The translations under genes were made by a program, and so were the position numbers. DNA of 32,736 nt from Prevotella sp. (GTDB lineage Bacteria; Bacteroidota; Bacteroidia; Bacteroidales; Bacteroidaceae). Location: assembly GCA_017557185.1 (NCBI GenBank), contig JAFZAP010000017.1, positions 1 through 32,736 on the forward strand, read 5' to 3'. This document shows positions 1 through 32,736 of this stretch, one piece after another (the stretch's first letter is position 1; every line of letters begins with the position of its first letter). The notes under the pieces are model-generated. The model saw nothing but the letters and a program-made list of their open reading frames with translations. It did not search any database and had not been told where the DNA came from.

Positions 1-14
1 AACTATCAACTATC
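1..14. repeat. End of a heptamer tandem array (aactatc x2)
   Basis: Two copies of the 7-mer aactatc open the window, just past the stop codon of the GH29 gene. They match the unit type seen at 6332-6366, so the window probably begins inside another array of the same class. Nothing more can be said because the sequence is cut here. Confidence 0.5.
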
Positions 15-21
15 GATGGTG

Positions 22-1659
22 TTATTTGATCTTCAGCACGGGTGCAATCTTGTTGCAGGGTGCGGGGAGGGTGACGACGAGACCTTCGGCGGTCTGGCGG
101 GCCTTCACCTTTCCGTAGCCAAGCAGGCTCACACTCGACACCTTGCGACCATAGGGATTGCCCTTGCGCAACGACTTGATGATAAGCCTCGAATTCTCCA
201 TTTTCAATTCTCCATTCTCCATTTGCGTGGGCCAGCCCATCGCAGTGGCATAGAGGATGCCGCCCTTTTGGTTGAAACGGATGTCGCGATAGTCCATCTT
301 TGAGTATTCGCCATCGTTGAAGCCTTGTGCGTTGACGGAGATGTTCTTCTCGGCGACGGGGCCTTCGCCAAACGTCTTCCAGGGGCGCGTGCCGAAGATG
401 CTCTCGCCGTTGACGGTCATCCAGGCCTCGAGGTCGTCGAGGATGGCGGCTTCCTTCTCGTCGTAGGTGCCATCGGCGCGCAGGGGTACGGAGAGCAGGA
501 GGTTTCCGTTTTTCGACACGATGTCGACGAGCTGTTTCACGACGGTGGCTGCCGACTTATACCAGTTGTTCTCGTAGGTGCGCGTGTCGTAGTGCCAGCC
601 GCCGATGCAGTTGCAGGTCTGCCAAGGCTCGGGAACGATGAAATTGGGTGCTCCGCGCTCCACATCCCAGGTGATGGCCTTGCGCTGCTCTTCGTCGAGG
701 ATCTTGCAGGTCATCACGGCCTTCGGATTCTTGTTGTAGAAGTGGGCGGCGATCTTCAGTCCGCAGTCGCTGATGTCGTAGAACGGCAGCACGGTGACAT
801 CGAAGTAGATGATGTCGGGCTGGTAGCGGTTGATGGCGTCGAGGGTGCGGTCGTAGAAGTTCGTGACGAAGTCCTGCGACGGCGTGGCGGCACCGTGTGT
901 CCAGTCCCACTGCTGATGGATGGCTCCGTTCCACCAGGAGCGCTCGCTGAGCGGATGGTTCTGGCGGTAGAGCAGCTGCGGGTCGAGGCCTTCCCACCAC
1001 TTGCCCTTGCCGTCCTCCTTGGTGAGGTGGCCGTCGTAGTAGACGCCTGCCTTGCGGCCTTCGAGGTCGTAGCGCTGTGCGGGCTCATACCACGTCCACG
1101 CGTGGTCGGCATGGAAGGAGATGCCCAGCGGCAGTCCTGCCTTCTTCGCTGCCCGCGCCCATCCCTCGAGGATATCGCGCTTCGGGCCGATGTTCTTCGA
1201 GTTCCACGGCTGGTACTGCGAGTCCCAGAGGTCGTAGTTGTCGTGGTGGTTGCCGAGCACGAAGAAGTACTGTGCTCCGCAGCGCTTGTAGCGTTCGACG
1301 AGTTTCTCGGGGTCCCAGTTCTCGGCCTTGAAGAGCGGCAGAACGTCCTTGAAGCCGAACTCCGACGGGTGGCCGTAGTGTTCGACGTGGTATTTATACT
1401 CGCGCGTACCCTCCATGTAGAGTGAGCGCGCCATCCAGTCGCCGGAGCCTTCGACGCACTGTGGTCCCCAGTGGGCCCAGATGCCGAACTTCGCATTGCG
1501 GAACCACTCGGGCGTCTGGTGCTGCTGCAGCGACTGCCACGTGGGTTGATACTTGCCCGTCTGCATCTTCTCGTGCTCTTCGGATACGGGCACTTTGTAC
1601 TGCTGTGCCGAGGCCGTGAGGCTCAGGGCAAGAAGCAGGGTTGTGATTGCTGATTTCAT
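22..1659 (-). CDS. Secreted alpha-L-fucosidase-like glycoside hydrolase, family GH29
   Basis: The 545-residue protein starts with a signal peptide (hydrophobic residues 5-16, probable cleavage after ASA at 16-18), so it acts in the periplasm or at the surface. The GH29 barrel shows FGIWAHWGP at 58-66, the paired histidines of NHHD at 137-140, and IIYFD ending at Asp287, the expected retaining nucleophile. NGNLLLSVPL at 384-393 matches the family NGNLLLN motif. The general acid is less clear: where many family members read W-E-x-C, this one reads PWQTC at 345-349. A short C-terminal beta domain follows. Residues around MENGELKMENS in that domain are encoded by a simple repeat (positions about 195-235) and look like an in-frame insertion. 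It is the last gene of the carbohydrate operon, separated from GH97 by a 650 bp repeat-rich gap, so it may have its own promoter. alpha-L-Galactosidase activity is also possible, since the family tolerates both sugars. Confidence 0.85.
   Translation of the reverse strand: MKSAITTLLLALSLTASAQQYKVPVSEEHEKMQTGKYQPTWQSLQQHQTPEWFRNAKFGIWAHWGPQCVEGSGDWMARSLYMEGTREYKYHVEHYGHPSEFGFKDVLPLFKAENWDPEKLVERYKRCGAQYFFVLGNHHDNYDLWDSQYQPWNSKNIGPKRDILEGWARAAKKAGLPLGISFHADHAWTWYEPAQRYDLEGRKAGVYYDGHLTKEDGKGKWWEGLDPQLLYRQNHPLSERSWWNGAIHQQWDWTHGAATPSQDFVTNFYDRTLDAINRYQPDIIYFDVTVLPFYDISDCGLKIAAHFYNKNPKAVMTCKILDEEQRKAITWDVERGAPNFIVPEPWQTCNCIGGWHYDTRTYENNWYKSAATVVKQLVDIVSKNGNLLLSVPLRADGTYDEKEAAILDDLEAWMTVNGESIFGTRPWKTFGEGPVAEKNISVNAQGFNDGEYSKMDYRDIRFNQKGGILYATAMGWPTQMENGELKMENSRLIIKSLRKGNPYGRKVSSVSLLGYGKVKARQTAEGLVVTLPAPCNKIAPVLKIK
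195..234. repeat. Simple 7-8 bp repeat inside the GH29 gene
   Basis: The units ttctccatt, ttcaattctccatt and ctccattt repeat in tandem and are read in frame as MENGELKMENS. The same style of degenerate short repeat occupies gaps between genes elsewhere in this window, which suggests an insertion tolerated in a surface loop. Confidence 0.6.
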
Positions 1660-1682
1660 AATGTTGGGGGTTAGAAGTTTTT

Positions 1683-1724
1683 AGTTTCGAGTTTCGAGTT
1701 TCGAGTTTCGAGTTCCGAGTTTCA
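1683..1724. repeat. Heptamer tandem array (agtttcg, 6 units)
   Basis: Six consecutive 7-bp units read agtttcg x4, agttccg, agtttca. The array lies 24 bp upstream of the GH29 start codon on the coding strand. The same unit recurs at 5282-5302 and, on the opposite strand, at 11341-11396. Confidence 0.9.
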
Positions 1725-1817
1725 AGTTTAGACGATCCTTTTTTAAACAACTTAAACAACATCAAACAACTTAATTTTTTGTCTGCGAATGAAGCGAATG
1801 AAACGAATTTATTTATC

Positions 1818-2246
1818 ATGAAAAAAACATATAAAACACCAGTCGAAGAGCTAGCACTTCGTGCCTTGATGTCCGTGAGGGTCTTGGCTCTGGTGAGCAA
1901 GCTCCCCGATCCACTCCCTCACATTCATCATTTCTTCGAAATCACCTCTTCTCCTGGCAAAAAACATAAAAAAAGGGCCCCACTCCGACTCTCCCCCGCT
2001 CGGCTATGCCGCTTTCAGAGCGATAGCGGGGAAAGAAAGGGGGAGAGAGAAGGATGTCGCATGTTCAGCGTGTTGATGACTGAAGAGGAATGGTCTCCCT
2101 CTCCCTTCGGAGGGGGCTGGGGTGAGGCTCCTTTTTTCCTGTTTTTTGCCGCTGTGATGGCTGAGTTTTGGAACAAAACCGTGATGTACTTGCGGGCTGT
2201 GCGGAAAGCTCGCTTTCAGGCACAGGACGGAAGAACAACACGTTAG
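1818..2246 (+). CDS. Possible small ORF with a MKKTYKTP start; weak
   Basis: The only argument for this 142-codon plus-strand frame is its N-terminus, MKKTYKTPVEE. It resembles the start of the many short, poorly characterised Bacteroidales peptides that begin MKKTY-x-x-P. After about 25 codons the frame runs through the palindromic repeats of the gap and encodes low-complexity sequence. No Bacteroidota promoter box was found upstream. It is most likely a decayed small gene or chance; a real product would probably be only the first 20-60 residues' worth. Confidence 0.2.
   Translation: MKKTYKTPVEELALRALMSVRVLALVSKLPDPLPHIHHFFEITSSPGKKHKKRAPLRLSPARLCRFQSDSGERKGEREGCRMFSVLMTEEEWSPSPFGGGWGEAPFFLFFAAVMAEFWNKTVMYLRAVRKARFQAQDGRTTR
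1976..2048. repeat. GC-rich palindrome interrupted by a second hairpin
   Basis: The arms ctctccccc (about 1989-1997) and gggggagag (about 2039-2047) belong to the GC-rich palindrome family of this window. Between them sits gctcggctatgccgctttc (1998-2016), which recurs at 19565-19582 and inverted at 20008-20026. The arrangement looks like one repeat inserted in the loop of another. Confidence 0.6.
2095..2131. repeat. GC-rich palindromic repeat (intergenic copy)
   Basis: A stem ctccctctccc / ggaggggg is followed by the conserved tail ctggggtgaggct. It is nearly the same as the copy at 9096-9131, which overlaps the end of the GH31 gene. Confidence 0.8.
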
Positions 2247-2273
2247 GTCGTAGACCTCAGCCATCACAAGCGG
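2149..2273. repeat. Widely spaced inverted repeat with T-runs
   Basis: The arm ccgctgtgatggctgag (2149-2165) pairs with ctcagccatcacaagcgg (2256-2273), with one unpaired base and a 90 bp loop. T-runs follow on the plus strand. It may be a plus-strand terminator for a lost gene or a mobile-element remnant; no gene inside the loop is recognisable. Confidence 0.5.
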
Positions 2274-2310
2274 TGTTTTTTCTGTTTTTTTCAAAATAGA
2301 TTTCTAACTG

Positions 2311-4245
2311 TCAATTGTCAATTACTACGACCATACCGCCACGGGCGGAGAGGGTGACGGCCTTGGGCAGCGAGGCAGGCTGACTGATGAGCCAGGGAGC
2401 CCCACCCTGACCCTCCCCAGCAGGGAGGGAACTGCCGGAGTCGGCAAAGCAGGTGATTTTCCTTTGATCCTTTGAACCCAGAATGGCCTTCAGGCCCTTC
2501 AGACAGATGGTCTGCGGCTCGTCGCGTCCGTTGAGCATGCCTACATACCACGTGTTGCCGTTGCGTCGCGCCATGATGACATATTGTCCGGGATAGCCGC
2601 CCAGCAGGCGCGTCTCGTCCCAGACGGTGGGCAGGTTGCCGAGGAACTGCCGCACCTCCTTGGGTTGCGCGAGGAAGCTCTCGGGGCGGTCGGCGAGATG
2701 TTGCAGCGCCGACTCATAGACCACCGTCAGCGCGAGCTCGTGGGCGTGGGTGGTGATGTGCGGATGCTGTGAGTCGCTGAAGGCGCAGGGCGTGTAGTCC
2801 ATCGGTCCGATGACGTTGCGCGTGAAGGGCAGCATGCAGTTGTGGGCTGCCGCCTTCGTGGTGAACGTCGGCACGTTGTTATACCATTCGGCACCATAGA
2901 CGCCCTCGGTGGAGAGGAGGTTCGGCCACGTGCGCTGCCAACCGCGGGGAATGGTGGCTCCGTGGAAGTTGGCGAGCAGATGGTGTCGGGCCGCGCTCTC
3001 GAGCAGGTCCTGACAGTACTGCATGTTCATCTGCGTGTCGCCGGAGAAGAAGTCGATTTTCACGCCTGCTACGCCGATACGCTCACACCACGCGAACTCG
3101 CGCTCGCGGTCCTCGGGTTTGTTCAACCGGAACTTCGGTCCCGGCGCTCCGTCGAGCCAGCCCACGGAGGAGTTGTACCAGATGAGCGGCTTCACGCCCT
3201 GCTGGCGCGCGTAGGCAACGGCATCCTCGATGGTCTTGCCGTCCTTCATCTCATCCCACTCGGCATCGATGAGCACGTAGGGCAGGTGGAGCGACACAGC
3301 GAGGTCGACGTATTTCTTGATGATGTTGTAGTCGTTGGAGCCGTGATTGTAGGCCCAATAGACCCACGACACCACGCCGGGCTTGATCCAGCTGGTATCG
3401 GCAATCTTCGAAGGCTCGGCCATATCGGTGATGAGGGTAGATTCGACGATGTCGGCCAGCGTGCCCATCATGACCACTCGCCAAGGAGAATGCCACGAAC
3501 CGCTGATGTCGACGTCGTTCTGGTCGGGTGCCACGCGATAGAGCTCGCCGTCGTTGTAAAGGCACGACGCACTCTGCCGCGACTCGATGTTCGACTCGGA
3601 GAACAGCGCATAGACGGTCTGTCCCTGCCGATGGTCGGAGAGGTCGAAGAGGCAGGGATAGCCCCAGCGGTTCGGAGTCCGGTTCCATCGCGACGGCTGG
3701 CCGGTCTTGCCTGTGAGCGTGAGCGGGAAGAAACCTTCGTAGCCGTCGCTCCAGGGCTGCAGCCAGCGGGGTGTGCCCTCGGGGATGCGGAACGTGGTGT
3801 GCTCGGCAGCGAAGCGGCAAACGGGGAGGTTTTCGAGCTCATAGCGGAAGGCGATGCCGTCGTTGCAGAGTCGTACGACGAGCACCTGCTCGCGTCCCGA
3901 CGGCTCGCGGAACGTGTAGCGATACTCGTTGCACTGATTCGTGCAGTGCAGGCGCTTTCCGGCAAGCATCGTGTAGTCGATGTCGATGTGGCGTGGCGCA
4001 CTGCTGCCGACGAAGGCGAGGGAAGCCCCACCCTGGCCCTCCTTGGAGCCATTATTGGTTTCTGTAAGAGAGACGCCCACGTTGGTAAAGGTGAGCACCT
4101 GCCGACCCTTGTAGAACACTTCGAACTGACTGCCCTGTTGCTTCAGGGCGATGCGGCCGTTAGGCGACTTCGCCGGAGCTGCCGAGGCTCCCGAAGAAAC
4201 AAACAGGCAAAGCAGCAAAGAGGAAAGAACTTTCAGCGGATTCAT
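2311..4245 (-). CDS. Secreted GH97 glycoside hydrolase, retaining type (alpha-galactosidase-like)
   Basis: This 644-residue protein has a signal peptide (residues 1-22, ending ASA), an N-terminal beta-sandwich (about 25-280), a TIM barrel and a C-terminal beta domain, the GH97 layout. GVKIDFF places Asp398 where retaining GH97 enzymes carry the nucleophile. Glu453 in EGVYGAEWYN lies 55 residues further on, the spacing remembered for the acid/base of the Bacteroides retaining alpha-galactosidase. Inverting SusB-type GH97 enzymes instead use glutamates, so alpha-galactosidase or another alpha-glycosidase of the retaining branch is favoured over SusB. Two short stretches, SKEGQGGAS (about 67-75) and LPAGEGQGGAPW in the C-terminal domain, are encoded by GC-rich palindromes. 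The gene starts 13 bp before the stop of... the upstream alcohol dehydrogenase gene's end, so the two are surely co-transcribed. Confidence 0.85.
   Translation of the reverse strand: MNPLKVLSSLLLCLFVSSGASAAPAKSPNGRIALKQQGSQFEVFYKGRQVLTFTNVGVSLTETNNGSKEGQGGASLAFVGSSAPRHIDIDYTMLAGKRLHCTNQCNEYRYTFREPSGREQVLVVRLCNDGIAFRYELENLPVCRFAAEHTTFRIPEGTPRWLQPWSDGYEGFFPLTLTGKTGQPSRWNRTPNRWGYPCLFDLSDHRQGQTVYALFSESNIESRQSASCLYNDGELYRVAPDQNDVDISGSWHSPWRVVMMGTLADIVESTLITDMAEPSKIADTSWIKPGVVSWVYWAYNHGSNDYNIIKKYVDLAVSLHLPYVLIDAEWDEMKDGKTIEDAVAYARQQGVKPLIWYNSSVGWLDGAPGPKFRLNKPEDREREFAWCERIGVAGVKIDFFSGDTQMNMQYCQDLLESAARHHLLANFHGATIPRGWQRTWPNLLSTEGVYGAEWYNNVPTFTTKAAAHNCMLPFTRNVIGPMDYTPCAFSDSQHPHITTHAHELALTVVYESALQHLADRPESFLAQPKEVRQFLGNLPTVWDETRLLGGYPGQYVIMARRNGNTWYVGMLNGRDEPQTICLKGLKAILGSKDQRKITCFADSGSSLPAGEGQGGAPWLISQPASLPKAVTLSARGGMVVVIDN
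2398..2429. repeat. GC-rich palindrome in frame in the GH97 gene (3' part)
   Basis: The sequence agccccaccctgaccctcc followed by ccagcagggaggg shares the head and stem of the copies at 4024 and 4592. It is translated as LPAGEGQGGAP in the C-terminal domain of GH97 without breaking the frame. Confidence 0.75.
4024..4050. repeat. Partial GC-rich palindrome in frame in the GH97 gene (5' part)
   Basis: The head agccccaccctggccctcc matches the copy at 2398-2429 in 17 of 18 positions, but the second arm is eroded to ttggag. It encodes SKEGQGGAS in a loop of the N-terminal sandwich. Confidence 0.65.
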
Positions 4246-4258
4246 ACGTATTGCTCAT

Positions 4259-5272
4259 TTAGAATTTGGTTAGGATGCGGAATACTTTTCCAGGAGCGGC
4301 AGCCCATTCCTCCATTGCCTGCGGAGCCTCTTCCGGGCTGACGACGCGACTGATGAGGCGGTCGATGGGGCAGGTGCCGCGCTCCAAGTAGCGGATGACG
4401 GCACGGAAGTCCTGCGGCAGGGCGTTGCGCGAGCCGCGGATGTCGAGTTCCTTCTGCACGAAGTACTTCGTCTGGAACGACACCTCTGTCTTCGCATAGC
4501 CGATGCAGACCACACGGCCGGTGAAGTCGACAACATCGATGGCCATCTGATAGGTGGGCACACTGCCCACAGCCTCAATGACGACTGAGGGAGCCCCTCC
4601 CCAGCCCTCCCCCGAAGGGAGGGGGTTTGGTGAACGGAGGGTGTTTACGGCATAGGTGGCGCCCATCTCGCGAGCAAGGGCAAGCTTCTCGTCGTCGATG
4701 TCGGCAGCGATGACGGTGGCTCCGCGCAGGACTGCCCGCACGACGGCACCCATACCCACCATTCCACAACCGATGACCATCACTACGTCGTTGTCGGTGA
4801 CCTGTGCGCGGTCCACAGCGTGGAAGCCCACGCTCATCGGCTCTACCAGCGCACAGACTTTCGGCGTGAGCTGTTCGGCAGGGATGATCTTCTCCCACGG
4901 CAGAACGATGGTTTCACGCATCGCTCCGTTGCGCTGAACGCCAAGTGTTTCGTTGTGCTGACAGGCATTAGGCCGACGATTACGACACGATGCACACTTG
5001 CCGCAGGCGGTGTAGGGATTCACCGTTACCACCATTCCTGGCTGCAAATGCTCGGGGACATCGCTACCTACTGCCTCGATGACGGCACCCACCTCATGAC
5101 CGGGGATGACGGGCATCTTCACCATCGGGTTACGGCCCAGATAGGTGTTGAGGTCGGAGCCGCAGAATCCGACATACTGCAGGCGTACCTTCACATCGCC
5201 TGCCTTCATTTCCTGTTCGGGAACGTCGACAACCTGTATCTGGCGTTCACCTGTGATTTGTATTGCTTTCAT
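4259..5272 (-). CDS. Zinc-dependent medium-chain alcohol/polyol dehydrogenase
   Basis: This is a cytoplasmic 337-residue MDR-family enzyme oxidising a hydroxyl of a sugar, polyol or sugar acid with NAD(P). The catalytic zinc ligands read Cys37 (GFCGSD) and His59-Glu60 (GHE). The structural zinc cysteines are 90, 93, 96 and 104. The Rossmann motif is GCGMVGMGAV. The start MKAIQIT at 5272 is preferred: the 14 extra codons upstream in the same frame come from a heptamer array. The closest relatives by eye are sorbitol, threonine and RspB/L-galactonate dehydrogenases, so the substrate is unknown. Its place beside a sugar-1-dehydrogenase and a lactonase candidate suggests the sugar acid or its keto-deoxy product. 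LRSPNPLPSGEGWGGAPS, in the linker after the Rossmann ADIDDEKL strand, is encoded by a GC-rich palindrome inserted in frame. Confidence 0.85.
   Translation of the reverse strand: MKAIQITGERQIQVVDVPEQEMKAGDVKVRLQYVGFCGSDLNTYLGRNPMVKMPVIPGHEVGAVIEAVGSDVPEHLQPGMVVTVNPYTACGKCASCRNRRPNACQHNETLGVQRNGAMRETIVLPWEKIIPAEQLTPKVCALVEPMSVGFHAVDRAQVTDNDVVMVIGCGMVGMGAVVRAVLRGATVIAADIDDEKLALAREMGATYAVNTLRSPNPLPSGEGWGGAPSVVIEAVGSVPTYQMAIDVVDFTGRVVCIGYAKTEVSFQTKYFVQKELDIRGSRNALPQDFRAVIRYLERGTCPIDRLISRVVSPEEAPQAMEEWAAAPGKVFRILTKF
4592..4630. repeat. GC-rich palindrome in frame in the zinc dehydrogenase gene
   Basis: The sequence agcccctccccagccctcc is followed by the second stem arm gaagggaggggg and tttgg. It is one of the most intact copies and is translated as NPLPSGEGWGGAP between two conserved strands of the coenzyme domain, where homologues normally have a short turn. 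Confidence 0.85.
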
Positions 5273-5281
5273 CAATATAAT

Positions 5282-5302
5282 AGTTCCGAGTTTCGAGTTT
5301 CG
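5282..5302. repeat. Heptamer tandem array (agtttcg, 3 units)
   Basis: Units agttccg, agtttcg, agtttcg lie between the stop codon of the amidohydrolase gene (5307) and the start codon of the dehydrogenase gene (5272). They match the array at 1683-1724 in sequence and orientation. Confidence 0.85.
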
Positions 5303-5306
5303 AGTT

Positions 5307-6245
5307 TTATTCACTCATATTCTTGATATAGGGGAGGTCGGGTAAGTTGCCGAAGCCATAGAAGCGACGGGCATTCTCGCCGAGGAAGAGGCGCTTCTCC
5401 TCGTCGGTGAGTTCAAGGGATTTCACCACAAAGTCATAGCTCATGCGGTAGGTGATGGCGGTAATGGTGCGCGGATAGTCGGAGCCCCACATCAGCTTCT
5501 CCATGCCCGCGAGGTCGGCAGCCTCCTTGATGGCTCGCACCGCCGTCGGGAACGGATAGAACTCCGAGTTGTAAAGCCACGTGATGCCACCCGACTCCAC
5601 ACGGACATTCTCGTGACGTGCCAACCGTATCTGCTCGCGCCAAGCCTCGTTCTCCCAAGGCGGCGACTGCGGCGGATTGGCCATTCCCAGATGACCGATG
5701 GCGATGCGCAGGCGAGGACATTCGGCGATGACTTCGCGCAGCTGCGATACTTGCTCCATTCCATCTTCCAATGTGATCGACAGGAACACATCCTTTGCTT
5801 CCATCAAGCGGAACATCTGCATCATCTCGGGCGACGTGAGCAGACGGCCCAACAGGCGATGACCGGGGATGGCGATGCCGCGGAAGCCCTGCTCAGTGAT
5901 GAGCTTCTCGGCCTGGACATAGAAGCCGTCGGAGAGGTAATCGACCATTCCGCAGGTGAGGAAGCGGTCGGGGTACTGCCTGCTGACCTGGGCGAGATAG
6001 TCGTTCTGTATGCCGTCGATGAACTCCTGCACGACGACTGCTGCCGCCACCTGTGCATAGTCCATATTCGATAGGAACACTTCGGCGGTATTGCGACCGT
6101 CGATGATGAACGGCGGAATCATCTGCACCTCCTCGCCGAGGAAGAGCGAGCGGCCGTTCTTCAGACTGCGGATAGGCAGCCCGTTCCATGAGGTGTCTTG
6201 CTGAAGCCACAAGTGGCTATGGGCGTCGATTAGTTGATAGTTCAT
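5307..6245 (-). CDS. Amidohydrolase of the COG3618 type; candidate L-fucono/L-galactono-lactonase
   Basis: The 312-residue protein is a metal-dependent TIM-barrel amidohydrolase. It shows IDAHSHLW with the metal ligands His9 and His11, the mid-barrel AIGHLGM histidine, and the C-terminal MWGSDYPR with the conserved aspartate. This pattern is typical of the family that includes L-fuconolactonase and L-rhamnonolactonase. Its neighbour is an aldo-keto reductase of the sugar-1-dehydrogenase type, so hydrolysis of the resulting lactone is the natural inference. The ATG at 6243-6245 gives MNYQLIDAHSH. A longer frame back to a TTG at 6347 would add 34 residues encoded by the heptamer array, giving repeated QLSTxN, and is less likely. 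The start codon itself lies in a variant heptamer unit. Confidence 0.75.
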   Translation of the reverse strand: MNYQLIDAHSHLWLQQDTSWNGLPIRSLKNGRSLFLGEEVQMIPPFIIDGRNTAEVFLSNMDYAQVAAAVVVQEFIDGIQNDYLAQVSRQYPDRFLTCGMVDYLSDGFYVQAEKLITEQGFRGIAIPGHRLLGRLLTSPEMMQMFRLMEAKDVFLSITLEDGMEQVSQLREVIAECPRLRIAIGHLGMANPPQSPPWENEAWREQIRLARHENVRVESGGITWLYNSEFYPFPTAVRAIKEAADLAGMEKLMWGSDYPRTITAITYRMSYDFVVKSLELTDEEKRLFLGENARRFYGFGNLPDLPYIKNMSE

Positions 6246-6301
6246 AGTTGAGAGTTGATAGTTGACAGTTGATAGTTGAGAGTTGAGAGTTGAGAGTTGA
6301 G
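6232..6301. repeat. Heptamer tandem array (agttgag/agttgat, 10 units) over a start codon
   Basis: Ten units follow one another without a gap: agttgat, agttcat, agttgag, agttgat, agttgac, agttgat, then agttgag x4, with a further aagttgag directly after. The array overlaps the 5' end of the amidohydrolase gene. Its second unit, agttcat, carries the start codon on the minus strand. Confidence 0.9.
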
Positions 6302-6331
6302 AAGTTGAGACAACCTTTAAAAGGTAATCAA

Positions 6332-6366
6332 AACTATCAACTTTCAACTTTCAATTATCAACTATT
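6332..6366. repeat. Heptamer tandem array (aactatc/aactttc, 5 units)
   Basis: Units aactatc, aactttc, aactttc, aattatc, aactatt run across the stop codon (6358-6360) of the aldo-keto reductase gene. They are roughly inverted relative to the array at 6232-6301. Confidence 0.8.
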
Positions 6367-7308
6367 CTTCCAGCGGACGCGCTGCTGGTCACCAATGATT
6401 TCCTTTACTTTCTCGACGAGCTGCCAATCGATGGGCTTCTCTGCATAGCTGATGCTGCGCAGCACATTCGCGGGCGAGGCGCTGCTGAAGAGCGTTGTGG
6501 CGATGCGCGGCGACAGACTGACGGCAAACTGAATGGCGAGTTCCTCGATGGGATAGCCCTGTGCGGCACAGTATTCGGCAGCACGCTTGCAGGCATTGCG
6601 CAGGCTCTCGGGAGCAGGATGCCAGTCGGGAGCACCACGACTCGATAGCAGACCCATCGAGAACGGCGATGCATTGATGACGCCGATGCCGCGCTCCTCG
6701 AAGTAGTCGAGGTAGTCGGTGAGCATATCGTCGTTCAGGCTGTAGTGGCAGAAGCAGAGGACGCTTTCCACCGTTCCCGGCTCCACATGATCGATGACCC
6801 ACTGCAGGTTCTCGGGCTGCAGGTCGGTGATGCCCACATGGCGCACCACGCCTTCGTCGCGCAACTTCACCAATGCCGGCAACGTCTCGTCGGCCACCTT
6901 CTGCAGACCGCCCGGCAGCGCTGCCTGGAACTCGATGTCGTGAACATTGATGAGGTCGATGTAGTCGATGCCCAGTCGCTCCATGCTCTCATAGACGCTG
7001 CGCGTGACGCGCTCGGCCGAATAGTCCCACGTGTTCACACCATCCTTTCCGTAGCGTCCCACCTTCGTGGAGAGGTAATACTTGTCGCGTGGAATCTCGC
7101 GCAACGCCTTTCCCAGCACCTGCTCGGCCTTCAGATGTCCGTAGTAGGGCGACACATCGATGAAGTTAATGCCGTTGTCCACAGCTACATGAACGGCACG
7201 AATGCCTTCTTCCTCGCGGATACCGTGGAACACACCACCGAGCGACGATGCCCCGAACGACAACGCCGATACCCGCATACCTGTTTTTCCAATTTCGTTG
7301 TAAAGCAT
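6358..7308 (-). CDS. Aldo-keto reductase of the L-galactose / L-fucose dehydrogenase type
   Basis: The 316-residue cytoplasmic enzyme should oxidise C1 of a free L-galactose-configured sugar (L-galactose, L-fucose) to the lactone with NAD(P)+. The AKR tetrad is present: Asp51, Tyr56 (DVSPYYG), Lys82 (LSTKVGRYG) and His123 (NVHDIEF). The stretches FGASSLGGVF, NVHDIEF, FCHYSLND and INASPFSMGLLS closely resemble plant L-galactose dehydrogenase as remembered; that resemblance is stronger than to general AKRs. The start MLYNEIGKTG at 7308 is chosen because the 81 codons upstream in this frame overlap the GH43 gene and encode Arg/Ser/Thr-rich junk. With the downstream lactonase candidate it forms the first two steps of an oxidative deoxy-sugar pathway. 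Confidence 0.8.
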   Translation of the reverse strand: MLYNEIGKTGMRVSALSFGASSLGGVFHGIREEEGIRAVHVAVDNGINFIDVSPYYGHLKAEQVLGKALREIPRDKYYLSTKVGRYGKDGVNTWDYSAERVTRSVYESMERLGIDYIDLINVHDIEFQAALPGGLQKVADETLPALVKLRDEGVVRHVGITDLQPENLQWVIDHVEPGTVESVLCFCHYSLNDDMLTDYLDYFEERGIGVINASPFSMGLLSSRGAPDWHPAPESLRNACKRAAEYCAAQGYPIEELAIQFAVSLSPRIATTLFSSASPANVLRSISYAEKPIDWQLVEKVKEIIGDQQRVRWKNS

Positions 7309-7330
7309 TTGATATAATTGATTGATATGA

Positions 7331-9040
7331 TTATTTCTCCATTCTGTAGTGTAGGTAGTCCACATCGACGATGCCGCTTTCCGACACGTTGTTATAGTTG
7401 TAGATGCCGATGCGGTCGCCACGATAGAAGCCCCACGACAGCCTGTACTCGCCAAAAGGCGTGAAGGTGTCGCCGTCGAGGCTATACGAGAAATGCGACT
7501 GTCCGTCGAGACCCCACGAAGAGCGCAGCCAGAGGTAAAGCCTCTCCCCAACCCTCCCCAACTGGGGAGGGAGTTGGACTACTTGCGACTTGTCATCATG
7601 CCGCAGTTCCAGGAACAGCTGACCGTTCTCACGCACCACGCCGAGACAGCCTGAATGTGCAGCGAAATGACAGAGGCCGGCATGTTGGCCGTCGGCCATC
7701 TGGCTGATATCCATCCTGATGGTCACCTCGTTCGCCTTCGAGCGGAACGAGCGCTGCGTGAGCGTGTTGCCAGCCTTCAGCAACCGGTCGTTCTCCAGCG
7801 GGCGGAACGCCTTCAGCCGCAGCCAGCCCGGTCGCTCACTTAGCGAGAACATCTCCTCGCGTGGCTGGTAGTTCCATTGCCACTGAGGCCCTAACAGCGC
7901 CGCATTAAAGTTATCGCTGCGCGAGAGCTTTCCCCCTCCCCCTTTGGGGAGGGCCGGGGTGGGGCTTATTTTCCCCTGCCAGACCATCGCACCAGGTGAT
8001 GCCTCCCCTAGTTGGGGGAGGTTGGAGGGGGCTTCCATTGGGAGGTTGGAGGGGGCTCCCATTGGGAGGTTGGCTTGGGCCCCCATCATCGGCCAGCCGT
8101 CGCGCCACTCTACCGGCAGCAGACTAACGATGCGGCCGCTCCAGTCGCCCGAGCCGTGATGGGTGAGGAAATACCAATTCCCGTCGCGTCCTTCGACGAT
8201 ACCGCCCTGATTGGGTTCGTTGGCTTCCGTGCACGGCAGCAGCAGCTGGCGTTCCTCGCGGAAACGGCCCTTCATCTTCCTATCGCGCTTCGCCATCACG
8301 TAGCGTCCGACGCCGTCGCGGTGCTCGCTGAATACGATGTAGTACCAGCCGTCGTGCTCAATGAGTTTATTGGCCTCGCGCCCGTTGCCCTCGTTCACGA
8401 GGCGTGCACTGCTGCGGTCGATGCTTCGGCCGTCGGCAGCCATCCGGAAGAGGTAGGTTTTGTAGCCGTCGGCGAAGCATGTGCCGATGAACCACGCCTG
8501 CCCTTTCTTGTCCCAGAACGCCGAACAGTCGTCCCAGCCTTTTTCCTGCAGTAGCGGCGTGAGCGGCTCCCACGGCCCTTCAGCCTTCGGTGCCGACGTC
8601 ATGAAGAATCCTTCGTCCGGTGCACCGAAATAGAGATAGAAGCGGCCGTCGTGATGTCGGAGCGAACCTGCCCAGATGCCGCGACCGTAGCGATCCATCT
8701 GCTGCCAGCCCAGTGCAGGCGAGATCTGCGTGAGATCGCTGACGGCATTGCCGGCTATCTCCCAGTTCACGAGGTCGCGCGAATGCAGGATGGTCATGCC
8801 GGGCGAGAACTGCATCGTCGACGAGATGGCGTAGTAGTCATCGCCCACGCGGATGCAGTCCAGGTCGCTATAGTCGGCAGGAATCACCGGATTGCGATAG
8901 GTTCCGTTGCCCTGGTCGCCCCACGTCTGCCAGTCGCCCCAGCGCACCGGCTCTTGTGACCAAGCGTCCTGCGTTACAAAGTAACAAGGCAGCAAGGTCA
9001 CAAAGAAGCTCAGTAGCCAGGAAGCGTATCTCTTATTCAT
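7331..9040 (-). CDS. Secreted GH43 glycosidase (beta-xylosidase/arabinofuranosidase-like) with C-terminal sandwich domain
   Basis: This 569-residue protein has a signal peptide (hydrophobic 8-22), a five-bladed GH43 propeller (about 45-325) and a C-terminal concanavalin-A-like domain (about 375-569), as in GH43 xylosidases and arabinofuranosidases. The expected triad is Asp59 (base, DYSDLD), Asp171 (GWDDCSAFWD) and Glu222 (acid, REANKLIE). The linker between the domains is unusual: residues around 330-365 repeat NLPMGAPSNLPMEAPSNLPQ and then SPTPALPKGGGG. Both are encoded by GC-rich palindromic repeats and their tandem copies. A further copy (7540-7578) sits inside the C-terminal domain as LPPQLGRVGERL. 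The gene is 22 bp upstream of the aldo-keto reductase. Exact specificity (xylose or arabinose) cannot be read by eye. Confidence 0.85.
   Translation of the reverse strand: MNKRYASWLLSFFVTLLPCYFVTQDAWSQEPVRWGDWQTWGDQGNGTYRNPVIPADYSDLDCIRVGDDYYAISSTMQFSPGMTILHSRDLVNWEIAGNAVSDLTQISPALGWQQMDRYGRGIWAGSLRHHDGRFYLYFGAPDEGFFMTSAPKAEGPWEPLTPLLQEKGWDDCSAFWDKKGQAWFIGTCFADGYKTYLFRMAADGRSIDRSSARLVNEGNGREANKLIEHDGWYYIVFSEHRDGVGRYVMAKRDRKMKGRFREERQLLLPCTEANEPNQGGIVEGRDGNWYFLTHHGSGDWSGRIVSLLPVEWRDGWPMMGAQANLPMGAPSNLPMEAPSNLPQLGEASPGAMVWQGKISPTPALPKGGGGKLSRSDNFNAALLGPQWQWNYQPREEMFSLSERPGWLRLKAFRPLENDRLLKAGNTLTQRSFRSKANEVTIRMDISQMADGQHAGLCHFAAHSGCLGVVRENGQLFLELRHDDKSQVVQLPPQLGRVGERLYLWLRSSWGLDGQSHFSYSLDGDTFTPFGEYRLSWGFYRGDRIGIYNYNNVSESGIVDVDYLHYRMEK
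7540..7578. repeat. GC-rich palindrome in frame in GH43 (C-terminal domain)
   Basis: The sequence agcctctccccaaccctcccc, then aactggggagggagttgg, is an intact stem with a short loop. It encodes PPQLGRVGERL between strands of the C-terminal sandwich. Confidence 0.85.
7931..7967. repeat. GC-rich palindrome in frame in GH43 (linker)
   Basis: The sequence tccccctcccc, ctttggggagggc and the tail cggggtggggctt form a near-consensus copy in the opposite orientation to the one at 4592. It encodes the SPTPALPKGGGGK part of the linker. Confidence 0.85.
8012..8085. repeat. Tandem 24-26 bp repeat in the GH43 linker (3 units)
   Basis: Three units start with ttgggaggttgg or the variant ttgggggaggttgg and end ctccca or a variant: 8012-8037, 8038-8061 and 8062-8085. 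They are derived from the GC-rich palindrome arm just before them and encode repeated NLPMxAPS. Confidence 0.85.
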
Positions 9041-9088
9041 CTTGCTAAATATTTATTTGACCCCTTTGAATTGCGTGGTCCCTACAAG

Positions 9089-11335
9089 CTACTTGCTCCC
9101 TCTCCTTTTGGAGAGGGCTGGGGTGAGGCCCATAGTCTTTTTGAATGCCTTCTGGGTGGAATGACGAATGAAAACCGGAATGCGCGACTTGTCGACAGCA
9201 GTCGTCACGGTCTGTCCGCCCTCGTAGTGCCGACCCGTGTAGTAGTCGTCCCAGCCGCCCTTACAGCGAGGCAGGTAGGTCGTCCACTCGGTCACGCCAG
9301 CCTCCGTGACGGGGTTCACGAGCAGCGATGGACCGAACATATACTCACACTGCTGGCGCAAGGCCTCAGGGTCGTCGGCGAAGTCGAACACCAGCGGTCG
9401 CATCAGGGTGTAGCCCTCGTTGGCAATGCGCTTGGCACATTGTTCTATATAGGGGCGCAGGCGCTCGCGCTCGCGTAGACAGCCGGCGATGATCTGCTGA
9501 GCCTCGGGGCCGTAGTTCCACGGCTCTGTGTTGCTCATGTAGCCATGCACGCGCATCAGCGGCAGGAAAACGCTTGTCTCTATCCAGCGCAGCATGCGCT
9601 CGATGTAGGCGGCATCGGTATATTGATTGCCGGGACGGAAGAAGCCGCCGGCATCGTAGGTCCACCAAGGAACGCCTGCCGCCTGCACACCGAGGCCTGC
9701 CACGATCTGGCGGCGAAGGGTCTCCCAGTCGTTGCCCACATCGCCACTCCACAGGGCAGAGCCGTAGCGCTGTATGCCCGGGTAGCCGCTTCGTGTGAGA
9801 ATCATCGGCTCGCGACCTGCAGCCACCAATCCTTCATAGACGGTCTTGTTCACCAACAGCGGATAGACATTGCGCACCAGCTCGCCAGCCCAGCGGCCGC
9901 CGTTCACGCGACGTCCAGCCAGATCGTCGTTTTCCGGTTCTGTGGCATCCTGCCACCACGCATCGATGCCCAGCGGCAGCAGCCGCTCGCTGAAATTCTT
10001 CCAATAGGCCGCAGCGGCAGCCGGATTGAAGAAGTCTATCCAGTCGGTGCCGGGGATGTAATAGCCTGCCGACTCCATCTCGCGACCCACCTCCGACTGC
10101 TTGTCGATCTTCGACCACACGCTCAGCATCAGGCGCAGCCCCATGTTGTGCAGACTGTCGGTGAGAAGCTTGGGGTCGGGATAGTATTCTTCGTCGAAGC
10201 TCATAGAATTCCAGCCGTACTTCCCCCACCACTGCCAGTCTTGCACGATCATACTCACGGGCAGCTGTTCCTGACGGAAGCGGTTGGCAGTCTCGAGAAT
10301 CTCCTGCGACGAGTGGAAGCGCTCGCGGCAGTGTATGTAGCCCAAGGCCCAGTCGGGCATCAGTGGACAAGGCCCCGTCAGCTCGCGATAGGCAGCGATG
10401 ATTTCGTCGGGCGTACCCACGAACACGGTGTAGTCCACTGCCTCCGACACGGGTGAGCGGAACGTCGTGACATCCTTCACGCGGTCGTAGTAGAGCACGG
10501 GGCGGTCGTCTCTTGTCAGTTCTGCAGAAATAGTATGCCGGCCCGCGTCCAGATGCACAATCTTCGAAGTCGTCGGCGGTAGCCAGAGGTTCTGCATGTC
10601 GATGACCGTCTGTCCGTCGATGACGAGGTTGTGGCGACGTGCCATCTTCTGCCCAACGTCGAGCAACAGCGAATAGTCGCCAGCCTCGGGGATATCGAGG
10701 GACGTCTCGAAGATATGCCGCTCGCGCACTTCACGCCGCCCGCCGCTCGTCGAGGTGACGTTCACTACTTCACTCTCCCCTGCCCCATCACGCTTCACGA
10801 GGCTCACGCTGTGGCTGCAGGGATTGAACTCCGTCAGTCCGTAGTTGTTCCACAGGATGCCGTAGCCCTTACTCGAGATGAGCATGGGCAGCGAAATCTG
10901 CGTGTTCACCTGCGTCAGCCGTCGCGACAGACCGCGCACGTTGCTGTAGCCGTCCTGGAACTGGCCGAGGCCGAACAGACACTCATCGGGCGACAATGCG
11001 AAGGTCAGCGTGGCGGTGCCGTCCTCTAGTTGGTGGCTGAGCGCTGTGAACACGGTGTTGCCCCTTTTGTCGAGCACGCGCAACGACTGCCCGTCGGCAC
11101 CGATGCTGGCTTTCACCGCCTTGCTCGTCACCTCGCCATGCTTCACATAGAGCCAGTCGGGCAAATCCCTCACCACTCTCCACTCTCCACTCTCGTCTCT
11201 CCACTCTCCACTCTCCTCTTTCACATACTGCACCCTCACCGCATTCTTCGCAACGGTCTTCACAGTCAGTTTCCCTCCTGCCTGCGCCACCATCGAAACA
11301 GCGGCCAACGCACCTATCAGAATAATCTTCCTCAT
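9089..11335 (-). CDS. Secreted GH31 alpha-glycosidase with PA14-like insert (alpha-xylosidase candidate)
   Basis: The 748-residue protein has a signal peptide (1-19), an N-terminal beta-sandwich, a PA14-like insertion (about 190-275, with DIPEAGDYSLLLDVG and VIDGQTVID), the GH31 barrel and C-terminal sheets. WWQDATEPE places the nucleophile at Asp463, and WSGDVGNDW the acid/base at Asp532. A PA14 domain inserted in the N-terminal sandwich, together with the WWxDATEPE form of the nucleophile motif, is known from bacterial xyloglucan alpha-xylosidases, which makes that the first guess; alpha-glucosidase is the alternative. Residues 41-55, SGEWRDESGEWRVVR, are encoded by six 7-bp repeat units. 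The C-terminal LTPALSKRRGSK comes from a GC-rich palindrome. The start ATG lies 64 bp after the upstream GH43 stop. Confidence 0.85.
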   Translation of the reverse strand: MRKIILIGALAAVSMVAQAGGKLTVKTVAKNAVRVQYVKEESGEWRDESGEWRVVRDLPDWLYVKHGEVTSKAVKASIGADGQSLRVLDKRGNTVFTALSHQLEDGTATLTFALSPDECLFGLGQFQDGYSNVRGLSRRLTQVNTQISLPMLISSKGYGILWNNYGLTEFNPCSHSVSLVKRDGAGESEVVNVTSTSGGRREVRERHIFETSLDIPEAGDYSLLLDVGQKMARRHNLVIDGQTVIDMQNLWLPPTTSKIVHLDAGRHTISAELTRDDRPVLYYDRVKDVTTFRSPVSEAVDYTVFVGTPDEIIAAYRELTGPCPLMPDWALGYIHCRERFHSSQEILETANRFRQEQLPVSMIVQDWQWWGKYGWNSMSFDEEYYPDPKLLTDSLHNMGLRLMLSVWSKIDKQSEVGREMESAGYYIPGTDWIDFFNPAAAAAYWKNFSERLLPLGIDAWWQDATEPENDDLAGRRVNGGRWAGELVRNVYPLLVNKTVYEGLVAAGREPMILTRSGYPGIQRYGSALWSGDVGNDWETLRRQIVAGLGVQAAGVPWWTYDAGGFFRPGNQYTDAAYIERMLRWIETSVFLPLMRVHGYMSNTEPWNYGPEAQQIIAGCLRERERLRPYIEQCAKRIANEGYTLMRPLVFDFADDPEALRQQCEYMFGPSLLVNPVTEAGVTEWTTYLPRCKGGWDDYYTGRHYEGGQTVTTAVDKSRIPVFIRHSTQKAFKKTMGLTPALSKRRGSK
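9096..9131. repeat. GC-rich palindrome forming the 3' end of the GH31 gene
   Basis: The sequence ctccctctccttttggagag, then ggctggggtgaggccc, is a clean hairpin followed by the conserved tail. It supplies the last residues (GLTPALSKRRG) of GH31; the stop codon follows directly. Confidence 0.85.
11174..11215. repeat. Heptamer array in frame in the GH31 gene (6 units, 42 bp)
   Basis: Units cactctc x3, gtctctc, cactctc x2 add up to 42 bp, exactly 14 codons, read as SGEWRDESGEWR. Gain or loss of one 7-bp unit would shift the frame near the start of the protein. Confidence 0.9.
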
Positions 11336-11340
11336 ATTAT

Positions 11341-11396
11341 AAACTTGAAACTCGAAACTCGAAACTCGAAACTCGAAACTATAAACTATAAACTAT
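11341..11396. repeat. Heptamer tandem array (aaactcg/aaactat, 8 units)
   Basis: Units aaacttg, aaactcg x4, aaactat x3 fill almost the whole 64 bp gap between the stop codon of the first GH43 gene (11400) and the GH31 start (11335). It is the inverse of the agtttcg arrays at 1683 and 5282. Confidence 0.9.
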
Positions 11397-11399
11397 TAA

Positions 11400-12818
11400 C
11401 TAAAAAGCTCTCCATTCCCACACGCCACAGACGCCTTCCTTGATGGTCACACGCAGATAGCGATACTTGCGGCCGGGCTTATCGACGTGAGGCGAACGCT
11501 TCTGCACGTCGGCATGACCTCCGCACACCTCCCAGCTCCGACCGTCGTGCGAGCCCTCCAGCACATAGGCATGACCCGCCGTCGGGCGCACGAAGCACAA
11601 CTCGCTCTGCCGAATCATCCGCTCGCGACCCAAGTCCATCATCAGCCAGGCCGTCTCCTTTCTCTCCACTCTCCTCTCTCCACTCTCGTCTCTCTCTCCC
11701 ATCCAGCGCGAACCATTCTTCCCGTCAACAGCAAACTCCGGCACGAAGTGCTCCGTGCGCTGGCACCGCTTGTCGTTGAAATAGCGTATCGGCATCGGCT
11801 TCTTCACACTCGAGGCCGTGACGGCAACAGGTTTCAAGGGCTTCCCCGACTGCATCTTACGCAGCGCGCCCACTCCGTCGAGCGTCACCTGCACAGGCTT
11901 GATCGTGCCGTCGTTGTTGAACTCCAGCTTGTTGACGTATGTCTGGCGGTTGGTGCTATTCCGGCCGAACTCCAGGAAGGCAAAATAGTAGTCGTCGCCA
12001 TCGTTGAACACGCAGCCGTGACCAGGGCCGAACACCCCGCGCTCCACGCATGTCGTCGACACGAGGTCGTGCGCAGGAACGTCGTAGGGGCCGAGGGGCG
12101 ATGTGCGACTCATCATGTAATAGTACTCATAGTTCTCGTCGCCGCCGATGGTATAGAGATAGTAGTAGATGCCCCGCCGCTTGAAGAAGATGGGACCCTC
12201 GCTATACTCCTTGCGGCGCGTCTCCAGCGTCTTCACCTCGCCCAGCGTCATCATGTCGTCGGCAAGCTTCGCCACGTGGCGGCCGCCCCAGAAGGCATAG
12301 GCCTGGCCGTCGTCGTCGATGAACACCTCGGCGTCGATGCCTCCGCGGTTCTCCGACTGCAGCAGCGTAGCGGCCTCAGCGAAGGGTTTCGTGAACTTAT
12401 CCTCCCCTTTGGCCAGTCGGAACGGACCGTCAGGACTCTCGGCCACACCCACGTGCATATAGCCGTTCACGGTCGGGTAGATATACCAACGGCCGTTATG
12501 CTCCACCGCCTTGCTCGGTGCCCAGTATTTCTCCTGTTCAGCCGACGGGAAGTAGGTTCCCTCGAAGCTCCAGTTCACGAAGTCCTTCGACTTCCACACC
12601 ACCGGAGGCCCCGACGTCTCCAGTCCGCGACCATAGCCGTCGGTCGTGGCATAGCAGTAGAACGTGTCGCCAATCAGCAGAATGCTGGCATCGGCAATCA
12701 TATCGGGCACCAGCGCATGACCGAAGGGATTGGTCGGCAAATCCCCTCCTACCTTCCCCCACTCAGGGAGACAAAGCAGCCACATCAGGCACCCTATCAG
12801 TAACATTTTCCTCATCAT
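11400..12818 (-). CDS. Secreted GH43 glycosidase with C-terminal F5/8-type (CBM32-like) module
   Basis: The 472-residue protein has a signal peptide (hydrophobic 5-17), a GH43 propeller (about 30-330) and a C-terminal discoidin-like sugar-binding module (about 345-472, with AWLMMDLG and LEGSHDG). Candidate catalytic residues are Asp43 (PDMIADASI), Asp162 (GGIDAEVFIDDDG) and Glu207 (YSEGPIFF). Arabinofuranosidase, xylosidase or galactosidase activity is possible. It is the first gene of the operon. Three ATGs compete (12818, 12815, 12806). The nearest promoter box lies only 5 bp above the first, so 12815 or 12806 may be the true start on that transcript. The segment LPEWGKVGGD after the signal peptide comes from a GC-rich palindrome, and ERDESGERRVERK in the binding module from a heptamer array. 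Confidence 0.85.
   Translation of the reverse strand: MMRKMLLIGCLMWLLCLPEWGKVGGDLPTNPFGHALVPDMIADASILLIGDTFYCYATTDGYGRGLETSGPPVVWKSKDFVNWSFEGTYFPSAEQEKYWAPSKAVEHNGRWYIYPTVNGYMHVGVAESPDGPFRLAKGEDKFTKPFAEAATLLQSENRGGIDAEVFIDDDGQAYAFWGGRHVAKLADDMMTLGEVKTLETRRKEYSEGPIFFKRRGIYYYLYTIGGDENYEYYYMMSRTSPLGPYDVPAHDLVSTTCVERGVFGPGHGCVFNDGDDYYFAFLEFGRNSTNRQTYVNKLEFNNDGTIKPVQVTLDGVGALRKMQSGKPLKPVAVTASSVKKPMPIRYFNDKRCQRTEHFVPEFAVDGKNGSRWMGERDESGERRVERKETAWLMMDLGRERMIRQSELCFVRPTAGHAYVLEGSHDGRSWEVCGGHADVQKRSPHVDKPGRKYRYLRVTIKEGVCGVWEWRAF
11660..11694. repeat. Heptamer array in frame in the GH43 binding module (5 units)
   Basis: Units ttctctc, cactctc, ctctctc, cactctc, gtctctc are the same type as the array in GH31. 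They are read as part of ERDESGERRVERK in a loop between the first strands of the F5/8-type module. Confidence 0.8.
12743..12770. repeat. GC-rich palindrome at the signal-peptide end of GH43
   Basis: The sequence cccctcctaccttccccc followed by actcagggag is a degenerate copy. It encodes LPEWGKVGG, directly after the hydrophobic core of the signal peptide. Confidence 0.6.
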
Positions 12819-12822
12819 TTTG

Positions 12823-12854
12823 CAAAATTACGAAAAATCGAGCGCAAAACAAAA
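12823..12854 (-). promoter_or_regulatory. Promoter P1 of the carbohydrate operon
   Basis: On the minus strand, TTTTG (12850-12854) is followed after 19 bases by TAATTTTG (12823-12830), an exact fit to the Bacteroidota consensus. Transcription should start near 12818, at or within the GH43 start codon, so this transcript would be almost leaderless. Confidence 0.7.
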
Positions 12855-12905
12855 GAAACTCGTTTCTTTTTTTTGCCGAGATGGAGTAATTTCGCGCTTT
12901 AAGCG

Positions 12906-12937
12906 CAAAGATACGAATAAGTGAGCGAAATACAAAA
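12906..12937 (-). promoter_or_regulatory. Promoter P2 of the carbohydrate operon
   Basis: On the minus strand, TTTTG (12933-12937), 19 bases, then TATCTTTG (12906-12913). It would start near 12901 and give a leader of about 80-95 bases. The spacer gctcacttattcg is nearly the same as in the yceD promoter at 27325. Confidence 0.7.
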
Positions 12938-13092
12938 CAAAAGGTCATTTTTTTGTTTTTTATTGTCAAGGTGCATCCTATCTTCGACCGAAGGTCAAAG
13001 TTCTTTCTCCGCGATGCTACGAAAGCGTCTCCTAACGTCGCCGAGCGACGAAAAATCGAGCGAAATGCAAAGAAAAAAAAAGGTTTGAAAAA

Positions 13093-13125
13093 GCGCCCCG
13101 CCACTCATCGTGAGTAGCGGGGCGC
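13093..13125 (-). terminator. Intrinsic terminator of the clpP-clpX-recQ operon
   Basis: The arms gcgccccgccactca and tgagtagcggggcgc pair over 15 bp with one mismatch and a 3-base loop. On the minus strand the hairpin is followed by TTTTTCAAACC and a long T-run. It lies 29 bp past the recQ stop. Confidence 0.85.
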
Positions 13126-13153
13126 CCTATGCTTGCTGCTATGAAGATACCTG

Positions 13154-15334
13154 TTAGTTTGCCATTTCCGAGAGGAACTTGATGCGGACGAGGCGGATTT
13201 CGTCCTCTGAATACTCGGGGCCGAGCTCGTCCTGCGCTGCATCGAGGTCATCGGTATCGCTCTCTCGGAAGTAGTCGTAGATGTCGTCGACATGGTCGTC
13301 GTCCATGACTTCTTCCAGGAAGTAGTCGATGTTGAGCTTCGTGCCGCTATAGACGATGGCTTCGACTTCGGTGAGCAGTTCGTCAAAGTCAAGTCCCTGT
13401 GCATTGGCGATGTCGTCGAGTGCCACCTGCCGGTCGATGCTCTGGATGATCTTCACCTTCAGCATGGACTTCTTCGCCACAGTGCGCACGCGCATGTCCT
13501 CCGGTCGCACAATCTCGTTCTCCTCGCAATGCTTACGGATGAGGTCGCAGAACGGCTGTCCGTAGCGCTTCGCCTTGCCGACGCCGACGCCCTGGATGTT
13601 CTGCAGCTCTTCGAGCGTCACGGGGAACATCGTTGCCATCTGCTCGAGGGAGATGTCCTGGAAGATGACGTAGGCGGGGAGGTTGTACTTCTTCGCCATC
13701 TCCTTGCGCAGGTCCTTGAGCATGGCGATGAGCGTGAGGTCGAGGGCGGTGCCCACTGCCTCCATATCGACATCGTAGTCGTCGTCGTTGAACTCGGTGT
13801 CCTCGACGATCATGAACGAGTGTGGATGCTGCAGGAAGCGCTTGCCGGCTGCGGTGACCTTCAGCAGTCCGTAGTTCTCGACTTCCTTGCGCAGATAGCC
13901 TGCGATGAGTGCCTGGCGGATGACGGGATTCCAGATCTTGTGGTCCTCGTCCTCGCCTTCGCCGAATTCCTCGAGCTGGTCGTGCTTATGGGAGACGATA
14001 TCGTTGGTGGCATTGCCGCACACAAAGTCGACGACGTAGTCCTGACGGAAGTTCTCCTTGATGGCGAGAATGGCCTTGAGCACGGTGATAAGGGCGTCCT
14101 TGCCTTCGCGCTTCTCCTTGGGATGCAGGCAGTTGTCGCAGTTCTGGCAGTTGTCCTTGTCGTATTCCTCGCCGAAATAATGCAACAGCATGCGTCGCCG
14201 GCACACGCTCGACTCGGCATAGGCGGCGGTCTCCTGCAGCAGCTGGCGACCGATGTCCTGCTCGGCCACGGGCTTTCCCTCCATGAACTTCTCGAGTTTC
14301 TGCAGGTCCTTATAGGCATAGAAGGCGATGCAGACGCCCTCGCCGCCGTCGCGTCCGGCACGCCCTGTCTCCTGATAGTAGCCTTCGAGGCTCTTCGGGA
14401 TGTCGTAGTGGATGACGAAGCGCACGTCGGGCTTGTCGATGCCCATACCGAAGGCAATGGTGGCCACGATGATATCGATGCGCTCCATGAGGAAGTCGTC
14501 CTGCGTCTCGGAGCGTGTCACGGAATCGAGTCCTGCATGATAGGCGGCGGCCTTGATCTCGTTGGCCTGCAGCACGGCTGCCAGCTCCTCTACCTTCTTT
14601 CGCGAGAGGCAATAGACGATGCCGCTCTTGCCGGGGTTCTGCTTGATGAAGCGGATGATCTGCTTGTCGATATCCTTCGTCTTCTGCCGCACCTCGTAGT
14701 AGAGGTTCGGGCGGTTGAAGGAGCTCTTGAACTCGACGGCATCGACGATGCCCAGGCTCTTCTTGATGTCGGAGCGCACCTTATCGGTGGCTGTCGCCGT
14801 GAGGGCGATGACGGGAGCTGGGCCGATGCGGTTGATGGTGGGCCGGATGTTGCGGTATTCGGGTCGGAAGTCGTGTCCCCACTCGGAGATGCAGTGGGCT
14901 TCGTCGATGGCATAGAACGATACCTTCACGCCCTGCAGGAATTCTACATTCTCGTCCTTGTTGAGCGACTCGGGGGCGACGTAGAGGAGTTTCGTGCGAC
15001 CTTCGCGCACGTCGTCCATCACCTGCTGGATGGCAGCCTTGTTGAGCGATGAGTTGAGATAGTGAGCCAGACCTTCTTCCTCGCTCAGTCCATTGATTAC
15101 ATCGACCTGGTTTTTCATCAGTGCGATGAGCGGTGAGATGACAATGGCTGTGCCTTCCATAATCAGCGACGGCAACTGGTAGCAAAGGCTCTTGCCGCCG
15201 CCTGTGGGCATGAGCACAAAGGCATCGTTGCCAGCCAGCAGATTGCGGATGATAGCCTCCTGGTCGCCTTTGAACTTGTCAAAGCCGAAGTAATGTTTTA
15301 GCTTGGTTGTAAGGTCTTCTTGTTTCTTTGTCAT
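13154..15334 (-). CDS. recQ: ATP-dependent DNA helicase RecQ
   Basis: This is a 3'-5' superfamily 2 helicase for repair and restart of stalled forks. The 726-residue protein shows Walker A MPTGGGKS (Lys48), DEAH at 144-147, ATATD, and the helicase C-terminal SGIVYCLSRKK and QETGRAGRDG. The RecQ zinc site follows (CRRRMLLHYFGE, then CQNCDNC), then a winged helix and an HRDC domain (LKDLRKEMAKKYNLPAYVIF). An acidic C-terminal extension of about 100 residues follows, as in other Bacteroidota RecQ proteins and longer than the 610 residues of E. coli. It is the third gene of clpP-clpX-recQ, 26 bp after clpX. Confidence 0.97.
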   Translation of the reverse strand: MTKKQEDLTTKLKHYFGFDKFKGDQEAIIRNLLAGNDAFVLMPTGGGKSLCYQLPSLIMEGTAIVISPLIALMKNQVDVINGLSEEEGLAHYLNSSLNKAAIQQVMDDVREGRTKLLYVAPESLNKDENVEFLQGVKVSFYAIDEAHCISEWGHDFRPEYRNIRPTINRIGPAPVIALTATATDKVRSDIKKSLGIVDAVEFKSSFNRPNLYYEVRQKTKDIDKQIIRFIKQNPGKSGIVYCLSRKKVEELAAVLQANEIKAAAYHAGLDSVTRSETQDDFLMERIDIIVATIAFGMGIDKPDVRFVIHYDIPKSLEGYYQETGRAGRDGGEGVCIAFYAYKDLQKLEKFMEGKPVAEQDIGRQLLQETAAYAESSVCRRRMLLHYFGEEYDKDNCQNCDNCLHPKEKREGKDALITVLKAILAIKENFRQDYVVDFVCGNATNDIVSHKHDQLEEFGEGEDEDHKIWNPVIRQALIAGYLRKEVENYGLLKVTAAGKRFLQHPHSFMIVEDTEFNDDDYDVDMEAVGTALDLTLIAMLKDLRKEMAKKYNLPAYVIFQDISLEQMATMFPVTLEELQNIQGVGVGKAKRYGQPFCDLIRKHCEENEIVRPEDMRVRTVAKKSMLKVKIIQSIDRQVALDDIANAQGLDFDELLTEVEAIVYSGTKLNIDYFLEEVMDDDHVDDIYDYFRESDTDDLDAAQDELGPEYSEDEIRLVRIKFLSEMAN

Positions 15335-15360
15335 AGGGTGTCGGGGTGTGTTAGGTTAGG

Positions 15361-16581
15361 TTAGCTGGCCATGAGGTGGGCCCTCTCGATTTGCGAGCGG
15401 GCATATTCCAGGGTGACCTCGAACTTCTTCCGCTTGCGGGAAGGCATCTCGAACATCGCATCCATCATCATGGCCTCGACGATGGAGCGCAGGCCGCGGG
15501 CGCCGAGCTTGTATTCGATGGCCTTGTCGACGACGTACTCGAGGGCTTCGTCGGTGAACGTGAGCTGGATGCCGTCCATCGCAAACAGCTTCACATACTG
15601 GCGGACGATGCTGTTCTTAGGCTCGACGAGGATGCGGCGCAAGGCCTCGCGGTCGAGGGGTTTCAGATAGGTGAGCACGGGCAGGCGGCCAATGATCTCG
15701 GGGATGAGCCCGAACGACTTCAGGTCCTGCGGCAGGATGTACTGCATGAGGTCGTCCTTATCGATCTTGCTCACGTTCTGAATGGCATTATAGCCCACCA
15801 CATGGGTGTTCATGCGCTGTGCTATCTTGCGCTCGATGCCGTCGAAGGCACCGCCGCAGATGAACAGGATGTTGCGTGTGTCGACATGGATGTATTCCTG
15901 GTCGGGATGCTTGCGTCCGCCCTGTGGCGGCACATTGACCATCGTGCCTTCGAGCAGCTTCAGCAGTCCCTGCTGCACGCCCTCGCCGCTGACGTCGCGG
16001 GTGATGGAGGGGTTGTCGCTCTTGCGGGCAATCTTGTCGATTTCGTCGATGAAGACAATGCCTCGCTGAGCAGCCTCCAAGTTGTAATCGGCCACCTGCA
16101 ACAGACGGCTGAGGATGCTCTCCACGTCTTCACCCACATAGCCGGCCTCGGTGAACACCGTTGCATCGACGATGGTGAACGGCACGTCGAGGAGCTTGGC
16201 GATGGTGCGGGCCATCAGGGTCTTTCCCGTACCCGTGGAACCAGCCATGATGATGTTCGACTTCTCAATCTCCACATCGTCGTTGTCGGGCTGCTGCAAC
16301 CGCTTGTAATGGTTGTAGACAGCCACCGAGAGATAGCGCTTGGCCTCGTCCTGACCGATGACATACTGGTCGAGATAGGCCTTGATTTCGGCGGGCTTCG
16401 GTATCTTCTTCAGCTGGAACTTCTCGTCCTCCTTTTTCTTCGCGGCACCTCTCACGCCCGACGACTGTACGATCTCGTAGGCCTGTACGGCACACTCCTC
16501 GCAGATGTATCCGTTGAGGCCTGTGATGAGCAGTCGTACTTCCTTATCACTGCGTCCGCAGAAATTACAAGTTTTCTTCAT
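15361..16581 (-). CDS. clpX: ClpX, ATP-dependent unfoldase of the ClpXP protease
   Basis: The 406-residue AAA+ protein unfolds tagged substrates and feeds them to ClpP. The N-terminal C4 zinc-binding domain uses Cys5, Cys8, Cys27 and Cys30. Walker A is GSTGTGKT (Lys120), Walker B IVFIDE (Glu180), the pore loop GYVG at 147-150, and the sensor-2 motif GARGLR lies near the C-terminus. Length and order fit the family. The gene follows clpP by 43 bp and precedes recQ by 26 bp. Confidence 0.98.
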
Positions 16582-16624
16582 TTCTCTTCGTTAACTCCTT
16601 TTGCGGGGAGCAATCCCCCCGTCG

Positions 16625-17296
16625 CTACTCCTTCTTCCTGGTCAGCACCTGGTCGATCATTCCATACTCGCGAGCCTCCTCGGCGGTCATCCAGTAGTTG
16701 CGGTCGCTGTCGGCCCAGACCTTGTCGAACTCGGTGTGGGAATGGTCGGCGATGATGGTGTATAGTTCTTTCTTCAGCTTCTGAATCTCGCGGGCCTCGA
16801 TCTCGATGTCGCTGGCCTGACCTTGCACGCCGCCCATCGGCTGGTGAATCATCACACGGCTGTGGGGCAGTGCGGAACGCTTGCCCTCCTTGCCTGCCAC
16901 GAGCAGCACGGCGGCCATCGAGGCGGCCATACCGGTGCAGATGGTGGCGACGTCGCTCTGGATGAACTGCATGGTGTCGTAGATGCCCAGTCCGGCATAG
17001 ACGCTTCCGCCCGGCGAGTTGATGTAGACGTTGATGTCCTTACCGGGGTCGTTGGCATCGAGATAGAGCAGCTGTGCCTGCAGCACGTTGGCTGTATAGT
17101 CGTTGACCTCGGTGCCAAGGAAGATCACGCGGTCCATCATCAGGCGCGAAAAGACGTCGAGCTGTGTCACGTTCAGCTGGCGCTCCTCGAGAATATAGGG
17201 ATTCATGTACTGTGCTTGTGCTTTCATCACGTCGTCGAGCATCATGCCGTTGACGCCCAAATGCTGGGTAGCATACTTTCTGAAATCGTTTGTCAT
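16625..17296 (-). CDS. clpP: ClpP, proteolytic subunit of Clp protease
   Basis: The serine protease forms the double-heptamer chamber that degrades substrates delivered by ClpX. The start MTNDFRKYAT at 17296 is preferred (223 residues). A frame 19 codons longer adds a Lys-rich stretch not typical of the family. The triad reads Ser126 (GMAASMA), His151 (MIHQP) and probably Asp198 (DSDRNYW). It is the first gene of the operon, with a promoter at 17413-17442. Confidence 0.97.
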   Translation of the reverse strand: MTNDFRKYATQHLGVNGMMLDDVMKAQAQYMNPYILEERQLNVTQLDVFSRLMMDRVIFLGTEVNDYTANVLQAQLLYLDANDPGKDINVYINSPGGSVYAGLGIYDTMQFIQSDVATICTGMAASMAAVLLVAGKEGKRSALPHSRVMIHQPMGGVQGQASDIEIEAREIQKLKKELYTIIADHSHTEFDKVWADSDRNYWMTAEEAREYGMIDQVLTRKKE

Positions 17297-17412
17297 GTCA
17301 GTAATTCCTGTTTTCTTAAATTCTTGTTTTTTTTGTTTTTTCTCCACTTTCATTCACAGATGAAGCAGGTCATTTGGGTCCTTCTCCTCCTTTCGTGCGA
17401 ATTTCGTAGGAA

Positions 17413-17442
17413 CAAAATTAAGAAAAAAAATTGAGAATTCAA
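17413..17442 (-). promoter_or_regulatory. Promoter of clpP-clpX-recQ
   Basis: On the minus strand, TAATTTTG (17413-17420) is preceded by 19 bases and then TTG. The start would be near 17408, giving a leader of about 110 bases. No heat-shock operator was recognised in it. Confidence 0.6.
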
Positions 17443-17553
17443 TCAGAAAGCATGATTTTTTTTTCCATTTTATGGTTTTTTTGGTAATTATATACTTTTT
17501 GAGCCCTTAGTTTCTCCACGGATCTCACGGATTTTCACGGATTCCACAGATGA

Positions 17554-17951
17554 TTCTAAGGAATGAAGGAATCAAGGAATTTAGACAGAGAGACATAGAG
17601 TCGGAAAAAGAAAGAATCGAAAGTAATCGGATTATGGAGAGCGATTCCGCTCGCGGAATCATAACGTTTGACAGAGCCGGCATTGACAAACGATTTGACC
17701 TTCGGTCTTACTCTGTCACGACTCGGCATAGCTCAAGCAAGCTTGGCTTTGCTCTCGCTGCTCCATCGTTTGTCATGCAGACTCTATCGAACGTGTGACG
17801 ATGGTGAGAAACACCATCTCCTCCATGATCCAATTACTTTCGTTCATTCGCTGAATTCGTAAAATTTGCAGACAAATAATTAATGAAAATTTGCGGAAAT
17901 GCGTTCCCCGATTCCTATGTTCCTTAGAAATCTCTCTTTGTCTCTCTGTCT
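17554..17951. repeat. Structured repeat element, copy A
   Basis: The left flank has ttctaaggaatgaaggaat and agacagagagacatagagtc. The right flank has gattcctatgttccttaga and ctctttgtctctctgtct. Between them a 181 bp core (17640-17820) is bounded by imperfect inverted repeats of 22 bp (17618-17639 and 17821-17842). The core has a hairpin at each end (17643-17660 gattccgctcgcggaatc; 17800-17818) and 11 bp inner arms tgacaaacgat / atcgtttgtca. The core is about 98 percent identical to that of copy B but inverted. Open frames exist because the DNA is conserved, not because a protein is evident. Confidence 0.9.
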
Positions 17952-17960
17952 TATTTGCTT

Positions 17961-17996
17961 CTCTCTCCCCCTTGGGGAGAGTCGGAGTGGGGCTCC
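17961..17996. repeat. GC-rich palindromic repeat next to element A
   Basis: The sequence ctctctccccc, ttggggagag and tcggagtggggctcc is a clean copy of the family with the conserved tail. It lies between element A and the hairpin downstream of tig. Confidence 0.8.
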
Positions 17997-18002
17997 TAAA
18001 CG

Positions 18003-18035
18003 AGCGGGGATGCACCTCTTTGGCACATCCCCGCT
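18003..18035 (-). terminator. Possible terminator hairpin after tig
   Basis: Arms agcggggatg and catccccgct form a perfect 10 bp stem, 43 bp past the tig stop. The T-run (acttttattg) is on the plus-strand side, so for tig the signal would lack a good U-tract. Direction and role are uncertain. Confidence 0.45.
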
Positions 18036-18077
18036 ACTTTTATTGAAGATTTAGAATTCGTCCTTCTGCTTATGTTC

Positions 18078-19415
18078 TTACTCGCTCATGAGCTTGTTGA
18101 ACTCGTCGAGGGAAACGGTCTTCTCGTCGAGCTTCACGACGTTCTTCATCACAGCAATGAGTTTCTGGTCGATGGCGCGATCGACGAAGCCCTGCACGTT
18201 TTCTTCCTTCTTCAGCATATCCTGAGCGTAGTTGTCGAGATACTCGTCGGGAACATTCGACATGCCATACTGGGCAAACTGGGCGCGAGCAGCCTCGCGG
18301 GCGGCAGTCTTCACCTCTTCGTCGCTGATCTTGATGTCGTGAGCGCTGACGAGCTGCTCCTTGATGAGGTGCCAAGCCAGTTCCTTCACGCTACCCTCGT
18401 AGTTCTTCTCGACATAGTCGTCGCCCTTGTCCTGGTTGTTCTGCTTCATGATGCGCTTCAGCAGCTCATCGGGCCACGTCAGCTTGCCAGCCTTCTTCTC
18501 GCAATGCTTGCGCAGATCCTGCAGGAACTTCCAGTCGCTGTTCTGCTGCAGCTGAGCCTTCAGCTCGCCAGCCACGCGCTCGCGGAACTCCTTCTCGTCC
18601 TTCACGGCGTCCTTGCCATAGACCTGGTCGAACAGCTCCTGGTTCACTTCAGCGGGAGCGAAACGGCTGATCTCGGTAATCTGATAGGTGAAGTCGCCCG
18701 TGTGGAAGCCCAGATCGGCCTTGTCGACCTTCAGGAACGAAGCCAGCTCGGCATCGCTCTGATAGGCCTGACGGGGGTTGAAGGTGATGATGTCGCCCAG
18801 CTTCGAGCCCTCGAAGAGCTTCTTCTGAGCCTCTTCCTTGATGTAGGTGGGCATCACGACAGCCTCGGTGAGCTCAATACCGTTCTCCTTGTCAAGCTCG
18901 CGCAGGTCGCCCTTCAGCATATCGTTGTCCTGATAGTCGTCGGCCTTCTGATAGCTGCCGCTACGCGAAGCGTACATGCGAACCTGCTGGTCGATGAGCT
19001 TGTCGTCGACGTCGATGGTCAGGTAGTCCACTTTGTCGTGACCGCTCAACTTCACGTTGATCTCGGGAGCAACGGCCAAATCGAACTGGAACGTGTAGGG
19101 AGCATCCTTCTCGATATCGACAGCCTCGTTGCCCTCGTGCGGCAGGGGCTCGCCCAGCATCTGGATGTTGTTGTCCTTCACATACTTATACATCTCCTGG
19201 CCCACCACGTGGTTGATGGCATCCATCTTCACGGCTGTGCCATACATGCGCTTGATCATGCCCATGGGCACCTGACCAGGACGGAAGCCAGGCACGTTGG
19301 CCTTCTTGCGATAGTCTTTCAGCGTCTTCTCAACAGCCTCCTTGAAATCATTCTCTTCGACGGTGATGGTCATCAAGCCATTCACTTTGTCGGGATTCTC
19401 AAATGTGATATTCAT
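18078..19415 (-). CDS. tig: Trigger factor, ribosome-associated chaperone
   Basis: The 445-residue protein binds the ribosome exit tunnel and shields nascent chains. The N-terminal domain carries the ribosome-binding loop GFRPGQVP at 43-50. The middle FKBP-like domain (about 150-245) is degenerate, without the usual peptidyl-prolyl isomerase core residues that I would expect. The C-terminal helical chaperone arms are Lys/Glu-rich and amphipathic. Length fits the family. The gene is isolated: repeat element A lies downstream and element B upstream, with a likely promoter of its own at 19462. Confidence 0.95.
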   Translation of the reverse strand: MNITFENPDKVNGLMTITVEENDFKEAVEKTLKDYRKKANVPGFRPGQVPMGMIKRMYGTAVKMDAINHVVGQEMYKYVKDNNIQMLGEPLPHEGNEAVDIEKDAPYTFQFDLAVAPEINVKLSGHDKVDYLTIDVDDKLIDQQVRMYASRSGSYQKADDYQDNDMLKGDLRELDKENGIELTEAVVMPTYIKEEAQKKLFEGSKLGDIITFNPRQAYQSDAELASFLKVDKADLGFHTGDFTYQITEISRFAPAEVNQELFDQVYGKDAVKDEKEFRERVAGELKAQLQQNSDWKFLQDLRKHCEKKAGKLTWPDELLKRIMKQNNQDKGDDYVEKNYEGSVKELAWHLIKEQLVSAHDIKISDEEVKTAAREAARAQFAQYGMSNVPDEYLDNYAQDMLKKEENVQGFVDRAIDQKLIAVMKNVVKLDEKTVSLDEFNKLMSE

Positions 19416-19461
19416 CTTCTTATTTACGATTTACTAATGTTCGATTTACGATTTCGGGCTG

Positions 19462-19469
19462 CAAAATTA
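19462..19469 (-). promoter_or_regulatory. Probable tig promoter (-7 box)
   Basis: TAATTTTG on the minus strand, followed by C, fits the Bacteroidota box. No TTTG is seen at the usual distance upstream. The leader would be about 40 bases. Confidence 0.5.
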
Positions 19470-19564
19470 CTCATTTTTCGCCGAACTACCTAATATAATG
19501 TGAAATTATTTGGTTTTTTTACCGAAAAACCACCCAAAAGGTTAGGTTTAAGACAACTTAGACC

Positions 19565-19608
19565 GCTCGGCTTGCCGCTTTCTTTCCCCACTACGTTCTG
19601 AAAGCGGC
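19565..19608. repeat. Hairpin with the CTCGGC-TTGCCGCTTTC motif
   Basis: gctcggcttgccgctttc (19565-19582) recurs at 1998-2016 and, inverted, at 20008-20026. Here gccgctttc also pairs perfectly with gaaagcggc (19600-19608) across a 17-base loop. Confidence 0.65.
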
Positions 19609-19690
19609 CCGTTGGTTCGATTACATAGCGAAGCGGAGAAAGAACTTTGGACCGCTCTTTAATTGCCCACAGATGCAGATATTTTCAGAT

Positions 19691-20079
19691 TTCTAAGGAA
19701 TGAAGGAATAGAGGAAATTAGACAGAGAGACATAGAGTCGGACAAAGAATGATTCGAAAGTAATTTGGATAATGGAGGAGATGGTGTTTTCTCACCATCG
19801 TCACACGTTCGATAGAGACTGCATGACAAACGATGGAGCAGCGAGAGCAAAGCCAAGCTTGCTTGAGCTATGCCGAGTCGTGACAGAGTAAGACCGAAGG
19901 TCAAATCGTTTGTCAATGCCGGCTCTGTCAAACGTTATGATTCCGCGCGCGGAATCGCCCTCCATCATCCAAATTACTTTCGAATCATTCTTTCTTCGTT
20001 TCACTACGAAAGCGGCAAAGCCGAGCGCGTTTCCCCGATTCCTATGTTCCTTAGAAATTTCTCTTTGTCTCTATGTCTA
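19691..20079. repeat. Structured repeat element, copy B (core inverted relative to A)
   Basis: The outer flanks match copy A in the same orientation. The 182 bp core (19778-19959) is the reverse complement of the A core, with only a few differences. It is bounded by 34 bp inverted repeats with one mismatch (19744-19777 and 19960-19993). The right flank also holds gaaagcggcaaagccgagc (20008-20026), absent from copy A. Confidence 0.9.
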
Positions 20080-20104
20080 TTTTCCTTGTTGAGAAACTGA
20101 GGGG

Positions 20105-20938
20105 TCAAGTTGCGGAGTGGGGCCCTTGTTTTTCGTTGATGAGCTGGAAGTTTTTCTTTCGCAATTCGAAAGACTCCGTGAGGTATTTCTCGCGCACGAT
20201 AGGATTCTCGGCGAGTTGTTCGGGAGTACCCTGGAAGAGGATCTTTCCTTCGAAGAGCAGGTAGGCACGGTCGGTGATGGCAAGGGTCTCATCAACATTA
20301 TGGTCGGTGATGAGGATGCCGATATTGCGGTACTTCAGCTGCCAGACGATGTTCTGGATGTCTTCGACGGCAATGGGATCAACGCCGGCAAAGGGCTCGT
20401 CGAGCATGATGAACTTCGGCTCGATGGCCAGACAGCGGGCTATCTCCGTACGACGACGCTCACCACCAGAGAGTTGGTCACCCTTGTTCTTGCGCACCTT
20501 GCCCAGACGGAACTCGCCAATCAGGCTCTCGAGCTTCTGCAACTGGTAGTCGCGGGGCTTACCGGTCATCTCGAGCACCGACATGATATTATCCTCGACC
20601 GACATTTTGCGAAATACTGAGGCTTCCTGCGGCAGATAGCCGATTCCCGCGCGAGCGCGCTTATAGACAGGATAGGAGGTGATCTCCTCGTTGCCCAGAT
20701 AGACATGACCGCCATTGGGGATGACGAGGCCGGTAGTCATATAGAAAGACGTGGTCTTACCAGCACCGTTCGGGCCCAGCAGACCAACTATTTCGCCCTG
20801 TTTCACATCGTAGCTCACGTCGTTGACCACTGTGCGCTTGCCATAGCGCTTGATGAGTCCCTCGGTGCGCAGCACGAGGTTTTCGGCAGGCTCGGCAACG
20901 GCCGTTTTCTGTTCCAGATCGTTGATGTTTTCTTCCAT
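20105..20938 (-). CDS. lptB: LptB, ATPase of the lipopolysaccharide export ABC transporter
   Basis: The cytoplasmic ATPase of LptB2FG powers LPS extraction from the inner membrane. The 277-residue protein has Walker [10 protein letters not shown], signature LSGGERRR, Walker [14 protein letters not shown] and the switch histidine in [23 protein letters not shown], typical of LptB, lies between. The start [10 protein letters not shown] at 20938 is preferred, because the 15 codons upstream read through the heptamer array and the promoter. The N-terminal 25 residues before the ABC domain are extra relative to E. coli. The last residues ([10 protein letters not shown]) extend past the usual FELRKKNF end and come from repeat-like DNA. 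Confidence 0.93.
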
Positions 20939-20954
20939 CTTGCTAATTTTGTGG

Positions 20955-20984
20955 CAAAGGTACAAAAAAAGTTCAAAGTACAAA
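20955..20984 (-). promoter_or_regulatory. Promoter of lptB
   Basis: On the minus strand, TACCTTTG (20955-20962) is preceded at 18 bases by TTTG (20981-20984). That TTTG lies inside a heptamer unit, so the array itself may supply the -33 box. Confidence 0.6.
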
Positions 20985-20998
20985 GTTCAAAGTTCAAA
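20971..20998. repeat. Heptamer array between divergent promoters (gttcaaa, 4 units)
   Basis: Units gttcaaa, gtacaaa, gttcaaa, gttcaaa lie between the lptB and mlaE promoter boxes. Each unit carries TTTG on the minus strand. Confidence 0.9.
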
Positions 20999-21007
20999 GT
21001 TTTTTCG

Positions 21008-21015
21008 TAATTTTG
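21008..21015 (+). promoter_or_regulatory. Probable promoter of mlaE-mlaF (-7 box)
   Basis: The plus strand reads TAATTTTG followed by C, 20 bases before the mlaE ATG at 21036. No TTTG was found at 19-21 bases upstream because the heptamer array occupies that place. Confidence 0.5.
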
Positions 21016-21035
21016 CAGAGAAATAAGGAATTTTT

Positions 21036-21782
21036 ATGTTTATCATCAATTCTCTCCATACATTCGGACGGTATCTCATGCTGATGGGACGCACGTTTTC
21101 GGTACCAGAACGGTTTCGGATGTTCTGGAAACAATACGTGAAGGAGATGGCCCAGCTGGGTGTCGACTCCATCGGCATCGTACTGCTCATCTCGTTCTTC
21201 ATCGGTGCGGTGATCTGCATTCAGATGAAGGTAAACATCGAGAGTCCGTGGATGCCGAGATGGGTGGCGGGCTATACCACGCGTGAAATCATGCTGCTGG
21301 AGTTCTCGTCGTCGATTATGTGTCTGATCCTGGCGGGCAAGGTTGGCTCGAACATCGCATCGGAGTTGGGCACGATGCGCGTCACGCAACAGATCGACGC
21401 ACTGGAGATCATGGGCGTGAACTCCGCTTCGTACCTCATCCTGCCGAAGATTCTCGGTCTTATCACCATCATGCCCTTCCTTGTCATCTTCTCTTCGGGA
21501 ACGGGCATCCTCGGTGCCTATGGTACAGCCTACATCGGGCATATCCTCTCGCCCGAAGACCTCACGGAAGGTCTGCAACACTCGTTCGTGCCTTGGTTCA
21601 TGTATATGTCGATTATCAAGAGCCTGTTCTTCGCATTCATCATCTCGAGCGTGTCGTCATTCTACGGCTATACCGTAGAGGGTGGCTCGGTGGAGGTGGG
21701 CAAGGCCTCGACCGATGCCGTCGTTTCCTCTTCGGTGCTGATTCTCTTCAGCGATGTGTTCCTCACTCAGATCCTGTCATAG
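21036..21782 (+). CDS. mlaE: MlaE-type permease of a lipid ABC transporter
   Basis: The 248-residue integral inner-membrane protein is the permease of the Mla system, which moves phospholipids between the membranes. It has an N-terminal interfacial helix, then about five hydrophobic segments (around residues 48-66, 90-108, 144-170, 190-212 and 225-245). The family motif region GSNIASELGTMRVTQQIDAL is intact. It is followed by mlaF after 19 bp. The MlaD-type substrate-binding protein is not in the window. Confidence 0.92.
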   Translation: MFIINSLHTFGRYLMLMGRTFSVPERFRMFWKQYVKEMAQLGVDSIGIVLLISFFIGAVICIQMKVNIESPWMPRWVAGYTTREIMLLEFSSSIMCLILAGKVGSNIASELGTMRVTQQIDALEIMGVNSASYLILPKILGLITIMPFLVIFSSGTGILGAYGTAYIGHILSPEDLTEGLQHSFVPWFMYMSIIKSLFFAFIISSVSSFYGYTVEGGSVEVGKASTDAVVSSSVLILFSDVFLTQILS

Positions 21783-21801
21783 TAAAAAAAAGGAAAGAAC
21801 C

Positions 21802-22605
21802 ATGATTGAAGTCAAGAATCTATATAAATCGTTCGAGGACAAGGAGGTGCTCCACGATATCAACACCGTGTTCGAAGACGGCAAGACAAACCTTATCATC
21901 GGACAGTCGGGATCGGGTAAGACCGTACTCATGAAGAACCTCGTGGGACTGCTGGAACCCACTAGCGGACAGGTGCTCTACGACGGTCGTGACTTCGTTC
22001 ACATGACGAAGAAGGAGAAGGTGATGATGCGACGCGAGATGGGAATGATCTTCCAGAGCGCAGCACTTTTCGACTCGCTGTCGGTGTTGGAGAATGTGAT
22101 GTTCCCGCTCGATATGTTCTCACCGATGACCTATCGCGAGCGTGAACATCGTGCTATGGAATGTCTGGAGCGCGTGAACCTCGTCGGGGCAGAGAAGAAG
22201 TTTCCGGCTGAAATCTCAGGCGGTATGCAGAAGCGTGTGGCCATCGCCCGTGCTATCGTGCTGAACCCGAAATACCTGTTCTGCGACGAACCGAACAGCG
22301 GACTTGATCCGAAGACTAGTCTCGTCATCGACGAACTGCTGTCGGCCATCACCCACGACCTGGGCATCACCACCATCATCAACACCCACGACATGAATTC
22401 CGTCATGGGCATTGGTGAGAACATTATATTCATTCATCAAGGTAGGAAAGAGTGGCAGGGCGTATCGGACCAGGTGATGAAATCGAATAACAAACGCCTT
22501 ACCGACTTCATCTTCGCCAGCGACCTACTGAAAAACATGCGCAATCTCGTTATCGAAAACGACATCGAGTTTGAACATAAAAGCCACGTCGGGGAAGAGG
22601 GATGA
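21802..22605 (+). CDS. mlaF: MlaF-type ATPase of a lipid ABC transporter
   Basis: The 267-residue ATPase is the partner of MlaE. It shows Walker A GQSGSGKT, signature ISGGMQKRVAIARA, Walker B LFCDEPNSGLDP and the switch histidine in NTHDMNS. The start at 21802 is chosen because a purine-rich AGGAAAG sits just before it, a fairly good ribosome binding site for this group, and because the longer frame overlaps mlaE. The 3' end runs into a short repeat (gaagagggatga, from 22593). It converges with the lipoprotein gene at 22632. Confidence 0.93.
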   Translation: MIEVKNLYKSFEDKEVLHDINTVFEDGKTNLIIGQSGSGKTVLMKNLVGLLEPTSGQVLYDGRDFVHMTKKEKVMMRREMGMIFQSAALFDSLSVLENVMFPLDMFSPMTYREREHRAMECLERVNLVGAEKKFPAEISGGMQKRVAIARAIVLNPKYLFCDEPNSGLDPKTSLVIDELLSAITHDLGITTIINTHDMNSVMGIGENIIFIHQGRKEWQGVSDQVMKSNNKRLTDFIFASDLLKNMRNLVIENDIEFEHKSHVGEEG

Positions 22606-22630
22606 AGGAAGAGGGATGAAGGATGAGGGG
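22593..22630. repeat. Short tandem repeat between convergent genes (gaagagggatga type)
   Basis: Two and a half units (gaagagggatga, aggaagagggatga, aggatgagggg) cover the mlaF stop codon and the 26 bp between mlaF and the convergent lipoprotein gene. No terminator hairpin is visible here. Confidence 0.7.
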
Positions 22631-22631
22631 C

Positions 22632-23042
22632 TTAGCGTAGATACCAGATTCCCTTGCTTTCCACCATCGGCACGAGCACCTCTTCGACCGTGCTGTCTCC
22701 GTAACAGAACACCAGAAACACATTGGCCTCATGGCGGGCGGTGTCGGCTTCGGCATTGACGACGCGAGTCTCCTTGATGCCGCGGTGCTCACGTTCCTGC
22801 TGACCTACGAACATCTTCATGTTCATGATGAGCTGATCGCGATAGCTTCCTGGAATGCTATCAGCACGATACTTTCCGTCGACAAAAGCCTCATACTTGC
22901 CTTTGAGCAGATAATCATAATACTGCTTTGCAGCCTGAGCAGCCACGTCGGCAGGGTCAGGCTTGGCACAACCCCACATCAGCCCTGCCAAAAGCGGCAA
23001 GGCAATCAGGAGGATGTGTAATCGTCTGTGATTTCGTTTCAT
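22632..23042 (-). CDS. Small lipoprotein, DUF4878-like
   Basis: The 136-residue protein has a basic start (MKRNHRRLH), a hydrophobic segment and Cys at residue 25 in GLMWGC, so it is probably a lipoprotein, though Trp before Gly-Cys is an unusual lipobox. The rest, with AKQYYDYLLKGKYEAFVDG and a C-terminal VESKGIWYLR, has the shape of NTF2-like DUF4878 proteins. Function is unknown. It begins 1 bp after the der stop codon, so it is translationally coupled to der. Confidence 0.75.
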   Translation of the reverse strand: MKRNHRRLHILLIALPLLAGLMWGCAKPDPADVAAQAAKQYYDYLLKGKYEAFVDGKYRADSIPGSYRDQLIMNMKMFVGQQEREHRGIKETRVVNAEADTARHEANVFLVFCYGDSTVEEVLVPMVESKGIWYLR

Positions 23043-23043
23043 G

Positions 23044-24357
23044 TTACTTTTGTCTGACGAATACATTGATAGGACAGCCCGTCAGTTGCCAGTTCTCACG
23101 AATCTTGTTCTCAAGGAAGCGCTTGTAGGGATCCTTCACATATTGCGGCAGGTTAGCATAGAACACGAAGGTCGGAATCTGCGTGTTTGGCACCTGCGAA
23201 CAATACTTGATCTTGATGTACTTTCCCTTGATGGATGGTGGCGGATAGGCCTCGATGAGCGGTAACATCACCTCGTTGAGCTTCGTCGTACCGATCTTTG
23301 CCGTGCGGTTTAGGTAAACCTGCTTGGCCGTCTCAAGAACCTTGAAGATGCGCTGTTTTGTCACTGCCGATGCAAAGATGATGGGGAAGTCGACGAACGG
23401 TGCCATACGCTCGCGGATGGCATTCTCGAAGGTCTTAATGGCAATCTGCGACTTGTCCTCGACTAGATCCCACTTGTTGACGACAACGACGAGCGACTTC
23501 TGGTTCTTCTGGATGAGCTGGAAGATATTCATGTCCTGTGCCTCGATGCCGCGTGTGGCATCAATCATCAGGATGCAGACATCGCTGCTCTCGATGGAGC
23601 GGATGGAGCGCATCACCGAATAGAACTCCAGGTCTTCGGTAACCTTGTTCTTGCGGCGGATGCCGGCAGTGTCGACGAGATAGAAGTCGAAGCCGAACTT
23701 GTCGTAGCGTGTGTAGATGGAATCGCGAGTCGTTCCGGCAATCTCGGTCACAATGTTCCGGTCTTCGCCGATGAAGGCATTGATGATGCTCGACTTACCG
23801 GCATTCGGACGACCCACCACCGCGAAGCGAGGGATGCCCTCCTCTACGACCTCAGCCTTGACACTGGGGAGTTTCTCGAGCACCAAGTCGAGCAGGTCGC
23901 CGGTGCCGCTGCCCGTTGCCGAGCTGATGCACACGGGCTCGCCCAGACCCAACTTGTAGAACTCATAGGAGTCGTAGATCTGTGTATTGTTATCAGTCTT
24001 GTTGGCTACCAGGATAACGGGAAGCTTAGATCCACGCAGAATCTGAGCCACATCCTCGTCGAGATTGGTCAGACCCGCGGTGACATCAACCAGGAAGAGT
24101 ACCAGGTCGGCCTCCTCGGTTGCAACAAGTACCTGTTTGCGGATTTCCTCCTCGAAGATATCATCGGAATTCACCACCCAGCCGCCGGTATCGACCACCG
24201 AGAACTCCTTACCACACCACTCGCACTTGCCATACTGGCGGTCGCGGGTTGTACCAGCCTCCTCGCTGACGATGGCGCGACGCGTCTTCGTCAATCTATT
24301 GAATAAAGTAGACTTTCCCACATTCGGGCGTCCAACGATTGCTACTAAACTTGCCAT
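23044..24357 (-). CDS. der: Der (EngA), double-GTPase ribosome assembly factor
   Basis: This essential GTPase for 50S subunit maturation has 437 residues from MASLVAIVG at 24357. It has two tandem G domains, each with a P-loop ([16 protein letters not shown]), DTGG or DTAG and NKxD (NKTD; NKWD), then a C-terminal KH-like domain ([11 protein letters not shown]). A frame ten codons longer exists but starts within the promoter. A promoter box and the terminator of the preceding gene era lie directly upstream. Confidence 0.96.
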
Positions 24358-24376
24358 ACTCTTGTCTATTTGGGTG

Positions 24377-24384
24377 CAAATATA
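24377..24384 (-). promoter_or_regulatory. Probable promoter of der
   Basis: The minus strand reads TATATTTG followed by C, about 20 bases before the der ATG. Its first bases abut the T-run of the terminator of era. Confidence 0.5.
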
Positions 24385-24393
24385 CAAAAAAAA

Positions 24394-24417
24394 TCCGAAA
24401 CTATTGCACGTTTCGGA
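24394..24417 (-). terminator. Intrinsic terminator after era
   Basis: Arms tccgaaac and gtttcgga form a perfect 8 bp stem with an 8-base loop. On the minus strand a run of eight T follows. It separates the yceD-rpmF-fabH-era transcript from der. Confidence 0.7.
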
Positions 24418-24481
24418 ATTTTAGTTCATCAGCCATCACAAATCTATCGTTCTTGGCGGCTTTAACTACTAGTTTTCACGT

Positions 24482-25396
24482 TCAGTCCGGATTATATCCG
24501 AAGGCTGAGAGCTCGCGGTCGGACGAGCGCCAGTCCTTGTCGACCTTGACGAAAGTCTCGAGATTGATCTTCTTGCCGAAGAACTTCTCCAAGGCCTTAC
24601 GGCTCTCGACGCCCACCTTCTTCAAAGCAATGCCCTGATGACCGATGATGATGCCTTTCTGCGATTCGCGCTCCACATAGATGGTAGCGTGGATATCGAT
24701 ATGCTTTTCGGTTTCCTTGAACGAGTCAACACGCACCTCAACGGCATACGGAATCTCTTTATCATAGTAGAGCAAAATCTTTTCGCGAATGATCTCCGAC
24801 ACGAAGAAACGGGCGGGCTTATCGGTCAGCTGATCCTTGTCGAAGTAGGCAGGGCTCTCAGGCAACAGTTCCTGGATACGCTTCAGCAGCATGTCAACAC
24901 CGAACTTGTTCTTTGCCGAGATGGGCAGGATCTCCGCATTCGGAAGCAACGAATGCCACTTGGCAACGATGTCGCCCAGTTTCTGCTGGCTGCTTCCTTC
25001 GCCCTTTGACGTTGAGTCGGAGGTGAGGCTATCAATCTTATTGATGAGCAGCAGCACGGGAATCTTCATCTTCTGCACCTTCTCCAGGAAGTCCATGTTC
25101 TTCTCGGGGTTCTCAACGACGTCGGTGACATAGAGCAGTACGTCGGCATCCTGCAGAGCGCTCTCCGAGAAGGCGAGCATCATCTCCTGCATCTTGTAGT
25201 TCGGCTTCAGCACGCCCGGCGTGTCGGAGAAGACTATCTGCATCTCCGGTGTATTGACGATGCCCATGATACGATGGCGTGTGGTCTGCGCCTTGAAAGT
25301 GGCAATCGAAATACGCTCACCAACCAACTGATTCATGAGCGTACTTTTTCCTACGTTTGGGTTACCAACGATATTTACAAATCCTGCCTTGTGCAT
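24482..25396 (-). CDS. era: Era, GTPase for 16S rRNA/30S maturation
   Basis: The 304-residue protein has a GTPase domain with GNPNVGKS, the switch region KAQTTRHR, DTPG and NKID, and a C-terminal KH domain with the RNA-binding loop GIIIGHQGIALKK. A short Ser/Lys/Gly insertion (SDSTSKGEGSSQQ) after NKID is longer than in E. coli. It follows fabH by 15 bp. Confidence 0.96.
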   Translation of the reverse strand: MHKAGFVNIVGNPNVGKSTLMNQLVGERISIATFKAQTTRHRIMGIVNTPEMQIVFSDTPGVLKPNYKMQEMMLAFSESALQDADVLLYVTDVVENPEKNMDFLEKVQKMKIPVLLLINKIDSLTSDSTSKGEGSSQQKLGDIVAKWHSLLPNAEILPISAKNKFGVDMLLKRIQELLPESPAYFDKDQLTDKPARFFVSEIIREKILLYYDKEIPYAVEVRVDSFKETEKHIDIHATIYVERESQKGIIIGHQGIALKKVGVESRKALEKFFGKKINLETFVKVDKDWRSSDRELSAFGYNPD

Positions 25397-25411
25397 GATT
25401 GCTACCTTTTT

Positions 25412-26434
25412 TTACTTAGTTATTTTTGCCACCTTGTCGCCGTCATAGGCCCACTTGTAGTAGCTGGCACCATGGGCAAAGCCGGCACCGAATGCCGTGA
25501 AGATGACGTTATCGCCCTTCTTCATGTTCGGTTCGTTATCCCACATGGCCAGAGGAATCGTGGCACCTGAGGTATTGCCGTAGCGCTCAATGTTGACCAC
25601 CACTTTTTCCATTGGCAGATCAACGCGCTTCGCCACAGCCTCGATGATGCGCAGGTTCGCCTCATGCGGGATGACCCACTTCACATCGTCCACCGTTAAG
25701 CCATTGCGCTTCATCACCTCAGCCACATCGTCGCCCATCGAGGTCACGGCATAGCGGAACACCGTGCGTCCCTCCTGGTAGATGTAGTGCAGGCGATGCG
25801 ACACTGTGAAATGGCTGGGCGGGCATACCGAGCCACCAGCTTTCAGGTGGAGGAACGGCAATCCCTTGCCATCCGTACGGAAGAAAGCATCTGTTGCACC
25901 GATGCCCTCCTCTTCCGATGCTTCCATGAGAACTGCTCCTGCACCGTCGCCGAAGAGTACGCATGTCTGTCGGTCCGTGTAGTCGGCAATCGACGACATC
26001 TTGTCCGCACCGATCACGATGATCTTCTTGCAGCGGCCGCAGCGGATCATCGATGCCGCTGTGTCCATAGCATACATGAATCCTGCACACGCTGCCTGAA
26101 TGTCCATGCTGAATGCATTCTTCAACCCGAGCTTTCCAATCACCACCGAGGAGGTTGTCGGAAACTTATAGTCGGGCGTCGTCGTCGCCAGCAACACCGC
26201 GTCGATGGTATCGGGGTCCACGCCAGTCTTCTGTATCAGCTGCTTGGCAGCCTTTCGCGCCATATAGCTCGTGCCCAGTCCTTCCTCCGTGAGGATATGA
26301 CGCTCCTTGATTCCAACGCGTGCCATGATCCACTCATCGCTGGTGTCCACCATGCGCGACAATTCCTCGTTAGTGAGGATATAGTCAGGCACATAGCCGC
26401 CAACACCACTGATGATTGCGTTAATCTTTCCCAT
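25412..26434 (-). CDS. fabH: FabH, beta-ketoacyl-ACP synthase III
   Basis: This enzyme starts fatty acid synthesis by condensing an acyl-CoA with malonyl-ACP. The 340-residue thiolase-fold protein has the triad Cys116 (IQAACAGF), His257 (VIPHEAN) and Asn287 (RYGNTSG). It belongs to yceD-rpmF-fabH-era, the usual order in the phylum. A hairpin lies in the 143 bp between rpmF and fabH. Confidence 0.96.
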   Translation of the reverse strand: MGKINAIISGVGGYVPDYILTNEELSRMVDTSDEWIMARVGIKERHILTEEGLGTSYMARKAAKQLIQKTGVDPDTIDAVLLATTTPDYKFPTTSSVVIGKLGLKNAFSMDIQAACAGFMYAMDTAASMIRCGRCKKIIVIGADKMSSIADYTDRQTCVLFGDGAGAVLMEASEEEGIGATDAFFRTDGKGLPFLHLKAGGSVCPPSHFTVSHRLHYIYQEGRTVFRYAVTSMGDDVAEVMKRNGLTVDDVKWVIPHEANLRIIEAVAKRVDLPMEKVVVNIERYGNTSGATIPLAMWDNEPNMKKGDNVIFTAFGAGFAHGASYYKWAYDGDKVAKITK

Positions 26435-26464
26435 TCTCTATCACAGACGATAAATAAATAAAAT

Positions 26465-26512
26465 AATTAGTAATGAACACCCTCCGCGCGGGAATGGCAT
26501 TCACTACTAATT
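26465..26512 (-). promoter_or_regulatory. Hairpin between rpmF and fabH
   Basis: Arms aattagtaatgaa and ttcactactaatt pair over 13 bp with one mismatch around a 22-base loop. On the minus strand the hairpin is followed by AT-rich sequence. It could be a partial terminator or processing site lowering fabH relative to rpmF. Confidence 0.5.
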
Positions 26513-26577
26513 CTTTCTACATTTCATTTCGAAAGCGAGCAAGCTCGAGTTCTCATTTACAGGTTACTCACTCAGCT

Positions 26578-26763
26578 TTATTCGGCTGCGTCCATCACGA
26601 TAGCAACCTTACCACGATAGTAGCCGCAAGAGGGGCAAACAGTGTGGTAGACATAATAGGCGCCACAGTTCGGGCATACTGCCAATGTGGGAGCCACAGC
26701 TCCGTCGTGAGTTCTTCTCTTCAGGGTACGAGTCTTCGACTGTCTTCTTTTTGGATGTGCCAT
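26578..26763 (-). CDS. rpmF: Ribosomal protein bL32
   Basis: The 61-residue protein opens with the bL32 signature MAHPKRRQSKTRTLKRR. It has two CxxC pairs (CPNCGAYY, CPSCGYY) that bind zinc, so it is the zinc-containing form. It follows yceD by 27 bp. Confidence 0.97.
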   Translation of the reverse strand: MAHPKRRQSKTRTLKRRTHDGAVAPTLAVCPNCGAYYVYHTVCPSCGYYRGKVAIVMDAAE

Positions 26764-26790
26764 AATGAATTTTACTTTAAACTTTTAACT

Positions 26791-27315
26791 TTAATCTCTT
26801 AACTTTCTCAGTGCCTCCCAGCGTGGGTCTATCTGGTGCTCGCCTTCCTCTTCGCTGCTTCGGGCAGCGCTGTGCTCATCGAGCAATTTCTTCATCGCCG
26901 CGTTGCATTTTCCAGGTGCATGAACGTGCTTGATGGGAATAGCCAGGCAGATAAACTCATAGATGAGCCACGACGTGTCGAGTATTCCTTCGTTCTCGTC
27001 AACTGTCACGACATCATCGCCTTCGTCAAGGGAAGTATCACTGAACCGTGCGACCAAGTGGTCGTCGCTGACAATGGGTTGTTCCATGTCCTCGAGACAC
27101 AGGTCGCATGTAACATGCACAATTCCCTCAGTGTGGAAATCCAGCTCAAAGAACTCCGATGCCTTGCGGACAGTCAGAGTCACATCAAGCTCTCCTTCCC
27201 TCACGTCGGAAGCGTCGATGGCCTCAAAGTAGTCATCGGTGAGATGGTAGCGGAACACTGTCACAGCCTCCTGCAACCCCTTCAGATCTATCTTCAAGTC
27301 GGCTCTTGTACACAT
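26791..27315 (-). CDS. yceD: YceD/DUF177 family protein, rRNA accumulation factor
   Basis: The 174-residue protein has the DUF177 motif CDLCLEDMEQP in the middle, an acidic central part and a C-terminal DPRWEALRKLRD, as in the family. It is always next to rpmF and has been linked to 23S rRNA levels. The start MCTRADLKI at 27315 lies only 10 bp from the promoter box at 27325. A longer frame back to 27429 would start within the promoter and is rejected. Confidence 0.9.
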   Translation of the reverse strand: MCTRADLKIDLKGLQEAVTVFRYHLTDDYFEAIDASDVREGELDVTLTVRKASEFFELDFHTEGIVHVTCDLCLEDMEQPIVSDDHLVARFSDTSLDEGDDVVTVDENEGILDTSWLIYEFICLAIPIKHVHAPGKCNAAMKKLLDEHSAARSSEEEGEHQIDPRWEALRKLRD

Positions 27316-27324
27316 TTCGGGCTG

Positions 27325-27356
27325 CAAAGTTACGAATAAACGAGCAAAACACAAAA
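27325..27356 (-). promoter_or_regulatory. Promoter of yceD-rpmF-fabH-era
   Basis: On the minus strand, TTTTG (27352-27356), 19 bases, TAACTTTG (27325-27332) and C. The start would be near 27320, about 5 bases before the yceD ATG. An AT hairpin (27353-27374) overlaps the -33 region. Confidence 0.7.
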
Positions 27357-27399
27357 TAAAATCGGTTTTATTTTCGATTTCGAGCGAAAGTAACCTCTC

Positions 27400-27447
27400 T
27401 AAAGCTTCGAATAAACGCTCAAAGCACAAAACAAAACCGGTTTTTTA
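27400..27447 (-). repeat. Decayed second copy of the yceD promoter module
   Basis: On the minus strand TTTTG (27427-27431), the same 19-base spacing and gtttattcg match the promoter at 27325. The -7 box has become AAGCTTTA. The palindrome aaaaccggtttt (27433-27444) may serve as a weak trp operon terminator. Confidence 0.6.
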
Positions 27448-27455
27448 CCTTGTTT

Positions 27456-28235
27456 CTACTCTCTCTCGAGGGCAGCAAACAGACGATCGAGAGCCAGGTC
27501 GGCATCCTGTGTCTCGTCGAGCAGGGTGACGAACTTCGAACCGATGATGGCACCTGTGGCATGGCCCTGAGCAGCCTTCAGCGTCTGCTTGTTGCTGATG
27601 CCGAATCCGATCATGCGAGGGTTGCGTAGGTTCATCGCGTCGATACGACGGAAGTACTCCTGCTTCTGTTCATCGAAGCTCTTCTGCGCACCCGTGATAG
27701 CAGCACTGCTCACCATATAGATGAATCCGTCGGTATTGTCGTCGATGAAACGGATGCGCTCCTCAGAGGTCTCAGGCGTAATAAGCATGATGACACGAAG
27801 ACCGTAGCGGTCGGCGACGGGCTTCACGCTGTCCAGATAGTCGCGGAAGGGCAGGTCGGGAATAATCATACCACTCACACCACTCTCCACACACGACTGG
27901 CAGAAGGCCTCGATGCCATATTTCAGGATGGGATTCAGATAACCCATCAGGATCAGAGGAATGCGAACCTGTTCCTTCACCTCGCGCAGTTGGGCGAAGA
28001 GCTTGCGCAGCGACATGCCATTGCGCAAAGCCTTGGTGGCAGCGGTCTGAATAACAGGACCATCGGCCAACGGGTCGCTAAACGGGATGCCCACCTCCAC
28101 AAAGTCGATTCCCCGGCGCTGCATAGCGAGGATGACATCACCCGTACCTTCAAGGGTTGGCGCTCCAGCACAATAATACAGGCTGAGCAGCTTCTTGTTG
28201 CCGCGACGGGCAAACACTTCATTGATTTTGTTCAT
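27456..28235 (-). CDS. trpA: Tryptophan synthase alpha subunit
   Basis: The subunit cleaves indole-3-glycerol phosphate and channels indole to TrpB. In the 259-residue protein the catalytic pair is Glu47 (VEVGIPFSDP) and Asp58 (PLADGP). The start at 28235 overlaps the trpF end by 17 bp, which implies translational coupling. It is the last gene of the trp operon. Confidence 0.96.
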   Translation of the reverse strand: MNKINEVFARRGNKKLLSLYYCAGAPTLEGTGDVILAMQRRGIDFVEVGIPFSDPLADGPVIQTAATKALRNGMSLRKLFAQLREVKEQVRIPLILMGYLNPILKYGIEAFCQSCVESGVSGMIIPDLPFRDYLDSVKPVADRYGLRVIMLITPETSEERIRFIDDNTDGFIYMVSSAAITGAQKSFDEQKQEYFRRIDAMNLRNPRMIGFGISNKQTLKAAQGHATGAIIGSKFVTLLDETQDADLALDRLFAALERE

Positions 28236-28836
28236 ATAGAAATTGTTTGATGAGTTCAACATTTTTCATTGCGGGGGCAACCTCGAAACGACTATTCAAG
28301 TCGATGCCTGCCAATTGCGGATGACTGAAATCCCTGATGCGGTTGGCGTCGTCAGGTCCGATGCCGCCACTGAGCAGGAAGGGCGTGGCTCCTTCGTAAT
28401 GGGCAAGAACACTCCAATCGAACTTCGTGCCGTTGCCGCCTACGAGTTTTGCCTTCGTGTCGAAGAGAAAATAGTCGGCCAACCCAGCATAACCACTCGT
28501 CAGCTGCAGGTCGTCGCGGGTGGCGATGTTGAAAGCCTTCATGACGGCTATCTGGTCACCCAGCAGAGCACGCAGGTCGCGAAGATAGACAGGTGGCTCG
28601 CTTCCATGCAGTTGCACGATGTTGAGTCCGAAGGCATTCACCTTTTGGCTTATCACTTCGAGCGGCGCATCGACGAACACCCCTACCCTCTTTGCCTTCT
28701 TGGGCAAGTAGGCAGGGAGCCGACCGACATAACGACTCGAGTGTTCCCAGAAGATGAATCCCATCCAGTCAGCACCGAGTGCCTCAACGGCGCGAATGTT
28801 TTCGGCATCGCGCATGCCACAGACTTTTACAATCAT
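28219..28836 (-). CDS. trpF: Phosphoribosylanthranilate isomerase
   Basis: The 205-residue TIM barrel isomerises phosphoribosylanthranilate. VKVCGMRD contains the catalytic cysteine (Cys6) and FDTKAK the catalytic aspartate. LSGGIGPDD is the phosphate-binding loop. The start codon overlaps the trpC stop in an ATGA. Confidence 0.96.
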   Translation of the reverse strand: MIVKVCGMRDAENIRAVEALGADWMGFIFWEHSSRYVGRLPAYLPKKAKRVGVFVDAPLEVISQKVNAFGLNIVQLHGSEPPVYLRDLRALLGDQIAVMKAFNIATRDDLQLTSGYAGLADYFLFDTKAKLVGGNGTKFDWSVLAHYEGATPFLLSGGIGPDDANRIRDFSHPQLAGIDLNSRFEVAPAMKNVELIKQFLYEQNQ

Positions 28837-29570
28837 AGCTGTGCAATGAATTGCCGCAGACTGTCTCCCGGCGAGGCTGCCCGCATGAAGTTTTCACCGA
28901 TGAGGAAGCCGCGATAGCCCACCGCCCGCAACTCCCTGACCACCGCAGGATTAGAGATGCCGCTCTCGCTCACCTTCACCACGTCCTTCGGCAGTAGTTC
29001 GGCCAATCGGAACGAGTTCTCGACATTGGTGACGAACGAACCGAGATTGCGGTTGTTGATGCCATAGAGGTCGGGCTCAAGCTCGGCATAGTCGAGTTCC
29101 TCCTCGGCATGCATTTCCAACAACACCTCCAAACCGAGGTCGTGAGCCTTGCCGATGAGTTCCCTGCACTTCTGCCTGGTGAGACAAGCTGCGATGAGCA
29201 GCACCGCCGATGCCCCGCAAAGCACAGCCTGCATGAGTTGCAGTTCGTCGATGACGAAGTTCTTATAGAGAATCGGAAGCGTGACTCCACTTTCGCGAGC
29301 CGTGCGAATGAAATTGTCGCAGCCGCCGAAGTAGTGGCTATCGGTGAGGATGCTCACGGCTGCCGCTCCTGCCTTCTGATAGGCCAGTGGAATCTCGTCG
29401 GCGCGGCCGTCTTCCTTGATCCAACCCTTCGACGGCGATTTGCGTTTGAACTCGGCGATGATGCCTGTGTCGGAAGCCAGCAATGCCTGTCGCAGCGAAG
29501 GCTTGTCGCTTCGCAGGGCTTCCATTTCCAGCCGCTTATGGGCAACGATGTCGTGAAGTATATCGGACAT
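28833..29570 (-). CDS. trpC: Indole-3-glycerol phosphate synthase
   Basis: The 245-residue TIM barrel shows IIAEFKRKSPSKG with the catalytic lysine, ILTDSHYFGG, LYKNFVID and GINNRNL, then VSESGI. It is a single-function enzyme, not fused to TrpF. It lies 55 bp after trpD, the largest gap between complete genes of the operon. Confidence 0.96.
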   Translation of the reverse strand: MSDILHDIVAHKRLEMEALRSDKPSLRQALLASDTGIIAEFKRKSPSKGWIKEDGRADEIPLAYQKAGAAAVSILTDSHYFGGCDNFIRTARESGVTLPILYKNFVIDELQLMQAVLCGASAVLLIAACLTRQKCRELIGKAHDLGLEVLLEMHAEEELDYAELEPDLYGINNRNLGSFVTNVENSFRLAELLPKDVVKVSESGISNPAVVRELRAVGYRGFLIGENFMRAASPGDSLRQFIAQL

Positions 29571-29625
29571 ATTAGTTGATAGTTCTGATTATTCTTGCCA
29601 ATTGATACATAACTCCGGGAACCTA

Positions 29626-30624
29626 TCAGGAGTTCAGCTCAGCGAACTTCCAAAAGGTGGCGAGGGCAGCACCGCTGTCGATGCTTTCGCGGGCAATGGC
29701 GATACACTCCTCGAGGCTCTTCTTGCCTTTCTCCAATACCTGTATGCCAAAGGCGGCGTTGGCCAGCACGATGTTCTTCTGAGCAGGCAGTGCACGATTC
29801 TCCAACACCGCATCGAAAATCTGAGCAGCCTCTTCTTCCGTTGCACCGCCGACGAGTTCTTCGGGCTTTGCATAGTCGAAGCCAAGGTCTTGCGGCTTGA
29901 ACACCCGCTCGTAGTCGTTGGTGGTCACCTTGAATTCACTAGTGAGCGAAATCTCGTCATAGCCATCGATAGAGTTCACAATGCCATAGTCGATACCGAT
30001 GCGCTGATACACATTGCTATAGAGACGCATCTGGTCGAGATTGGCAACACCGAGCAACTGGCAGGGAGGCTGGCTGGGATTGACGAGTGGACCCAACAAG
30101 TTGAAGATGGTGGGGAACTGCAACGCCTTGCGGATAGGACCGACGAACTTCATCGCACGAGCGAAGAGTTGTGCGTGCAGATAGACGATGCCCGCCTCAT
30201 CCAGGCTACGGTTCAAGCGGTCGATGTCGTCGGTGAAGCATATGCCGTGATGCTGAATCACATTACTGGCACCACTCACCGACGTAGCAGCGTAATTTCC
30301 GTGCTTGGCAACCTTGTAGCCGGCACCCGCGATGACAAAGCAGGCAGTTGTGGAGATGTTGAATGTGTTCTTGCGGTCACCGCCCGTGCCCACTACGTCG
30401 ATATAGCGGTCGGCATTCAGAATAGCTGGTACGCCCGTTTCCAAGATGCCATCGCGGAAGCCCAGCAGTTCGTCAACGGTCACCCCGCGCATCTGCAATG
30501 CAGTGAGCAAGGCTGTTACCTGCTCGGTGGGAAACTCATCCTGCGTGATACCCACGAGGATATTCTTCATCTCCTGACGGGTGAGCACCTCATGATTCAG
30601 GAGTTTCTGTAAGATTTCTTTCAT
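29626..30624 (-). CDS. trpD: Anthranilate phosphoribosyltransferase
   Basis: The 332-residue enzyme transfers phosphoribosyl from PRPP to anthranilate. The PRPP motif is DVVGTGGD, with FNISTTACFV and KHGNYAATS next to it and NLLGPLVNP further on. It is separate from TrpG. Its ATG overlaps the trpG stop codon (ATGA). Confidence 0.96.
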   Translation of the reverse strand: MKEILQKLLNHEVLTRQEMKNILVGITQDEFPTEQVTALLTALQMRGVTVDELLGFRDGILETGVPAILNADRYIDVVGTGGDRKNTFNISTTACFVIAGAGYKVAKHGNYAATSVSGASNVIQHHGICFTDDIDRLNRSLDEAGIVYLHAQLFARAMKFVGPIRKALQFPTIFNLLGPLVNPSQPPCQLLGVANLDQMRLYSNVYQRIGIDYGIVNSIDGYDEISLTSEFKVTTNDYERVFKPQDLGFDYAKPEELVGGATEEEAAQIFDAVLENRALPAQKNIVLANAAFGIQVLEKGKKSLEECIAIARESIDSGAALATFWKFAELNS

Positions 30625-31199
30625 ATAGCTAAAAAGTTTTTGATGATTGTTTTTCCTTCAGGAGTTAACACGCTCTCGGGGTGGAACTGTATGCCGTGAA
30701 CCTCGTATTGACGATGGCGTAACGCCATGATGTGTTCCGTCTGAGGGCCGTCATCGCTCACGGCGGTGATTTCCAGACATGAGGGGAAGTCCTCCGGCGA
30801 GACCACCCACGAGTGATAGCGGCCAACTGTGATCTCGTTCGACAGACCGTCGAAGATAGGATCGCTGGCCACAATGCGACAAGGCGTTGCCACCCCGTGA
30901 ACGACATCGTCGAGATTCAACAGGCGTGCGCCAAACACCTCGCCAATGGCCTGATGACCCAGGCAAACGCCCAGAATGGGTTTTGTCGGCGCATAGGTCT
31001 TGATGACGCTCAGCAGCAGGCCAGCCTCAGAAGGGATGCCTGGTCCGGGACTGAGCACTATCTTATCAAACTGCTGCAACTCCTCCAGCTGGAACTGGTC
31101 GTTGCGAATCACGGTTACGTCTGCCCCGGCCTCTTTCAGCAGGTGACTGAGGTTGTACGTGAACGAATCGTAGTTGTCAATGATTACTATTCTTTGCAT
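30621..31199 (-). CDS. trpG: Anthranilate synthase glutamine amidotransferase subunit
   Basis: The 192-residue class I amidotransferase has the nucleophile in GVCLGHQAIGE and the His-Glu pair in GIQFHPES. It supplies ammonia to TrpE. The gene starts 5 bp after trpE. A shared role with p-aminobenzoate synthase cannot be excluded. Confidence 0.95.
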   Translation of the reverse strand: MQRIVIIDNYDSFTYNLSHLLKEAGADVTVIRNDQFQLEELQQFDKIVLSPGPGIPSEAGLLLSVIKTYAPTKPILGVCLGHQAIGEVFGARLLNLDDVVHGVATPCRIVASDPIFDGLSNEITVGRYHSWVVSPEDFPSCLEITAVSDDGPQTEHIMALRHRQYEVHGIQFHPESVLTPEGKTIIKNFLAI

Positions 31200-31204
31200 G
31201 GTCG

Positions 31205-32596
31205 TTACATTTTTTCAGCCATCATAATTGCCCTGCGCAGCGCGCCGAGCTTGTTGTTCACTTCCTGTAGCTCGTATTCCTCGTCGCTCTTTGCCACGAT
31301 ACCTCCGCCAGCCTGGAACCACAGTTCGCCATTGCGGCTGACGAAGGTGCGAATGGTGATAGCCTGGTTCAGCGAGCCGTCGAGGCCGATGATGCCGACA
31401 CAGCCGCCATAGGCTCCACGGTTATGAGGTTCGTATTCCGAGATAAGCTGCATGGCGCGCACCTTGGGTGCACCGCTGAGCGTGCCAGCGGGGAATGTGT
31501 CGATGAAGGCACGGATGGGGTCGGCACCCTCGTCGAGCTCGCCCGAGACGCGCGACACCAAGTGGATGACATGCGAATAGTACTGCAGGTCTTTGAAGAA
31601 GTCAACTCTCACCCCGTGGCAGTTGCGGCTCAGGTCGTTTCGTGCCAGGTCGACGAGCATCACGTGTTCAGCATTTTCCTTCGGGTCGTTGCGCAGGTAT
31701 TCAGCACCGCGGCGGTCGGCATCGGCATCGCCCGTACGGCGCGTCGTTCCTGCGATGGGATCTATATAGGCGCGGCGGCCTTCTATGCGGCAGTGGGTCT
31801 CAGGCGAAGAGCCGAAGATGCGAAAGCCACCGAAGTCGAAGTAGAACAGATAGGGACTGGGGTTGATGCTTCGCAGGGCACGATAGAGTTTGAAGTCATC
31901 GCCCTCATAGCGCTGCACGAAGCGTCGTGAGAGTACAATCTGGAACACGTCGCCACGCAGGCAGTGGTCAATGCCCCGGCGGATGTTAGCCTTGTGCTCC
32001 TCGTCGGTGAGCGTCGATGTGGCCTCGCCCAGCGGGTGGAAGTCATAAGTGCGCACGTCGCCTCTGTTCATCGCCCTGAGCACAGCATCAAGTCCGGATG
32101 CATCGTCGATCGTCACCAGTTTCAAAAGATTGTTATGGTGATCGAAGACGATAATAGTCTTATAGAGAATGTAGAGCATGTCGGGAGCGTCGTTCTTTTC
32201 CTGCGTTTCGTCTTTGATATTGATGCCTTCGAAGTAGCGCACGCTGTTGAACGACGTATAACCGAAAATGCCGAAGTAGTGCGAGTCGTCACCCTCAACA
32301 TGCAGATGGTCGGTCAATTCGTGAATGGCCTTGTCGGCGGTGTAGTCGCGGCTCATCGTCTGTCGCAGTTCGCTTCCGTCGGGATAGCAAACCACAGCCT
32401 CACCATGACCGATGGCCACCGAAGCAATAGGGTTCAGTCCGATGAAGGAGCGGGAGTCGTTGGCGCGATGATAGTCGGAGCACTCCATCAGCACACTCTG
32501 CGGATAGAGGTCGCGTAGCCGCAAATACACTCCAACGGGTGTATACAGGTCGGCCAGGATAGTACGACTCTGAGTGGTATAGTTAAATTCTTTCAT
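31205..32596 (-). CDS. trpE: Anthranilate synthase component I
   Basis: The 463-residue enzyme makes anthranilate from chorismate. The C-terminal chorismate-binding domain carries IDPIAGTTRRTG, HVMLVDLARND, PAGTLSGAPKVRAM and the end motif VSRNGELWFQAGGGIV. The N-terminal LMECSD stands where tryptophan-regulated enzymes have LLESAD, so feedback inhibition is likely. It follows trpB after 53 bp. No leader peptide rich in Trp is seen here, as the operon start is outside the window. Confidence 0.95.
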   Translation of the reverse strand: MKEFNYTTQSRTILADLYTPVGVYLRLRDLYPQSVLMECSDYHRANDSRSFIGLNPIASVAIGHGEAVVCYPDGSELRQTMSRDYTADKAIHELTDHLHVEGDDSHYFGIFGYTSFNSVRYFEGINIKDETQEKNDAPDMLYILYKTIIVFDHHNNLLKLVTIDDASGLDAVLRAMNRGDVRTYDFHPLGEATSTLTDEEHKANIRRGIDHCLRGDVFQIVLSRRFVQRYEGDDFKLYRALRSINPSPYLFYFDFGGFRIFGSSPETHCRIEGRRAYIDPIAGTTRRTGDADADRRGAEYLRNDPKENAEHVMLVDLARNDLSRNCHGVRVDFFKDLQYYSHVIHLVSRVSGELDEGADPIRAFIDTFPAGTLSGAPKVRAMQLISEYEPHNRGAYGGCVGIIGLDGSLNQAITIRTFVSRNGELWFQAGGGIVAKSDEEYELQEVNNKLGALRRAIMMAEKM

Positions 32597-32649
32597 ATCT
32601 GTTTTCTGAATATAAATTGTTAGTTTCTATCTTCCCTTCCTCAAAGCAT

Positions 32650-32736
32650 TTAGCGGGTGGGCTCCTGCGGATTGGCCAGATATGTCTCAATATCTTTGTC
32701 GCCACGTCCGCTCACGGTGAGCACAACCACATCATC
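32650..32736 (-). CDS. trpB: Tryptophan synthase beta subunit, C-terminal end only
   Basis: Only the last 28 codons and the stop are present. They read DDVVVLTVSGRGDKDIETYL and a short tail. SGRGDKD is the C-terminal signature of TrpB, and trpB before trpE is the usual order in this phylum. The rest lies beyond the window. Confidence 0.85.
   Translation of the reverse strand, partial: DDVVVLTVSGRGDKDIETYLANPQEPTR

Follow-up and report, generated by a model that had tools for sequence, protein, structure and literature searches.

Triplex-forming repeats have been surveyed in E. coli and many other bacteria, and the available parts of that 2015 survey leave their origin unexplained, describe the TM motifs of E. 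coli K-12 as exclusively intergenic and unconnected with mobile elements, and do not contain the term Bacteroidetes (PMC4666352). The repeat analysed here comes from a 32,736-nt stretch of Prevotella sp. DNA, the window. Like PIT/TM_ECO in the available text of the survey, it combines a C-rich arm, a G-rich arm and a second G-rich strand around a CCCTC..GAGGG core, with high copy number and a patchy distribution among relatives (PMC4666352). Its main form departs from the exact TM_ECO pattern in the stem (about 8 nt against 9) and in the second loop (2 nt against 3), and, unlike the K-12 motifs, its copies lie partly within genes and beside DUF559 genes (PMC4666352, same sections).

Two other systems show partial resemblance. 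The original prediction likened the repeats to Rickettsia palindromic elements, and the likeness holds in that copies are lineage-specific and lie in frame within unrelated genes. Identity with those elements, for which the accessible text gives a length of about 150 bp (PMC10969869), finds no support because the present unit, a triplex motif, measures about 37 nt and is read in all six frames instead of yielding one conserved peptide; the triplex build and the DUF559 partner are further differences. As in REP/RAYT systems and REPtrons, a gene for a DNA-cutting enzyme stands between inverted, dispersed hairpin repeats, but DUF559 takes the place of the Y1 HuH transposase and the repeat is a different one (PMC6006769 and PMC3733652, each in part). 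The triplex-motif consensus has no GTAG or CGTC tetranucleotide at the foot of its hairpin.

The palindromic family that had been proposed does exist: when as many as 3 mismatches are allowed, AGCCCCWCCCCRGCCCTCCCC matches 8 times in the window against 0.01 expected, and GGGGAGGGCYGGGGWGGGGC at the same tolerance gives 145 copies in the 3.35-Mb genome against 10 in the reversed control. About 100 of the 145 were placed and fetched, and a working set of 136 copies was drawn at up to 4 mismatches from 442 kb of fetched sequence, tandem and degenerate copies included. Judged by its sequence, the repeat belongs to the intrastrand-triplex motifs (PIT/TM), consisting of a hairpin, CCCTCCCC/GGGGAGGG, and a third strand, GGGGTGGGG. 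In the main form the arms are 8 nt long; the third strand obeys reverse-Hoogsteen rules at 8/8 positions in 103/136 copies, and the hairpin arm pairs at 7 or 8 of 8 positions in 107. Across four subfamilies, A in the purine arm covaries with A or T in the third strand, and shuffled sequences yielded 0 triplex motifs. The distinguishing feature of the repeat is this third strand rather than hairpin energy, which is a weak signature (z-scores of -1.1, -1.5 and -3.0 for three units). Coding copies use all six frames. Freedom from stops was set aside as proof of selection because five or all six frames are open in 110/136 copies regardless.

The copies and host genes in the window are these:

1976..2013, minus strand: intergenic copy additional to those of the original prediction, 3 mismatches (pattern search)
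2092..2129, plus strand: degenerate intergenic copy of the form CTCCCTCTCC..GGGGTGAGGC (pattern match; missed by the strict triplex finder)
2311..4245, minus strand: host gene GH97
2398..2435, minus strand: in-frame copy in the GH97 gene, peptide SSLPAGEGQGGAP (pattern match and strict triplex finder)
4024..4061, minus strand: degenerate in-frame copy in the GH97 gene, peptide NNGSKEGQGGAS (pattern match)
4259..5314, minus strand: host gene of the zinc-binding alcohol dehydrogenase family
4592..4629, minus strand: in-frame copy in the zinc dehydrogenase gene, peptide SPNPLPSGEGWGGAP (pattern match and strict triplex finder)
7331..9040, minus strand: host gene GH43 with a C-terminal domain
7539..7576, minus strand: in-frame copy in the C-terminal domain of the GH43 gene, peptide VQLPPQLGRVGERLY (pattern match and strict triplex finder)
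7929..7966, plus strand: exact copy on the strand opposite to the GH43 gene, in frame, peptide SPTPALPKGGGG (pattern match and strict triplex finder)
8002..8031, plus strand: sister variant CCTCCCCTAGTTGGGGGAGGTTGGAGGGGG in the same GH43 linker as the preceding copy (strict triplex finder)
9089..11335, minus strand: host gene GH31
9093..9130, plus strand: copy at the 3' end of the GH31 gene, C-terminal tail TMGLTPALSKRRGSK (pattern match and strict triplex finder)
17957..17994, plus strand: intergenic copy, variant GGGGAGAG / GGAGTGGGG (pattern match and strict triplex finder)

Ten places had been named beforehand. The pattern recurs at eight of them (2095, 2398, 4024, 4592, 7540, 7931, 9096 and 17961), 8012 is a variant, and at 12743 the pattern search, tolerating up to 4 mismatches, and the triplex search both came up empty. 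The strict triplex finder calls seven of the ten (2400, 4594, 7541, 7934, 8002, 9098 and 17963) and misses 2095 and 4024 as degenerate. The coding copies of the window keep the reading frame, as claimed. At the GH97 copy at 2398..2435 the protein is about 8 aa longer than in the homologue L056, which itself carries LPTGEGQGGAP at the site of the 4024..4061 copy. Clean insertion as a rule for all copies is ruled out by the zinc dehydrogenase gene, where the copy replaces about 18 native residues with no net gain and therefore does not amount to a clean insertion. The exact copy at 7929..7966 sits in the linker joining the GH43 and C-terminal domains, and the nearby variant at 8002..8031 is identical to one end of a DUF559 cassette in priA (contig C6).

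Restriction to carbohydrate genes describes the window and fails genome-wide, where hosts include lpxB, xseA, rdgB, rsmD and mfd-like genes, lpxB and rsmD being identified by NCBIfam matches slightly below the curated cut-off. The host is a rumen-type Prevotella, and its repeats lie in frame within many ordinary genes. Both flanks are coding in 35/136 copies: 32 on the same strand and in the same frame, 0 on the same strand in a different frame and 3 on opposite strands, as classified with thresholds chosen by the analyst. In the sister genome G167, 13/97 copies are in the same frame and 1/97 in a different one. Control positions were classed as same-frame in 58 to 65 of 97 or 98 cases, and the copies are therefore depleted in genes. 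The in-frame copies offer a case outside Rickettsia of repeats becoming protein sequence.

Comparison with relatives shows that in-frame inserts in RdgB, LpxB and XseA are lineage-specific, being absent or varied in sister species. The RdgB insert of this genome is carried by 0/12 aligned homologues, and at site 1 of LpxB just two of 12 homologues have inserts, those of the sister genomes G167 and G169, each with a different one; distant homologues with the same peptides, which would have marked them as ancient protein sequence, were not seen at these sites. Six aligned sites showed no target-site duplication by eye. One GAF gene occurs in three states in three sister genomes, empty in G167, with a repeat insert in G000 and with DUF559 in G169, where the left end of the cassette is degenerate. 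Before-and-after states of insertion sites are visible among sister species.

DUF559, a Vsr-like endonuclease known in E. coli as YcjD, is physically closely tied to the triplex motifs. A motif lies within 300 bp of the DUF559 gene in 45 of 61 loci sampled from the best-scoring matches (for instance the best 30 in one set and 25 from Prevotella in another), and on both sides in 34; the other 16 include three nested in MetH (L421, L429 and L439). Motif density is 3.06/kb beside DUF559 genes against 0.07/kb further out, and comparison gene sets have a motif within 300 bp in just 3/85 loci (Y1_Tnp 1/26, ADH 0/17, RdgB/LpxB/XseA 2/42). In this genome, all 6 DUF559 loci examined out of 7 matches, C42:129849 (E 6.3e-4) being left out, lie between inverted motifs at distances of 13 to 107 bp. 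Ends outside this genome are not invariably inverted with tails outwards. In G167, 9/98 motifs agree with cassette ends in the adjoining inner bases as well. E. coli K-12 ycjD has a triplex motif 167 bp away, and 9 of 18 DUF559 loci fetched from 43 matches in a plasmid collection have one within 400 bp. A DUF559 match occurs in 32/39 motif-positive against 190/356 motif-negative genomes (Fisher p 5.5e-4), in a test that counts weak DUF559 matches, uses a strict motif pattern and is uncorrected for phylogeny; 7/39 motif-positive genomes lack a match. The CTCCCTCTCC form, with 23 copies, showed no DUF559 partner in this 89%-complete genome. By title and abstract opening, none of the 14 open-access PubMed Central papers that contain the term DUF559 deals with repeats or mobility. 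The gene is a new candidate partner that may spread the repeats. Its frequent position between two motifs makes the idea of the motif as its substrate directly testable.

DUF559 is also nested in frame inside PriA, LeuRS, MetH and HsdR, with the host reading frame continuing through the nuclease domain. Pfam matches of these hosts include no intein families, and the frame stays open. Among structures, DUF559 matches PDB 3hrl and, at E 6.4e-4, also 3r3p, which is titled 'Mobile intron protein'; the latter goes under the name I-Bth0305I and is associated with an EDxHD motif. The 3r3p match and the nesting in conserved genes may recall homing endonucleases of Vsr-like fold, from which the present case differs in that the host frame crosses the domain and the ends are triplex motifs.

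Taken together, the triplex motifs are probably the ends of small mobile cassettes encoding DUF559, copied whole or as bare ends. Each cassette would carry the endonuclease gene between two usually inverted motifs, and the whole, or its end alone, would be copied into new places. DUF559 may recognise the motif and drive this movement, and small copies would derive from cassettes, as MITEs do from an autonomous element. Since stop codons are nearly absent from the motif in every frame, an insert of the right length could be translated as a short Gly/Pro/Glu-rich loop, presumably harmless, and selection would retain those falling in tolerant loops. Against this reading stand the 16 DUF559 loci that lack a motif within 300 bp, the 7 motif-positive genomes lacking a DUF559 match and the 190 motif-negative ones having it, the partnerless CTCCCTCTCC form in this genome, the variable orientation of ends elsewhere, the degenerate left end in G169, the lack of target-site duplications and the replacement in the dehydrogenase; the C113 cassette, too, carries a different variant at each end. 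We lean, with some reserve, towards the broader reading that these repeats end a widespread class of mobile elements whose enzyme is the DUF559/Vsr-like endonuclease, which would insert whole cassettes or just their ends into housekeeping proteins of several phyla, keeping the frame and so writing new loops and domains. DUF559, a domain of unknown function, would then gain a role.

Existing inverted triplex pairs might instead be safe landing sites for DUF559 genes, with the repeats spreading by other means. Inverted pairs without DUF559 do occur, as in LpxB of G167; tandem inverted TM sites are reported for E. coli in the available part of PMC4666352; and repeats far outnumber DUF559 genes, 145 to 7. 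This alternative is nevertheless unlikely, though it deserves some weight: cassette ends are alike within C2, C6 and C42 but differ among cassettes of one genome, bases just inside cassette ends recur in small copies belonging to two families, and the GAF site, unoccupied in one sister, holds DUF559 in another.

More doubtful than a landing site is passive origin through slippage during replication and the repair of breaks in triplex-forming DNA, with DUF559 kept nearby for repair and not for mobility. Many inserts are composites in which the motif adjoins heptad arrays or other palindromes, and the literature, as far as its accessible sections go, links TM sites to instability in E. coli (PMC4666352) and proposes the Caulobacter DUF559 protein VsrA as a repair endonuclease (PMC12907096). 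Slippage and repair fail to predict close motif pairs on both sides of the DUF559 gene, or DUF559 domains within PriA, LeuRS and MetH. A REP identity for the repeats, with a RAYT transposase as their mobiliser, is very improbable: in-frame REPs inside genes are known from other bacteria (PMC3733652, in part) and a RAYT-like gene is present in this genome, but a triplex motif lies within 300 bp at just 1/26 Y1_Tnp loci, the flanks of 11 RAYT-like loci having been inspected, and this genome's RAYT-like gene is flanked by a different palindrome, GTAGGGGCAGACCCC.

The repeat is abundant in this Prevotella genome (3.35 Mb in 116 contigs, completeness 89%), whose closest named relatives are Prevotella or Prevotellaceae assemblies of mostly ruminant origin. 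Allowing up to three mismatches, its core, GGGGAGGGCYGGGGWGGGGC, occurs 145 times, against 10 for the same pattern read backwards as a control. At up to two mismatches the count is 107, and the runner-up among 150 genomes of the genus has 24; 66 of the 150, this one counted, contain a match. A somewhat broader pattern gives 51 copies against 6 for the control in the sister genome RUG178, 69 against 3 in the sister genome RUG12665, and 0 to 16 in each of six further genomes. The original prediction named ten places in the window, between genes and inside them, for this family: eight match the pattern, the place at 8012 holds a variant, and 12743 has no copy.

Two forms emerge from 136 copies. 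The main one is CTCCCTCCC-loop-GGGGAGGG-YY-GGGGTGGGGC; the other is CTCCCTCTCC-loop-GGAGAGGG-CT-GGGGTGAGGC. In 107 of the copies the hairpin arm pairs at no fewer than 7 of its 8 positions. When the 3' part is scored against the purine arm by reverse-Hoogsteen pairing (G on G; A or T on A), this third strand fits at 8/8 positions in 103 copies, at 7/8 in 20 and at fewer in 13. Where an A of the purine arm is displaced, the A or T of the third strand is displaced to the corresponding place, and the four commonest A-position forms comprise 58, 24, 4 and 4 copies. Judged from its sequence, the Prevotella repeat shares the predicted build of TM_ECO, described as CCCTCNCCCN3-6GGGNGAGGGN3GGGNGAGGG, with 3610 occurrences in 262 proteobacterial genomes and, as reported there for E. 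coli K-12, intergenic without exception (PMC4666352). Scanning with a general triplex finder gives 12 motifs across 193 kb of this genome and 98 across 1.2 Mb of RUG178, and none in three shuffles of each sequence. Across the phylum, 39 of 395 genomes and 28 of 170 genera contain the strict triplex pattern.

Clear coding sequence lies on both flanks of 35 of the 136 copies. The flanks share strand and frame in 32 cases, never lie on the same strand in another frame, and are on opposite strands in 3; the remaining copies have one coding flank (55) or none (46). By an open-frame criterion, 49 of the 136 fall inside genes (32 in sense and 17 in antisense orientation), and all six frames are used (16, 7 and 9 for the former; 4, 10 and 3 for the latter). 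Judged by their best family match, the hosts include lpxB, xseA, rdgB, rsmD, PBP4, fucokinase, an Mfd-like protein, glycerate kinase, pectate lyase, a C25 peptidase and GH92. In RUG178, 13 of 97 copies are same-frame and 1 is different-frame, whereas 58 to 65 per 97 or 98 shifted control positions are called same-frame; the copies thus avoid genes, yet stay in frame once inside.

Comparison with orthologues shows that the inserts vary between close relatives. The RdgB insert is found in none of 12 aligned homologues, with the RUG178 protein about 90% identical, and AlphaFold2 gives it (133-146) a pLDDT <50 and places it between two predicted strands. One LpxB loop carries a different insert in this genome and in each of the two sister genomes, that of RUG178 being a complete inverted pair, and the other 10 homologues have none there; a second LpxB insert (201-215) is modelled by AlphaFold2 in a low-confidence loop. 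A mid loop of XseA likewise contains an insert in this genome, other inserts in the two sister genomes and a short one in another related genome (G018), and nine other homologues have no insert there. When the 49 in-gene copies were compared with the RUG178 sequence searched, 25 matched and 18 comparisons covered the site: RUG178 is 17 to 40 aa shorter in some, carries another repeat in many, and is longer in a few.

Of 33 copies inspected in 29 loci from elsewhere in the phylum, 9 are within ORFs open for at least 80 codons on each side, and Pfam identifies a DUF559 domain, the Vsr-like endonuclease domain of E. coli YcjD, adjoining the motif in locus L403, inside MetH, and in locus L397, inside a type ISP enzyme. 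Across the 395 phylum genomes, DUF559 matches occur in 32 of 39 motif-positive versus 190 of 356 motif-negative genomes. Position says more than this co-occurrence. A motif lies within 300 bp of DUF559 in 24 of the 30 best-scoring loci, and in 45 of 61 loci overall (30 from the phylum, 25 from other Prevotella, 6 from this genome), on both sides in 34. Around these 61 loci, 111 motifs fall within 300 bp (3.06/kb) versus 8 at 500-1500 bp (0.069/kb). The same 300-bp count gives 1/26 for Y1_Tnp, 0/17 for ADH and 2/42 for RdgB/LpxB/XseA. In E. coli K-12, a motif lies 167 bp off the 3' end of ycjD. Nine of 18 loci fetched from a plasmid collection, belonging to Proteobacteria, Cyanobacteria and Deinococcota, have a motif within 400 bp; the single Bacillota locus among the 18 has none within that distance. 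In sequence comparison, DUF559 has matches among solved structures to 3hrl (E 2.9e-20) and, at E 6.4e-4, to 3r3p ("mobile intron protein").

Seven DUF559 matches occur in this genome; each of the six loci inspected is a cassette with inverted motifs on its two sides, at distances of 13 to 107 bp.

Host context of DUF559 genes (C, contig of this genome; L, locus fetched for comparison)
C6: cassette nested in PriA
C2: cassette fused to IspF
C113: cassette fused to RNase H
C115: cassette fused to RpiB
C42, C62: cassettes with stand-alone DUF559
L414, L417, L438: DUF559 nested in LeuRS
L403, L421, L423, L429, L431, L439: DUF559 nested in MetH
L419, L422, L427: DUF559 nested in HsdR

In C2, C6 and C42 the two cassette ends are the same or almost the same, and in C62 and C115 they are similar. 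C113 has ends of two variants, one of them the main window family, which forms both ends of a related RUG178 cassette (its contig C30). The window motif at 8002-8031 is identical to one priA cassette end, and 9 of the 98 RUG178 motifs also agree with two cassette types in the bases that directly adjoin the ends on the inner side. At three MetH loci (L421, L429, L439) the 300 bp on either side of DUF559 are free of motifs. A GAF-domain gene exists in three states: empty in RUG178, with a 40-aa repeat insert here, and with an in-frame DUF559 domain in RUG12665, where the strict finder calls the right cassette end and the left is degenerate.

DUF559 and the motif are physically linked, as these positions show. 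On the simplest reading, the motifs would be the triplex ends of a mobile element and DUF559 its enzyme, presumably acting on the motif, and the small repeat copies would be bare ends. The main rival is that DUF559 lands in older, existing repeat pairs. We lean slightly towards the motifs being the ends of a widespread class of mobile elements driven by the DUF559 enzyme.

A GH31 gene of Red_deer_2_mag_77 (L096) carries, at a different GH31 site, the insert NLPQLGEASDPTTSPSWGRQEGA, which resembles the priA cassette ends of this genome (NLPQLGEA, SPSWGRLEGA). In other phylum members, in-frame triplex motifs are present in an HsdR (L406) and a cysteinyl-tRNA synthetase-like gene (L399); the searched ORF in each is without a DUF559 domain.

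The window also contains other repeats. Arrays of 7-base units (CTCTCCA, AGTTGAG, AGTTTCG) lie at 11171-11222 and 11664-11699, and also at 1676-1727, 5282-5307, 6232-6303 and 11341-11400. The array in GH31 adds about 12 aa in frame relative to homologues, and XseA also has such an array. Straight after the triplex motif at 8002-8031, a 24-base unit in three tandem copies (8016-8087) preserves the GH43 frame. A 183-base inverted repeat, 98% complementary (17629-17811 and 19788-19970), encloses a long ORF at 18072-19493. Outside the window, a RAYT-like gene (L166, contig C7, 68686-69220) is flanked by an inverted GTAGGGGCAGACCCC palindrome, and the counts of GGGGTCTGCCCCTAC are 8 across the 466 kb of this genome that were searched and 32 across 1.2 Mb of RUG178.
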